A stretch of DNA of 64,000 nucleotides. Origin: Gilliamella sp. WF3-4. Its GTDB lineage: Bacteria > Pseudomonadota > Gammaproteobacteria > Enterobacterales > Orbaceae. The stretch covers positions 62,001 through 126,000 of the forward strand of contig NZ_LZGW01000007.1 of NCBI RefSeq assembly GCF_001690275.1, written 5' to 3'. Shown piece after piece: positions 1 through 64,000 of this stretch (position 1 is the stretch's first letter; each line of letters starts with the position of its first letter). Below the pieces are notes generated by a model that searched no databases, was not told where the DNA came from, and worked only from the letters and a program-made list of their open reading frames with translations. The position numbers were made by a program, and so were the translations under genes.

Positions 1-120
1 TCATCCAAAACCTTAATTTATTGGCATTATTAATTTCAGTTAAAATTGCTCTTTAATATCAAGCATAATATCATAAATTAAGGTGAGTTTATGGAGTTAT
101 CTAATATAACGTTATCAATA

Positions 121-148
121 AAAAACCGTTCTTAAATAAACGGTTTTT
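121..148. terminator. Hairpin terminator downstream of fabB
   Basis: Ten-base arms AAAAACCGTT and AACGGTTTTT enclose an 8-nt loop, with a T run on either strand. The hairpin lies 28 bp past the fabB stop codon and can act in both directions. Bases 1-120 hold nothing I can name. Confidence 0.8.
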
Positions 149-175
149 TATTGATTGATACTAACTTAATGCTTA

Positions 176-1387
176 TTAAGCTTTGTATTTTTTCATTACA
201 ATTGAGGCATTAGTGCCGCCAAAACCAAAACTATTTGACATGACTGTTGTGAGTTCACGTTCAGTTGGTTCGGTAATAATATTCATACCAATGGCCGCTT
301 CATCAAGTTCATCAATGTTGATACTTGGAGTAATAAAGCCATGCTCTAACATTAATAATGAATAGATAAGCTCTTGTGCGCCAGTAGCACTTAATGAGTG
401 GCCTGTCATTGATTTGGTTGATGAAATCGCTGGAATGTTATCACCAAAAACTTGTTTGATTGCCCACAATTCTTTGACATCTCCAACTGGGGTTGATGTA
501 CCATGAGTATTGATATAATCAACAGGTACATCTAAGTCTTGAATAGCCAGTTGCATACAGCGCATTGCACCTTCGCCTGATGGTGCCACCATGTCATGAC
601 CATCTGATGTTGCACCATAGCCAACAAGTTCACCGTAAATATGAGCTCCACGCGCAAGAGCATGTTCTAGCTCTTCAACAACAACCATCCCCGCACCGCC
701 AGCAATAACAAAGCCATCACGGTTTTTATCGTAAGCACGTGATGCCTTTTCTGGATTGTCGTTATATTTGGTTGATAAAGCGCCCATAGCGTCAAATTCG
801 CAAGACATTTCCCAGCAAAGCTCTTCACCACCGCCAGCAAAAACAATATCCTGTTTGCCAAGTTGAATGAGTTCAGCTGCATGACCAATACAGTGAACCG
901 ATGTTGCACAAGCTGATGTCATTGAATAGCTAACACCTTTAATTTTAAATGGGGTTGCTAAACAAGCCGAAATTGCTGATGACATTGATTTGGTTACTGC
1001 ATAAGGACCAACTCCTCGTAATCCTTTTTCTTTCATGCCAGCAACGACATTGTATTGTGTCTTAGTTGAACCACCATAGCCCGCAATTAGACCAGTACGA
1101 GGGTTAGAAACTTGTTCAGGGGTTAATTTTGCATCTTCAATAGCTTGTTGCAAAGCAAGATAACCATAAATAGAAGCATCATTCATAAAACGAACAACTT
1201 TGCGATCAATCAATCCTGTAGTATCTAGTTTGACATTTCCGCATACATGGCTACGCATACCGCTATCTTTCATTTCTTGAGAAAAGGTAATACCGCTACG
1301 GCCAATTTTTAGTGATTCTAAAACTTCTTTAGTATTATTCCCAATACTTGAAAGAATTCCTAACCCTGTAATAACAACACGTTTCAT
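176..1387 (-). CDS. fabB: Beta-ketoacyl-ACP synthase I
   Basis: FabB condenses malonyl-ACP with acyl-ACP in cytosolic type II fatty acid synthesis and is needed to elongate unsaturated chains. The 403-residue length fits the family (E. coli about 406). The thiolase-fold catalytic triad is visible: the nucleophilic Cys near residue 160 in TSACATS, a His in [11 protein letters not shown], and Lys/His in STKSMTGHS. The glycine-rich [10 protein letters not shown] tail motif is also present. It is FabB rather than FabF because of the overall sequence (start [16 protein letters not shown]) and because of its control region. The promoter carries a FabR-like operator, as for E. coli fabB. The gene is monocistronic, with a hairpin terminator behind it. 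Confidence 0.96.
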
Positions 1388-1438
1388 TTACTATTTAGCT
1401 CCTAAGTTATATCTGGCTTCATACAAAAAAGTGCGTTG

Positions 1439-1467
1439 ATTATAGCGTACAGTTGTAAGCTGAACAA
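1439..1467 (-). promoter_or_regulatory. fabB promoter (-35 TTGTTC, 17 nt, -10 TATAAT)
   Basis: Read on the minus strand, TTGTTC (1467-1462) is separated by exactly 17 nt from a perfect TATAAT (1444-1439). This predicts a start site near 1432 and a 5' UTR of about 45 nt before the fabB ATG. The spacer is filled by the FabR-like palindrome. Confidence 0.75.
1444..1461. promoter_or_regulatory. FabR-like operator in the fabB promoter
   Basis: AGCGTACA-GT-TGTAAGCT is an 18-bp inverted repeat with 7 of 8 arm bases symmetric. It resembles the AGCGTACA-type operators of E. coli fabA and fabB bound by FabR, which represses these genes in response to unsaturated acyl chains. Its position between -35 and -10 fits repression. 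A fabR gene is not in this window. Confidence 0.7.
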
Positions 1468-1632
1468 TACTTTGCCGTGTTTTTTATTTCTGTATCCTAA
1501 TATCGCCTTAATTATTTATATAGGTAAAGCAATTACAATAAATTTACTGCTTAAAAAAATGATTAAAATAGTGAGTGATGACGGTTTTTGTCAGCAATAT
1601 ATACTTGCAAAAACTACTATGGTTACGATATA

Positions 1633-1648
1633 CTGTATAAATAAACAG
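1633..1648. promoter_or_regulatory. LexA (SOS) box before the radical-SAM gene
   Basis: CTGT-ATAAATAA-ACAG is a perfect CTGT-N8-ACAG LexA box. It overlaps a -10 element (TATACT, 1629-1634) that has a -35 TTGCAA at 1605-1610 with an 18-nt spacer. The box ends 18 bp before the ATG at 1667. This predicts DNA-damage induction of the two genes downstream. Confidence 0.8.
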
Positions 1649-1666
1649 GTAAATATTAAGTTCAAT

Positions 1667-2932
1667 ATGACTGAAAAAATAATAACCAAACTGGAAATTT
1701 TAGCTGAATCGGCAAAATATGATATTTCTTGCTCGTCGAGTGGTGCATCAAGAAATAATAAAAATAAAGGCATAGGTAATGCATATAAATCTGGTATTTG
1801 CCATTCATTTACCGCTGATGGGCGATGTGTTTCTTTACTTAAAATTATGCTAACTAATTATTGCATGTTTGATTGCGCTTATTGCATTAACCGACAAAGT
1901 AACGATATTCCTAGAGCTGGTTTTACTCCGCGTGAATTGGCTAACCTCACCATTGAGTTTTATCGTCGTAATTATATTGAGGGTTTATTTATTAGTTCGG
2001 GCATAGTTAGAAGTCCCGATCATACCATGGAAAAAATGATTAGAGTGGTAAAAATTTTGCGCCATGAGCACGATTTTAATGGTTATATTCATATGAAGGC
2101 GATCCCTGGTGCAAGTAACGAGCTAATTAATCAAGCTGGCATATTAGTTGATAGGATGAGTGTTAATTTGGAAATTCCAACCGAAGAAAATCTTAAATTA
2201 TTAGCACCTGATAAAGATCACCAAAGCATCTATCAGCCTATGCGTCAAATTCATCAAAATCTATTAGAAAATATTGAAGATCGCAAAAAATTTCGTGCCA
2301 CACCCAAATTTGTGCCCGCCGGTCAAAGTACACAAGTTATTATTGGTGCGACAGATGAATCAGATAAACAGATATTACAATTAACGGCCAAACTTTACAA
2401 ACGACCCAGTATGAAGCGGGTTTACTATTCGGGATTTATTCCTGTAAATGGTTACGATAAACGTTTACCTGTAGTGCAAGAGGTGCCAAGAGTGCGTGAA
2501 AACCGTTTATATCAAGCGGACTGGTTACTGCGTTTTTATAATTTTAATGTTGATGAAATTGTTAACGATCAATACCCCGATCTTGATTTGACTGTCGATC
2601 CAAAGCTATCTTGGGCCATCCGCAACCCACAATGCTTTCCAGTTGATGTTAACCGTGATAGCTACCAAAAAATTTTGCGGGTGCCAGGTATTGGTGTTAA
2701 ATCGGCCAAGTTGATTGTGATGGCAAGGCGTCATCGAAAGCTTACTTTTGATGCGCTTAAGCGCATTGGCGTTGTTTTAAAGCGTGCGCAATTTTTTATT
2801 GTTTGTCATGAAATGAGGAAATTTAAGGTGCTTGATTCATCGGCCGAGTATATCCGACTCTCTTTGCAAGATCGCCCTTTGTTAGAGGCAAAGCAAGATA
2901 ATATTCCACATCAACTAGTCATGGGATGGTAG
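1667..2932 (+). CDS. Radical SAM protein of the DNA modification/repair type (TIGR03916-like)
   Basis: The 421-residue protein has a radical SAM cluster motif C66-MFD-C70-AY-C73 and a C-terminal helix-hairpin-helix around residues 338-380 (RVPGIGVKSAKLIVMARR). It matches the family annotated as putative DNA modification/repair radical SAM proteins, which occur next to a DUF4130 partner, sometimes fused to a uracil-DNA-glycosylase-like domain. The open frame runs upstream to a TTG at 1436, but that extension covers the fabB promoter and the SOS box. The ATG at 1667, just after the box, is the likely start. The product probably binds DNA and carries out a SAM-radical reaction. The substrate is unknown. 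Confidence 0.85.
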   Translation: MTEKIITKLEILAESAKYDISCSSSGASRNNKNKGIGNAYKSGICHSFTADGRCVSLLKIMLTNYCMFDCAYCINRQSNDIPRAGFTPRELANLTIEFYRRNYIEGLFISSGIVRSPDHTMEKMIRVVKILRHEHDFNGYIHMKAIPGASNELINQAGILVDRMSVNLEIPTEENLKLLAPDKDHQSIYQPMRQIHQNLLENIEDRKKFRATPKFVPAGQSTQVIIGATDESDKQILQLTAKLYKRPSMKRVYYSGFIPVNGYDKRLPVVQEVPRVRENRLYQADWLLRFYNFNVDEIVNDQYPDLDLTVDPKLSWAIRNPQCFPVDVNRDSYQKILRVPGIGVKSAKLIVMARRHRKLTFDALKRIGVVLKRAQFFIVCHEMRKFKVLDSSAEYIRLSLQDRPLLEAKQDNIPHQLVMGW

Positions 2933-2935
2933 AGC

Positions 2936-3745
2936 ATGTTAGCATTCTATTACGATAAAAGCTTTGAAGGATTATTATGTGCGGTATTTGAGGCTTTTAA
3001 GCTTAAAAAAATGCCTGAATGTTTGTTAGCTACAGAGCAGGTAGAGCCACTATTAGTATCTGACACACATCATGTCGAATTTGATAATGCCAAGTATGAG
3101 CGTGTTCGAAAGGCATTAATTAACAAACTTAGTAAAGTTGCTCTACGCCATTTAATGTATGTTTGGTTATCTGAACTGCCCGAAAGTGATTTAATCGTTT
3201 TTCGCTATATTTGCAAGGTATTTAAATCATCTCAATCAATCGAAACCGATTTTGCCGATCAAGGTGTGCTGGCGGTACATGATATCGCTAAAAAAGTTAG
3301 CCGAGAACGGCATCGTGTGATCCAATTTGTACGTTTTAGTGCTATAAATAATCCTGTTAAAGATGTGTTTAATGATAAAGAAGATAAAATCTATTTTTCA
3401 ATCATTGCTCCTATATATAACGTATTGCCGTTGGTACTAAAGTTTTTTAAAGATCGTTTTGCTGATCAAAAGTGGGCTATTTATGATGAAAAGCGCGAAT
3501 ATGGTTATATTTATAATTTACATAGCATTGAACCCGTTTCGCTGACTGATAAAGATGATTTGATTATTAACAGTCAAGTGAATAAAAATTATCTAGCTAG
3601 GGATGAAGCATTATTTCAAACCATGTGGTTACGTTATTGTAATGCGTTAACTATCAAGGAACGAATCAACCCCAAATTACAAAGGCAACAAATGCCAAGT
3701 CGATTTTGGCATTATTTGCCAGAAATGAAACTCATGTTTAAATAA
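2936..3745 (+). CDS. DUF4130 (TIGR03915-like) partner of the radical SAM protein
   Basis: The 269-residue protein shows the family's opening pattern (FYYDKSFEGLLCAVFEAF) and its closing pattern near the C terminus (QQMPSRFWHYLPEMK). It begins 3 nt after the radical-SAM stop codon with no clear Shine-Dalgarno sequence, which suggests translational coupling under the same SOS box. The family is described as a probable DNA-metabolism protein linked to the radical SAM partner. It lacks the fused glycosylase-like domain seen in some homologues, so only the DUF4130 part is present here. Biochemical activity is not established. Confidence 0.82.
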   Translation: MLAFYYDKSFEGLLCAVFEAFKLKKMPECLLATEQVEPLLVSDTHHVEFDNAKYERVRKALINKLSKVALRHLMYVWLSELPESDLIVFRYICKVFKSSQSIETDFADQGVLAVHDIAKKVSRERHRVIQFVRFSAINNPVKDVFNDKEDKIYFSIIAPIYNVLPLVLKFFKDRFADQKWAIYDEKREYGYIYNLHSIEPVSLTDKDDLIINSQVNKNYLARDEALFQTMWLRYCNALTIKERINPKLQRQQMPSRFWHYLPEMKLMFK

Positions 3746-3756
3746 ATCCTAAAACC

Positions 3757-3783
3757 AAAGGCCGCCAATAATTGACAGCCTTT
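3757..3783. terminator. Bidirectional hairpin between the DUF4130 gene and mlaA
   Basis: AAAGGC and GCCTTT arms enclose a nested CAAT/ATTG pair in the convergent gap between two genes. T and A runs are modest. Confidence 0.55.
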
Positions 3784-3801
3784 AGTATAATTTAATAAAA
3801 A

Positions 3802-4560
3802 TTATTGAGAATCAATATCGTTAATAAAATCATTAATAGATTCTTCGCGTTGTTGCTGTTTATTTTCGTCTACTTTACCACCAGAGGCTACAAAGTCATG
3901 ACGTTGAAAGTAAGCATTGCGCATAAAGTTATAAGGATCATCGCTATTTTTAATTAAATCTTCATATTCAATCGCAACTGCACGAGCTTCAATACCGTCA
4001 AATACACCACGTACTAACGCCCATTGCCAATCTAACCAAACAAGCGGAGGATAAAGAGTATCAACCACGCTACCACCTTCGTTTCTTAACGTTGCGGAAC
4101 CATAAAATGGTAATACAACATAAGGGCCATAAGGCACATCGTAATGACCTAAAACATCGCCAAAAGTTCGTTTTCCACCTTTTTGCAATTGTGGATCTGA
4201 CATACTTGCAACATCCACCAAACCAGCAAAACCGAAAACCGTATTTAAGAAAAAGCGTGCTAAATGTGTTCCCGCTTTGTGAACATCGCCTTGTAATAAG
4301 TTGTTTGCCATTGATGCAGGTTCGGAAAGATTAGATGAAAAGTTAACTACACCTGTACGAACAGGTGATGGAACGTAATCCTTCCAAGCAACTGCAGCTG
4401 GACGTAAGACATAAGGATCAAGCGCATAGTAGTTAACATTAAACATGGTTTTGTTAAAGCCAGATAATGGGTCACTATAGGAATTTGTTTCAGGTTGATA
4501 AGTGGCACAACTGGTAAGCGCCATCACAGAAAACATCATACCAACTATTCGTTTTTTCAT
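3802..4560 (-). CDS. mlaA: Outer-membrane lipoprotein MlaA (VacJ)
   Basis: MlaA is the outer-membrane component of the Mla retrograde phospholipid transport system that keeps lipid asymmetry. The 252-residue protein begins with a lipoprotein signal peptide ending in the lipobox LTSC (Cys18). It then shows the VacJ pattern: DPLSGFNKTMFNVNYYALDPYVLRPAA, the long amphipathic stretch ARFFLNTVFGFAGLVDVAS, and FGDVLGHYDVPYGPYVVLPFYG. The length is normal for the family. The mlaFEDCB genes are not in this window. The gene stands alone and converges on the DUF4130 gene. Confidence 0.95.
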   Translation of the reverse strand: MKKRIVGMMFSVMALTSCATYQPETNSYSDPLSGFNKTMFNVNYYALDPYVLRPAAVAWKDYVPSPVRTGVVNFSSNLSEPASMANNLLQGDVHKAGTHLARFFLNTVFGFAGLVDVASMSDPQLQKGGKRTFGDVLGHYDVPYGPYVVLPFYGSATLRNEGGSVVDTLYPPLVWLDWQWALVRGVFDGIEARAVAIEYEDLIKNSDDPYNFMRNAYFQRHDFVASGGKVDENKQQQREESINDFINDIDSQ

Positions 4561-4694
4561 AGTATCTTTAATTAAATTTAATGAGGTTAAATATAGTTCA
4601 ATTGTATCATGATTACTTAGAATAAAAAAAATAAAAAATTTTTCGTTATTTAAATGGCATTATCTTTGCAAATTTATTAGAATAAGCCTCCTAT

Positions 4695-4766
4695 GACCTC
4701 ATAGTTAAATGGATATAACGAGCCCCTCCTAAGGGCTAGTTGCAGGTTCGATTCCTGCTGGGGTCA
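4695..4766 (+). tRNA. tRNA-Arg(CCU)
   Basis: The cloverleaf reads GACCTCA/TGGGGTC (acceptor), an anticodon stem GCCC/GGGC with loop CTCCTAA (anticodon CCT), and a T loop GGTTCGATTCC. The sequence is close to E. coli argW. The discriminator A is followed by AAA, so CCA is not encoded, unlike the tRNA-Gly and tRNA-Leu genes in this window. argW is a well-known integration site for prophages and islands. Confidence 0.95.
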
Positions 4767-4895
4767 AAACCCGCCAAACAGACACAGCTTTACATTGATA
4801 TCCGCAATAAACTTTGATGCTCACTATAAATCAATTAAGTCAATTTTGTTGTACAGTAAAATTTACGCCTTATCAAATCATCTAAAGCTTTATAA

Positions 4896-4965
4896 CCCTT
4901 TTTTTGAGCTGTAAAATAAAACAAATAAAAACATTGTGTTAGTGATTTTCTGCAAAAAAGGGTTT
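4896..4965. repeat. Long-range inverted repeat in the presumed CRISPR leader
   Basis: AACCCTTTTTT (from 4894) and AAAAAAGGGTT (about 4953-4964) face each other across some 45 nt, between tRNA-Arg and the CRISPR repeats. The function is unknown. It could be a terminator for the tRNA transcript or part of an AT-rich leader. Confidence 0.4.
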
Positions 4966-5025
4966 TTGGAGACAAAAATCCTATTTGCCTTTTGGCAAAC
5001 AAAGTTTATAGTATGTTTGTTTCTA

Positions 5026-5173
5026 GTTTAACGCCGTGTAGGCGGTTTAGAAATGAACGAGTTTATAAAAATAAATATTCGTATGGTTTAACGCCGTGTA
5101 GGCAGTTTAGAAAATTGCGGTGGCTCGCACCTCCCAAAATTTATAGCTTAACGCCGTATAGGTGTTTATTTTA
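5026..5173 (+). CRISPR. Orphan type I-F CRISPR mini-array (3 repeats, 2 spacers)
   Basis: Three 28-bp repeats lie at 5026-5053, 5086-5113 and 5146-5173, separated by two spacers of exactly 32 bp (5054-5085, 5114-5145). The repeats start GTTTAACGCCGTGTAGGC and end GTTTAGAAA. This is the type I-F pattern (E. coli I-F repeats have a GCCGTATAGGC core and end TTAGAAA). Repeats 1 and 2 differ at one base. Repeat 3 is degenerate from its second base on (GCTTAACGCCGTATAGGT), as expected for the distal repeat, which places the leader on the left and crRNA on the plus strand. No cas gene is in the window. Any interference would need Cas proteins encoded elsewhere, otherwise the array is a relic. Confidence 0.85.
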
Positions 5174-5834
5174 TATAAAAATAATAGCTTAATGATTTAT
5201 TATTAAAAATTTAATAAAGCAGTAAGCTGATATTTTACAACACTCGAAGATAATTATTGCTATTTATTCAGCGTTGAATAGTGTTGGCGCTCTAGGTTTG
5301 TAATTAGCAAATTTTATACTCAAACGCGCATCCACCTAAAAGTTTTTACATTGTGATTTATCGAGTTTTGATAGCGTTACATTTTTAATTACAAAATAAC
5401 GCTAGCATTAATGTTGAAGATAAAGAAATAGTTAATATTACTCTAACAGTAGAGCTTTGTGCGTATTTTAATTATGTGGCAATGATCATTCTTTAGAATA
5501 GTTCGTTCATTTTACAATTTTGTCTTAGATTGATGTAGGTTTACCACGAGTTTCCCAATTAAAAATTGCTAACCAGATAGTATTTATTGTTTTTAGTGGT
5601 AATTAATTTATTGTCTAAATAAAAGCTTAACTTCTTGGATTGATTTTTGATTATTAGATGCCATATGTTTTTATTATTTGAACTGTTTGGTTGTTTTTTC
5701 GCGTTTTATTTGTCATTGTTGCGAGTGATTCGCATTTTTATACTAAAAATAACTTTTCTTTTCTTTAAAATACGTGTTGTTAATTTAATGCTATTACTTT
5801 TTTATTAATACTGTCATCTTTTTTAGGAAAAATA
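5174..5834. other. Intergenic region upstream of feoA
   Basis: There is no supported gene here. A candidate Fur-like site lies around 5719-5737 (GCGAGTGATTCGCATTTTT), about 100 bp before feoA; by eye it matches roughly 11 of 19 bases of the Fur consensus. The rest is AT-rich sequence without recognisable structure. Confidence 0.4.
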
Positions 5835-6077
5835 ATGTCATCTTTTACCCTTAACCAACTACCTTTAGGGCACGAGGCGGTTATTTCTAGATTATTGCCC
5901 GAATCGTTACCCTTTCGTCGAAAGTTACTTGCAATGGGTATTACACCGGGTTGTAAGGTTTTGGTTGTGCGTGTTGCGCCACTTGGTGATCCGATCGAGA
6001 TCAAAATGCGTGGTTTTTTGCTTTGTTTACGTCGTAATGAAGCGAAAGCTATTGAAGTAATGGAGGTCGCTGCGTGA
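5835..6077 (+). CDS. feoA: Ferrous iron transport protein A
   Basis: FeoA is a small cytosolic SH3-like protein that supports Fe(II) uptake by FeoB. The 80-residue sequence shows the family pattern: LPLGHEAVI at the start, FRRKLLAMGITPGCKVLVVRVAPLGDPIEIKMRGF in the core, and LRRNEAKAIEV at the end. A Shine-Dalgarno sequence (AGGAAA) precedes the ATG. Its stop codon overlaps the feoB start by four bases (GTGA), so the two are translationally coupled. Confidence 0.95.
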   Translation: MSSFTLNQLPLGHEAVISRLLPESLPFRRKLLAMGITPGCKVLVVRVAPLGDPIEIKMRGFLLCLRRNEAKAIEVMEVAA

Positions 6078-8350
6078 AGATAGCACTCATTGGTAATCCT
6101 AACTGCGGTAAGACTACGTTGTTCAACTTATTAACAGGCTCTAAACAGCGAGTAGGAAATTGGCCTGGCGTGACTGTGGAACGTAAAACGGGTATTTTTA
6201 CTTATCATCATAGGCAATATGAGATTATCGATTTGCCTGGCACATATTCGATAGAGCCTGATCCACTCAGTGTTTCGCAAGATGAACTTATTGCTCGTCA
6301 ATTTGTATTATCTGAAAGTGACAGTGTTATTATTAATATTATTGATGCAACAAATTTGCAACGTAGCCTTTATTTAACGTGTCAATTAATTGATTTACAA
6401 GTCCCTATAATTGTTGTGTTAAATATGATGGATGCTATTAAAGCTATTGGCGAACAGATTAATGTTGATATGTTGTCTACACTACTTGGTTGTCCTGTTG
6501 TTGCGATATCTTCTACAAAAAAACAAGGTTTATCGCACTTTTATCAACAAATTGAAACCATGTCGAAAAATCCACAAATTGCTCAGCCGTCGGTTGATCT
6601 ACTTGGTGAAGAGCAGCAAACTGTTATTAATCGTTATGTTTGCGATCTACCCGAAGATAGCATTATACGCCAATTTAATCGCTGGCAATTGATGGATGTA
6701 TTATTGGATGATTCGCGTTATAACTTGTCGCGATGTGAGAAAAAAATGTTAGTGGATTGTCGTTTAAAACTTGCACAATGGTGCGATAATGAAATTGATG
6801 TGGCACTGGCTAGCGCTCGTTATGATACGATTGATGCAATTTGTAAAAAGGTGATTGAGAAACCACGTGAGCTTAGTCATCGGTTTTCTGAAATACTTGA
6901 TAATATTACCTTAGGACGCATTACTGGCATTCCCTTCTTTTTGTTGGCTATGTATGCCATGTTTATGGTGGCGATTAATTTTGGGGCAGTATTTATTGAT
7001 TTTTTTGATGTACTGTGTGGTACTGTTTTTGTTGATGGCACAACTGAATTACTTCATGCTATAAATGCACCAAATTGGCTTATCGCGATTTTAGCTAATG
7101 GCATTGGTCGAGGTGTTCAAACTGTTTCGACGTTTATTCCTGTTATTGGTGCCATGTTTTTTTGTTTATCTTTTTTGGAGGATTCAGGCTATTTAGCCAG
7201 AGCAGCAATGGTCATTGACCGATTGATGCGATCTATTGGTTTACCAGGTAAGGCATTTGTGCCAATGCTAGTTGGTTTTGGTTGTGGGGTGCCAGCTATT
7301 ATGGGTACACGAACGCTAGAGAGCACTCGTGATCGTATTATGTCGATTTGTATGATCCCTTTTATGTCGTGTGGGGCAAGATTGCCTGTGTATGCGTTGT
7401 TTGCTGTGATATTTTTCCCTAAGAATGCTTCGATAGTGGTGTTTACTTTATATTTGATCGGCATTGCTGTGGCTATGCTAACAGGGTTTGTGCTTAAATT
7501 TACGCTATTAAAAGGTTCATTAACGCCGTTTATTATGGAAATGCCTGTCTATCGTATTCCGACTTTAAGTAGCTTATTTAGTTTGACGTGGCAACGGTTA
7601 AAGTCATTTATATTTAGAGCAGGTAAAGCTATTGTATTAATGGTAACGGTACTAAGCTTACTTAATTCGTGGGGAAGCAATGGATCGTTTAGGGCTGAAA
7701 GCTCACAAGACACTATGCTTTCAGTGATTAGCCAAGAGATCACTCCAGTATTTGCACCAATGGGCATTACCAACAATAATTGGCCTGCAACAGTGGGTAT
7801 TTTTACTGGTATTTTCGCTAAGGAATCGGTAATTGCAACATTAAATTCACTTTATTCTATGAATGATAATAACGAACAAGCTGAGCCATTCAGTTTGTCA
7901 CAAGGCGTTTTAAAAGCATTAGCTACCATTCCCCAAAATTTGCAGACCTTGTCTGATGCGGTCTTAGATCCATTAGGGCTCACTGCTGTTTCGCAAGATA
8001 TTGATTCGTTAAAAGTTGATTTAGAGGTAGATTCGGCGACGGTTTCACAAATTAAAATGGCTTTTGGTTCGCCTTCTGCCGCTATGAGCTATTTGATCTT
8101 TATTTTACTTTATACTCCTTGTGCCGCAGCGTTAGGGGCTGTATATCGTGAGGCTGGCTCAAAATGGATGATATTTGTGGCAATTTGGACTTTTACTATT
8201 GCGTGGCTAGCAGCAACAATTTATTACCAATGTACTTTGCTTGGACATTCGGCTGTAGCTACTTGGTGGCTCTTAGGATGCTGTATCTTTATTGTTGTGG
8301 CTTTGCTGTTTATGCGTTTTTTAGGTCGATATTCAACTTTAAATCAATAA
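6074..8350 (+). CDS. feoB: Ferrous iron transport protein B
   Basis: FeoB is the inner-membrane Fe(II) permease with an N-terminal G domain. The 758-residue protein shows G1 GNPNCGKTT (residues 7-15), G2 in GNWPGVTVE, G3 DLPGTYS, G4 NMMD and a G5 SSTKKQG. A helical GDI-like segment follows, then the membrane domain with gate motifs (GFGCGVPAIMGTRTL and MSCGARLPVY). It starts with GTG overlapping the feoA stop. Length is typical for gammaproteobacterial FeoB (about 770). It forms feoABC with its neighbours. A Fur-like site upstream of feoA suggests iron control, but the match is weak. Confidence 0.96.
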   Translation: MKIALIGNPNCGKTTLFNLLTGSKQRVGNWPGVTVERKTGIFTYHHRQYEIIDLPGTYSIEPDPLSVSQDELIARQFVLSESDSVIINIIDATNLQRSLYLTCQLIDLQVPIIVVLNMMDAIKAIGEQINVDMLSTLLGCPVVAISSTKKQGLSHFYQQIETMSKNPQIAQPSVDLLGEEQQTVINRYVCDLPEDSIIRQFNRWQLMDVLLDDSRYNLSRCEKKMLVDCRLKLAQWCDNEIDVALASARYDTIDAICKKVIEKPRELSHRFSEILDNITLGRITGIPFFLLAMYAMFMVAINFGAVFIDFFDVLCGTVFVDGTTELLHAINAPNWLIAILANGIGRGVQTVSTFIPVIGAMFFCLSFLEDSGYLARAAMVIDRLMRSIGLPGKAFVPMLVGFGCGVPAIMGTRTLESTRDRIMSICMIPFMSCGARLPVYALFAVIFFPKNASIVVFTLYLIGIAVAMLTGFVLKFTLLKGSLTPFIMEMPVYRIPTLSSLFSLTWQRLKSFIFRAGKAIVLMVTVLSLLNSWGSNGSFRAESSQDTMLSVISQEITPVFAPMGITNNNWPATVGIFTGIFAKESVIATLNSLYSMNDNNEQAEPFSLSQGVLKALATIPQNLQTLSDAVLDPLGLTAVSQDIDSLKVDLEVDSATVSQIKMAFGSPSAAMSYLIFILLYTPCAAALGAVYREAGSKWMIFVAIWTFTIAWLAATIYYQCTLLGHSAVATWWLLGCCIFIVVALLFMRFLGRYSTLNQ

Positions 8351-8442
8351 GTTGAACTCAGTTTATGAAATCGTTGAAAATTATTGTATTGTCATTAAAT
8401 AAATGGCGGGTTAATTTGTAAAAATAATAATAATAGAGGAGC

Positions 8443-8468
8443 GATTTGCAGGGCTCTCCCTGTAAATC
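8443..8468 (+). promoter_or_regulatory. Stable hairpin in the feoB-feoC gap
   Basis: GATTTGCAGGG-CTCT-CCCTGTAAATC forms an 11-bp stem (one G-T wobble) with a tetraloop. It lies 12 nt before the feoC start and has no T run after it, so it is not a standard terminator. It may block the feoC ribosome site, protect the upstream mRNA end, or be a processing site. Confidence 0.5.
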
Positions 8469-8479
8469 ATATTAATGTT

Positions 8480-8716
8480 ATGTTAATGACGTCAATTCGT
8501 GATTATGTGCAATTAAAAGGCCGTGCATCATTGCAAGATATTGCAAGGCACTTTCGTTTACCTGAAAGTGCCACCGAGCAGATGTTACGGTTTTGGATAA
8601 AAAAAGGAATGATTAAATTAATCGTGCAAAATCAATCAGTTCCTTGTCAAGCAGATAAATGCCATTCTTGCTCAAGTTGTAATTTAACAAATCATATTGA
8701 ATATACTTGGGGGTAA
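8480..8716 (+). CDS. feoC: FeoC-like iron transport accessory protein
   Basis: The 78-residue protein has a winged-helix N-terminal half (SIRDYVQLKGRASLQDIARHF, then MLRFWIKKGMIKLIV) and a C-terminal cysteine cluster C-x4-C-x2-C-x2-C (residues about 56-67). This matches FeoC, a small cytosolic [4Fe-4S] or zinc protein that binds FeoB and can protect it from proteolysis. Position after feoB supports the call. Two starts are possible, ATG at 8480 and ATG at 8486. Neither has a good Shine-Dalgarno sequence, partly because a hairpin occupies the upstream region. Confidence 0.85.
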   Translation: MLMTSIRDYVQLKGRASLQDIARHFRLPESATEQMLRFWIKKGMIKLIVQNQSVPCQADKCHSCSSCNLTNHIEYTWG

Positions 8717-9046
8717 TCAAATGCATTTGTTAGATTTGTCTGACTATTTTAGTATTCATTAGTTTTTATTTTTATTGGTAGATTAATACAAATTAATAGA
8801 GATTTGATTTTGTGATTTAGTTCTCATAATTGAAATTATTTGTACGGTAAAAATAGCAAATATAACTAATAAAAATAAGTGAATTTATCTTGGTAAAGCT
8901 TGATAATAACGTCTTATTTACAGTTTGAGCTGTTTGTTTTTGCCAACAATATAATGAAATCATCGTCCGATGACAAAGTCGTTTTATTATCGAATAAATG
9001 TTATTATACTTTCATTATAGTAAAGCGCTGTATGAGGATAAAAAAT
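8717..9046. other. Gap between feoC and talB
   Basis: AT-rich, no gene supported. The talB frame extends upstream to 8900, but that stretch has no homology to transaldolase and I treat it as untranslated. Promoter-like TATACT and TATAGT elements lie near 9005-9020. Confidence 0.4.
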
Positions 9047-9997
9047 ATGAATCAATTAGATGAATTTAAAAAACTAACAGTAGTTGTAGCCGATACAGGT
9101 GATATCGATTCGATTAAACAATTTTCGCCTGAAGATGCAACAACTAACCCCTCTCTTGTTTTAAAGGCGGCACAGCTTCCTCAATATCGGTATTTGATTG
9201 ATTCTGCGATTGAAACAGCTAAAAAATTAGGTGGTAGCAAAGAACAGCAATTGATTAATGCTTGCGATCAAGTGGCAGTCAATATCGGTGCTGAAATTTT
9301 AAAATCAGTGCCAGGACGCATTTCGACCGAAGTCGATGCTCGTTTGTCTTTTGATAAACAAGCGTGTATTGAAAAAGCTCGTAAAATCATTGCGCTTTAT
9401 AAAGAAAAGGGCATTGATAAGTCGCGCATTTTAATTAAAATTGCATCAACGTGGGAAGGTATTAAAGCGGCTGAAGTGCTCGAAAAAGAAGGCATCAACT
9501 GTAATCTAACTTTATTGTTTTCATTTGCACAGGCACGAGCTTGTGCTGAAGTAAATGTCTTTTTAATTTCGCCTTTTGTTGGGCGTATTTATGATTGGTA
9601 TCAAGCTAAAAAACCTATTGATCCTTACAATGCGGATGAAGATCCAGGCGTTATTTCTGTTCGTAATATCTTTAATTACTATAAACAGCATGGTTATAAA
9701 ACCATTGTAATGGGTGCGAGCTTCCGTAAAGTCGATCAGATTTTAGCGTTAGCTGGTTGTGATAGATTGACTATTGCACCTAACTTACTTGCTGAAATGC
9801 AACAATCAAATGCCACTGTTGTTCAAAAACTTAATCCAAATCAACCTGTAGTTGCTCGACCAGAGCCAATGACTGAAGCCGAATTTAGATGGCAACATAA
9901 TAGCGATGCTATGGCAGTTGAAAAGCTAGCCGAAGGAATCCGTGCTTTTGCCATAGACCAAGGCAAATTAGAAGATATGATTGGGGCATTATTATAA
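9047..9997 (+). CDS. talB: Transaldolase
   Basis: Transaldolase moves a dihydroxyacetone unit between sugar phosphates in the non-oxidative pentose phosphate pathway. The chosen ATG at 9047 follows GAGGAT at the right distance and gives 316 residues (E. coli TalB 317), starting [19 protein letters not shown]. The Schiff-base Lys is at residue 131 ([11 protein letters not shown]), with Asp17 and the [12 protein letters not shown] motif in place. The open frame upstream would add 49 residues unlike the family. It is followed by tkt, so both non-oxidative branch enzymes sit together. Confidence 0.96.
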
Positions 9998-10012
9998 TCA
10001 TTTTGAGCACTA

Positions 10013-10028
10013 GGGGAGTTAACTCCCC
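10013..10028. terminator. Palindromic hairpin after talB
   Basis: GGGGAGTTAACTCCCC is a perfect 16-bp palindrome 15 bp after the talB stop, followed by a weak T-containing stretch. It is a possible leaky terminator between talB and tkt. Confidence 0.45.
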
Positions 10029-10136
10029 ATCTTTACCACTATTTTGTTTTGTTAATTTGACTAACGATTTCGCAAGTAATTTTACCTTGCATATATTAAC
10101 AATTTTTAACTCAAAAATTTTTTTGGAGATTACAAC

Positions 10137-12143
10137 ATGAATGCAACCTCACTATCTCACCGCGAACTGGCGAATGCGATAAGGGCATTAAGCATGGATG
10201 GCGTGCAAAAAGCAAAATCAGGCCATCCTGGAGCACCTATGGGTATGGCGGATATGGCTGAAGTCCTTTGGCGTGGTTTTTTAAAGCATAATCCAACTAA
10301 TCCAAAATGGGCTGATCGCGATCGTTTTGTTTTATCAAATGGTCATGCGTCTATGTTGATCTACAGTTTATTGCATCTAACAGGTTATGCGGTGACAATT
10401 GATGATCTTAAAAATTTTCGTCAGTTGCATTCAAAAACAGCAGGTCATCCTGAATATGGTTATGTGCCAGGCGTTGAAACGACCACAGGTCCACTAGGGC
10501 AAGGTATTGCTAATGCTGTTGGTATGGCTATTGCCGAAAGAACCTTAGCTGCGCAATTTAATAAGCCCGATCACACTATTGTTGATCACCATACTTATGT
10601 GTTTATGGGCGATGGTTGTATGATGGAAGGTATCTCGCATGAAGTATGTTCGTTGGCTGGTACTCTTAAATTAGGAAAACTCATTGCATTTTACGATGAT
10701 AATGGCATTTCAATTGATGGAGAAGTTGAAGGCTGGTTTACTGATGATACAGCTAAACGTTTTGAGGCTTATGGTTGGCATGTGATTAGTGGTATAGATG
10801 GTCATGATGCCAAAGCGCTAAAACAAGCCATTGAGCAAGCGCAAGCAGTAACTGATAAACCGTCATTATTAATGTGTAAAACCGTTATCGGATTTGGTTC
10901 GCCAAATAAAGCGGGTAGTCATGAAAGCCATGGTGCGCCATTAGGTGATGCCGAAATTGAAGCAACACGTAAAGCACTTGGCTGGGATTTCCCTGCTTTT
11001 GAAATTCCTAAAGCTTATTATGATGCTTGGGATGCTAAAGATAAAGGTAAGCAGTGTGAAGATGAATGGAATGCCCGTTTTGATGCGTATGCAAAAGCTT
11101 ATCCTGAATTAGCCAAAGAATTTACACGCCGTGTTAATGGTGATTTGCCTGAAAATTGGTTACAAATTGCTAACGATGTGGTGAATAAATTACAAGCTAA
11201 TCCTGCAACGATTGCAACACGTAAAGCATCGCAAAATGCCATTGAAGCCTTTGCACCTGCTTTACCTGAGTTTTTAGGTGGTTCAGCTGATTTAGCGCCA
11301 AGTAACTTAACTATGTGGTCAGGATCAAAAGAAATTTTAGCTAATCCTAGTGGTAATTATATCCATTATGGTGTGCGCGAGTTTGGTATGTCCGCTATCA
11401 TGAATGGTATTGCATTGCATGGCGGGTTTATTCCATATGGTGCGACTTTCTTAATGTTTATGGAATATGCACGTAATGCGATTCGCATGGCTGCGCTAAT
11501 GAAAATTCGGTCATTATTTGTTTATACTCATGATTCAATTGGTTTGGGTGAAGACGGGCCAACGCATCAACCTGTTGAACAAATGGCTAGCTTACGTGTT
11601 ACGCCAAATGTTAGCACATGGCGCCCGTGTGACCAAGTAGAGTCAGCGATTGCATGGCAATATGGTATTGAGCGCAAAGAAGGACCGACAGCATTAATCT
11701 TTTCAAGACAAAACCTAAAACAGCAAGAGCGTACAGCTGAACAACTAGCTAATGTTTATCGTGGTGGTTATATCCTAAATGATTGCACGGGCGTACCAGA
11801 ATTGATTATTATTGCTACTGGTTCGGAAGTAGAGCTTGCTGTTGAAGCGTATCAACAACTGACCCAAGCAGGAAAGAGAGTACGTGTGGTATCAATGCCA
11901 TCAACTGACGCATTTGATAAACAAGATAGTGCTTATAAAGAGTCAGTACTGCCATCATCAGTGACAGCTCGTCTTGCTATTGAAGCGGGTATTAGTGATT
12001 TTTGGTATAAATACGTTGGGTTAAATGGCAAAGTTATTGGCATGACAACTTTTGGTGAATCAGGACCGGCTGATCAACTGTTTAAAGAATTTGGCTTTAC
12101 TGTTGAAAACGTACTTACACAAGCAAAAAGTTTGCTGAAATAG
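10137..12143 (+). CDS. tkt: Transketolase
   Basis: Transketolase is a thiamine-diphosphate enzyme that transfers two-carbon ketol units in the pentose phosphate pathway. The 668-residue length is near E. coli TktA (663). Visible motifs include the active-site His30 in [12 protein letters not shown], the ThDP motif GDGCMMEG through [10 protein letters not shown], a [19 protein letters not shown] segment, and the pyrimidine-domain [12 protein letters not shown] good ribosome site (TTGGAGAT) precedes the ATG. With talB it supplies interconversion of pentose and hexose phosphates. Confidence 0.97.
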
Positions 12144-12177
12144 GTAACAATTAGCACTCTCAGTAATGCACTAAAAA

Positions 12178-12206
12178 ACGCCATCATTTAGATTTGTTGA
12201 TGGCGT
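12178..12206 (-). terminator. Terminator for the minus-strand remnant, possibly also tkt
   Basis: ACGCCATCA and TGATGGCGT arms enclose an 11-nt loop. The run of six A just to the left is a T run on the minus strand, so the terminator mainly serves transcription coming from the phosphoethanolamine-transferase remnant. Confidence 0.6.
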
Positions 12207-12220
12207 ATTCAAAACTAGTA

Positions 12221-12552
12221 TCAATTAAAAGGATTTGGGTCTTCTTTTAATTGATCAAACTGAAATAGTTTATTGGTTTTCCAGTCTTTTATTTGTATTT
12301 GTATTTGTATTTGTATTTGTATTTGTTCTGGTATGTCTGTTAATTCATTTAGCATATAATCATGTCGTACATCTAATTTAATTCCTAACCAGTTGCTTAA
12401 TAAATAAACAAGTTGTAATCCAGATATTTGTTTATTAATTTTTTGTTGAGGTTTGTTATCTGAATCAAAAAAGATAAAAGGAATTCGATAGCTATCTTTA
12501 TATTCGGCATTGTGTCTTAAGTCATTATATTGGTCGGTATGAGCAAGTCCAC
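12221..12552 (-). pseudogene. C-terminal remnant of a sulfatase-family phosphoethanolamine transferase
   Basis: The minus strand is open for about 110 codons without a start. It reads AHTDQYNDLRHNAEYKDSYRIPFIFFDSD, then GLQLVYLLSNWLGI, and ends KEDPNPFN. This resembles the end of EptA/CptA-type lipid A or core phosphoethanolamine transferases, where a YxxPFI strand and a final helix close the sulfatase fold. The N-terminal membrane domain and the metal and nucleophile motifs are absent, so it cannot be active. A hexanucleotide repeat inside encodes an (Ile-Gln) run. The identification is from pattern only. Confidence 0.55.
12291..12326. repeat. Hexanucleotide microsatellite (ATTTGT)6
   Basis: Six perfect tandem ATTTGT units lie inside the transferase remnant, encoding alternating Gln and Ile on the minus strand. 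The unit length keeps frame, so gain or loss of units would not shift the reading frame. Confidence 0.9.
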
Positions 12553-12822
12553 AAAGCGAACAATAAAATAGCCTTGATTATAAGTTTTAACTTATTGATA
12601 GTTTGACTAATAAGATAAGCTATTTTCTTTGATGTTGCTCGCATAATGAATAGTCATTTCTGCACTAAGAGGTGTTTTAATGATTATTTTATTTTAAAAA
12701 CCGTTAACTTATTCAAGTTGTCTTGAATTTTAATATTTTTAGCTAACTCAGCTGCTAGCGCTTTTAATAGGTATCAGCTTGTTTAATGTTTAATTAAACT
12801 TTTGGTTTTTATAAATGATTAG
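12553..12822. other. Degenerate, gene-less stretch
   Basis: No intact gene. The minus strand has short coding-like pieces (for example KALAAELAKNIKIQDNLNKL around 12670-12770) broken by stops and shifts, suggesting further decay of former genes. Confidence 0.35.
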
Positions 12823-12964
12823 TCATTCTTCGGTTACTTCCTTTGTTGGTTGTAGATTGTTAATTTGAATTTTATGTAATAAATTATCTTCGCAATTAAA
12901 TGATATCGATTTCTAAATATTTTTTACAACTATCGCACAATAAATTTATATAAGCTTTTTTCAT
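12823..12964 (-). pseudogene. Broken small CxxC protein coupled to the gene upstream
   Basis: An ATG at 12964-12962 overlaps the stop of the preceding gene (TAATG). The frame reads MKKAYINLLCDSCKKYLEIDI, then a one-base shift leads into FNCEDNLLHKIQINNLQPTK and a TGA at 12825-12823. The shift leaves a 22-residue peptide if read in frame. I do not recognise the family. The Cys-x2-Cys suggests a small metal-binding protein. The shift could be a sequencing error at a T run. Confidence 0.45.
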
Positions 12965-13293
12965 TAGGTTAAGGTATTCGACATTTCTTTTAAAAATATA
13001 TTTGAATATGAGCTTAAGTTATCTTGGTTTTTCCCAAATGGATGCCTTTTTCCTAATTTAATTAACCAGCGACTAAATTGATTTAAATAGGCTTTATTAT
13101 CAGCATTAACTTCAAATATTGCCGAATCACAATAAGATTCGACTAATAAATCTAGCAATTGTAAAAAATCCTCATCATTTTTTAATATTTCTTCAGTTTT
13201 TAGTAGTTGAAGAGAATTCATCAAATTTATTATTTCAGGTAACGTTAAAATAGTTGGGCCATTTCTTATATTAGTCAATATTTCTTGAATCAT
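12964..13293 (-). CDS. Hypothetical protein, 109 residues
   Basis: I do not recognise this gene. The product is acidic to neutral, predicted mostly helical, with no signal peptide, membrane segment or Cys motif. It begins MIQEILTNIRNGPTILTLPE and contains LLDLLVESYCDSAIF and FSRWLIKLGKRHPFG. TAGGT six bases before the ATG could serve as ribosome site. Its stop codon overlaps the start of the small broken gene downstream, so the two once formed a coupled pair. Small coupled helical proteins in decaying regions are often orphan immunity or regulatory proteins, but nothing here shows that. Confidence 0.55.
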   Translation of the reverse strand: MIQEILTNIRNGPTILTLPEIINLMNSLQLLKTEEILKNDEDFLQLLDLLVESYCDSAIFEVNADNKAYLNQFSRWLIKLGKRHPFGKNQDNLSSYSNIFLKEMSNTLT

Positions 13294-13806
13294 TTTTATT
13301 TACCTAAAATTAACATGTAGAATTTATTAAAATATATAATAACTCATGCTTACTGTTTTAAATTCACATTTTCAGCGAGTTGTGTAGAAATTTTTATCAA
13401 AAAACATGATACGGATGATAACAGGTAATCATTACCTGTTTGCCCAAATAGGTGCTTAAATATGGAGTGATTACGTTTTTTCGCATTTGAGTGCCCGTAG
13501 TGATCATTATATTATTGTGCTTATTCTTAACCCTTGAGCACTTAATCCCTAAGCGATAGCTAAAACTATGGGGCTAATTAAGGCTAATTGCCCAAAAAGA
13601 TAGCTCATGCAAGGTGGCTCAGTAAGATTAACGTTGGTGATGATCAAGCGCTTTAATGAGTAAAAAAACACAAAAGCGCTTCTATAAAAGCAAAAAACGA
13701 ATTTATATTGAAACACGACCTACCTGAAAGTTTGGATAAAATTCCTAATTATAATCAATACAAATTCATTACTTTTTCTAGATACTTAATAATGCATTAT
13801 TTTTAA
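13294..13806. other. Gene-less region with inverted repeats
   Basis: No gene supported. It contains the perfect palindrome at 13420-13440 and a weaker inverted repeat AAGCGCTTT (13646-13654) / AAAGCGCTT (13673-13681). Confidence 0.4.
13420..13440. promoter_or_regulatory. Perfect 21-bp palindrome, operator-like
   Basis: Arms AACAGGTAAT and ATTACCTGTT are perfectly symmetric around a single C. No T run follows, so it is more like a dimeric repressor site than a terminator. It lies about 130 bp upstream of the 109-residue hypothetical gene (minus strand). The binding protein is unknown. Confidence 0.5.
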
Positions 13807-14382
13807 TTAATCTTTCTTAAATACTAAGGCGTTATTTAGTAATTCTAGCACGAGGTTAAGCGTGTCTTGTAGAATTTGTTGATGCAGGTTTGGCTTATTT
13901 TTGTATACCACACTAATATTGGCAAGCCCTTCAAGTATTACCATTAGTTTATTTGTTAAAGATGCCTTATTGGGGTAATTTTCAAGCTTATAAAAAATAA
14001 GATTTCGAATAAATTCTTTATGCTCTACCACAATATCAGATATGCATGATGAATCTTCTGGTATTTCTTCCATTGCACGGATAAACAAGCAGCCGTTAAA
14101 GTTTTCTTCGCAATACCACTTTTCATGCCATTCAAAAATCTTCATAATAGCTTCTGTTCCATTAAGGTTTAAGATAGCTTCGTTAAGTTTTGCTTTAAAC
14201 CTCAAATCTCTTTGCTTTAATACTTCAAGTATCAATTTATCTTTACTGCCAAAATTATTGTATAAGGTTGTTTTAGAGCATCCTGATTTATCTCTTATCT
14301 CATCGACGCCAGCATTAGCAAAACCACTTCGATAAAACAGCGCTTCAGCTGTTTCCATTATTCGTTTGTATGTTTTTTTCAA
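13807..14382 (-). CDS. TetR/AcrR-family transcriptional regulator
   Basis: The 191-residue protein has the TetR N-terminal DNA-binding domain at residues 1-50: AEALFYRSGFANAGVDEIRDKSGCSKTTLYNNFGSKDKLILEVLKQRD in pieces, with the recognition helix in SKTTLYNNFGSK. The C-terminal ligand domain contains WHEKWYCEENFNGCLFIRAMEE, a pattern of the AcrR/YcdC-like subgroup. It is transcribed away from the HPP membrane gene, and a 15-bp inverted repeat lies between them. Autoregulation and control of the HPP gene are therefore likely. The ligand is unknown. Confidence 0.88.
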   Translation of the reverse strand: MKKTYKRIMETAEALFYRSGFANAGVDEIRDKSGCSKTTLYNNFGSKDKLILEVLKQRDLRFKAKLNEAILNLNGTEAIMKIFEWHEKWYCEENFNGCLFIRAMEEIPEDSSCISDIVVEHKEFIRNLIFYKLENYPNKASLTNKLMVILEGLANISVVYKNKPNLHQQILQDTLNLVLELLNNALVFKKD

Positions 14383-14410
14383 AATAAATTACCTGAAATA
14401 AATTGCAAGG

Positions 14411-14453
14411 TGTACTGATCTGTACTACTATTAATTTTGTACAGATCGGTACA
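14411..14453. promoter_or_regulatory. Divergent TetR operator
   Basis: TGTACTGATCTGTAC (14411-14425) and GTACAGATCGGTACA (14439-14453) are inverted repeats matching at 14 of 15 bases, 13 bp apart. Each arm is itself a near-palindrome (GTAC-N6-GTAC), so two TetR dimers could bind. They sit between the divergent tetR and HPP genes. Confidence 0.75.
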
Positions 14454-14495
14454 GTTTTATTTAATCATTATTATAACCAAACAGGACAATAGCGA

Positions 14496-15032
14496 ATGAA
14501 ATTCTTTTTTTTCGATGGCGAAAAACTATCAAGTAGACCCAAATTACTGGACTTAACACAGGGGGTGTTAGGCGGCTTTTTGGCAATTTTAACATTAGTA
14601 TATTTGACAATATACTCTGGTAGCTATTTTATAATGGCTCCGTTTGGCGCTTCTTGTGTAATTTTATTTGCAGTTTCTCAATCTCCTTTGGCGCAGCCTA
14701 GAAATGTGATCTTTGGGCATCTTATCTCAGCGTTTATTGGGTTGCTGTTTTTAAAGTTGCTTGGTGATTCAGTATTCGTTATCGCTTTCTCTGTGGGATG
14801 TGCTATTGCTGCTATGCAGTTTTTGCGATGCGTGCATCCACCAGCAGGCGCTAATCCGCTAGTTATATTGTTAACAGCAAATCAAATTAATTATGATTTT
14901 AGCTTTTTGCTGTTTCCCGTGTTATCAGGCTCTATCGCATTAGTTATCATTGCGTACATTGTCAATAATCTTATCGGAAAAAGCAAGTGGCCAATCTATT
15001 GGTTTGCGCTCTTTCGTAATAAAAAATTATAG
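14496..15032 (+). CDS. HPP-family integral membrane protein
   Basis: The 178-residue protein has about four to five hydrophobic segments and the family's hallmark His-Pro-Pro in FLRCVHPPAGANPLVILLT, preceded by the conserved APFGASCVILFAVSQSPLAQPRNVIFGHLISAFIGL. HPP proteins are small membrane proteins. Some plant and cyanobacterial members are implicated in nitrite transport, but the bacterial function is unclear. AGGACA lies a suitable distance before the ATG. It is divergent from a TetR regulator with a strong operator, so it is probably induced by a small molecule. Confidence 0.88.
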   Translation: MKFFFFDGEKLSSRPKLLDLTQGVLGGFLAILTLVYLTIYSGSYFIMAPFGASCVILFAVSQSPLAQPRNVIFGHLISAFIGLLFLKLLGDSVFVIAFSVGCAIAAMQFLRCVHPPAGANPLVILLTANQINYDFSFLLFPVLSGSIALVIIAYIVNNLIGKSKWPIYWFALFRNKKL

Positions 15033-15037
15033 ATAAA

Positions 15038-15077
15038 TTTCCAATAAAAACGCGACTAATATTATTTTTATTGGAAA
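15038..15077 (+). terminator. Hairpin after the HPP gene
   Basis: TTTCCAATAAAAA and TTTTTATTGGAAA are perfect 13-base arms around a 14-nt loop, starting 6 bp after the stop codon. They are AT-rich with no clear T tail. Confidence 0.5.
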
Positions 15078-15572
15078 TAATATAATTGTTTTTTCTCAAA
15101 CCTGCTTGCAAATGGATGCAAAGATTTACAGCTAATATTGCAGTTAATTTAACGGTTAAGATTCTAAAGGAAGGTAATACGATAGTCGTTGTTGCTTTAG
15201 TGTATTGAGTAATAATCTAAAGCAATTTCGAGTTGGTTTTATGTCATCATTAATGGTATTTTATCACCACAATCATTATTGTTTTTCATTGTTGTAATTT
15301 TTAACTAATATTGCATAATAGAAATAAGTTATCACAATCAAAGCAATAATCTTATAAATTATTTAAATTTTAGAGTACAATAATAGTTACTTATCTTAAT
15401 GATCATGTCTTATTTTGGTTTTTGCTCATAAAATAAATGTGAGTTGATTGTCAATTACACAAAAGTTACACCGATTTTTATATAAATTGTTACCTGTTCC
15501 AATTTGGAAGTTTTGTTCAATTCTGTATTTGGAATTGTAGTTCAACATATTATGTTAGCTGGGAGAAAGGAA
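15078..15572. other. Gap before the DUF421 gene
   Basis: No gene supported. It is AT-rich, and I see no tRNA, repeat family or strong operator in it. The DUF421 frame opens at 15504 (TTG), but the better start is 15573. Confidence 0.4.
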
Positions 15573-16223
15573 ATGTATTTATTAGAAATGGCACCAAAAT
15601 TTTTGTTAGCACTAGTTATTTTACTTATTTACGTCAAGTTATCAGGTAAAAGTCAAATTGCACCAATGTCACAGCTTGATCAGGTCGGTAGTATGGTTAT
15701 TGGTGCGCTCGTTGGGGGAGCGTTGCTGAGCCCAACGGTATCACCATGGGAGGCAGCGGGGTTAGTTGCTATTTGGGCTGGCTTGCTTGTTTTGATCCGA
15801 TTTATCAAATCTAAAAATTCACGTCTACGAGATGCTATAGATGGTGAGCCTATTCAATTAGTTAAAAATGGTCATTTAATCACAGATAATTTTGTTAAAG
15901 CTAATTTACCAGTAAGAGATTTTGAAACCTTAGTTAATATACAAGGCATAGCTTCGTTTGATGAGTTAAAAGAAGTTTGGTACGAGTTAAACGGTTCTTT
16001 AACCATTATCAAACAAGGTGATAAAGATATTGCCCTGCTTATTATTGAAAACGGCAGTATTAGTCATGATAATCTTGAGCAACTCAAAAAAGATGAAGAT
16101 TGGGTTAAACGTGAAATTTCTAGGCAAGGCTATGAAAAAATAGAAGATATTTTTTGTGCTGAGTGGTTTGATAATAAGTTAATTATTTATCCTTATGATG
16201 CGGTTCGTGAAGGTAAAAAATAA
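15573..16223 (+). CDS. DUF421 (YetF-like) membrane protein
   Basis: The ATG at 15573 follows GGGAGAAAGG and gives 216 residues. An upstream TTG at 15504 lacks such a site. Two to three N-terminal membrane helices (FLLALVILLIYVKLSGKSQIAPMSQLDQVGSMVIGALVGGALL in pieces) precede a cytosolic domain with the family pattern GEPIQLVKNGHLITDNFVKANL and an alpha/beta C-terminal part. This matches the YetF/YdfS family, which is linked to spore or envelope stress in Bacillus but has no defined function in gammaproteobacteria. It is monocistronic, with a strong terminator. Confidence 0.85.
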   Translation: MYLLEMAPKFLLALVILLIYVKLSGKSQIAPMSQLDQVGSMVIGALVGGALLSPTVSPWEAAGLVAIWAGLLVLIRFIKSKNSRLRDAIDGEPIQLVKNGHLITDNFVKANLPVRDFETLVNIQGIASFDELKEVWYELNGSLTIIKQGDKDIALLIIENGSISHDNLEQLKKDEDWVKREISRQGYEKIEDIFCAEWFDNKLIIYPYDAVREGKK

Positions 16224-16239
16224 ACATTACTTGTATTTT

Positions 16240-16264
16240 AGGGTGGCGCAATCCACCCTTTTTT
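16240..16264 (+). terminator. Rho-independent terminator of the DUF421 gene
   Basis: AGGGTGG-CGCAAT-CCACCCT is followed directly by a T run. Confidence 0.9.
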
Positions 16265-16291
16265 GCTGATTTATTTTGGCTTTTGTTGTGA

Positions 16292-16564
16292 TTAGCGCAG
16301 TTGACTATCTTTACTGCCTCGGCGATTATATAAACTTGATGCTTTAGCAATCCGCTTGTCGATTTTTTGTTGGCAAGACAAACAATATTGTACGCCGGGT
16401 AATGCTATTTTTCTGGCTTCAGCGATAGGGTCGCCACACTCAATGCAAAAGTGAGCGCTAATTGTACCGTAATTGAGTTGTCGCCTTGCGTTTTCTATAG
16501 CATCGGCAATAGTACCTTCGATTTGTTGGTTAACAGCATCGTCAGATGCCCATCCACTTGCCAT
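16292..16564 (-). CDS. DksA/TraR-type C4 zinc-finger protein (YbiI-like)
   Basis: The 90-residue protein has an N-terminal helical part and a zinc finger C40-IE-C43 ... C61-LS-C64, the arrangement of TraR and YbiI. It lacks the long coiled coil of full DksA. Such proteins can bind the RNA polymerase secondary channel, but the role of YbiI types is unknown. The gene starts with ATG after AGGAGG, is isolated, and converges on the DUF421 gene across the terminator. Confidence 0.85.
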   Translation of the reverse strand: MASGWASDDAVNQQIEGTIADAIENARRQLNYGTISAHFCIECGDPIAEARKIALPGVQYCLSCQQKIDKRIAKASSLYNRRGSKDSQLR

Positions 16565-16719
16565 AAAAGTAGCCTCCTATAACTGAAATAGTAGGGTAAT
16601 GATATGGTGTTTTTTTGGGCTGTTTCAAGTAATTTAGGGCGTTAATTACCCAAAAATTATGTTATTGACTACAGCGGTGCGCGTATTTAATTTAACATTA
16701 TCAAAATGTGGAGGTTTTT

Positions 16720-17253
16720 ATGCAACAATATGAACAAGCAACATTTGCTGGTGGTTGTTTTTGGTGTATGGTAAAACCCTTTGATAAGTATGAGGGCGTG
16801 ATCAATGTTGTATCGGGTTATACAGGTGGGCATGTAATTAATCCAACCTATCAACAAGTCTGTTCAGGCACAACAGGGCATACTGAAGCCGTGCAAATTA
16901 CGTTTGATCCGAAAGTTATCAGCTATAAAAAATTGCTAGAAATTTTTTGGCAACAAATTGATCCCACTGATTCTCAGGGACAATTTGCCGATCGGGGCGA
17001 TTCTTATCGTCCTGTAATTTTTTATCATAATGAATATCAACATAAACAAGCGCTGGACTCTAAACAAGCATTACAAGCCAGCGGGAAGTTTGATAAACCA
17101 ATTGGTGTTGCCATTGAGCCTGCTGTGAGTTTTTATGTAGCTGAAGACTACCACCAAAATTATTACACTAAACAACCGCAACGCTATAACCAATACTATC
17201 AACTATCAGGGCGCTCTCATTTTTTGGCTCAACATTGGCAAAAACACAAATAA
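16720..17253 (+). CDS. msrA: Peptide-methionine (S)-S-oxide reductase
   Basis: MsrA repairs the S-epimer of oxidised methionine in proteins. The motif GCFWC lies at residues 12-16 with catalytic Cys13. [26 protein letters not shown] and [11 protein letters not shown] follow the family. A GTG at 16708 would add four residues, but TGGAGG five bases before the ATG at 16720 decides the start (177 residues). It is the first gene of msrA, cytochrome b561, msrB, with gaps of 15 and 53 bp. Confidence 0.95.
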
Positions 17254-17268
17254 AAGGATGAGTTAATC

Positions 17269-17790
17269 ATGCAAAATTATCCGCACTATGGCAGTAAACA
17301 AAAATGGGTTCATTGGCTAACTTTTACCTTGGTTTTGTTCACGTTTTTAGTGGTTATATTTAAGGGGGGATTGTCAAACTATTTGGGGGGTATGCCGGTT
17401 ATTTACTTATTGCATAAATCTTTGGGTGCATTGATTTTTATCTTAACATTGTGGCGCTTTGTGTTAATAAAGCGCGAAGGTGTACCAGATGTTTTATCCA
17501 AAGATCATAAATTACAGCGGGTCTTGTCAAAATCAACGCAAGGGTTTATTTACATTTTATTGATTATTGTGCCGCTCTCTGGTTACTTGATGAGTCGTCA
17601 CCCACTGAATTTTTGGGGTATCATCTCTATACCTGCTGTTGATTTGCCAAATCAGGCTTATCAAATATTTCATAGCGTTCATCAAGCCAGTTCATATTTA
17701 CTTGGTATTTTACTTATCATACATATAGCTGGTGCTTTATATCATTATTTTGTAATTAAAGATAAAGTATTGCAATCAATGTTAAACTGA
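17269..17790 (+). CDS. Cytochrome b561 family protein
   Basis: The 173-residue protein has four predicted membrane helices and the conserved heme-ligand histidines of the bacterial b561/YodB group: His15 in KWVHWLTF, the HKSLGAL His, and the His residues of FHSVHQASSYLLG and LIIHIAGALYHYF. It would carry two b hemes in the inner membrane and pass electrons from ubiquinol, or accept them. It sits between msrA and msrB with good ribosome sites (AAAGGATGAG), so it is co-expressed with the two methionine sulfoxide reductases. A direct redox link is not shown. Confidence 0.88.
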   Translation: MQNYPHYGSKQKWVHWLTFTLVLFTFLVVIFKGGLSNYLGGMPVIYLLHKSLGALIFILTLWRFVLIKREGVPDVLSKDHKLQRVLSKSTQGFIYILLIIVPLSGYLMSRHPLNFWGIISIPAVDLPNQAYQIFHSVHQASSYLLGILLIIHIAGALYHYFVIKDKVLQSMLN

Positions 17791-17843
17791 TGTTAACCGA
17801 CATTAATTAAAACAAGTAACTTTAAACTACGAGAAGGTGATTT

Positions 17844-18284
17844 ATGAATAAAACCATGAAAGAAAAAGCGCTATCCATATTAACACCTATGCAATATTAT
17901 GTTACCCAACAAAATGGTACAGAGCCGCCGTTTGATAATGAATTTAATGCCAATCATCGTGAAGGATTATATGTCGATATAGTATCTGGTGAACCACTAT
18001 TTACCTCGTTAGATAAATTTGATTCAGGCTGCGGTTGGCCTAGCTTTGCTAAGCCAATAGATAAGAGTCGTATTATTGAAAAAAAAGATACCAGTTTTGC
18101 TATGCGTCGCACCGAAGTGCGATCAGCGAATGCCGACTCTCATCTTGGACATGTTTTTACTGATGGTCCAAAAGAACTAGGTGGGTTACGCTACTGTATT
18201 AATTCGGCTGCTTTACGATTTATACCTAAAGATGAATTAGAATATGCTGGTTATGGGCAGTACATAAAGCTATTTGATAAATAA
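17844..18284 (+). CDS. msrB: Peptide-methionine (R)-S-oxide reductase
   Basis: MsrB reduces the R-epimer of methionine sulfoxide. The 146-residue protein has the catalytic Cys118 in RYCINSAAL and the resolving-type Cys63 in DSGCGWPSF. The two CxxC zinc motifs of the zinc-containing class are absent (the position reads [14 protein letters not shown]), so this is the zinc-free type, as in Neisseria PilB. A GAAGGTGAT ribosome site lies before the ATG. It is the last gene of the operon, closed by a hairpin. Confidence 0.95.
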
Positions 18285-18320
18285 TAAATAACAGTCGATA
18301 AAATAGAACTTATAAAATAA

Positions 18321-18352
18321 CAACCCTATCATCTAACAAGATGATAGGGTTG
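18321..18352. terminator. Bidirectional hairpin between msrB and lptG
   Basis: CAACCCTATCATCT and AGATGATAGGGTTG are perfect 14-base arms around AACA, in a convergent gap. Confidence 0.75.
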
Positions 18353-18369
18353 ATAAAATCTTTGCAAGC

Positions 18370-19434
18370 TTAGTTGTTTCGTTTAAATAAAATATAACTA
18401 ATTAACAAAAATACAACACTGGTTATCAACGATCCAACGATGGGATAAATTCCAATAACAATACTCACTTGTGCAAATAAATTATCAGCAATATAAAATA
18501 AGAAACCGAAGCTAATACCAATTACTATACGAATGCCCATCGATACGCTACGTAATGGACCAAAAATAAATGACAATGCGAGCAACATCATCACAGCAAC
18601 AGAAACGGGTTTGATAATCTTTTTCCAAAATAGCAAATCATAATACTTGGTATCTTGCCCTGAGCTTTTAAGAAATTGCGAATATTGATAAAGTCCAGAA
18701 GCTGACAATGAGTCAGGATCAAATGCGACAATACTTAATTTATCTGGGGTAATGTTTGTTTTCCAAGGGATGGATACCATATTGACTCCTACCACTTTAT
18801 TGAGCTCTGTTAGATCATTTTTTTCCACTTGCGATAAAGTCCAACTGTCATTTTCATATACGCCATAAGCAGCATGGGTGATGGATAGCAATTTATTTTG
18901 ATCAACCGAATAAATATAAACATTAGATATTGAATTATCGTTATTTACCTGTCCAATAAATACATAATCATTACCATCTTTAGCCCAAAGGCTGCCTTGC
19001 TGTGCCATTAAGGTATTACCATAAAGCTTTTCAGAACGCATATTGCGTGCAGTTTGTTCACTAATAGGGGCAATCCATTCACCAACTGCCATTGTAATTA
19101 ATACGAGTGGTAATGCTGTTTTCATAACCGCAAGGGCAATTTTGAAACGACTAAAGCCTGACGTTTCCATCACAATTAGTTCACTGCGTGATGCCAATAA
19201 GCCTAAACCAATTAAAGCCCCCAATAATGCAGCCATAGGAAAGAAAACTTCTAAGTCTTTTGGCGCCATTAAAAAGGTATAAACACCAACAGAAAACGCA
19301 TCATAATCAACTTTTATTTTTCGAAGTTGATCTATAAAACGGATAATACCCGACAGACTAATCAGCAGAAAAAGGCTAACACCAATGGTACTTAAAATAG
19401 TTTTACCAATATAACGATCTAAAATCGAAAACAC
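18370..19434 (-). CDS. lptG: LPS export permease LptG
   Basis: LptG is one of two inner-membrane permease subunits of the LptB2FGC lipopolysaccharide extractor. The 354-residue protein has three N-terminal helices (with the LptG pattern LDRYIGKTILSTIGVSLFLLISL and FFPMAALLGALIGLGLLASRSELIVMETSGFS in pieces), a periplasmic beta-jellyroll domain around residues 130-260, and three C-terminal helices. It begins 10 bp after the lptF stop codon on the same strand. Confidence 0.95.
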   Translation of the reverse strand: MFSILDRYIGKTILSTIGVSLFLLISLSGIIRFIDQLRKIKVDYDAFSVGVYTFLMAPKDLEVFFPMAALLGALIGLGLLASRSELIVMETSGFSRFKIALAVMKTALPLVLITMAVGEWIAPISEQTARNMRSEKLYGNTLMAQQGSLWAKDGNDYVFIGQVNNDNSISNVYIYSVDQNKLLSITHAAYGVYENDSWTLSQVEKNDLTELNKVVGVNMVSIPWKTNITPDKLSIVAFDPDSLSASGLYQYSQFLKSSGQDTKYYDLLFWKKIIKPVSVAVMMLLALSFIFGPLRSVSMGIRIVIGISFGFLFYIADNLFAQVSIVIGIYPIVGSLITSVVFLLISYILFKRNN

Positions 19435-19444
19435 ACTTTTCTCC

Positions 19445-20548
19445 TTAAGATGCCGAATATTTCAAGCGAAGTTTACGCATAAATAGATTATCCCAACAAT
19501 TTAAAATGAGTGCCAATACAAAATATCCTAAGTTCAACATATAAAACCACAATTCAGGATCTAATCGACCTTTCCCTGCATTAGCCTTAATTGAACTAGC
19601 TGACAAAAAGTAAACCAAATAAAGCAGTAACGCTGGAAAAACTTGAGCTAGGCGCCCTTGGCGTGGGTTAGATACGCTCAGAGGAATAACCAAAAATGCC
19701 ATCAAAGGCACCGAAATAATCAATGTTATTCGCCAATAAAATTCTGCATTGGCTTTAGGGGTATTAAGATTTGTAAGTTCAGACAATCCCAACTGTTGAA
19801 CATTGGTTTTATCGACCTCTTCAGTAATATTGAGTTCTTTGGGTTTAATGATACCTAAATAATTATGAAAGTTTGAGATCCGAAAATCTTTTAATTGCGC
19901 TGTACCTTCATAACGGTTGGCATTTTCAAGCTTAATGATTTGATTGCCTTCATCATCATGGCCTGTTTTACCCTTATTGGCAAGAATGATCGATGGTCGT
20001 TGATTGGCTTTGGGATTGATTTGCGCAATAAATACGTTTTCTAGGTTATTATTATCAACATTACCAATATAAATCACTGAATTACCATCTGGCGTTTGTT
20101 GAAATTGCCCCGCTAATAACCCCGCTAAACTCGGGTTTATTTTCGCATTTGCAAGTAGCTGATCTTGCTTAACGTTAGACCAAGGACCAAACCAAAGTGC
20201 ATTCAGCGCTGTCAATATGCAGGTTAGAATGCAGAGAAAAAGCACCACTTGATAAGTTAAATTCTTTTTAATGCCACAAGCATACATAGCGACCATTTCA
20301 CTGTCAGAATAAAGTCGTCCAAAGACAACAAGTACGCCTAAAAAAAGACTTAGCGGTAAAATAAGATCAGCCATATTTGACACGCCCAAAACTAATAATG
20401 GCATAATTAATTCTCGGGGGATCGAACCATCAATAGCGCTTGACAGAATTCTGATTAATTTTTGAGAAAAGAAAATCAGCAATAAAATAAATAGAATTGC
20501 TCCTTGGGTTTTCAATGTCTCTTTAACTAAATATCGACGAATTATCAC
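19445..20548 (-). CDS. lptF: LPS export permease LptF
   Basis: LptF pairs with LptG in the LPS transporter. The 367-residue protein starts MIIRRYLVKETLKTQGAILF and has the LptF pattern SDSEMVAMYACGIKK after the third helix, a periplasmic domain, and a closing membrane block with SVSNPRQGRLAQVFPALLLYL. It is divergent from pepA, as in E. coli, and precedes lptG in an operon. Confidence 0.95.
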   Translation of the reverse strand: MIIRRYLVKETLKTQGAILFILLLIFFSQKLIRILSSAIDGSIPRELIMPLLVLGVSNMADLILPLSLFLGVLVVFGRLYSDSEMVAMYACGIKKNLTYQVVLFLCILTCILTALNALWFGPWSNVKQDQLLANAKINPSLAGLLAGQFQQTPDGNSVIYIGNVDNNNLENVFIAQINPKANQRPSIILANKGKTGHDDEGNQIIKLENANRYEGTAQLKDFRISNFHNYLGIIKPKELNITEEVDKTNVQQLGLSELTNLNTPKANAEFYWRITLIISVPLMAFLVIPLSVSNPRQGRLAQVFPALLLYLVYFLSASSIKANAGKGRLDPELWFYMLNLGYFVLALILNCWDNLFMRKLRLKYSAS

Positions 20549-20685
20549 AACTTACCTATATATGTTGGCATAAAATCTGACTATTATAATCTGATTTGAG
20601 CGCTTTTAGTTATCTTTTTGTTGCTATCCAATAACGAAGCGATAGAATATTCATTATCTTTATCAATTCATAAACGAGAAACACC

Positions 20686-22167
20686 ATGGAATTTCAAATA
20701 AAAAATAGTGCTATTATCACCAAGCAAAAAGCAGAGTGTTTAGTTATTTCAATTGCTTCAGGAAAAAATCAGTCCGATTTTGTTAAAGATATTGACAACT
20801 CAACCCATGGTTTAGTTAGCCAACTCATTAAATCGGGTGACATAAGCAGTGAGTTGGGTAGAACTACGTTACTCTATGCCAACAGCAACAATTTAAAACA
20901 AAAACTGTTATTTGTCGGTTGTGATAAAGCCAAAAATTTTGATTTGTCACAAGCCAAAAAGGTGATTCAAGCAGTCATAAAAGAAGTTCTTGCCAAAAAA
21001 ATCAAAAATATTGCATGGGATTTGTTAACAATTAATCAAGCCAATAGTGCTCAAATCGCTAAACAATTACCGCAAATTGTTAGCGATATTACTTATCAAT
21101 TTGATGAATTTAAAACGACTAAAGCGCCTGTACCAAGTTTAACTAATGTGACATTATTCACTCACAACGAAAATGAGTTACCACAGTTAGCTAGTAATTT
21201 GTTACAAGGTCAAATTATTGCTGATGCGATTGCCACAACAAAAACCATTGCCAATATGCCATCAAACGTTTGTAACGCAAAATACTTAGCCGATCAAGGT
21301 AAACAACTAGGCAAATTACACTCGTCATTAAAGGTCACTTGCCTTGGCGAAGATGAGTTGGCAAAATTAAGCATGAATGCTTATTTAGCCGTCGGGCGTG
21401 GTTCAGAAAATGAATCAATTATGACCATTATTGAATATGCAGGAGCAAAAGACAAACAAGCCAAACCGTATGTATTAGTCGGCAAAGGGCTTACTTTTGA
21501 TTCTGGTGGCATATCTATCAAACCATCGGCAGGTATGGATGAAATGAAATATGATATGTGTGGTGCAGCGACGGTATATGGCGTTATGCAAGCTGTAGCC
21601 GAATTAAAATTACCAATTAATGTCGTAGGTATTATGGCAGGTTGCGAAAATATGCCAGATGGCAACAGTTATCGGCCTGGTGATATATTAACGACAATGT
21701 CTGGTACCACTGTTGAAGTAATTAACACCGATGCTGAAGGTCGTTTAGTGTTATGTGATGCTTTAACTTATGTTGAACGTTATAATCCAAAAGCGGTTAT
21801 TGATATTGCTACCTTAACGGGAGCTTGTATTGTTGCATTGGGGCATCACTATACAGGCGTAATGGGCAATAATGATCAATTGATAGCACAACTTGTTTCC
21901 GCCTCTCAAAAAGCAGGTGACAAAGCATGGGCACTACCGATTGATAATGACTTCCAAGAACAAATTAAATCTATATGTGCCGATATTGTGAATGCAGGTG
22001 GTCGAGATGGGGGCACCATTACTGCTGCATGCTTTTTATCACGCTTTACCGAAAAATATCAATGGGCGCATTTAGATATTGCCGGCACAGCATGGAGCTC
22101 AGGTGCAAAAAAAGGTGCAACAGGACGCCCTGTGGCGATGTTGATTCAATACTTACTAGACCAATAA
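20686..22167 (+). CDS. pepA: Leucyl aminopeptidase A
   Basis: PepA is a hexameric dimetal M17 aminopeptidase. E. coli PepA also binds DNA in carAB control and in Xer recombination at cer sites. The 493-residue protein shows metal-binding Lys/Asp in GKGLTFDSGGISIKPS and the signature NTDAEGRL near residues 347-354. An N-terminal domain of about 170 residues precedes the catalytic domain. It is divergent from lptF and followed closely by holC, the conserved pepA-holC order; valS, usually next, is absent here. Confidence 0.96.
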   Translation: MEFQIKNSAIITKQKAECLVISIASGKNQSDFVKDIDNSTHGLVSQLIKSGDISSELGRTTLLYANSNNLKQKLLFVGCDKAKNFDLSQAKKVIQAVIKEVLAKKIKNIAWDLLTINQANSAQIAKQLPQIVSDITYQFDEFKTTKAPVPSLTNVTLFTHNENELPQLASNLLQGQIIADAIATTKTIANMPSNVCNAKYLADQGKQLGKLHSSLKVTCLGEDELAKLSMNAYLAVGRGSENESIMTIIEYAGAKDKQAKPYVLVGKGLTFDSGGISIKPSAGMDEMKYDMCGAATVYGVMQAVAELKLPINVVGIMAGCENMPDGNSYRPGDILTTMSGTTVEVINTDAEGRLVLCDALTYVERYNPKAVIDIATLTGACIVALGHHYTGVMGNNDQLIAQLVSASQKAGDKAWALPIDNDFQEQIKSICADIVNAGGRDGGTITAACFLSRFTEKYQWAHLDIAGTAWSSGAKKGATGRPVAMLIQYLLDQ

Positions 22168-22183
22168 ATTGAGCGTTGATCTA

Positions 22184-22639
22184 ATGAAAAAAGTCATCTT
22201 CTACTTACTTGAAAACCAAACACAAGCCGACGAATCGGGCATTTTGTTTTTTGAGAAGTTAGCATGTCAAAAAATTGTTGAAGCATGGCACGCGAATCAG
22301 CGCGTGCAAGTTGCTTGTCAAGATCAGGCTCAGGCCGAACGAATCGATGAATACCTTTGGCAACTCGAAACGGATAATTTTGTTCCTCATAATTTGGCTG
22401 GCGAAGGGATGAAAGGCGGATCGCCGGTTGAAATTAGTTGGCCACAAAAACGGAGTAGCGCAAGCCGTCAGTTGCTGATTAATTTACAAGAGCAGTTTCC
22501 CGAATTTGCTGGTGTCTATCGTGATATTATCGATTTTGTGCCAACCGATGAGCGACTAAAGTCGCTCGCAAGGGTTAGGTATAAGTTATATAAAGAGGCT
22601 GGTTTTAATCTTAAAACGATTCCGATAATTTGTGACTAA
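22184..22639 (+). CDS. holC: DNA polymerase III chi subunit
   Basis: Chi links the clamp loader (through psi) to single-strand binding protein. The ATG at 22184 (MKKVIFYLLENQTQADESG) matches the family start. A TTG at 22169 would add five residues. The 151-residue protein contains KIVEAWHANQRVQVACQDQAQAERIDEYLW in pieces and the FVPHNLAGEG and PVEISW motifs typical of chi. It sits 16 bp after pepA. Confidence 0.93.
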   Translation: MKKVIFYLLENQTQADESGILFFEKLACQKIVEAWHANQRVQVACQDQAQAERIDEYLWQLETDNFVPHNLAGEGMKGGSPVEISWPQKRSSASRQLLINLQEQFPEFAGVYRDIIDFVPTDERLKSLARVRYKLYKEAGFNLKTIPIICD

Positions 22640-23297
22640 AAAAGTATCTTATTAATTTATTTTTGTTTTTTGTTATCAATAAAAACTTCAATAAAATCAA
22701 TGTCTTTTCTGACGGTTTTTTGATGGCGATTAACAAGATACCGAACAATCGACAATCGTTTTAAACTTGTTTTATCAATTCATTAAAATTAATTACCATA
22801 ACGAATTTAAATCGTTTATAAAAAGTTTTTTGCAAATCTCATCTGGTTTTTCTTTTGTTAAGCAAGGCGGTATGTTCTATTTTTTTAGTGTCACGCTCAT
22901 TTCAATACTTAATAATAACTACCGGCAACTAGTGCAATGTTATATCGCTAGTTAACCTAAAAATAGATAAAACCCATCATTAATCTAAACGCCTTTTATG
23001 TCATACTTTTATGTCATAAAAGCGGGTATTAGTCAAAGTTAACAGCGTTAACTATTATTGATGCTATTTGTTTAAGGCCGAAAATATACTAGCAATTGAG
23101 AAAAATTCGCAAATTGAATAAAAATATTAGGCGAAATGATTTTTACCGAAAATAATGACCACCGAAGTAAATAGTGCTTGAAAATGAAAAAGAGCACCTT
23201 GTGTAACCATTTTTATTATTGTCTGTTTAAAGACTATTTTGCCAGTTTATGGTATGATTAGCGCCAAATTCAATGGCAATAATGCGTTATGGTGATT
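22640..23297. other. Gap between holC and dnaX
   Basis: No gene supported. A 62-codon frame at 22767-22955 has no ribosome site or recognisable product. A perfect 17-bp palindrome (CTTTTATG-T-CATAAAAG) lies at 23006-23022, next to a partial direct repeat of itself. The dnaX promoter is probably near TATGAT at 23250-23260. Confidence 0.4.
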
Positions 23298-25424
23298 ATG
23301 AGTTATCAAGTTCTGGCACGCAAATGGCGACCAAAATCATTTTCCGAAGTTGTTGGGCAGCAACATGTCCTTAAAATTCTGTCTAATGCGCTTTCACTTG
23401 GACGCGTCCATCACGCTTATTTGTTTTCTGGTACTCGTGGTGTAGGTAAAACGTCGATTGCCCGTTTATTGGCTAAGGGTTTGAACTGCGAAACGGGTAT
23501 AACAGCCACTCCTTGTGGTGTATGTGATAATTGTCGTGATATTGAGCTAGGTCGATTTGTTGACCTTTTAGAAATTGATGCCGCATCACGTACTAAAGTT
23601 GAAGATACACGTGAAATACTTGATAATATTCAATATTTGCCAACAAAAGGTCGATTTAAAGTTTATTTGATTGACGAAGTGCATATGTTGTCTCGCAGTA
23701 GTTTTAATGCGCTACTAAAAACTTTAGAAGAGCCTCCTGAGCATGTTAAGTTTTTATTAGCGACCACCGATCCGCAAAAATTACCCATTACGATATTATC
23801 ACGTTGTTTGCATTTACATTTAAATGTGCTTGATACGGCTTTAATTAGCCAGCAACTTGAGCGTATTTTACAATTAGAACAAATCAGTAGTGATCCCAAA
23901 GCAATTAGCTTATTAGCAAAAGCAGCTAACGGCAGTATGCGTGATGCTTTGAGTTTGACTGATCAAGCGATTGCTCTTGGCAATGGTATCATTGATGCAA
24001 AATCAGTGGCAATAATGCTTGGCACACTTGATAAATCGATTCCATTTGCTCTTGTTGAGGCAATGCATAATGGTAATGGCAATGCCTTAATGCAACAGAT
24101 TGAAGCGGCAGCTATGCAAGGTGCAAATTGGGATCATTTATTAGCTGAAACAATTACACTGTTGCACCAAATTGCTTTATTGCAAGTAGTACCAACGGCA
24201 CTTGGTGATTATACTGATAATGAAGAGCGCATCCGTTTTTTAGCACAATCTATGGCGCCAAATGATGTACAACTTTTTTATCAAATTCTATTGATGGGGC
24301 GTAAAGAACTAAGTTTTGCACCTGATAAAAAAATTGGCGTGGAAATGAGCTTTTTACGTGCTTTAGCTTTTATACCAAAGTCGGTTGATGCTGTTACATC
24401 ATCAGTAATGCTACGGACTGCAAGCAATACGCAGCAACCAGAGTCAATCCAAGCACAACCTAAGACTAATCAACAATCGCAAACACAACAACCTAAAAAT
24501 AATGTTGAGCAGGTTACATCTCAACAACGTTCGTTACACGCAGTAACAAGTTCGAGTTTACCACCAAAGTTACAAACCGAAGAACAAAAAAAGAACGATT
24601 TAATGGCAGATGTAGTTCCTTTAAAAGCGGAACCAACTGCTGATGCAAAACCGAAAACGGTTGATTTAGCGATTCCTGATGATGCTCCGTCGGTGACTAA
24701 AAGCATTTTAGAAATGCGTATGCAGCTAATCAAAGAGGAACAAAGTTCAAAAAAGTCTGAATTGGTTGATGTAAATCAACCTAAAAAACGAGTCGTTAAT
24801 GAGTCACTGACGCGAATTAAACAGAATATTCAGCAACCAGTAAATGAGGTTAGCGCAGATCCCCATAATACGGATCATGATGATAGTAAAGAAGAAATCA
24901 CTGCTGAAAATTATCAATGGCAAGCTAGTGGTTTAATTGCTATGAAGGAAGAATTGGTTATTGATACTAAGGCCTTTCGTGAATCGCTTAACGGCGACAA
25001 AACCCCCGAAATGACCCAAAAACTGATTACAGAAATGGCGCAAAAAAATGCTTGGTGTGCCGAAATTGAGCAATTGAATTTGCCACCGTTGCTTAAACAA
25101 ATTGTGGTTAATGCCGTTTTTCAACAAGTGGATGATAATACTATTGTGTTACGTGTGCGCTCGGCAGTTAAGCATTTAATTAATTCGGCAAATAACGTAG
25201 CTAAAGTGCAAAAGGCGCTTTGTGAACAACGTAAGCAAGAACTTGATGTAAAAATCATTATTGATGACAATCAAGATGATAAAACACCATTGGAAATGCG
25301 CGAAGCATTGTATCAACAAAAATTAGCACAAGCTAAAATAATCATTGCTGAAGATCCCAAAGTGGCAACAATTTGCCGATATTTTGACGCTAAGATTGAT
25401 GAGACAAGTGTTCGTCCTGTATAA
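23298..25424 (+). CDS. dnaX: DNA polymerase III tau (and probable gamma) subunit
   Basis: DnaX is the clamp-loader ATPase and replisome organiser. The ATG at 23298 (MSYQVLARKWRPKSFSEVVGQQHV) matches the E. coli start. An ATG three codons upstream is an alternative. The 708-residue protein has Walker A GTRGVGKTS, a zinc module C-x8-C-x2-C-x2-C region (CETGITATPCGVCDNC), DEVH, and the SRC sensor. A linker rich in Gln and Lys separates it from the tau-specific domain. Codons 430-432 read CAA AAA AAG, an A AAA AAG slip heptamer in the right frame, so a short gamma form is likely. Confidence 0.97.
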   Translation: MSYQVLARKWRPKSFSEVVGQQHVLKILSNALSLGRVHHAYLFSGTRGVGKTSIARLLAKGLNCETGITATPCGVCDNCRDIELGRFVDLLEIDAASRTKVEDTREILDNIQYLPTKGRFKVYLIDEVHMLSRSSFNALLKTLEEPPEHVKFLLATTDPQKLPITILSRCLHLHLNVLDTALISQQLERILQLEQISSDPKAISLLAKAANGSMRDALSLTDQAIALGNGIIDAKSVAIMLGTLDKSIPFALVEAMHNGNGNALMQQIEAAAMQGANWDHLLAETITLLHQIALLQVVPTALGDYTDNEERIRFLAQSMAPNDVQLFYQILLMGRKELSFAPDKKIGVEMSFLRALAFIPKSVDAVTSSVMLRTASNTQQPESIQAQPKTNQQSQTQQPKNNVEQVTSQQRSLHAVTSSSLPPKLQTEEQKKNDLMADVVPLKAEPTADAKPKTVDLAIPDDAPSVTKSILEMRMQLIKEEQSSKKSELVDVNQPKKRVVNESLTRIKQNIQQPVNEVSADPHNTDHDDSKEEITAENYQWQASGLIAMKEELVIDTKAFRESLNGDKTPEMTQKLITEMAQKNAWCAEIEQLNLPPLLKQIVVNAVFQQVDDNTIVLRVRSAVKHLINSANNVAKVQKALCEQRKQELDVKIIIDDNQDDKTPLEMREALYQQKLAQAKIIIAEDPKVATICRYFDAKIDETSVRPV
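24587..24643 (+). promoter_or_regulatory. Programmed -1 frameshift site in dnaX
   Basis: The heptamer A AAA AAG (24587-24593) is in the same frame and at the same codon position (about 430) as in E. coli dnaX. A -1 shift reads 16 more codons (ERFNGRCSSFKSGTNC) and ends at TGA 24641-24643, giving a 448-residue gamma. Downstream, GCAG...GTTCC (24606-24619) can pair with GGAAC...CTGC (24629-24640) as a stimulatory stem. A clear upstream Shine-Dalgarno stimulator is not evident. Confidence 0.75.
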
Positions 25425-25455
25425 TACAGCGATATTTTTTTAACGAGGAATAATT

Positions 25456-25794
25456 ATGTTTTCAGGTGGAAAAGGTGGCTTGGGCAATTTAATGAAACAA
25501 GCCCAACAAATGCAAGCAAAAATGCAACAAGCGCAAGAAGAGATCGCCAAATTGGAAGTTACTGGCGAGTCTGGTGCCGGCTTAGTCAAAGTTACGATTA
25601 ATGGTGCACACAGTTGTAAGCGTGTTGAAATTGATCCATCACTTATGGCTGATGATGATAAAGAAATGTTAGAAGATCTTATTGCTGCTGCTTATAATGA
25701 TGCAGCGCGTCGTTTAGATACAGCACAGAAAGAACGTATGGCGCAAGTTACTGGCGGCATGCAATTACCGCCAGGTTTTAAAATGCCATTCTAA
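25456..25794 (+). CDS. ybaB: Nucleoid-associated protein YbaB/EbfC
   Basis: YbaB is a small dimeric DNA-binding protein. The 112-residue sequence has the family features: a Met/Gln-rich first helix ([21 protein letters not shown]), [27 protein letters not shown], and a Pro-rich end ([13 protein letters not shown]). It follows dnaX with a ribosome site (ACGAGGAA), as in many gammaproteobacteria. The usual third gene, recR, is not next. Confidence 0.95.
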
Positions 25795-25821
25795 GATAAC
25801 GCATTAATTTTGCGATTTATG

Positions 25822-25850
25822 TTGCCGACATAGTCAACAAATGTCGGCAA
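25822..25850 (+). terminator. Terminator after ybaB
   Basis: TTGCCGACAT and ATGTCGGCAA arms with a 9-nt loop are followed by a TATTATTTTATT tail. Confidence 0.85.
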
Positions 25851-25864
25851 TATTATTTTATTGC

Positions 25865-25880
25865 CTGTCTATTTATACAG
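25865..25880. promoter_or_regulatory. LexA (SOS) box of ruvAB
   Basis: CTGT-CTATTTAT-ACAG is a perfect CTGT-N8-ACAG site 84 bp before the ruvA start. ruvAB is SOS-regulated in E. coli, which supports the site and shows this organism keeps a LexA regulon with the enterobacterial box. Confidence 0.85.
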
Positions 25881-25964
25881 TTTTTCTTTATTATTTTTTT
25901 GCTATCGGGTAAACTACGCTTAATTATTTGCTGATTTATTACGCTTTATTATTAAGGATATATT

Positions 25965-26573
25965 GTGATTGGTCGTTTACGAGGCACTATTATTGAAAAA
26001 CAACCCCCAAAAGTACTGATTGAAGTTGGCGGTGTCGGTTATGATGTATTTATGCCGATGACCTGTTTTTATGAATTACCCGAAAATGGGCAAGAAGTTA
26101 TTGTGTTAACCCATTTTGCAGTTCGTGAAGATGCTCAAGTATTGTATGGCTTTAATCAAGATCAAGAGCGTGAGCTATTTCGTGAGCTAATAAAAGTCAA
26201 TGGAGTAGGACCTAAATTAGCGTTAGCCATTTTATCAGGTATGTCCGCAGGGCAATTTATTAGCGCTGTTGAGCAAGGTGAAATTAAAACCTTAGTAAAA
26301 CTACCCGGTGTAGGTAACAAAACAGCTGAACGGTTAATTGTGGAAATGAAAGATCGCATTAAACGGTTTGGAGAACAATCATCAAGCGCTAACACCGCTA
26401 TTGAAACAAATAGTGTTCAAAAATCGGCTAATCAAATTGAAAGCGAGGCGGTTTCAGCTCTAATTGCACTTGGTTATAAACCGCAAGAAGCCAGTCGTAT
26501 CATTAATAAAGTCATTAACCCAGATATGGATTGTGAAACACTGATTCGTGAAGCCTTAAAATCGGCATTGTAA
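25965..26573 (+). CDS. ruvA: Holliday junction DNA helicase subunit RuvA
   Basis: RuvA binds four-way junctions and loads RuvB. The 202-residue protein starts with GTG ([15 protein letters not shown], identical in style to E. coli) after AAGGATAT. Domain I is the OB fold, domain II has two helix-hairpin-helix motifs ([19 protein letters not shown] and [19 protein letters not shown]), and domain III is a C-terminal UBA-like segment that contacts RuvB. It lies behind a LexA box. ruvC is not upstream, unlike E. coli. Confidence 0.97.
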
Positions 26574-26586
26574 ATAGGGATTTATT

Positions 26587-27591
26587 ATGATTGAAGCGGA
26601 TCGTTTGATTGCCCCACAAGTACAAAAAGAAGAAGAATCGTTAGATCGTGCTATTCGTCCCAAATATTTGGACGAATACATCGGCCAACCACAAGTGCGC
26701 GAACAAATGAAGATTTTTATTCAAGCAGCTAAACAACGTAGTGATGCGCTCGATCATGTGCTTATATTTGGTCCGCCTGGGCTTGGTAAAACCACGTTAG
26801 CTAATATTGTAGCCAACGAAATGAATGTTAATTTACGTACTACATCTGGCCCTGTTTTAGAAAAAGCGGGCGATTTAGCCGCTATGCTAACCAATTTAGA
26901 GCCTAACGATGTATTGTTTATTGATGAAATTCATCGCCTATCACCTGTAGTTGAAGAAATTTTATATCCAGCGATGGAAGATTACCAACTAGATATTATG
27001 ATTGGCGAAGGGCCTGCGGCACGTTCGATCAAAATTGATCTTCCTCCCTTTACATTAATTGGTGCAACAACGCGAGCTGGTTCGTTGACTTCGCCACTGA
27101 GAGATCGCTTTGGTATTGTACAACGTCTTGAATTTTATCGTGTTGAGGATTTGGAATATATTGTTAGTCGCAGTGCCAAATTTTTAGGCATGGATCTGTC
27201 AGATGAAGGGGCTTATTTGATTGCCAAACGTTCACGTGGTACTCCTCGAATTGCTAATCGCCTTTTGCGTCGTGTGCGCGATTATGCTGATGTAAAGTCC
27301 AAAGGTGTTATCGATAAAAAAATCGCTACCCAAGCACTGGATATGCTTGATGTTGATAACGAAGGTTTTGATTATATGGATCGCAAATTATTGCTTACTA
27401 TTATCGAAAAATTTATGGGTGGGCCTGTTGGCTTAGATAATATTGCGGCGGCAATTGGCGAAGAGCGCGAAACGATCGAAGACGTGCTTGAACCGTTTTT
27501 AATCCAACAAGGTTATATCCAAAGAACCCCTCGTGGCAGAATTGCAACGCCACATGCGTACCGCCATTTTGGCATTATTCAGGATAATTAG
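26587..27591 (+). CDS. ruvB: Holliday junction branch-migration ATPase RuvB
   Basis: RuvB is the AAA+ motor of branch migration. The 334-residue length is normal. Walker [10 protein letters not shown] is near residue 62, Walker B in [12 protein letters not shown], the arginine finger region in [18 protein letters not shown], and the C-terminal winged helix ends [15 protein letters not shown]. It is separated from ruvA by 13 bp with an AGGGATTT ribosome site and belongs to the same SOS operon. Confidence 0.97.
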
Positions 27592-27619
27592 CCCAGTGTG
27601 TCAATAAATGTATATTAGC

Positions 27620-27653
27620 AAAAAGCGCAATGATTTGATGATTTGCGCTTTTT
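27620..27653. terminator. Bidirectional terminator between ruvB and cysK
   Basis: AAAAAGCGCAA and TTGCGCTTTTT are 11-base arms around a 12-nt loop in a convergent gap, with T runs on both strands. Confidence 0.9.
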
Positions 27654-27681
27654 ATTACGGATATTTTATTGCGATTTCAGC

Positions 27682-28647
27682 TTAACCAAGTTCTTTTTCG
27701 GTAAAAATACCACTAAATAAGTCAGTACTTAAATAGCGTTCGCCAGAAGAAGGCAAAATGACAACAATGGTTTTATTTGCATTTTCAGGTAATTTAGCTA
27801 AACGATCGGCTGCAAAAACCGCAGCACCAGACGATATGCCTGCTAAAATGCCTTCTTTTTCCATTAATATACGAGCGGTATCAATAGCATCTTCGTTAGA
27901 AACTTTTTCGACCAAATCGATTAAACTTAAATCTAGATTTTCAGGAATAAAACCAGCCCCAATACCCTGAATTTTATGCGGTCCTGGCTTGATTGATTCA
28001 CCTGCTAGCGCCTGAGTAATTACGGGTGAATTAGTTGGCTCAACGGCGACTGCAGTAATATTTTTACCTTGCGTTTTTTTGATATAACGTGTTACACCAG
28101 TGAACGTACCACCAGTTCCAATACCAGCAACAAACACATCGATTTGACCATCGGTATCATTCCAAATTTCAGGACCAGTGGTTTTTTCGTGAATTTCAGG
28201 GTTAGCTGGGTTACTAAATTGTTGAAGCATGATATTTTTTTGTGGATTACTGGCAACAATTTCTTCGGCTTTATCAATGGCACCTTTCATACCTTTTGAT
28301 GCTTCAGTCAATACTAAGTTGGCACCTAAAGCTTTTAACAGCTTTCTGCGTTCAATACTCATGCTTTCAGGCATAGTTAATGTTAGCTTATAACCACGAG
28401 CTGCAGCGACAGCCGCAAGTGCAATACCCGTATTACCGCTGGTCGGCTCAATTAATTCAACATCTGAAGTTAATAAACCACGCTTTTCCGCATCCCAAAT
28501 CATATTCGATGCAATACGACACTTCACGCTAAAACTTGGATTACGTGATTCGACTTTAGCTAAAATATTACCATGACCAAAGTGTTTTAAACGAACAAGT
28601 GGGGTATGGCCAATAGTTTGTGAATTATCATCAAATATTTTGCTCAT
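27682..28647 (-). CDS. cysK: Cysteine synthase A
   Basis: CysK is the PLP-dependent O-acetylserine sulfhydrylase that makes cysteine. The start [17 protein letters not shown] at 28647 (8 nt after AAGGA) is preferred to an ATG two codons upstream, giving 321 residues. The PLP Lys is in [15 protein letters not shown], the substrate loop is [11 protein letters not shown], and the phosphate loop is [10 protein letters not shown]. In some bacteria CysK also activates contact-dependent toxins. Nothing here suggests that. Confidence 0.96.
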
Positions 28648-29292
28648 TATCATTTCCTTATTTAGTCACAGTTAGATAGGCGACAGCCATCTATCTGGTT
28701 ACTTAATCATATTCGCTATTATAAATCTATCTTAAAAAGATGGTACTAATTAATTAGTATAATGATATTCATTTAAGCTATAAGCAGGAAAATGGCTTTT
28801 TATCAAAAAGCTAAAAGCATATTTTGGTGCGAATAAAGGTTTAATAAAAATTCGATGCTAAAATAAAAATTAAATAAAATCAATGGTTTTTCTGAATGAT
28901 TTTTATGTGTAAAATGAACTGATTTTTATACTTATTTCTGTTAGCTAACTCACATTATTTTTCAGCCAATTCATCTTCTATTTAAATTAGAAAACATAAG
29001 ACAATTGTAATGTTAAATAAATATGTTAACGTGCCTTATGTTGCTTTTTATCCATAAAAGCAATATTTTTTGTTAAAAAATCTATACAGAAAGTTAGAAT
29101 GGTCAGTAGAAAGTTACTATGTATTTTTGAAGAAAGCTTTTAATTAAATTTGATGATATGGATGGAATTTTTATTAGTATTATTTTATACCATTAAAACA
29201 AGATAAAGTGTTTTTATACAATACATTATGCTGTTTTAATGGGGCATGTTTAATATAATGCGTAAAAAACAGCAATTTTAAGAGACTTAATT
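28648..29292. other. Gap between cysK and the IS256 remnant
   Basis: AT-rich with no supported gene, RNA or repeat. It marks the left edge of the accessory region. Confidence 0.4.
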
Positions 29293-30540
29293 GAGATTGT
29301 TCAATATTCTGTGTCATTTCTGTAAACTAGGTATAAAAAAAGAAATGACAACTGCCCCAAGAATTTGATTTAAAAAAAGCATTAAAGTTATTACAAGATG
29401 GTCAATCGTTAATGGGTAAAGATGGCGTTTTAACGCCATTAATTAAATAGCTCACCAAAGAAGCATTATCTGCGGAGTTAGATTCTCATATTGCCAATGA
29501 TATTACCCCTAATCGACGCAACGGTGAAAGTTAAAAAAACAATAAAAAACCACATCGAGCAGCTTCAAGATTGATGCACCAAGAGATAGGTATCGTTCAT
29601 TTGAACCTCAACTCATCAAAAAATCAGGAAACATTAATCGATGAAATTGGGCAAAAAACTGAGTATATATGCGCTGGGGATGAGCTATAAAGGAATTAGC
29701 CAACATATTGAAGAGATTTATGCTTTTCGTGCCTCTCCTGCAATCTTAACCGTCATTACAGATAAAATCATTCTCGAATTGCGATGATGGCAACAACGAT
29801 CACTAGAGTCGATTTATGCGTTTATTTTGATGGATGTAATCCATTATAAAGTAAAAGAAAATGGGATTTATCATAACAAGACTGCTTATTCTGTACTCGC
29901 CCTTAATTTAGCGGGAAAAAGGACGTATTTAGGTTTATATTTATCTGAAAACGAAGAGGCACATTTTTGGTTATCTTTTTTGGTCTATTTGCAAAACAGA
30001 GGGTTAAATGACATCTTAAGCGCTTGTGTTGATGGCTGGGTTGGTTTTTCTGAAGCGATGAATACCATTTACCCACAAACAGTAGTTCAGCTTTGCGTTA
30101 TTCATCAAATTTGCCATTCAATTAAGTATGTTGCTTCTAAGCATCATGAAGCCTTTATGAGTGATTTGAAACCTGTCTACAAGACAATGTCTCGTGATGT
30201 GGCAATTGATGCGTTAAATGAACTTGAGCGAATATGGGGCGATAAGTATTTAATAGTCATCCCATCGTGGTGCCGTAAATGAAATAATTTATCGGCTTAT
30301 TTCCGATATTCTGAGCCCATTCATTGACAATTTCGCAAATAAATAAAGACCAAAAACGGTGTTCCTAATGAAAATAACTTGCTCAATCTGCTGTATTTGG
30401 GATTGCAAAATGCGGAAAAATGAACAACATCAATCCAAAATTGGAATTTATCATTGTCAAAATTGATGATGTTTCCCCCTAATCGTCTTGATAAGGTACT
30501 CTCTTTGTAGATTAAACTGACAAGAATTATGAACAATTTC
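29293..30540 (+). mobile_element. IS256-family insertion sequence, decayed
   Basis: Imperfect terminal inverted repeats are visible. The left end is GAGATTGTTCAATATTC..TGTCA (29293-29316), and the reverse complement of the right end (30518-30540) is GAAATTGTTCATAATTC.TGTCA. The 1.25-kb length suits IS256. I see no target duplication. The right end lies inside an older IS3 remnant, so this element probably inserted into it. Confidence 0.75.
29345..30510 (+). pseudogene. IS256-family (mutator) transposase, broken
   Basis: Pieces of the transposase follow in order: LLQDGQSLMGKDGVLTPLIK, then ELDSHIANDITPNRRNGES, then an intact stretch (29827-30282) with the DDE-bearing DVIHYKVKENG and CVDGWVGFSEAMNTIYPQT, then SAYFRYSEPI and NENNLLNLLYLGLQNAEK, ending DKVLSL. 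An early frameshift near 29360, a TAG near 29448, further stops before 29600 and a break at 30282 make it nonfunctional. Confidence 0.85.
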
Positions 30541-30847
30541 GTTTTTAGGATAGTGATTTTTGCTCCCATTATCAGTGTTGCTTGCTTTAAAATATCGTTT
30601 TTCCATACGGCATTGTCTAAGCACTTTGCGCAAAGCTATCAACTCTTATTCTTGCAGACTGCGATTATCTTTTGTTTCAAATGAGCCACTTTGACTGGCT
30701 TGCGTTATCTAATGGTCCAATGCTGATGGCAAATCAAGTTCTGCAACGATTTCACTACGTAATTTACCGTGTTAATATGTTAACGCTGACCATTTGGTGT
30801 TTAAAATCATCATTACATGTTCGTTTTTTTCGTTTACTCTTATTCAT
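30541..30847 (-). pseudogene. IS3-family orfA remnant
   Basis: Minus-strand reading from ATG 30847 gives MNKSKRKKRTCNDDFKHQMV, then SEIVAELDLPSA, SQSGSFETKDNRSLQE, LIALRKVLRQCRMEKRYFKA, matching the helix-turn-helix and leucine-zipper parts of IS3/IS150-type OrfA. Stops and shifts interrupt it, and it is cut by the right end of the IS256 element, so OrfB is missing. Confidence 0.7.
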
Positions 30848-31499
30848 ATTAGATCCTTTTTTAATTGTGATAAGTTTACTTTATCCCCTTAAAAAAGTTG
30901 AATGATTTAGTGTAGCCTATGCAAAGTTTATTTTGGAAGCTGACAGTTGGAAACTTAGCGATTTGAAGGTTAACGGTTTGGAATATATCAACTCATACCT
31001 TATAAAAATTACTTGGGACATTGTGCCAACCCTTTTTTGTGTATTTACTGTGCCGAAAGAAGGTTTTATTAACTATTTTGAAAGAGGAGTTAGTTGCCTG
31101 TAAATTTAGTTGATTTTGGGGTTAATGAGCAAGCATTTAGCATATATAATTTTAGTTGTTTGTAAGCTAACAAGATAATCAATTTTTTGTTTTCTCCCCA
31201 ATATAACTGTACGTTCTATTGTTATTCAAATATTGCACTAAAATGTTACTTAATCAAAGCCAAAGTTAGCTAAAACCGAATGGTAGTGAATAAAAGAGGT
31301 ATTAACATTTGTGCCGATCAATTATTGAGCGAATTATAATAATTATTTAATAAAATCATTTACTGATAACTAATAGTTATAATCTGTTTTTGGTTATTTA
31401 CAAACTACCTATTTTATTTATAATTTTGTTTATTAACACTTATCGTTTTTATGTAGAAAATCCAAAAGCATTTAAAACGACTAAATTAAGGAATAACTC
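30848..31499. other. Gene-less stretch between IS remnants and the RTX locus
   Basis: No gene supported. TGTCCCAAGTAATTTTTATA (minus strand, near 31021-31002) might be the left end of the IS3 remnant, but I cannot pair it. Confidence 0.35.
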
Positions 31500-31874
31500 A
31501 TACCATTTGTAAATGAATATGTCTCAGACGAAGAGTCAGATAATCTATGGAATAAGTACAATCAGAGGGATACAAATATGTCTGAACTATTAGATAGTTT
31601 TGGCGTTCATTAGTTATTTGGTGTATGGATAAAACATGAAGGAATTAGTTATGTGATTGTTTGTGTGCTGAATTGTGAATAGCTATTCGGGTATACTTGA
31701 CCTAATCGCTAAGTAGATATTTATCCTGAATATCAATTTCTTGTTGTTTTGCCAACTATGTCAAAGGAGGAGCTGTTAGCCATTTTGAAAGACATGTTAA
31801 CGGTCTATGAAAGTGGTTAAATTAGAGATAATTTAGAATCTAGAGTGAAAGCACTTATTAAGTTTGATTTCTAG
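31500..31874 (+). pseudogene. Decayed small gene just upstream of the RTX gene
   Basis: A single frame runs from ATA 31500 to TAG about 31874, interrupted by about five stops but no shifts. It reads IPFVNEYVSDEESDNLWNKY, then MSELLDSFGVH, LFGVWIKHEGISYVIVCVLN, VDIYPEYQFLVVLPTMSKEE, LLAILKDMLTVYESG. AAGGA lies 8 nt before ATA, suggesting the original start was ATG. I do not recognise the family. A small cytosolic protein encoded just before a secreted toxin would fit an immunity protein, but this is inference from position only. Confidence 0.6.
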
Positions 31875-31927
31875 CACGTTATAAACCAACAGATAATCGA
31901 TATATTATATTAGAGGTATAGGAAAAT

Positions 31928-34900
31928 ATGGTGGGATTTACTAAAGAAGAAGCGGAAAAACAATTAGTTCAAATTAATGATGCAGATGGATTACGTAATT
32001 TAATACAGCAACTAGATATTAATACTCATGGTAAAACGACAATTCTCTACTCAGGTGTACTAGATTCTGGGACACATACATCAGAGATTATCGCTACATT
32101 AAAAAATAACTCTACTCTTCGTCTCATTGATAATACTGAGGCTGCTAAATTTTTATCTGAGGCTTTGGTAAATGGTTCACCTTTAAATCTGAAGTTAAAA
32201 CAGATATTTGGTGAAAATGAACAGAATCAGTTATCTAACCAAGCATATGAATTCCTTTATGGAACCAATATTAATGGTGTCCGCCAACCCAATGGTGCAT
32301 ACGATACTATTTCTGAACGGTTTGTTGATGCCACAGTCGGTGATGTTCGTGTAATTGGTGGATTTGAAATGAACCCTAGGGATGTTTTTGGTGCAACTGA
32401 TCTACCGGCATTATTGAATAATCAAAAGGTGACATCAGTCAATGGTCTTCCAATATCAGAATTAAATTCTTTAGCAACAGAAAAAGGAGTTAATACTGTT
32501 TTTAAGCATATTAAAAATATTGCTGGTTTGGATGCAGCAGGAACTACGTTAGCACCAAATAATGTTGAACCTTGGTTACAACTTAGTGATTCTGACGGAA
32601 ATTTGCATAATGATAATATTAATAACCTTAAAAATGCTTATCTCAATTTATCGCCAGAAATGCAGAAAAGTGTTTATCAAACTTCTACCTATTTAGCATC
32701 AACAGGTAAAATATTCGAGATGCGCATTCGTATTTTGGGCTATATTATGACGGGCGTTGGGCTTGTTGACGCATCATTAAGAGCTCAGGCTGCACTTGAT
32801 AGAGGGGATGTTGATGAAGCAAGAGGAATTTTGCTTGAGTTTGGTGTTAAAACGCTTACTAGCAATATACTAGGGTCATTGGTTGGATCTGTTGCCACTA
32901 GTATTGCTTTGGGACTTGGCGCACCAGCTTTAGGTGCTATCGGTATCGGTTTTGGTGCGGCGGCGGCGGCTGGTATGCTCTCTGATAAGGTAATAGACGA
33001 GTTTGCTCATCTATTTCGAGATAAAGATAAGAATGGAGTAATTGATCTATGGGATAAGGTAAAGGAACTACTTAATGATGTTGGAAATGCTATTTTGGAT
33101 CCTATTTTATCGTTATTTCCTTCTATTCCCGATCTTGCAAAAAGTGCATGGTCTCCAATTATTATCGATCTGGATCGTGATGGAGTTGAAACTATTAGTA
33201 AAGATAAAAATATTCATTTTGATTTAAATGCTAACCAATTCGCTGAAAATACTGGATGGGTTGGTGCAGACGATGGATTGCTGGTGTTAGATTTGAATAA
33301 TAATGGTGTCATTGATAATGGAAGAGAATTGTTTGGTGAAAGCACATTATTACAAAATGGAAAAACAGCTAAAAATGGTTACCAAGCATTAGCCCAATAT
33401 GATGAAAATGGTGATGGCGTTATTGATGCTAAAGATAGTATCTGGCAAAAATTAAAAGTATGGCAAGATAAAAATAGCAATGGGCTTACTGATGAAAATG
33501 AGCTACTGACTTTAGAACAAGCGGGAATTTCCTCTATTAGTACAAAATATTCAACATCAAAGTATGTGGATAATAACGGAAATGAGCATCGCTTAACAGC
33601 TGAAATCACCTACACTGATGGAAAAAAAGGGCTGTCTACCGACGTTTGGTTTGAAACAAATCAAGCAAACACGATTTATGCTGGCAAAGAACACTATATT
33701 AATGAGGTTGGAAAGTATCCTGCTATTCGAGGATTTGGCAATCTTGTTAACTTATCTCTTGCATTAAGCCAAAATGTACAATTAAGAAATTTACTCGATA
33801 AATTTATTGCTAATCCTATAACAACTGACATTCTACAGATTATTGACGATATTATTTTTACTTGGGCTAATGTAACTCAGGTTGACCCGAATAGTCGAGG
33901 TAATATAGATGCTAGAAAGTTAACCGTATTGGAAATCATTACGGGGGAAAAATATACTAATGTTTATTATGGAGATAATGCTCCTCCAGCAGGTACAATT
34001 GCTGCTAATTTATTAATGGGAGAATATAATAAATTCAAACATTATGTTACAGCTAACCTTTTAGCACAAACAGAATTTAAAGATGCATTTAAATTATTAA
34101 AAATAGATATTAATAATGGAAATGTTGTGATTGATTTTTCAGGGTTAGAGCATCATCTTAATCAGATAACTGATCCGACAAAAAAACTTTTACTGAAAGA
34201 AGTTATTGATGGTTATTTGACATACAGTAGTTCTAATGAATATTATCAGTCGATTAAAAATAGTTTGGGTGAAAATACATTAACGGGTAATAACTTTTAT
34301 GTATTTGGTCGATCTGGTCATGAATTAATTAGCGACTCATCAGGGATTGATAAGCTATTATTTATGAATAATATTAGTGCTGAAGATATTATTTTTTCAC
34401 GTCAAGGTACTGATATAATTGCAACATTAATTGGAGGCAACAGTAGTATAACCTTTAAGAATATCTTTTCTGATGCAACGTCAGCAAGAGCAAGCATTAA
34501 TACAAATAATGTTATTGAAGAGTTCATTTTTGCGGATGGTACAAAATTAACGTGGGATGAGGTACTAAATAACCATCTATATATGATTGGCACAGATAAA
34601 GATGATATCATTTTAGGAAGTAAAGGTAATGATATCTTATCGGGTGGTAAAGGGAATGACCTTTTATCAGGCGGAGCAGGAAACGATACCTATTTGTTCA
34701 ATCTGGGCGACGGTCACGATACAATAGATAATCGAGGCGAATTAGAATACACTGGTTTCTTAAATAGAATAAAATCGGATGTTGATACTATCCGTTTTGG
34801 TGATGGTATTAGCGCTGATATGTTAAGCTGTGCTAGAAGAAACAAAGATTTAGTTATATCTATAAATAGCCAAAATTCAATTACGATAAAAAATTGGTTT

Positions 34901-35929
34901 TCAACAGGTGATACTCAATTAGCAGCAAGAGTTGATTTCTTTGAATTTACAGATGGCTCCCAACTTAATATTAAAGATTGGTATAATAATAGTCCGATTA
35001 TTACCTCAGGCACAGTAAAAGATGAAACATTGTTAAGTTCAAATTACAATGATATTTATCGATTTGGGCGTAATAGTGGGCATGATCAGATAACTGAATT
35101 AGGTGGTAACGATAAGTTAGAATTTGTTGATGGAATTATGCCAAGTGATATTAGATTTTCACGCCAAGGTACTGATATAATTGCAACATTAATTGGAGGC
35201 AACAGTAGTATAACCTTTAAGAATATCTTTTCTGATGCAACGTCAGCAAGAGCAAGCATTAATACAAATAACGTTATTGAAGAGTTCATTTTTGCGGATG
35301 GTACAAAATTAACGTGGGATGAAGTATTAAATAACCATCTATATATGATTGGCACAGATAGAAATGATACCATTTTAGGAAGTAAAGGCAATGATATCTT
35401 ATCGGGTGGTAAAGGGAATGACCTTTTATCAGGCGGAGCAGGAAACGATACCTATTTGTTCAATCTGGGCGATGGTCACGATACAATAGATAATCGAGGC
35501 GAGTTAGGATACACCGGTTTCTTAAATAGAATAAAATCGGATGTTGATATGATTCGTTTTGGTGATGGAATTTCAGCAAAAATGATTGATATTAAAAAAT
35601 CGGCTACAGATCTTTTATTAACATTTGGTACTGATTCCATTACGATTAAGAATTGGTTTTCAACTAACTTGGATACTAAATTATCTTCCCAAATTGATAT
35701 TTTCCAATTTGCTGATGGCTCATCGTGGTTAGCGGCTGATATTAATGCTCATATTAATGATGGTATACCACTACCAGTATTTTCATCAAATGCACCTATA
35801 TCTAACTTTACATTGATAACGCAGAGCGTAAGTGCTTTTGTTGCATCAGATGATGATAGTGATGCGGTAACATGTGAGTTAATGTTGGCTAATCCATTGC
35901 CGCATTTTAATCATTCAATCAAAGCCTAG
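31928..35929 (+). CDS. RTX protein with ADP-ribosyl-cyclase-like N-terminus, type I secreted
   Basis: The 1333-residue protein has no signal peptide. Residues about 36-180 resemble ADP-ribosyl cyclases (CD38 type): TTILYSGVLDSGTH, then AYDTISERFVDATVGDVRV and DLPALLNNQKVTSVNG; Asp136 stands where CD38 has its catalytic Glu. Residues 310-355 are Gly/Ala-rich and hydrophobic. Residues 408-545 carry Frp-like EF-hand calcium motifs (DLDRDGVE, DLNNNGVIDNGRELFG, DENGDGVID, DKNSNGLTDENE). The C-terminal part has two RTX blocks (GSKGNDILSGGKGNDLLSGG) inside a 762-bp tandem duplication. The exporter genes follow. It is probably a secreted effector. The enzymatic call needs structural confirmation. Confidence 0.8.
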   Translation: MVGFTKEEAEKQLVQINDADGLRNLIQQLDINTHGKTTILYSGVLDSGTHTSEIIATLKNNSTLRLIDNTEAAKFLSEALVNGSPLNLKLKQIFGENEQNQLSNQAYEFLYGTNINGVRQPNGAYDTISERFVDATVGDVRVIGGFEMNPRDVFGATDLPALLNNQKVTSVNGLPISELNSLATEKGVNTVFKHIKNIAGLDAAGTTLAPNNVEPWLQLSDSDGNLHNDNINNLKNAYLNLSPEMQKSVYQTSTYLASTGKIFEMRIRILGYIMTGVGLVDASLRAQAALDRGDVDEARGILLEFGVKTLTSNILGSLVGSVATSIALGLGAPALGAIGIGFGAAAAAGMLSDKVIDEFAHLFRDKDKNGVIDLWDKVKELLNDVGNAILDPILSLFPSIPDLAKSAWSPIIIDLDRDGVETISKDKNIHFDLNANQFAENTGWVGADDGLLVLDLNNNGVIDNGRELFGESTLLQNGKTAKNGYQALAQYDENGDGVIDAKDSIWQKLKVWQDKNSNGLTDENELLTLEQAGISSISTKYSTSKYVDNNGNEHRLTAEITYTDGKKGLSTDVWFETNQANTIYAGKEHYINEVGKYPAIRGFGNLVNLSLALSQNVQLRNLLDKFIANPITTDILQIIDDIIFTWANVTQVDPNSRGNIDARKLTVLEIITGEKYTNVYYGDNAPPAGTIAANLLMGEYNKFKHYVTANLLAQTEFKDAFKLLKIDINNGNVVIDFSGLEHHLNQITDPTKKLLLKEVIDGYLTYSSSNEYYQSIKNSLGENTLTGNNFYVFGRSGHELISDSSGIDKLLFMNNISAEDIIFSRQGTDIIATLIGGNSSITFKNIFSDATSARASINTNNVIEEFIFADGTKLTWDEVLNNHLYMIGTDKDDIILGSKGNDILSGGKGNDLLSGGAGNDTYLFNLGDGHDTIDNRGELEYTGFLNRIKSDVDTIRFGDGISADMLSCARRNKDLVISINSQNSITIKNWFSTGDTQLAARVDFFEFTDGSQLNIKDWYNNSPIITSGTVKDETLLSSNYNDIYRFGRNSGHDQITELGGNDKLEFVDGIMPSDIRFSRQGTDIIATLIGGNSSITFKNIFSDATSARASINTNNVIEEFIFADGTKLTWDEVLNNHLYMIGTDRNDTILGSKGNDILSGGKGNDLLSGGAGNDTYLFNLGDGHDTIDNRGELGYTGFLNRIKSDVDMIRFGDGISAKMIDIKKSATDLLLTFGTDSITIKNWFSTNLDTKLSSQIDIFQFADGSSWLAADINAHINDGIPLPVFSSNAPISNFTLITQSVSAFVASDDDSDAVTCELMLANPLPHFNHSIKA
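34397..35568 (+). repeat. 762-bp tandem duplication inside the RTX gene
   Basis: Bases 34397-34806 and 35159-35568 are near-identical copies, offset by 762 bp (254 codons). Each encodes SRQGTDIIATLIGGNSSITF through to SDVD.IRFGDG, including one RTX block. The sequence between them (34807-35158) is not duplicated at this level. Confidence 0.9.
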
Positions 35930-35953
35930 TAATCTTTAGATTTCATAGTCATC

Positions 35954-35981
35954 AAAAGACAGTTGATAATAGCTGTCTTTT
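35954..35981 (+). terminator. Terminator between the RTX gene and its exporter genes
   Basis: AAAAGACAG and CTGTCTTTT arms with a 10-nt loop are followed by ATTTT. It would lower exporter expression relative to the effector. Confidence 0.7.
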
Positions 35982-36044
35982 ATTTTGAATTTAAAAATCT
36001 GTTTCGTTGGTCTGCATGGAAAAGTGATTATTTTGGAAAAATTG

Positions 36045-38153
36045 ATGCAAAAAGAAAAGTATAATGATTTATGGTTAGGATTTACGATTGTCGCTGAATT
36101 TTATGGCGTAGCGGTCAATATTAAATCATTACAAGAGCAGTTCTATCTTGATGATGAACATGATATCTCGCTCCAATTTGTTAGGGCTGTCAAAAAAACA
36201 GGGTTAAAATGTCGCTATGTTGATAAACTAAATCTAAATAATAAAATTTCTACTCCAATTATTGTTTATTTAGAGCAGCAAGGCTATGTCGTTTTATTAG
36301 CCGTAAAAGATGGGCAATGGCTGATACAATCTCCCCATAAAAAACAACCAGAAGTGATAGCTCCACAGCTACAAGAAAAAATCAGTGCGTTTTTATTTAC
36401 CAAACGAATTACATGGGAATCCATAAATAGAGAGTTTAATATCCAATGGTTTTTTCAAGCTTTTATGCGTTATAAAAAACTGATTGGTGAAATTTTATTA
36501 GCTTCATTCTTTATCCAAATTTTGGCTCTGGTTACACCTTTATTTTTTCAGGTAGTTGTAGATAAAGTGCTTGCTCATCAAAGTTTAACAACATTAGATG
36601 TATTAGCTATCGGAATGTTAACCGTTGTGATTTTTGATGTGATTTTAGGTGGACTACGTAATTATCAAATGGCGCATACTTCGCAACGTATTGATGTTAT
36701 GCTCAGCTCGTTACTATATAAACATTTGCTTTCATTACCTTTAAGCTATTTTAAGTCTCGTCAGGTTGGTATTACCGTTGCTCGTGTTTATGAACTAAAA
36801 ACAGTACGTGAGTTCTTAACTGGAAGTGCAATGACGCTTTGTTTGGATATTCTTTTTGCGATTGTTTTTTTTGTAATTATGGCATTTTATAGTATTCCCC
36901 TGACATTAATTGTTTTAGTTTCATTGATTCCTTACATTTTGTTATCAACTTTTATTACCCCAGTGTTACGTAGGCGTCTTGATGAGCAGTTTCAACAAGG
37001 GGCTAAAAATCAAGCATTTTTAGTTGAAAGTATCTCTGGTGTTGAGCAAGTTAAAGCTATGGCGGTTGAAAATCATATGACGCGTCGTTGGGATGAGCAA
37101 ATTGCCTATTTTGTGACAAGTTGTTTTAAAACGCAAAATTTAGGGAATGTAGCAGGTCAAATATCTCAACTCGTTAATAAATTAACGAGTGTTGTTATTT
37201 TATGGTATGGCGCTAATTTAGTGATAGAAGGCAAGTTGACCGTTGGTGGTTTGGTCGCCTTTAATATGTTTTCTGGACAAGCTACAGCCCCCGTATTGCG
37301 ATTAGTACAGTTATGGCAAAGTTTTCAGCAGGTTTCGATTTCAGTAAAACGATTGGGTGATATACTAAATGTACCTGCAGAGCGGCAACAAGAAAATAGT
37401 AGTGTTTTGAAGGAAATTAAGGGTCATATCCGTTTTGCTAATATTTCTTTTGCTTATAGGCCAGATGCAGCGCCTGTGATTCGACAAGTGAATTTATCGG
37501 TTAATATTGGTGAAGTTATCGGTATTGTTGGACGCTCAGGATCGGGTAAAAGTACATTAACTCGGCTGTTACAGCGACTTTATGTTCCGATAGAAGGACA
37601 AGTTTTTATCGATGGCATTGATATTGCACAAACTGATCCCCAATGGCTACGTAAACAAATCGGAGTGGTATTACAAGAAACGCAGCTTTTTAATGGCTCT
37701 ATCCGTGATAATATTGCATTGGCGATTCCTGATGCTTCTCTTGAAGCTGTAGTTAATGCTGCAATAATGGCTGGGGCTCATGATTTTATTAGTGAATTTC
37801 CATTAGGATATGACACGCCAGTCGGCGAAAATGGAGGACAATTATCTGGTGGACAGAAGCAGCGAATCGGTATTGCTCGTGCATTGATAACAAATCCTAA
37901 ACTGCTTATTTTTGATGAAGCAACTAGCGCGCTTGATTATGAATCAGAGCAGATTATTCAAGAGAATATGGCAAAAATTTGTCATGATAAAACGGTTTTT
38001 ATTATTGCTCACCGTTTATCAACGGTTAGGCATGCCAATCGCATTATTGTGATGGAAAAAGGTGAAATTGTTGAACAAGGATCTCACCAAATGTTATTAG
38101 AAATAAAAGGGATCTACCATAAACTGTATGATTTACAGAGTGGAGGCCATTGA
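36045..38153 (+). CDS. Type I secretion ABC transporter with C39-like domain (HlyB-like)
   Basis: The ATG at 36045 follows TTTTGGAAAA and gives 702 residues. A TTG at 35985 is less likely. Residues 1-125 are a C39 peptidase-like domain without the catalytic Cys (YNDLWLGFTIVAEFYGV), as in HlyB, which binds unfolded RTX substrate rather than cleaving it. Six membrane helices follow (residues about 150-430). The nucleotide-binding domain has Walker A GRSGSGKST, signature LSGGQKQRIGIARAL, and Walker B LLIFDEATSALD. It is the inner-membrane motor for the RTX protein upstream. TolC must be encoded elsewhere. Confidence 0.93.
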   Translation: MQKEKYNDLWLGFTIVAEFYGVAVNIKSLQEQFYLDDEHDISLQFVRAVKKTGLKCRYVDKLNLNNKISTPIIVYLEQQGYVVLLAVKDGQWLIQSPHKKQPEVIAPQLQEKISAFLFTKRITWESINREFNIQWFFQAFMRYKKLIGEILLASFFIQILALVTPLFFQVVVDKVLAHQSLTTLDVLAIGMLTVVIFDVILGGLRNYQMAHTSQRIDVMLSSLLYKHLLSLPLSYFKSRQVGITVARVYELKTVREFLTGSAMTLCLDILFAIVFFVIMAFYSIPLTLIVLVSLIPYILLSTFITPVLRRRLDEQFQQGAKNQAFLVESISGVEQVKAMAVENHMTRRWDEQIAYFVTSCFKTQNLGNVAGQISQLVNKLTSVVILWYGANLVIEGKLTVGGLVAFNMFSGQATAPVLRLVQLWQSFQQVSISVKRLGDILNVPAERQQENSSVLKEIKGHIRFANISFAYRPDAAPVIRQVNLSVNIGEVIGIVGRSGSGKSTLTRLLQRLYVPIEGQVFIDGIDIAQTDPQWLRKQIGVVLQETQLFNGSIRDNIALAIPDASLEAVVNAAIMAGAHDFISEFPLGYDTPVGENGGQLSGGQKQRIGIARALITNPKLLIFDEATSALDYESEQIIQENMAKICHDKTVFIIAHRLSTVRHANRIIVMEKGEIVEQGSHQMLLEIKGIYHKLYDLQSGGH

Positions 38154-39490
38154 TGAAACAGATGAAACAAAAATACCGTGAGTTTTTGCCTGCTGTATTA
38201 GAGGTTCAAGAGACTCCACCATCTCCCCTTGGCCGGTTGCTACTATGGGTGATTATTATTTTATTTGTTATTGTCATCTTCTGGGCTTCATTAAGTAAAG
38301 TTGATATTGTTGCCATGGCTCGAGGAAAATTAGTTGTCAATGAGCTATCAAGACCCGTTAATACTTCAGTCACAGCTGAAATTATTGCCGTATTGGTTAA
38401 AGAAGGCGAACATGTTGAAAAGGGACAGACTTTAATTAAATTAAATAGCAAATCATTGGTAGCACAATTAGAAGAGAATATATTACAACAACAGATTAAT
38501 CGCTTTCATATTGCTAGATTGACATTACTTTATGAACATTACCTCAATCGTCCTGCACCGATGATACTTTCTACCGAGTTACAAAAAGAGTCGCCAATAC
38601 TTGCTAAACAGATTTCTATGCTACTTAAAGCTGAAGTAGAGGATGATTATAATGAAAAAGAGGTTTATAAGTTAAATCAACAAATTTTAATGGCTCAGAT
38701 AGAAAATTATCAAGCTCAAAAAGAGATGGCGGAAAATCTATTGCCAATTTATGAAGAGCAACATCGGGCGTTGGATTTGTTGTATAAAAAAAAGATGACG
38801 AGTAAAGATAGTTTACTTGAGGTTAAGAAAAAATATTTAGAAGCAAAATTTACTGTGAGTGCAGCAGAAGCAAAAATGAAAGAAATGCAAGCAAGTTATT
38901 CTCAAATTGATACACAAATGAATTCTCATATTGCCGATAAAATTAAAGAAATTGAGCAAGAAAAAATACAAAAACTGAATCAAAATCATATATTATCCGT
39001 ACAGCAAAAACAGCTAGAAGCGCTTATTGCACAATATGAGTTAAAAGCACCAATTGCAGGGATTGTGGAAGCATTAGCTTATCGAGATGCTGGTGCTGCG
39101 GTTGAAGCTCCTCAAGAGCTATTGAAAATTGTTCCTGAAAATGAAAAGCTGATTGCAGAAGTTTTGGTAAAAAACCAAGATATTGGTTTTTTAAGGAAAA
39201 ACCAATTGGTTACTGTAAAAATTGATACATTTGATTTTACGCGTTATGGTTGGATTGAAGGTACATTGTTAAACATTTCTTCCGATGCTATTGAAGATAA
39301 AGACTTAGGGCTTGTGTATAAGGCTGTTATTGAATTAAACAAAAACCACTTAATTATTGATGACCAACCTGTTAATTTAGAGCCTGGAATGTCTATTTCT
39401 GCGGAAATAATAACAGGGCAAAGGACAGTATTAAGTTATTTATTAAGCCCAATGATGGAGGCTTTGGATGATGTTGGTAAGCAACGCTAG
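38153..39490 (+). CDS. Type I secretion membrane fusion protein (HlyD-like)
   Basis: The 445-residue protein has a short cytosolic start, one membrane helix (LLLWVIIILFVIVIFWASL), a lipoyl/barrel-sandwich part (TAEIIAVLVKEGEHVEKGQTLIKL), a long coiled coil around residues 130-290, and the closing half (YELKAPIAGIVEALAYRDAGAAVEAPQELLKIVPE) with a beta-barrel. It links the ABC transporter to TolC. Its ATG overlaps the stop of the ABC gene by one base and has a strong GGAGG, so the two are coupled. Confidence 0.93.
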   Translation: MKQMKQKYREFLPAVLEVQETPPSPLGRLLLWVIIILFVIVIFWASLSKVDIVAMARGKLVVNELSRPVNTSVTAEIIAVLVKEGEHVEKGQTLIKLNSKSLVAQLEENILQQQINRFHIARLTLLYEHYLNRPAPMILSTELQKESPILAKQISMLLKAEVEDDYNEKEVYKLNQQILMAQIENYQAQKEMAENLLPIYEEQHRALDLLYKKKMTSKDSLLEVKKKYLEAKFTVSAAEAKMKEMQASYSQIDTQMNSHIADKIKEIEQEKIQKLNQNHILSVQQKQLEALIAQYELKAPIAGIVEALAYRDAGAAVEAPQELLKIVPENEKLIAEVLVKNQDIGFLRKNQLVTVKIDTFDFTRYGWIEGTLLNISSDAIEDKDLGLVYKAVIELNKNHLIIDDQPVNLEPGMSISAEIITGQRTVLSYLLSPMMEALDDVGKQR

Positions 39491-39662
39491 TACATTAATC
39501 CAATGAATTAATGCGCGATTAATATGTAGGAAAACACGAGATTGTTCCAATTTATAGCTAAAATGATCTTATAAGAAGTGCCCGACGTAAATCAAACAGT
39601 AAATATTATTAAACCAAAATTAGAGCTTTTTGAATTAGAAAAACAACTTGAATATGTGTTAC
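39491..39662. other. Short gap after the hlyD-like gene
   Basis: A 22-codon open piece ending VNIIKPKLELFELEKQLEYVLL (39597-39668) may be the tail of a lost gene, cut by the IS3 element. No other structure is seen. Confidence 0.3.
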
Positions 39663-39736
39663 TGTAACTATCCCCTAAAATAGTACAGCAAAAAAGTAGA
39701 AAATTCTCTATGATAAAAGTAAAAGAGGATTTAATT

Positions 39737-39994
39737 ATGAAAAAAATGACTGAACATCAAATCGTCGCTATTTTAAAAGAAGCTGAAGCAGGTATTCCTG
39801 TCAAGGAACTCTGTCGTAAATATGGCATGGGTAATTCAACTTTCTATAAATGGCGGGGAAAATATGGCGGTATGGAAACGTCGGATATCAAACGCTTAAA
39901 GGAGCTTGAGGCTGAAAATCGTAAGCTTAAACAGATGTTTGCTGAGCTAAGTTTAAAATCCCAGCTTCAGAAAGAAATCATAAAAAAGCTTTAG
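39737..39994 (+). CDS. IS3-family transposase OrfA
   Basis: The 85-residue protein (start ATG 39737 after AGAGGAT) has the helix-turn-helix HQIVAILKEAEAGIPVKELCRKYGMGNSTFYKWRGKYGG in pieces and a leucine-zipper segment (LKELEAENRKLKQMFAELSL). It is intact, but OrfB is not, so the element cannot move by itself. The end carries an A AAA AAG slip heptamer (39982-39988) that would fuse OrfA to OrfB by -1 shifting, as usual in IS3 elements. Confidence 0.88.
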   Translation: MKKMTEHQIVAILKEAEAGIPVKELCRKYGMGNSTFYKWRGKYGGMETSDIKRLKELEAENRKLKQMFAELSLKSQLQKEIIKKL

Positions 39995-40517
39995 TGCCCA
40001 CAAAGGCGCGTAAAACATGGGCACAGCAACTACAACAAAATCATTCGGTTACTATTGTTATGAGTTGTGCCATTGTTGGTTTAAGCCGTTGTGCTTACTA
40101 TTATCAACCTAAGTTGTAGGATGATTCGGTGATTGTTTCGGTGTTGAATGCTATTACAGATAGGCATTTATGCTGGGGCTTTCCTAAATGTTTTAATCGT
40201 ATCAGAAAGCTCGGCTATCAATGGAATCATAAACGGGTATATCGGGTGTATTGTGAGTTAAAACTGAATCTTAAAACAAAACGAAAACAACGAATTCCAC
40301 CTCGGGCGCCAGAAAAGTTATTGGCTCCCAATAAACAAGGTGAATGTTGGTCAATGGATTTTATGAGTGACAGTAGCCGTAATCAACGTCGCTTTAGGAC
40401 ATTCAATGTCATCGATGACTTTAATCGTGAGGCGTTAGGTATTGATATTGCAGTAAGCTTACCAGCAGGAAGGATTACCCGTTACTTAGATAAACTGGTC
40501 GAATATCATGGGTATCC
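39983..40517 (+). pseudogene. IS3-family transposase OrfB, broken
   Basis: The frame reads KKALVPTKARKTWAQQLQQ, then CAIVGLSRCAYYYQPKL and a TAG at 40117-40119, then HLCWGFPKCFNRIRKLGYQW, MDFMSDSSRNQRRFRTFNVIDD with the first catalytic Asp residues, and RYLDKLVEYHGYP, where it ends. The second copy has CAG at the TAG position, so the stop arose by mutation. The last catalytic Glu region is absent. Confidence 0.85.
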
Positions 40518-40529
40518 ATTCTTTTTAAT

Positions 40530-40916
40530 GCATCCTCTCTACCTATATAGATATAGAGTTTTTCAATTTTAATTTTTTTCCACTCTAAAGCATATTCGCT
40601 AAACAGGGGCGTTGTATTTTTATCTTCTTGCGGTGCTATTTTATTCTTTTTTATTGTTAATTGAAGCCTTGGATCAATGCCTTTAACCACATATTCACGC
40701 GTCTCCTCCTTAAGCTTTCTGGCATCAGATAGGTTTATTTCAGGATATCGACTAAACGACATGAGTTGTTGCTTGTTATACCAGTAAAACCTAAAGTCCT
40801 TGAGTTTAGCTCCAGTAGGCTTAATTTTTATCATTAGTTCCAAGCTATCATTTAGTGTATAGGCTTTATCCTTCGCTTTTGCTGCTTTAATTTTTAGTAT
40901 CAGATAATTTAGACAT
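40530..40916 (-). pseudogene. N-terminal fragment of a P4-type tyrosine integrase
   Basis: The minus strand from ATG 40916 reads MSKLSDTK, a one-base shift, then IKAAKAKDKAYTLNDSLELM, KPTGAKLKDFRFYWYNKQQL, FSRYPEINLSDARKLKEETR, VVKGIDPRLQLTIKK, the DUF4102 arm-binding domain of P4/CP4 integrases. The catalytic domain is missing. It lies just past the 3' end of tRNA-Gly, in the same orientation, where such integrases normally sit. Confidence 0.85.
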
Positions 40917-41184
40917 ATATATCCTCTTCTATCGTTAAAAAATTGAATTTTGCTTTTAAGTTAGCCAAGGCGAAAACAATTGAAGAAAAAATACAGTAAT
41001 AAATTGATTTCATTAACAAAGAAAAGAGAATTGACGGTTACTTATTTTAAATTTAAGAGTTACTTATACTTAAATCTCTTGGAACTCATAAGATTTTATA
41101 GGAACATATAAGAATGAAAATAAACACAACTCAATAATTTTAAAACAGTTTTAGAAACTTATAGAAATGTATTATACTATGAGA
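40917..41184. other. Gap between integrase remnant and tRNA-Gly
   Basis: AT-rich, with several TTATA/ACTTATA repeats (41040-41170). No gene is supported. Confidence 0.35.
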
Positions 41185-41260
<76 letters not shown>

Positions 41261-41272
41261 ATAAGTAAAGGT

Positions 41273-41360
41273 TGGTGCCCGGGGCGAGACTTGAACTCGC
41301 ACGGCCAAAAAGGCCGAGGGATTTTAAATCCCTTGTGTCTACCGATTTCACCACCCGGGC
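41273..41360 (-). tRNA. tRNA-Leu(UAA)
   Basis: The minus strand starts GCCCGGGTGGTGAAATCGGT, has a long variable arm (CTCGGCCTTTTTGGCCG), an anticodon stem GGGAT/ATCCC with TAA, and an encoded CCA. It is similar to E. coli leuZ. Confidence 0.96.
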
Positions 41361-41596
41361 TCAAAACTGACTTACAAAAAGTAATTCGCTTTGAATGCAG
41401 TGCATTTTACCTATCTTATGATTTCAGTCAATAGAAATTTTAAATTAATTGTTTAATTGCTCAATGTTTAGCTAATTAATGATTAAAATAGGGGTGTCAG
41501 TTAATTGATAAGGCGATAAGTAATTTTGTTTATACGTTTTGATTGAACAAAATTACTTATATAAAAAAGTGTTTGCTCAGAAATATAGAGAGTTGG

Positions 41597-42151
41597 TTAT
41601 TCTTCTTCTAATAAATCACTATGCGCTATCCATAAATATTGTAACATTGATAATAGTGTTAAAACTGTCGCAATAAATAATGCAACGAGACCAGCATAAA
41701 TGACCATATCACAAGGACGCCATAGTAACCAAGTTAACGCGGTCATTTGGGTAATTGTTTTTATTTTACCAATTGACGAAACGGCCACGCTTTTACGTTT
41801 ACCAATTTCAGCCATCCATTCTCGTAGGGCAGATATGATAATTTCGCGTGAAACAATAATAATTGTTGGAATAGAGATCCACCATGCTTGATAATATTGT
41901 GTAATTAAAACTAAAGCAATTGTCACCATAATTTTATCAGCAACAGGATCTAAAAAAGCACCAAATTTAGTTGTTTGTCCTAAGCGACGGGCAAGATAGC
42001 CGTCTAAAACATCGGTTACGGCCGCAATTAAAAAAATCAATGCAGAAAAAAAACCAGCCCATTGATGAGGAAACCAATAAAATGCCATCACAAAAAAAGG
42101 AATTAAAATGACTCTAAATAGTGTTAAGGCTGTTGGAAAATTAATTTTCAT
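41597..42151 (-). CDS. pgsA: CDP-diacylglycerol-glycerol-3-phosphate 3-phosphatidyltransferase
   Basis: PgsA commits CDP-diacylglycerol to phosphatidylglycerol. The start [20 protein letters not shown] at 42151 matches E. coli. An upstream TTG at 42184 would add 11 residues. The 184-residue membrane protein carries the CDP-alcohol transferase motif in [13 protein letters not shown] followed by [10 protein letters not shown]. It follows uvrC by 107 bp, as in E. coli, and precedes the tRNAs. Confidence 0.95.
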
Positions 42152-42258
42152 GTGATAGAAGCTCTTTTTTATTTTATTAATCAATGCATTAGTAATTAGC
42201 GAAAAATAGTTTTTTATTGGTGATTATGTTGCCTGAAAAATGTTAATTTTTCAATGTG

Positions 42259-44094
42259 TTATTGCTTTAAATTTAGATAAATTTTTTCAGCTAATGATTT
42301 AGATATTCCTTGCACTTGCGCTATTTCATCAATGCTGGCATTTTTTAGTTCTCTTAACCCACCAAAGTGTTTAAGTAATGCTTGCCTTCTTTTGGCTCCA
42401 ACTCCTTCAATATGTTCCAAAGCACTATCGGTAAGTTGTTTGATGCCTTTTTTTCGTTGGCCGACAATGGCATGATCGTGTGATGCATTTCTGATCTGTT
42501 GAATGAGTAATAGAGCAGGGGAATGATCATCCAGATAGCGCCCAGAGCCATGAGCCTCAAAGAAAAGGGTTTCTAATCCTTCTTTACGCTCAGCGCCTTT
42601 TGCTACCCCAATTAAAATAGGATGATTTTTATTCCAATTAACATTCAATTGGTCAAATACTTGCAACGCTTGGTTAAGTTGTCCTTTACCGCCATCAATA
42701 AAAATGATGTCGGGGATTTTTTCGTCAGGAAGCTCTTTTTTGTTGTAACGGCGTGTTAATACTTGTTCCATTGCTGCATAATCATCACCTGGTGTGATAC
42801 CTGTAATATTATAGCGTCGAAATTCGGCTTTAACAGGTCCTTTATCGTCAAAAACAACACAAGATGCAATGGTGTTTTTGCCCATAAAATGGCTAATATC
42901 AAAGCATTCCATGCGGTTAATTTTATCAATCCCTAAAAAAGCTTTTAATGCATCGTAACGTTGTTTTATGGTTGAGTTTGCTAATAGCTTATTTTTTACT
43001 TCAGTTTGAGCATTTACCGTTGCAATGTTGAGTAATTTTAGATTATCACCTTTAGGTTCATCAACCAATTTAACTTGGTGTTCAGCAATAAGTGACAGTG
43101 TCTCTTCTATAGGTTTTTTATCCGATAAAGAATAATTCAACAAAATTTTCTTAGGAATGTTGCGGTTTTGATTACCTTGCAAATAAAATTGCCCTATAAA
43201 TGTTTCAATAACTTCTTCTAATTCCGTATTGGATGGTACTTTAGGGAAGTAAGATCGATGACCAAAGGTTTGCCCGTTGCGAATAAATAAAACATATATA
43301 CACGCTAAACCTAATTCATAATGAAAGCCAATCACATCAAGATTATCATTATTGTTATAAATTGCTTGTTTTTCATTGATATGTTTTATTGCTTGTAGTT
43401 GATCGCGTAGTGTTGCCGCTTTTTCAAAATTAAGTTCATTGCTGGCTTTTTGCATATCTTCAGTGATTTTTTGTAAGATTTGTTCTGATTGCCCAGACAG
43501 AAATAACCTTACATAGTTAACTTGCTGTTGGTAATCTTCATCACTCACTAAACCAGGTACGCAAGGCCCTAAACAACGCTTAATTTGATATTGTAGACAA
43601 GGACGGGTGCGATTGCGATATGTCGAATTCAGGCATTGTCTTATTGGAAATGTTTTTTGTAACAAGGCTAATATTTGTTTAACAGCATAGCCACTGGGAT
43701 AAGGACCAAAGAACTCATCTTTTTTCCGATTTACAGCTCCTCGGTAAAGCGATAGTTGAGGATGTTGTTCTTTACTTAATTTTATAAATGGGTAGCTTTT
43801 ATCGTCTTTTAAAAGCACATTGTATCGTGGCTGATACTTTTTTATATAAGTTTGTTCAAGTAGTAAAGCTTCGGTTTCGGTATTAGTAATTGTGAATTCA
43901 ACATGGCGGATATGACTAACTAGCATATCTGTCTTTAAGGTTTTTTTGCTATTGTTAAAATAGCTTTTTAGACGGTTATTAAGATCTTTTGCCTTTCCCA
44001 CATAAATAATCGTCTGTTTATCATTAAACATTTGATAAATACCCGGTTTATGTGGGACAGTTTTTAAAAAAGATGCTGAATCAAATGAGTTCAT
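42259..44094 (-). CDS. uvrC: UvrABC excinuclease subunit C
   Basis: UvrC makes both incisions in nucleotide excision repair. The ATG at 44094 gives 611 residues (E. coli 610). A TTG at 44106 would overlap artM. Residues 15-95 form the GIY-YIG nuclease ([21 protein letters not shown]). The Cys cluster C-x8-C-x3-C follows near 150-175, the UVR motif near 205-235, the RNase H-like nuclease in the second half ([13 protein letters not shown]), and a tandem helix-hairpin-helix at the end ([19 protein letters not shown]). It begins one base after the artM stop, so it may be co-transcribed with the arginine importer. Confidence 0.96.
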
Positions 44095-44095
44095 A

Positions 44096-44773
44096 TTAGT
44101 TTTCAAATGTGAGGGCTTTTTTCTCTATTATCCTCATAATGGTGCTAAGCAAACCATTTATCAAGAGGTAAACTAGCCCAGCAGCAATAAAAATAGTGAA
44201 ATCGTAGTAATCCGCATTCAAATCATTACTATAACCCATCACATCCATCACAGGAATCATTGCGGCTAATGCAGTACCTTTTACGACAAACACGACTTCA
44301 TTTGAATAAGTGGAAAGTGCACGTTTTAAAGCATAAGGAAAAACAACTTTTAACGTTTGTATTTTATCCATACCAAGTGCTTTACAAGCTTGCCATTGTC
44401 CTTTAGGTAAGGCTTTTAACGAGCCATAAAAAATTTGCGTTGTATAGGCAGCGCTGTTAAGTGTTAATGCCAAATAGGCACAAAACCAAGGTGATGAGAT
44501 GGTATTATAAAGTAATGGTACTTTGATTAAAATATCTTTAAACTGTGATGGTCCATAATAAATAAGTAATAGCTGTACAAGTAAAGGTGTACCGGTAAAT
44601 ATAATAATATATGTGCGTATTACTTTATTTAGTATAAAGTGATTTAGTGATAATAAACATGATAAGCAAGTAGCAATAACTCCTGCAGATAAAATACCTA
44701 AAATGCTTAAACTTAATGTTTCAGGAAGACCTTGGCAGATTATTTTTAGGTAATGAATAAAATTATCAAACAT
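44096..44773 (-). CDS. artM: Arginine ABC transporter permease ArtM
   Basis: ArtM is one of two inner-membrane permeases of the arginine importer. The 225-residue protein has about five membrane helices, the permease EAA-type loop ([31 protein letters not shown] in pieces) and a start like other ArtM ([23 protein letters not shown]). It is 12 bp downstream of artQ. The stop sits directly before uvrC. Confidence 0.92.
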
Positions 44774-44785
44774 AATGCGACCTTA

Positions 44786-45559
44786 CTAATTTTTCGCTGA
44801 GGTAGGTTGTTCAAAATAGGTTGAGCGTTTTTCAATGCGCGATATAATTTTTTGACTAAAAATTGAGATAATTAGATAAATAATCATAGCTACGATATAC
44901 CATAAAAAAGGTTGATTGGTTCGTGCAACAATGGTTTTGGTTTGCATCATTAAATCATTAATGGCAATTGCTGAAACTAATGCCGTATCTTTTAATAATA
45001 TTAACCATTGATTACTTAGGCCCGGTAAAGCATGGCGCCACATTTGTGGCATAATAATGCGAAAGAATGTGCGAGATTTGCTTAGTCCTAAAACTTGCGC
45101 GGCCTGCCGTTGTCCATTAGAAATTGCTTTAAATGCACCACGTAAAGTTTGAGAGGCATAAACAGCATAGAGAAGAGAAAGTGCGGCAACACCACATAAA
45201 AAAGGGCTAACATTAAAATCTTCAATGTTTAGCTGTATTGTTAAAGAGGTAAAATACAGATCAATGGTGAAGCCATCATTTAATAATATCAATAATAAAG
45301 GTAAACCGTTATAAATGGCTATCACAATTAATAATTCGGGTAATGCTCGAATAGTTAAGTTAAATAAAGACATGGTCCATGCAATGGGTTTGAATGGAAC
45401 GGATTCTAATATTGAGAAAATAAAAGCAAATATAATCCCAACAATTAATGATACAAAGGCTAATGATAATGTGGTAGAAGTAGCTTCAATAAGCGGCAAA
45501 ATATAACCATCCATTGAAGACAAAACCCATTTCATTTCATTTGCAAAAAAATCAAACAT
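44786..45559 (-). CDS. artQ: Arginine ABC transporter permease ArtQ
   Basis: The partner permease of ArtM. The 257 residues include five predicted helices and the conserved EAA loop (QVLGLSKSRTFFRIIMPQMWRHALPGLSNQW in pieces). Its gene order after artJ follows E. coli. It is preceded by a GC-rich hairpin (45592-45611) that may reduce read-through from artJ. Confidence 0.92.
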   Translation of the reverse strand: MFDFFANEMKWVLSSMDGYILPLIEATSTTLSLAFVSLIVGIIFAFIFSILESVPFKPIAWTMSLFNLTIRALPELLIVIAIYNGLPLLLILLNDGFTIDLYFTSLTIQLNIEDFNVSPFLCGVAALSLLYAVYASQTLRGAFKAISNGQRQAAQVLGLSKSRTFFRIIMPQMWRHALPGLSNQWLILLKDTALVSAIAINDLMMQTKTIVARTNQPFLWYIVAMIIYLIISIFSQKIISRIEKRSTYFEQPTSAKN

Positions 45560-45591
45560 AAAAAAACCAAGATTAAATTAAAAAATAAATT

Positions 45592-45611
45592 CGCCGCAAG
45601 TGAATGCGGCG
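45592..45611 (-). terminator. Hairpin between artJ and artQ
   Basis: CGCCGCA-AGTGAA-TGCGGCG, followed on the minus strand by AATTTATTTTTTAATTT, forms a partial terminator. This would let the binding protein be made in excess of the permeases. Confidence 0.65.
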
Positions 45612-45648
45612 AGGTCATTATTATAAAATATATATTTAAATATAAAGT

Positions 45649-46383
45649 TTATTTGTTAAACCATTTTTTATAGATAGCATCTAGTTCACCGTTAGCTTTC
45701 AGTTTATCTATTGCTTGATCAAATTGGTTAAGTAGCTTCTCGTTACCTTTACGTATCGCAATTCCTAGCCCTTCACCAAAAAAGTCGTGGTCAATAATTT
45801 TATCACTTAAAGGAACGATGTCTGCATCTTTACCTAACCATTCACCAGCAACAATTGAACTTGAAACGATTGCATCAATTCGCTTAGCTTTTAAATCTAA
45901 AATAGCGTACTGATAGCTGTCATAACTTACCTGTTTGACATCTGGGTACTTTTCATTTAGGTATTTTGGATAAGTTGTGCCTTTTTGGATCCCAACACGT
46001 TTACCCTTTAATTGTTCAAGATCCGTTAGTGTATCTTTTAATGTAATAAACTGAATTGAGCTATCATCATAATAAATTTTTGTAAAATCAACTTGTTTTT
46101 GTCGTTCTGGCGTAATGTCAATACCCGCTATAGCAGCATCAATTCGACGTGTTTTTAAGCTAGGAATTAGGCCATCAAATGATTGATTAACCACTTTACA
46201 AGATGCTTTTATTTCATCACAAATTTTATTTATGACATCAATATCGAAGCCAATAATTTCATTTTTTTCATTAGTAAATTCAAAAGGCGCATAAGTTGCT
46301 TCAGTGCCGATGGTTAAAGTGTCTACAGCTTGAGCTAAAAATGTTGTTCCTGCAAGACAAATGGCTAGTAACGTTTTTTTCAT
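45649..46383 (-). CDS. artJ: Arginine-binding periplasmic protein
   Basis: The ATG at 46383 (after GGTGG) gives 244 residues with a signal peptide MKKTLLAICLAGTTFLAQA cleaved before VDTLTIG. The family-3 solute-binding pattern is clear: TEATYAPFEFTNEKNEIIGFDIDVI, CKVVNQSFDGLIPSLKTRRIDAAIAG (in pieces) and IQKGTTYPKYL. This is ArtJ or ArtI. Only one binding-protein gene is present, whereas E. coli has two. Confidence 0.92.
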   Translation of the reverse strand: MKKTLLAICLAGTTFLAQAVDTLTIGTEATYAPFEFTNEKNEIIGFDIDVINKICDEIKASCKVVNQSFDGLIPSLKTRRIDAAIAGIDITPERQKQVDFTKIYYDDSSIQFITLKDTLTDLEQLKGKRVGIQKGTTYPKYLNEKYPDVKQVSYDSYQYAILDLKAKRIDAIVSSSIVAGEWLGKDADIVPLSDKIIDHDFFGEGLGIAIRKGNEKLLNQFDQAIDKLKANGELDAIYKKWFNK

Positions 46384-46406
46384 ATATCCACCCAATTTTA
46401 TTTTAA

Positions 46407-47135
46407 TTAATGTGATAAATAAGCTTTAAATTGCTCGGTTTTAGGATGTGCAAAGCATTCAAGTTGTCCTTGCTCAATAATTTTGCCATGCTCCATATAA
46501 ATGACTTGTGAAGCTACTTTGCGCGCAAAATCGACTTCATGAGTCACAATAATTTGTGTAATACCTGTTTGCGAAAGCTCATTAATAATTTCAGCAATTT
46601 GTGATGTGATCGCTGGATCTAATGCGGCTGTTGGTTCATCAAATAATAATATTTGTGGCTCCATCATTAATGCCCTTGCAATAGCCACTCTTTGTTGTTG
46701 ACCTCCTGAAAGATGAAGGGGATAACGCTGAGCCATATTATCAATTTGTAACCGCGCTAAAATTGCCATTGCTTTATCGCTAGCTTCTTTTTTTGATAAC
46801 TTTAAAACTTGGCAGGGCGCTTCAATCAAATTTTCTAGCACCGTTAAATGTGGCCATAAATTGTAATTTTGAAAAACCATGCCGACATTTTTGCGAAGGT
46901 GTCGAATTGTGGATTCGCTGATTTTTTCAGAAAAATCAAAATGTGAGTTGGCAATAGTCATTTTACCTGATGTCGGTATTTCAAGTAAATTGAATACTTT
47001 TAATAAAGAGCTTTTACCAGCACCACTTTGACCAAGTAATACAATTGTTTCGCCAAGTGGATAGCTAAGAGAAACATCATTTAAGGCCTGATGTGCACCA
47101 TAAAAACAGTTAATATGGTTTAATTCAATATTCAT
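46407..47135 (-). CDS. artP: Arginine ABC transporter ATP-binding protein ArtP
   Basis: The ATG at 47135 ([20 protein letters not shown]) gives 242 residues, the same as E. coli ArtP. The frame upstream to 47213 adds 26 unrelated residues. Walker A is GQSGAGKSS, signature [15 protein letters not shown], Walker [13 protein letters not shown]. It is the first gene of artPJQM. A TGCAT-N4-ATGCA palindrome lies upstream. Confidence 0.95.
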
Positions 47136-47179
47136 TATATTTTTTTCTTGACTGTATAATTGATTAAATATTACTTTTT

Positions 47180-47197
47180 TTTGCATAAAAATGCAAT
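47180..47197. promoter_or_regulatory. ArgR-box-like site before artP
   Basis: TGCAT-AAAA-ATGCA (47182-47195) has the 5-4-5 spacing of ARG boxes (TGAAT-N4-ATTCA), with C in place of A in each arm. It overlaps a -35 TTGCAT with 17 nt to a TAATAT on the minus strand. E. coli art genes are ArgR-repressed. Confidence 0.55.
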
Positions 47198-47292
47198 CTA
47201 ATTTATTGGACAATCTTTTCTTTGCTGTGTTTTTATACCAAAATAGACGTATTACCTGAATTTTCTTTACAAAAAATTTAGGCTAAATAAAA

Positions 47293-48627
<1,335 letters not shown>

Positions 48628-48631
<4 letters not shown>

Positions 48632-49083
48632 GGTTGATTTTCCTTTTTTTCGGATTCAACAATTGAGCTCTTAGTTGGTAAGCGATGGCAATGTTCAGTT
48701 AAAAATGCAGTTAGTAGCAGTACAATAAATGATCCTCCTACACTACTAAATATTATAGGTATCCAGTTTTGCAATAAGAGTGAATAATTATCCATTATTC
48801 CCATAGCTGCGGGAATAAAAAGTAATGTCATGTAACGCATGAAAAGGTTACAACTATTTTTAATCCAACAAGTAGGAATAAGTTGAAAAGCAAGTAAGAA
48901 AAATAGAATCAACAAACCGATAATACTACCAGGGATCATTATCGGTAATATTTTAGAAATAATGTTTCCTGCCCATAAGCAAATAGTCAGTATAATCAAC
49001 CCTCGGCTATAACTGAACAGTGTATAGTACAAAGAATAAAGTCGATGTCTTATTGTGGCGTGCTTCGCTAAAAAATGTTTCAT
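48628..49083 (-). CDS. yohJ: LrgA/CidA-family membrane protein
   Basis: The 151-residue protein has four membrane helices with the LrgA pattern IMIPGSIIGLLILFFLLAFQLIP and FIPAAMGIMDNYSLLL. It is the partner of the LrgB-type protein downstream. An N-terminal extension of about 25 basic residues precedes the first helix. The C-terminal tail is charged. Confidence 0.88.
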
Positions 49084-49184
49084 AACGTGAATGCTATTAA
49101 TCTTAATTTTTAATTATGACTATATGCCTGTAGTTAGCGTTGACATAAATTGAATAAAGCATATCATACGCCCGTCAAATCTAA

Positions 49185-50618
49185 TTATCCAACTAAATAA
49201 TGACAATATTGATAAAGTTGTTTTAGTATTAAAAGCTTTTCCGGCTGTTCTATATAAGTTTCCGCAAGCTGTTCTAAGGTTAGTAAATAATCTTGAATTT
49301 TTTGGATATTAAATTTATCGCGGCAATAATCCTTCCAAATAATCTGTTCATGCTCTGTTAGTATTTGTGGGTAATTACGTGCTTTATATCTAAAAAATAG
49401 TGTTGCTAAGCGAGGATCATCAAATGTGAATGATAAGCTGTCTAATAAATGTGGCGGTGTTGTTCGAATAGTTTCACAGCGTAATTTGTCTTGGCTATTT
49501 AAAAAACCACTATATATTTGACCATCAACATCAGAACTAATCGAAAAATGATTATCTATTGCAAATAATTCTCTCATTTTATCTTGCAATATTGTTTGAT
49601 TTTGCAATAGCCGTTGTTGATTGATTAAACATTGTTCTATATCAATATCAAACCTTGTTGCGTTTTCGGGTAATAGTGTTTTTAACGGAGCAACAATAGG
49701 GCATTTGTTTATATGAATTAACTTTAAAGGAATTCGTGATTCATTAAGTTCAAGATCTTCTGTTTTTGTATAAAGTTTTTCTTTAATTTTTTCTGCTGGT
49801 AAATCAATAATTGAGTTAATATCTCCAGTTAAATCACAAACAATAACGGCATTATTTTGTAACGGATGCCAAGCAATAGGGCAAACTAATGATAGATTGC
49901 CTCGATGGCTACCTAGCATGCCCGATATATGAACAATAGGATTCATATTAATTACATCAATAAGCTCAGCAACTTTATTTTTGTTGCGTAATGTAAAAAA
50001 GTAATTGAAAAGTTTAGGTTGTTTTGTTTTTATTAATTTTGCCATGGCAATTGTTGCATACACATCAGACATTGCATCATGTGCATGCTCATGTTCAATA
50101 TGATTCGCTTTTGTTAAATGCTCCAAACGAAAGCTAGGTAATCCCGCATCATTAATCGGCCAGTTGATACCTTCAGGTCTTAGTGCATAACACGCTCGAA
50201 CAACATCAAGAAGATCCCATCTTGAATTACCATTTTGCCAACTATAAGAATAGGGATCGTAAAAATTGCGATATAAAATATTACGCGTTACTTCATCGTC
50301 AAAACGAATATTGTTATAGCCTAAAATACAGGTATTGGGGTGGCAAAAAGCGTGATGAATTAGTCGGGTAAATTCTGCTTCACAAATACCTTCTTGATTG
50401 GCTTTTTGAGGTGTAATTCCAGTGATGAGTACAGCTTCTGGACTAGGTAGATAATCTTGTGTTTGACGGCAATATATCACTAGTGGGTCTTCAATAATAT
50501 TAAAATCCGCATCAGTACGAACTCCAGCAAATTGAGCAGGGCGGTCTAATGCTGGATGAATTCCAAATGTTTCATAATCATGAAAGTAAAAAGTTGGCTG
50601 TTCTAAGTTGTTTTTCAT
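49185..50618 (-). CDS. sbcB: Exodeoxyribonuclease I
   Basis: ExoI is a 3'-5' single-strand DNA exonuclease used in recombination and mismatch repair. The 477-residue length matches E. coli (475). The DEDD active site is visible: D14-Y-E16 in FHDYETFG, NIRFDDEVTRNI, and HDAMSDVYATIAMAKLI, followed by the SH3-like and extended C-terminal domains (GNLSLVCPIAWHP). It is monocistronic. Confidence 0.96.
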   Translation of the reverse strand: MKNNLEQPTFYFHDYETFGIHPALDRPAQFAGVRTDADFNIIEDPLVIYCRQTQDYLPSPEAVLITGITPQKANQEGICEAEFTRLIHHAFCHPNTCILGYNNIRFDDEVTRNILYRNFYDPYSYSWQNGNSRWDLLDVVRACYALRPEGINWPINDAGLPSFRLEHLTKANHIEHEHAHDAMSDVYATIAMAKLIKTKQPKLFNYFFTLRNKNKVAELIDVINMNPIVHISGMLGSHRGNLSLVCPIAWHPLQNNAVIVCDLTGDINSIIDLPAEKIKEKLYTKTEDLELNESRIPLKLIHINKCPIVAPLKTLLPENATRFDIDIEQCLINQQRLLQNQTILQDKMRELFAIDNHFSISSDVDGQIYSGFLNSQDKLRCETIRTTPPHLLDSLSFTFDDPRLATLFFRYKARNYPQILTEHEQIIWKDYCRDKFNIQKIQDYLLTLEQLAETYIEQPEKLLILKQLYQYCHYLVG

Positions 50619-50776
50619 GGTGAGTTTTTGCTTAGTATCGTTTTTTATTTAAATTTAATTAAATTGATATTTGTTCATTTTTGTTTTAGTTATTTACGTG
50701 TCTTGATTTGTTCACATTGCAAATGCGCACCGATTGAGTACATAACTATTTTTTATATGTGTACAGAATGTAAAAA

Positions 50777-50899
50777 ATGGCGTTAAGTGATACCAAATCA
50801 ATATTAAATAAACCTTATACAGGGTTGTTTGAGCTAACCGATGGTTTAGGCGTAAGAATATCACAAAAAGGGACAATTGCATTTCAATTTTGCTACTGA
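50777..50899 (+). pseudogene. N-terminal fragment of a second P4-type integrase
   Basis: ATG 50777 opens MALSDTKSILNKPYTGLFEL, then TDGLGVRISQKGTIAFQF, the start of a DUF4102 integrase. It is cut by the IS3 element at about 50897. It differs from the 40.5-kb fragment, so it comes from a different element. No tRNA is next to it. Confidence 0.8.
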
Positions 50900-51400
50900 T
50901 TATAACTATCTTATAAAACAGTACAGTAAAAAGGTAGAAAATTCTCGATGATAAAAGTAAAAGGGGATGTAAGTATGAAAAAATGACTGAACATCAAATT
51001 TTATCTATTTTAAAAGAAACCAAGGCAAGCGTTCTTGTTAAAGAACTGTGCCGTAAATATAGCATGGGGTAATTTATCTTTTTGTATATGGTGAGAAAAA
51101 TGTGGCGGAATGGAAACTTTAGACATCAGGTTAACCTTAAACAGATGTTTACCGAACTTAGCTTAAAATCATAACGTCAGTTGGAAATTATGAAAAAACT
51201 TTAAAGGCCACAAAGTCACGTAAAATTTGATTAAAACAACTTCAGAAAAATTATTTTATTGCTATTGCTACGAACGGTGTAATTGTTGGCTTAAGCCATT
51301 GTGCTTACTATGATCAACCTAAGTTGCAGGATCATTCTATGATTATTTCGGTACTAAGCGCCATTAATTACTAACAGGTATTTATACTGAGACTTTACTA
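50900..51400 (+). mobile_element. IS3-family remnant, copy 2, heavily decayed
   Basis: The sequence parallels copy 1 from its left end (ATAACTATCTTATAAAACAG) through orfA (ATGAAAAAA-TGACTGAACATC, one A lost) to the orfB part CAIVGLSRCAYY, with many shifts and stops. It fades after about 51370. Copy 2 still has CAG where copy 1 has a TAG. Confidence 0.75.
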
Positions 51401-51712
51401 GCATGTCAGACATTACGCTTGGCTTAAATGTGAAATAAAATCAAATAGACATTAAGAACACCAAGCTTAATTCATGACATTCAGGGCAAGGCTATAATGC
51501 ATCTGAAAAGAACCGTAAATAAGCATAATAAAAAAACTGTCAGAAAAGTTATTGATTTTATTGAGTTTTTAATCCTAGAACCTAGATTAAAACATGCATT
51601 ACAATTTTAGACTCGGTGAAGCGAAGAAAGTAGAAAGGTGATTTATACTTTCTTCGCACCACAACGGTTTGGCGATTGTGATGCATTATAATCATCTTTC
51701 TTATATACTAGT
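51401..51712. other. Gene-less stretch downstream of ubiT
   Basis: No gene supported. It may include further decayed IS3 sequence. An inverted repeat TTTTAATC/GATTAAAA surrounds 51570-51594. Confidence 0.35.
51621..51657. terminator. Hairpin downstream of ubiT
   Basis: GCGAAGAAAGTA and TACTTTCTTCGC are perfect 12-base arms around a 13-nt loop. No T run on the minus strand, so termination strength is uncertain. Confidence 0.5.
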
Positions 51713-52219
51713 TTAGTCTTTGGGAGCACTTTCGATAATATCAGCCAATTTTTCAAGTGTCAGTCTTAATAATTTTGGCATAGACTCCAATTCAATTGAG
51801 TCCATTAAATTTTTAACGTAAAGACCCAGCTCAGTATCACCTTCAACAATTAAACGTCGCTGAAAGAATAGGGTATCAGGATCTTGACGTCTGGTTGCTA
51901 TCATAATCAAATCATTAGCATTACCAATAAAACTTACATCAGCAATCTCTTCTCTGCTTACGACAAGTTTATTGTCAATAAGGCTTACAAACCAAATAAG
52001 GCCAAGATCGGTAACTTGAATTTTAAGCCATCGATTTTCTAAAAAGTCGAGATCCCCATCTTCAAGAGAATGTTCAAATTGTAACTGTAATAATTGCTCT
52101 ATGGCCTGCTTTTTTATATTAAAAGGAATGTGTCGTAAAGTAAGCCCCAAAATATGGGGCGCTTTATTAACAAACTGTGAATGAATCTTGCTTAAAATTT
52201 CGCTTCTTGATCCAATCAT
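51713..52219 (-). CDS. ubiT: Ubiquinone biosynthesis accessory factor UbiT (YhbT)
   Basis: UbiT has an SCP2 lipid-binding domain and is needed for O2-independent ubiquinone synthesis with UbiU and UbiV. The 168-residue protein aligns throughout with E. coli YhbT, including DGDLDFLENRWLKIQV, ADVSFIGNANDLIMIA, RRQDPDTLFFQRRLIVEGDT and ELGLYVKNLMDSIELE. The ATG directly abuts the antiporter stop codon, so it is coupled to it. ubiU and ubiV are not in the window. Confidence 0.93.
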   Translation of the reverse strand: MIGSRSEILSKIHSQFVNKAPHILGLTLRHIPFNIKKQAIEQLLQLQFEHSLEDGDLDFLENRWLKIQVTDLGLIWFVSLIDNKLVVSREEIADVSFIGNANDLIMIATRRQDPDTLFFQRRLIVEGDTELGLYVKNLMDSIELESMPKLLRLTLEKLADIIESAPKD

Positions 52220-53848
52220 TTAGGCATCTCCAGAAATCATTTTTTCATAGATATCTAAATCAGTATTTAAATGTTCATAAACTTCTTCACTAACTTCATT
52301 ACGAACTTTCATTTGTAGTAAAGCTGTACGTTCTGCACCAATTGCTACTAGACGCATACGCCTTTCTAGATTTTCTGCCTCAAGTGCTTTTTGTTCTAAG
52401 TCTTTTAGACCCGTTCTCCGTCTTAACGAACCAATAACACGAGAGCCAATTTCATGAATAATTTCTTGATCTAAACCTGTTTCTGATGTTTCTTGTAATA
52501 AATTGTTTTGCATTTTTTCAAGACTAGTAATAGCTTCTTCGGCCATATGTCCTTTAACTGTTAAAATTTCATTGTGTTGTTCAGAATTATCTAAAATGAC
52601 ACTACCTCGTAATAAGATAGGTAATATTATAACTGCTGTAATTAATGAAATTAAAATGATACCTGCTGCAATAAAAACAAGTTGATAACGACCACTAATA
52701 CTTATTGGTATGGATAATACACCCGCTAGAGTAATAGCACCTCGAACGCCTGCAAATGTCGAAATTAAAAGATCTCTTGTTGAATATGCTCTAAATGCAA
52801 GTGGACGTTTGGTTCCAAAAGGCATGGCAGGCATATGCTTCATTGCCCATAACCAAGCAAATCGAGTTCCCATTAACACTGCAAAGACAAATAAAACAAT
52901 TAAACATAATTGCCACACTTCAATTGATTTATCTATTTGGTTTTCTGCAAAAGTATTATTTAAAATACTTGGTAGTTGAATGCCTAATAAAACAAATACA
53001 AATCCATTAAACACAAAAGTTAACATTGACCATGTGCTATCTGATTGTAAGCGTGCAGTTAACGGTGCATTTCGCATCATACCTGAATGGTTTACTGTCA
53101 TACCTGCACTTACAGCAGCTAAAATACCTGAGCAGTGGAATTCTTCTGCAATGATATAAGCGGCAAATGGAAGTAAGAATAGTAATACAATTTGAATAGC
53201 TGGATCATTGTGAGTCAGCTGATTTATTTTACGTAAAATACGTGCATATAACCAAGTAAATAAGACACCAATAGCTAAACCACCAATGGCAACGATAAAG
53301 AAGGTCATGCTAATTTGTAATAAGTCAAATTGTAATGTGCCAACTGCAATTGCTATAGCAAAATTTAAAGAAACTAAGCCGGAAGCATCATTCATTAATG
53401 CTTCGCCCTCAATGATTTCCATTTTTTCTTTTTCTATTCGACCTTTACCCACAATTCCACTTAATGCTACAGCATCGGTTGGCGATAACACAGCAGCTAA
53501 GGCTAAACATGCAGCTAACTGAACATTTGGTAGTATCCAATAAAGAATGTAACCCAATGCAATAATCGAAATAACAACTAAAACTAAAGCTAATCCGATG
53601 ATTTCTCTACCATTGTAGATAAAATCTTTCACTGACGTTTTGCGTCCGTCAGCAAAAAGCAAAGGGGGAATAAATAAAACGAGAAATAATTTTGGATCAA
53701 ATTCTACATAAACATTAAATGCTGCCAATATACAACCTAGTAATATTTGCATTAAAGGTAATGGAATTTGAATTGGCAACATTTTAACAACGACACCAGA
53801 AAGTGATACAATTAGTACCAAGAGTAAAATTATTGAAAAAAGTTCCAT
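52220..53848 (-). CDS. CPA1-family Na+/H+ antiporter (YjcE-like)
   Basis: The 542-residue protein has about 12 membrane helices and the CPA1 features: LSPTDAVALSGI, EGEALMNDASGLVSLNFAIA with the ion-binding Asp residues, and TFAGVRGAITLAGVLSIP. A cytosolic tail of about 130 residues rich in Glu and Leu ends the protein, as in YjcE. It would exchange Na+ or K+ for protons at the inner membrane. Coupling to ubiT is unusual. Confidence 0.88.
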   Translation of the reverse strand: MELFSIILLLVLIVSLSGVVVKMLPIQIPLPLMQILLGCILAAFNVYVEFDPKLFLVLFIPPLLFADGRKTSVKDFIYNGREIIGLALVLVVISIIALGYILYWILPNVQLAACLALAAVLSPTDAVALSGIVGKGRIEKEKMEIIEGEALMNDASGLVSLNFAIAIAVGTLQFDLLQISMTFFIVAIGGLAIGVLFTWLYARILRKINQLTHNDPAIQIVLLFLLPFAAYIIAEEFHCSGILAAVSAGMTVNHSGMMRNAPLTARLQSDSTWSMLTFVFNGFVFVLLGIQLPSILNNTFAENQIDKSIEVWQLCLIVLFVFAVLMGTRFAWLWAMKHMPAMPFGTKRPLAFRAYSTRDLLISTFAGVRGAITLAGVLSIPISISGRYQLVFIAAGIILISLITAVIILPILLRGSVILDNSEQHNEILTVKGHMAEEAITSLEKMQNNLLQETSETGLDQEIIHEIGSRVIGSLRRRTGLKDLEQKALEAENLERRMRLVAIGAERTALLQMKVRNEVSEEVYEHLNTDLDIYEKMISGDA

Positions 53849-53872
53849 AGTTTTCCTTCTATTTATCCTATA

Positions 53873-53902
53873 ATCCTGTTGATTATATTGATTATACAGG
53901 AT
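53873..53902. promoter_or_regulatory. Inverted repeat upstream of the antiporter gene
   Basis: ATCCTGT and ACAGGAT arms lie 16 bp apart, 25 bp before the antiporter start. The spacing is too wide for a LexA box. It could be an operator or an mRNA hairpin. Confidence 0.35.
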
Positions 53903-54004
53903 CTTTAGTTAAATTTCAGGTGAAAATTTCGCAGAATCATCTAAATTTTGGTCAGATACAAATTTTAATTAGAAAATAATCGAATTAATTAACAGGTATT
54001 TTTG

Positions 54005-54697
54005 ATGGAAAGTTGGCAAAGGGCATTTATATTACACACTCGTTCTTATACTGAAAGTAGCCTATTAGTTGATTTGTTTGTTGAAAATGTTGGAAAAATA
54101 ACGGTTTTAGCTAAGGGAGCAAAAAGAAAACGTTCATCATTAAAAGGGATGTTGCAACCTTTTACTCCACTAATTGTACAATATTCAGGTCAAGGTGACA
54201 TAAAAACATTGCGTCAAGTTGAAGCAATGTCTCTCTCTTTGCCATTAGCATCTGTTTATTTATATAGTGCTTTTTACTTAAATGAACTATTACACCGAGT
54301 CTTAGTCGCCGAAACTGAAATGCCAACACTTTTTGATGACTACTTAAAAAGCTTGCAACAATTAGCACAACAGGTTTCTGCTGAAAATGTGCTACGAGCT
54401 TTTGAATTATCCTTATTAGATAATTTAGGCTATTGTGTTGATTTTTTTCACTGCTGTGCCACTGGCGATAGTATTGTCGAATCGATGAATTATCAATATC
54501 AAAGTGAAAAAGGGTTTATTAGTAGCTTATTAAAAAACAGCACCAGTTTTACAGGTGAACAAGTTTTGGCACTAGGAAAACGCCAATTTAATAGTGATGA
54601 TACACTGAAAGCCGCAAAACGTTTTACTCGAATGGCATTAAAACCTTATGTAGGTTCAAAACCTTTTAAAAGCAGAGAACTATTTTTGAAGCTCTAA
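54005..54697 (+). CDS. recO: DNA repair protein RecO
   Basis: RecO anneals single strands and helps RecR load RecA on SSB-coated DNA. The ATG at 54005 (MESWQRAFILHTRSYTESSLL) matches E. coli. A TTG one codon earlier is unlikely. The 230-residue protein has an OB fold (residues 1-80, with AKGAKRKRSSLKGMLQPFTPL), a helical core, and the closing AAKRFTRMALKPYVGSKPFKSRELF. The usual neighbours era and pdxJ are absent. Confidence 0.96.
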   Translation: MESWQRAFILHTRSYTESSLLVDLFVENVGKITVLAKGAKRKRSSLKGMLQPFTPLIVQYSGQGDIKTLRQVEAMSLSLPLASVYLYSAFYLNELLHRVLVAETEMPTLFDDYLKSLQQLAQQVSAENVLRAFELSLLDNLGYCVDFFHCCATGDSIVESMNYQYQSEKGFISSLLKNSTSFTGEQVLALGKRQFNSDDTLKAAKRFTRMALKPYVGSKPFKSRELFLKL

Positions 54698-54726
54698 TTT
54701 TTACCAATTACAATTTATACATAATA

Positions 54727-55188
54727 CTAACAGAAAGATTTATTAGAAAAGTGATGAATTAATTTATCAAGTTGATTGGCAAACTTTTCTCTATCTTTAA
54801 TTGAAAAAGGAGAAGGGCCTTTAGATTGTACGCCACTAGCTCGCATAGTTTCCATAAAATCGCGTATAGTTAGCCGCTCTTTTATCGTATCGAGTGTATA
54901 TTGTTCTCCTCGTGGTGTGAGTACTAAAGCGCCTTTATTTAATGCATCTGATGCAAGTGGAATGTCGGATGTGATAACTAAATCATTTTTTTTAACTAAC
55001 TCAATAATTTTATTATCTGCGGCATCAAATCCTTTTCCAACTTGTAAACTTTGAATGTAAGGTGAGAGGGGAATCGTTAATCGTTGATTAGCTATTAATA
55101 TTGTATTAATGGCTTTTCGATTTGCTACTCGATATAAAATCTCTTTAATTGGGTTAGGGCATGCATCAGCATCAATCCAAATGTTCAT
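54727..55188 (-). CDS. yaiI: UPF0178 protein (YaiI/YqxD family)
   Basis: The ATG at 55188 gives 153 residues starting MNIWIDADACPNPIKEIL, as in the family. It is a PIN-like (DUF188) domain with conserved Asp residues in VKKNDLVITSDIPLASDAL and the ending RDFMETMRASGVQSKGPSPFS. No function is established. It converges on recO. Confidence 0.92.
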   Translation of the reverse strand: MNIWIDADACPNPIKEILYRVANRKAINTILIANQRLTIPLSPYIQSLQVGKGFDAADNKIIELVKKNDLVITSDIPLASDALNKGALVLTPRGEQYTLDTIKERLTIRDFMETMRASGVQSKGPSPFSIKDREKFANQLDKLIHHFSNKSFC

Positions 55189-55409
55189 AGTTACTCTATT
55201 CAATATTCAATTAAAACTTCCAATATTTAGTGATTATATCGTCTATTATAAAAAAATAATCAATTATTTTTTGTAAAAGTATTACAGAGATAGGATACGT
55301 TACAGTCTATTTTATGCTCATATTCGTGTTGATGTCGCGGCAATTGTTTCTATTTAAAATCTTAATGATAAGTGATAGTATATGCGGTCTACTTTATTTA
55401 TGTATGCAA

Positions 55410-55430
55410 GTGCGCTTTCGTGTGGCGCAC
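55410..55430 (+). promoter_or_regulatory. thrS translational operator (tRNA-Thr anticodon mimic)
   Basis: GTGCGCT and GGCGCAC form a 7-bp stem closing a 7-nt loop TTCGTGT. CGT sits at the three anticodon positions after T33, as in tRNA-Thr(CGU). The triplet lies at -32 to -30 relative to the thrS ATG, the region used by the E. coli thrS operator, where ThrRS binds and blocks its own translation. Confidence 0.75.
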
Positions 55431-55450
55431 CACTGTTATAAGGATTTATT

Positions 55451-57376
55451 ATGCCAATAATTACTCTTCCTGACGGAAGTCAACGTCAATTTGATAAAGC
55501 CGTTACTGTTTTAGAAGTTGCACAAAGCATAGGTGCAGGGCTAGCAAAAGCATGTATAGCTGGACGTGTAAATGGTGAGCGTAAAGACGCTTGTGATTTG
55601 ATAGAACAAGATGCCACATTAGCCATTATTACGGCAAAAGATGAGGATGGTCTTGAAATTATACGTCACTCTTGTGCGCATCTATTAGGTCATGCTATTA
55701 AGCAATTATGGCCTGATACGCAAATGGCCATTGGTCCAACTATTGATAATGGTTTTTATTATGATGTTGATTTAGATCACTCTTTGACGCAAGAAGATCT
55801 TGATGCATTAGAAAAACGTATGCATGAATTGGCTAAAAAAGATTACGAAGTAAAAAAAGAAGTGGTTAGTTGGGAGCAAGCTAGGGAAGTATTTTGGAAA
55901 CGACATGAACCCTATAAAATAGCTATCTTAGATGAAAATATTCCTAAAGATTCAAAACCAGCACTTTATCATCACGAAGAATATATTGATATGTGCCGTG
56001 GGCCACATGTGCCTAATATGCGTTTTTGCCACCATTTTAAATTGCAAAAAGTCGCCGGCGCTTACTGGCGTGGTAACAGTGATAATAAAATGTTACAACG
56101 CATTTATGGCACTGCATGGGCTGATAAAAAACAACTCGATAGTTATTTACAATTCTTAGAAGAAGCAGCCAAACGTGATCACCGAAAAATAGGTAAACAA
56201 CTTGATCTTTACCATATGCAAGAAGAAGCACCGGGTATGGTATTTTGGCATAATGATGGTTGGATTATCTTCCGTGAGCTTGAAGTTTTCGTTCGCACCA
56301 AATTAAAGGAATACGATTATCAAGAAGTCAAAGGCCCTTTCATGATGGATCGCATTTTATGGGAAAAAACAGGGCATTGGGGTAATTATAAAGAGTTAAT
56401 GTTTGTGACTTCATCTGAAAATCGTGAATATTGTATTAAACCAATGAATTGTCCAGGGCACGTGCAAATTTTTAACCAAGGGTTAAAATCATATCGTGAT
56501 TTACCATTGCGTATGGCTGAATTTGGTAGTTGTCATCGAAATGAGCCGTCAGGATCTTTGCACGGATTAATGCGTGTTCGAGGCTTTACGCAAGATGATG
56601 CACATATTTTTTGTACGGAAAGCCAAATTCGTAGCGAAGTTAACAGCTGTATTAAAATGGTTTATGATACTTATAGCACTTTTGGATTTACTGACATTAC
56701 GGTTAAGTTATCAACCCGCCCAGAAAAACGAATTGGTAAAGATGAAACATGGGATCTTGCTGAAAAAGATTTGGCTGAATGTTTAACTGAAAATGGCATA
56801 GAATTTGAGTACTTACCAGGTGAAGGCGCATTTTATGGACCGAAGATCGAGTTTACTTTACATGATTGTTTAGGTCGTGCATGGCAATGTGGTACTGTTC
56901 AGCTTGACTTTATGTTGCCTGAACGTTTAGATGCAACTTATGTAGGTGAAGATAACGAACGTCATATTCCAGTTATGATCCATAGAGCTATTTTGGGCTC
57001 AATGGAGCGTTTTATGGGGATTTTAACTGAAAACTGTGCGGGGTTCTTTCCAACATGGCTTGCTCCATTACAAGTTGCCGTAATAAACATTACTGATAAT
57101 CAAGCTGAATATGCCAAACAATTATGCGAAAAATTACAAAAAGTTGGTATTAGAGCAAAAGCAGACTTGAGAAATGAGAAAATAGGGTTTAAAATTCGTG
57201 AGCATACTCTTAAACGTGTTCCTTATATGTTTGTTTGTGGAGACAAAGAAATGGAATCAGGAACAATTTCAGTTCGAACACGCCAAGGTAAAGATCTTGG
57301 TAGCTTTGAAGTGAAACATGTTATAGAATTGTTGCTTAACGAAATTCATAGTCGTTCATTAGAACAAATGAATTAA
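55451..57376 (+). CDS. thrS: Threonine-tRNA ligase
   Basis: ThrRS charges tRNA-Thr. The 641-residue length equals the family norm (E. coli 642). The TGS domain is at residues 1-62, the editing domain includes [17 protein letters not shown] and [15 protein letters not shown], the class II catalytic core has the zinc ligands in [10 protein letters not shown] and the motif 2 region [11 protein letters not shown], and an anticodon-binding domain ends the protein. It heads the thrS-infC-rpmI-rplT operon and has its own RNA operator. Confidence 0.97.
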
Positions 57377-57403
57377 TGATAAATTACTTTGGAGGAATGA
57401 GAT

Positions 57404-57943
57404 ATTAAAGTCAGTAAACGTATTCAGTCAACACGCGCGCATAAGATCAATGATGAAATTACTGCTCGTGAGGTGAGGTTAACCGGCGTCGATGGTGAAC
57501 AGCTCGGTATAGTAAGCTTAGACGAAGCTTTAAAACAAGCTGAAGAAGCAACTCTTGATTTAGTCGAAATAAGCCCTAATGCAGAGCCACCTGTTTGTCG
57601 AATTATGGATTATGGCAAATTCCTCTATGAAAAGAGTAAAGCAACAAAAGAGCAGAAGAAGAAGCAAAAGATTGTTCAGGTTAAGGAAATTAAGTTCCGA
57701 CCTGGTACAGACGAAGGCGACTATCAGGTAAAACTCCGCAGCCTGATTCGCTTTCTTGAAGATGGCGATAAAGCTAAAGTTACGTTGCGTTTTCGTGGAC
57801 GTGAAATGGCTCACCAACAGTTAGGATCTGAAATGCTTGATCGTATTAAAGAGGACTTAGCTGATTTGGCTGTCATTGAATCTTATCCAACTAAGATTGA
57901 AGGCCGCCAAATGATTATGGTGCTTGCGCCGAAGAAAAAGTAA
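57404..57943 (+). CDS. infC: Translation initiation factor IF-3, AUU start
   Basis: IF-3 binds the 30S subunit and checks the initiation codon. The gene starts with ATT at 57404, eight bases after GGAGGAAT, giving 179 residues that open (M)[20 protein letters not shown], equivalent to E. coli IF-3. A start at the internal GTG at 57473 would lose the first 23 residues. The AUU start is the basis of IF-3 autoregulation in E. coli and is kept here. [20 protein letters not shown] and [15 protein letters not shown] are family hallmarks. Confidence 0.95.
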
Positions 57944-58027
57944 TGGTTTTACAAGTTAATTTTTGATTCATCAAAGATTACACCATTATTTTATTTTTAT
58001 TAACAATGCGAAGTGGAAATTAATAAA

Positions 58028-58225
58028 ATGCCTAAAATTAAAACTGTAAAAGGCGCAGCAAAGCGCTTTAAAAAAACAGCTTCTGGTGGCTTTAAGCATA
58101 AGCAAGCTAACAAAAGTCATATCCTAACTAAAAAATCAACTAAGCGTAAACGTCATTTACGTGGTTTGACCACCGTGTCAAAAGGCGATTTAGGTTTAGT
58201 TACTGCGTGTGTTCCATACGCTTAA
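58028..58225 (+). CDS. rpmI: 50S ribosomal protein L35
   Basis: The 65-residue basic protein [20 protein letters not shown] is full length. The frame opens five codons earlier, but the ATG at 58028 is the family start. In E. coli, L20 represses rpmI-rplT through an RNA structure upstream of rpmI. The 84-nt gap here could hold it, but I could not derive the fold. Confidence 0.97.
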
Positions 58226-58254
58226 GTTATTGGTTAATTATTTAGAGGATATAA

Positions 58255-58611
<357 letters not shown>

Positions 58612-58620
58612 TAGCTTTAT

Positions 58621-58644
58621 AAAAGCCGAGTTATCTCGGCTTTT
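58621..58644 (+). terminator. Terminator after rplT
   Basis: AAAAGCCGAG-TTAT-CTCGGCTTTT, followed by ATATTTT. Confidence 0.9.
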
Positions 58645-58678
58645 ATATTTTCATTTTTATTATAAGGGTTGATTAATT

Positions 58679-58733
58679 ATGAAGTTAGTTATTTTTCGTT
58701 TCTTTTTTGATTGCTTTAGCAATACTATTTTGT

Positions 58734-58735
<2 letters not shown>
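58679..58735 (+). CDS. pheM: pheST attenuator leader peptide
   Basis: An 18-codon frame, MKLVIFRFFFDCFSNTIL, with five Phe codons including three in a row, lies between the rplT terminator and the pheS attenuator. E. coli PheM is [14 protein letters not shown], so IFRFFF is shared. Ribosome stalling at the Phe codons when charged tRNA-Phe is scarce would favour antitermination. TAAGGG lies before the ATG. Confidence 0.88.
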
Positions 58736-59800
<1,065 letters not shown>

Positions 59801-59816
59801 TTCTGGAGATCAAAAC

Positions 59817-62204
59817 ATGAAATTTAGTGAAAGTTGGCTACGTGAATGGATCAATCCAGAAATTAGTAGCGAAACGTTAGCTGATCAATTAACAATGGCT
59901 GGTTTAGAAGTCGATGATGTTGAAAAAGTAGCAGGCGATTTTACAGGTGTTGTTGTCGGTAAAGTCGTTGAATGTATGCAACATCCTAATGCAGACAAAC
60001 TTCGTGTCACAAAAGTTGATATTGGGAAAGCTGAATTACTGGATATAGTTTGCGGGGCTCCAAATTGCCGTAAAGGTTTAATGGTTGCTTGTGCAACGGT
60101 AGGCGCTGTATTGCCCGGCGATTTTAAAATAAAACCAGCTAAATTGCGGGGAGAGCCATCAGAAGGCATGTTGTGCTCTTATTCTGAATTAGGAATTTCT
60201 GATGAACATAATGGTATTATTGAATTACCTGATAATGCGCCGTTAGGACAAGACATTCGTGAATATTTGAATTTAAATGATGTCATGATTGATATCAGCG
60301 TAACACCGAATAGAGCAGATTGCTTTGGTATTATTGGCGTTGCTAGAGATATTTCTGCAGTTAACAACGTTCCAATGAAAGAACTACAAGTTGACAGTAT
60401 GCCTGCAACCATTACCGATACTTTATCAATACAGATAGATGCTCCTCAAGCCGCTCCTCGCTATTTGGGACGTGTAATCAAAAATATTAATGTTAATGCA
60501 GCCACTCCACTTTGGATGAAAGAGAAATTACGTCGAGGTGGAATTCGTTCAATTGATGCAGTTGTAGATATAACTAACTATGTATTATTAGAACTTGGTC
60601 ATCCAATGCATGCATTTGATTTGACTCAGATAGAAAAGGGAATAGTTGTTCGTTACGCAAGTAATGGTGAAAAACTGGTCTTACTTAACGGTAATGAAGT
60701 TAACCTTAATGATAAAACTTTAGTCATTGCCGATCACCAAAAGGTTTTGGCTTTAGCCGGAATTATGGGTGGTGAAAAATCGGCTGTAACACAAACAACT
60801 AAAGATGTATTTCTTGAATCTGCATTTTTTAGTCCATTAGTAATAACAGGTAAAGCTCGTGAATATGGCTTACATACTGAAGCTTCGCATCGTTATGAAC
60901 GTGGTGTTGATCCATCTTTACAATTTGTTGCAATGGAACGAGCAAGTCAATTACTAGTTGATATTTGTGGTGGTGAAGTTGGTCCAATTATCGAGGTAAC
61001 ACAGCAAAGTGAACTACCAAAACAAGCAATAATTAAACTTCGTCGCAATAGAATTGATCGTATCATTGGTTATGCAATTGAGACACAAAAAATCACCGAT
61101 ATTTTAATTAGGCTTGGTTGTGAAGTCGAATACAATGACAATGTTTGGACTGTAAAATCACCGAGTTGGCGTTTTGATTTGCAAATCGAAGAAGATTTAG
61201 TTGAAGAAATTGCGCGTATTTATGGCTATAACAATATTCCAAATGCCAATTTAAAAATTGAGTCAGTAATGAAACCAAAGCCGGAAAGCCAAATATCATT
61301 ACGAAGAATAAAAGACTTATTAGTTGATAGAGGATATCAAGAAGCCGTAACATATAGCTTTGTTGACCCCAAAATTCAACACATTCTTCACCCTGAGCAG
61401 CCAGAGATCACATTACCTAACCCCATTTCAAGTGAAATGTCAGTTATGCGTTTATCACTATGGTCTGGCTTATTAGATGCAGTGCTATACAACCAAAATC
61501 GCCAGCAATCTCGGGTTAGATTGTTTGAAACAGGATTGCGTTTTATACCTGATGAAAAAGATGAATTAGGTGTACGTCAAGAGTTAATGTTATCAGGCAT
61601 TATTACAGGTAGCTTATATGAAGAGCATTGGCAACTTCCTAAAAAGAATGTCGATTTCTATGATCTTAAAGGTGATATTGAATCAATTTTTTCTCTTTTA
61701 GGCTGTGCGGATAAAGTACAGTTTAAAAAAGCTCAGCTACCTGCCTTGCATCCTGGACAAAGTGCTACTATCTATTTGAATGATGAGCTATTAGGCTATC
61801 TAGGTGTGTTACATCCAGAAATTGAAAAAAAATTATCTTTAAATAGTAAAACACTTGTTTTTGAAATAAATTTAGCTAAAATTAATAACAAGACAGTACC
61901 TGTTGCTCAAGACTTATCAAAGTATCCTTCGAACAAACGAGATATAGCTATTGTGGTATCAAATACAATTCCAGTAGCTGATATTATTTCTGAGTGTAAG
62001 CGGGCTGGTGGTGAGCAACTTATTAAAGTTAATTTGTTTGATGTTTACCAAGGTGAAAATATCAAAGAAAATCAAAAAAGTCTTGCTATCAGTTTGATTT
62101 TACAAGATAAATCACGTACACTTGAAGAAGAAGATATAACAAACATTGTAAGTAAATGCGTTACTGCTTTACAAAATCGTTTTAAAGCCCTATTAAGAGA
62201 ATAA
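59817..62204 (+). CDS. pheT: Phenylalanine-tRNA ligase beta subunit
   Basis: PheT contributes structural, tRNA-binding and editing domains. The 795 residues equal E. coli. A tRNA-binding OB domain lies at residues 40-150 ([26 protein letters not shown] in pieces), then the B3/B4 editing domain ([19 protein letters not shown]), the B5 domain, a degenerate synthetase fold, and a C-terminal ferredoxin-fold anticodon-binding domain ([19 protein letters not shown]). It begins 16 bp after pheS. Confidence 0.97.
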
Positions 62205-62208
62205 TAAT

Positions 62209-62502
62209 ATGACATTAACTAAAGCTGATATTGCAGATCGTCTTGCCGAAAAATTTACCATTGATCGTCAAGAAGCTAAAGTCCTTGTTGAACTCTTTTT
62301 TGAAGAGATTCGAGTGGCTTTGGAAAAAGGGGAGCCAGTAAAATTATCTGGATTTGGTAATTTTTCGGTACGAGATAAAAACTCACGGCCTGGACGAAAT
62401 CCTAAAACAGGGGAAAGTGTTGATATCTCAGCTCGCCGAGTTGTTACCTTTAGACCTGGAATTAAATTCAGAGAGCGTGTAGAAAAAAATTTAGTTATCT
62501 AA
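62209..62502 (+). CDS. ihfA: Integration host factor alpha subunit
   Basis: IHF-alpha pairs with IHF-beta to bend DNA at specific sites. The 97-residue protein has the HU/IHF fold with the DNA-intercalating arm [20 protein letters not shown] (Pro in the RPGRNP turn) and the start [16 protein letters not shown]. It is 4 bp after pheT, the conserved pheST-ihfA order. Confidence 0.97.
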
Positions 62503-62532
62503 TATTAAGTTCTTATTCTGCTTGCTTAATAT

Positions 62533-62571
62533 AATAGCCTTTCTCTTATTAAGAACACTGGGAAGGCTATT
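62533..62571 (+). terminator. Terminator after ihfA
   Basis: AATAGCCTT and AAGGCTATT arms with a 21-nt loop (possibly holding an inner hairpin), followed by TTATTTAT. Confidence 0.75.
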
Positions 62572-62631
62572 TTATTTATAAATAATGCTTGTATTAATTT
62601 CGTAAATAAAGCATAATAACCGTTCTTCAAT

Positions 62632-62740
62632 GGAGGCTCTATGGGTCCTCTTGCAACATTTTTTTGCTCATCAGGTCAGGTTCGGAAGGAAGCAGCCAAA
62701 GTAAAAAATATGTGTGTGGGATGTGGCTGATAGAGTTTCC
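62632..62740 (+). ncRNA. ffs: 4.5S RNA of the signal recognition particle
   Basis: The RNA starts GGAGGCTCTATGGGTCCTC, has the highly conserved Ffh-binding loop CAGGTCAGGTTCGGAAGGAA and GCAGCCAAAG, and ends GGGATGTGGCTGATAGAG with TTTCC pairing back to the 5' GGAGG. The length (about 109 nt) matches E. coli 4.5S RNA (114). It joins Ffh to form the particle that targets membrane proteins. Confidence 0.95.
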
Positions 62741-62743
62741 TCC

Positions 62744-62767
62744 CAAACTTATTTTACAGTAAGTTTG
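62744..62767. terminator. Hairpin after ffs
   Basis: CAAACTTA and TAAGTTTG arms with an 8-nt loop just past the 4.5S RNA. No strong T run on the plus strand. Confidence 0.5.
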
Positions 62768-63939
62768 CCTATTCTTATAAATTATAACTAATTAGGTGTT
62801 ATTTATAATTTACAACATATTAAGAAAATAAGAAAAAATAACTTCTTGATAACAAATAAAGTTATTTTGTCATATCCATCCTTTATCTCAACAATAACTG
62901 CAATGTAAATAATATGCTATTAAATACTAGATTGTAATTAAATAATTTTGCGCTAGTTATATCATTAAATATTAATAATATAACATTAATAAAAAACATA
63001 AGATGAGCTTGCTTTCCCGCTTTTTTGCCGTCGCGATAATATCACTAAATAATCCACTGATGCTTTAGTTGCAAATTCATCTATTGAAAATCCTTTGTCT
63101 TTGGTATTTCTATTTGGTGACAATCTCTCTTTTAATTAAAATAATTACTAAATTTATTATGCAAATTTGATTCGTTAATAAAAAGATTTGTTTACAATCG
63201 TCGATAGAACAAATTGATCAGGGTGTTGAAATTTAGCTGCGTGGAATAAACATATTATCAAAATGGTCGAGTTTAATTAACTTTTTTCTAACAAAATCGT
63301 TGATCCATGTATTAGTCATAGCCATATGACACCTCTCTTTAAACAGAAAGTTCACAATCATAAAAGCCATGTGATATTGTATTATGTTAGATTTGATGAT
63401 AATGTAATTGAGTAATGCCTTGTTTTAGCTCAATTTACAGTAGGCTTTGTGCATTTTAATATGAATACACATTATTAATGCAAAAGTAATCAAATTTTAC
63501 AGATAGATGTTGCTAGCGCACTGGTAAATGGGCAAAAAGGATTTACTTGTTGCGCAATTGCTTACCATTATTTTTTGTTGGATTTGTGGCATTAAATACC
63601 GACAATAGCGATGGGGTATGGATGCGCATGTATGGTACTGATGCTTTTGGCTTGCTTTGCCTGAGTTTTCCATACTTGTCAATAGTCTTACGATAAAGGA
63701 AAATAATAATTTATTGCGCTAGTTACGATCTACTATTAATAAAATACATGCTGGCACACTACAGAAGATACCAAAAGTAAAAAATATTATTATTTTTCCC
63801 CATCAGAATAAGATTTTTTTAAAAGAATGTAGTGAAATATGGGTGATAAAACACCTAGCTAAGTAACCATCAGCAATAAAGCAGATTTACTAGTAGCATT
63901 TTTAACGTATTTTGGGAAGGGTTAATTTAAGGAGTATAA
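62768..63939. other. Coding-poor stretch with decayed frames
   Basis: No intact gene. On the minus strand a 30-codon frame from 63334 (MAMTNTWINDFVRKKLIKLD) ends in a stop, and a separate open piece near 63110-63000 reads NTKDKGFSIDEFATKASVDY. These may be parts of one lost gene. On the plus strand 63523-63696 is open without a start (GKWAKRIYLLRNCLPLFFVG and on), hydrophobic, possibly the tail of a membrane protein. None is recognisable. Confidence 0.4.
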
Positions 63940-64000
63940 ATGAATATTTTTTCACGCTTATTTGGTAAGAAATCAAAATTACAACAAGCTGATGAAGCAT
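63940..64000 (+). CDS. Start of an unidentified gene, cut by the window edge
   Basis: TAAGGAG precedes an ATG at 63940, giving MNIFSRLFGKKSKLQQADEA before the edge. An amphipathic basic start followed by a polar linker is seen in several cytosolic or membrane-associated proteins. Twenty residues are too few to name it. Confidence 0.6.
   Translation, partial: MNIFSRLFGKKSKLQQADEA

Follow-up and report, generated by a model that had tools for sequence, protein, structure and literature searches.

Organization of the array locus

The window, a 64-kb stretch of contig C7 from a 2.85-Mb Gilliamella genome (G000), carries a small CRISPR array near a tRNA-Arg(CCT) gene at 4694–4767, in agreement with the original prediction. 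Its mlaA-like protein, so named from the translation, reaches 95% identity to Gilliamella proteins. Three repeats follow one another with a period of 60/60, separated by two spacers and preceded by a leader module, as listed here.

4894–5025, + strand: leader module, 132 nt, with its 5′ edge at AACCCTTTTTTT (85-bit match to leader model R1, which includes the window leader among its 30 training leaders; alignment A2; edge test)
4894–4906, + strand: leader inverted repeat, left arm AACCCTTTTTTTG (read from the sequence; ACCCTTTTTT in 29/30 leaders)
4953–4964, + strand: leader inverted repeat, right arm CAAAAAAGGGTT (read from the sequence; both arms found by pattern in 29/30 leaders)
4985–5012, + strand: promoter-like site in the leader, TTGCCT-16-TATAGT (five such sites in the region against 5.3 in shuffles, not above chance alone)
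5026–5053, + strand: repeat 1, 28 nt (read from the sequence and the repeat spacing)
5054–5085, + strand: spacer 1, matching a phage integrase gene (L116:13369–13400) at 31 of 32 positions, with a 5′ CC (viral sequence comparison)
5086–5113, + strand: repeat 2, 28 nt, with a weakened stem (sequence and predicted fold)
5114–5145, + strand: spacer 2, negative in target searches (genome, phage and viral searches)
5146–5173, + strand: repeat 3, degenerate and terminal, a hairpin followed by a T-rich tail (repeat comparison; terminator-like at 5150–5166)

The coordinates originally predicted for the three 28-bp repeats, the degenerate third among them, and for the two 32-bp spacers are exact, and both the type I-F assignment and the orientation of the array stand, the 28-nt repeat with a GCC..GGC hairpin (3 bp of stem in repeat 2) and spacers of exactly 32 nt being those of a type I-F array. 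The 18-nt head of the repeat occurs three times in the window, against a mean of 0.01 in 100 shuffles, none of which reached three, and the Rfam CRISPR-DR4 family matches repeat 1 at 24.9 bits, under its gathering score of 35.

Repeat 2 is identical to repeat 1 at 27 of 28 positions and repeat 3 at 68%; a degenerate last repeat is usual in CRISPR arrays. The earlier expectation that repeats 1 and 2 both keep a CGCC/GGCG stem holds for repeat 1 but not for repeat 2, where the stem reads CGCC/GGCA and pairing is limited to GCC/GGC. Both repeats carry A rather than C at position 6, which we take to be the usual partner of G20 (numbering after the P. aeruginosa repeat), so that a pair at the stem base is missing. 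Predicted fold energies are −7.4 for repeat 1 (an alternative fold) and −5.0 for repeat 2, compared with −9.7 to −11.2 for repeats in the genome's other arrays. The weak stem of repeat 2 points to lowered processing. The A at position 6 is common to all three window repeats, as would be expected if the leader-proximal repeat templates new repeats. It is also present in every one of the 25 repeats that make up three arrays of 8–9 repeats each in relatives, and the variant thus appears to be tolerated.

A complete type I-F operon on another contig

In whole-genome searches csy4 has a single hit, on contig C30, and cas1 has hits on C30 and C45; neither gene was found on the contig that carries the window. 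The C30 operon runs in the order cas1, cas2-3, csy1, csy2, csy3, csy4, with all frames open and type I-F as the best-scoring subtype, and forms a complete set (cas1f, cas2-3f, cas8f, cas5f, cas7f and cas6f). A one-spacer I-F array adjoins csy4. Since the cognate genes (cas1f, cas2-3 and csy1–4) and a further array are present in the same genome rather than absent from it, the window array is not the orphan it had been called, and the suggestion that it is a remnant of a lost system fails because the operon is complete; of the options offered at the time, service by a distant I-F system proves correct.

Pattern searches, which arrays with very different repeats would escape, found further satellite arrays at C7:14130, C7:53864 and C1:157252, making the window array one of four leader-bearing satellites found in this genome, in addition to the array beside csy4. 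A candidate at C17:179619 was dropped, being a lone palindrome with neither a second repeat nor a leader hit. Separately, a second cas set on contig C45 (L019 7377–13274) comprises six genes assigned by score to type I-E.

The leader belongs to a genus-wide family

The 132 nt 5′ of repeat 1 match loci in other Gilliamella genomes. Of 42 leaders listed, 30 were aligned (alignment A2) and used to build the sequence model R1. They carry ACCCTTTTTT at the start (29/30), TATAGT (27/30) and TCTA just before the repeat (30/30). An exact IHF consensus motif is found in 20 of the 30; among the satellite leaders of the window's genome, it is missing from the window leader and from two of the other three.

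Comparison of 41 modules between genomes gives 90% identity over the first 13 nt of the leader and 67–71% over its last 30–60 nt, and a mean of 25–38% in the region 5′ of the leader start, where 28% is the chance level. Pairs within a genome share more upstream sequence (mean 49–69%, many of them tandem copies in G025), so the 5′ edge is sharp between genomes but not always within one; for pairs within G000 and within G013, the upstream identity is only 29–38%.

Of the 35 genus genomes, 26 have R1 hits, as do 4 of 9 other genomes of the family, with the highest numbers in G025 (20, on one contig), G014 and G017 (13), G021 (12) and G015 (11), these counts having been made under stricter filters and possibly including weak or antisense hits. 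The genome of the window has six hits; the four listed are the four satellites, the window array among them, which share a leader, while the leader beside csy4 differs from theirs, its likeness being confined to the inverted repeat, and gives an antisense partial hit. Among genomes at least 90% complete, at least three leader hits were found in 18 of 20 with csy4 and in 1 of 10 without it (P = 3.5e-5, with the cut-off of three picked after the counts were seen); the corresponding figures for all genomes are 19/21 and 3/14. Exceptions to this pairing are G009 (two hits) and G010 (none), both with csy4, and G020, with eight hits and no csy4. The window array is one of a set of satellites scattered through its genome, and most of the csy4-bearing Gilliamella genomes searched have such a set.

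Two observations on individual genomes may be recorded here. G020 is rated 100% complete, and its arrays are perhaps true orphans left after cas loss. In G025 (L118, L120 and L121), three or four leader-array units follow one another in tandem at distances of about 0.8–1.5 kb; by eye their leaders are near-identical, and most of the units have a repeat of another type, with a GCTGCATAAGC core.

Spacer targets and alternative roles for the array

Spacer 1 is identical at 31 of 32 positions to an IMG/VR stretch that is flanked by CC on its 5′ side and lies inside a 343-aa phage integrase gene, so that one of the two spacers has a mobile-element target with a CC PAM. This target came from the IMG/VR scan; BLAST of spacer 1 against a named phage collection returned chance-level matches (75 records, best listed E = 3), and the 44 Orbaceae genomes hold no second site within three mismatches. 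Spacer 2 has no target within three mismatches in the same 44 genomes, itself excepted. Its best phage BLAST result was a 17-nt match at E = 3, and two 16-mer hits in viral sequence were discarded after extension, at no more than 21/32 and 19/32. Among phage, viral and Orbaceae sequences, the search for CC-flanked targets of both spacers, proposed with the original prediction, succeeded for spacer 1 and failed for spacer 2.

Viral matches were obtained for other arrays of the genome as well. C1 spacer 1 matches a tail-sheath gene on a viral contig at 31/32 beside CC (a second contig, L138, at 25/32 and lacking CC, was not counted), and the two spacers of C7:14130 match at 32/32 beside CT, spacer 1 on two viral contigs and spacer 2 on one of the viral contigs compared. 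Of the four kinds of protospacer identified for the genome, two are thus flanked by CT and two by CC. No viral match was obtained for the C7:53864 spacer in an 18-mer search of the viral collection, and none of at least 25/32 for C1 spacer 2 or the C30 spacer in seven fetched viral stretches.

The viral contig with the integrase target shares 259 bp at 92% identity with window positions 39660–39918, which suggests that the phage has a related host, although the segment looks like a piece of an insertion element. It (92%) and another segment at 50903–51128 (81%) resemble DNA beside the targeted prophage and are probably parts of an insertion element. Integration of the targeted prophage at the tRNA-Arg of the window was considered and rejected, because the integrase precedes a sequence that, in our own reading, appears to be a tRNA-Ser 3′ end; ARAGORN detected no whole tRNA after the targeted integrase.

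Spacer 1 also has a partial match inside the window. When every sixth position is left free in scoring the run, these bases being flipped out in type I-F, a CC-flanked run of 15 nt appears at 1087–1118 (− strand) with mismatches at positions 6 and 12 alone, a length reached by 0 of 1000 shuffled spacers, and the same seed pattern hits once in the 35 genus genomes, at this site. The site lies within a ketoacyl-synthase-like gene (176–1387, − strand), and the array could accordingly be read as a regulatory mini-array in which a seed match of spacer 1 would direct the Csy complex to this gene, in the manner of CreR, a crRNA-like RNA that represses its own cas operon according to an excerpt of PMC12737573. 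However, 15 of the 32 positions match, the longest run falls to an ordinary 6 if the sixth positions are not freed, the run lengths were scored for two spacers within the 64-kb window, and spacer 2 gives nothing above shuffles. CreR/CreA systems would be expected to show a conserved partial match with a PAM at the promoter they control, but the only seed match here is intragenic and the spacers at the same site in Gilliamella mensalis are unrelated, while spacer 1 has a near-perfect phage source. We consider this reading very improbable and the seed match a curiosity. The option, raised originally, of a small array of guides for a dedicated target, read here as a host gene, is not favoured in view of the CC-flanked 31/32 phage match and the unrelated G. 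mensalis spacers, with the one seed-length match keeping it barely open.

Alternatively, the small size of the array and the nearby tRNA gene might point to a mini-array on a prophage or other mobile element, acting in superinfection exclusion or as an RNA anti-CRISPR. Against it stand flanking genes that look housekeeping-like on both sides (mlaA-like, feoA/feoB, transaldolase and transketolase, as named from their translations), a leader of a genus-wide family, and a spacer that is itself aimed at a phage, and we consider it very unlikely.

History of the site and of the satellite set

G. mensalis (L040) carries an array at the equivalent site, flanked by tRNA-Arg and feoA. Its spacers are unrelated to those of the window, and its last repeat is degenerate in a similar way; arrays at the same site may possibly have arisen independently. 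In G. bombicola (L039), both the array and the leader hit are absent from the window-equivalent site; G017, which does not differ from G. bombicola at any of the 501 columns compared, may represent that genome again. Comparison of the flanks did not resolve an insertion boundary or a target-site duplication at the window locus. A repeat-like 10-nt core close to the far side of mlaA (L039, L040, L043 and L060) was dropped from consideration, being identical in all four and lacking a repeat array.

A second site, C7:53864 (L014 3864 / L166 5864), shows how far an array may differ between genomes with the same flanks: there is one spacer in G000, ten repeats in G019 and a single repeat in G005. 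Among the matches listed, the flanks also enclose a leader in G006, G016 and G023, giving six genomes. In nine others (G001, G003, G008, G012, G013, G015, G024, G026 and G029) they lie ∼58–528 kb apart, again among the matches listed, which marks the site as a gene-order breakpoint; in the remaining genomes the flanks are on different contigs or only a single flank is among the matches listed.

The window leader is 90% identical to the second-site (C7:53864) leader of its own genome but 76% identical to the leader at its corresponding position in G019, a pattern suggestive of sequence exchange between satellites. Such exchange is possible but not general, because the C7:14130 leader is nearer to that same G019 leader (88%) than to the other leaders of its own genome (78–83%); the two second-site leaders are 87% identical to each other. 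It may be proposed, speculatively and with more doubt than confidence, that the Orbaceae I-F leader together with the first repeat is a dispersing unit that seeds adaptation-competent arrays throughout a genome, up to about 20 at most, which then grow and shrink independently and exchange sequence, some of them at points of changed gene order between species. Immune memory would thus be distributed over many small satellites that depend on one operon.

The range of sizes seen at C7:53864, from ten repeats in G019 to one spacer in G000 and one repeat in G005, also bears on the state of the window array. It could be a decaying relic, a former satellite whose processing and extension have ceased and which is carried passively despite the presence of cas genes, as its weak repeat 2 stem, imperfect IHF motif, two spacers and degenerate last repeat might indicate. 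However, the same A6 repeats fill the arrays of 8–9 repeats in relatives (25/25), the score of the window leader is on a level with those of leaders of long arrays, spacer 1 retains a 31/32 phage match, and the state of the last repeat is what CRISPR arrays usually show. Decay is a serious contender, though we would bet against it; it shares its origin with the reading that we prefer and differs from it on present function alone, and the odds of the two overlap.

Proposed mechanism and relation to known systems

The reading that we prefer, at a probability of roughly 85%, is that of a cas-distant satellite type I-F array, served in trans by the operon of the same genome, directed against phage and contracted to two spacers. 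The anatomy of the array, the operon, the leader family, the CC-flanked phage target of one spacer and the differing spacers at the same site in a sister species are observed; from them we infer transcription, processing, interference in trans and contraction. Transcription would start in the leader, at the promoter-like site, the leader also bearing features of an adaptation site. Cas6f (Csy4), encoded on C30, would cut the array transcript into crRNAs expected to be ∼60 nt in length with an 8-nt TTTAGAAA-type handle, and these would be loaded into the Csy complex from the C30 operon, which would recognise CC-adjacent phage DNA and recruit Cas2-3. Spacers were presumably taken up at the locus in the past, before contraction to the present two. 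Counting against this account are the 3-bp stem of repeat 2, the absence of an exact IHF motif, the failure to find a target for spacer 2 and the CT beside two of four protospacer kinds, and with its weakened stem the array may or may not still be active.

The window array resembles type I-F (Csy/YPEST) arrays in its 28-nt repeat with a GCCGTGTAGGC core, its 32-nt spacers, its leader, its degenerate last repeat and the CC at protospacer 1, and differs from them in being distant from cas genes, in having two spacers and the A6 variant, and in being one of many leader-bearing copies per genome. As in isolated cas-distant arrays generally, the cas genes are not adjacent; however, the operon in the same genome, the shared leader family and the phage target make it a satellite rather than an orphan. 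Viral mini-CRISPR arrays, to judge from an extract of PMC8616872, likewise have one or two spacers and use host cas genes in trans, whereas the window array sits amid housekeeping-like genes, has a full leader and occupies a position where a sister species also has an array.

As a mechanism, a cas-distant I-F array of this kind is ordinary; less so is the existence, across the genus, of a set of satellites that each bear a leader. The open-licence PMC literature searched yielded no account of such a set, and nothing on Gilliamella together with type I-F. Small cas-distant arrays are readily dismissed as orphans, and under the CRISPRCasFinder level rules a level-4 filter would probably drop one- or two-spacer arrays like that of the window. 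A bee-phage study, as described in an extract of PMC12586679, restricted its array set to CRISPRCasFinder evidence level 4. Should memory be distributed among many satellites, spacer counts and phage-host maps of this bee symbiont would be incomplete. The genus also provides a natural test bed for leader dispersal and array shrinkage.

A guide-like element beside csy1

Outside the window, between cas2-3 and csy1 on C30 (L018 9525–9612), lies an element made up of a single repeat, a pseudo-spacer and a hairpin bearing a T run. The seed of the pseudo-spacer matches a site that lies upstream of csy1 and is flanked by CC. Between this element and csy1, a 106-aa open frame (L018 9801–10121) has no match in Pfam, PHROGs or PADLOC. 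We examined 20 cas loci of the 21 csy4-bearing genomes, leaving out G010, where the contig ends too soon. The element is present in 18 of the 19 loci that have both cas2-3 and csy1, G009 being the one without it. In 16 of the 18, a pseudo-spacer seed of 8–19 nt (sixth positions free) matches a CC-adjacent site on the same strand as csy1, in the interval from the element to that gene, and exceeds shuffles (0/300 in 13 of the 16, 1–2/300 in the other three). The remaining two match over 15 and 16 nt beside CT, with nothing above shuffles beside CC.

This partial match with a PAM upstream of cas genes, as in CreR/CreA, is the pattern that CreR-type autorepression would produce, as far as that system is set out in the excerpt of PMC12737573. 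The element beside csy1 is built like CreR, whereas the window array, with its near full-length phage match and its spacer turnover between species, is not (PMC12737573, same excerpt). Across the loci there are 15 distinct pseudo-spacers, and the guide and the site upstream of csy1 change together: pseudo-spacers swapped in from other genomes gave best runs of 2–7 on the 16 loci, and once 13 against 19 for the locus's own. The element provides a clear and testable case of a guide changing in step with its likely target.
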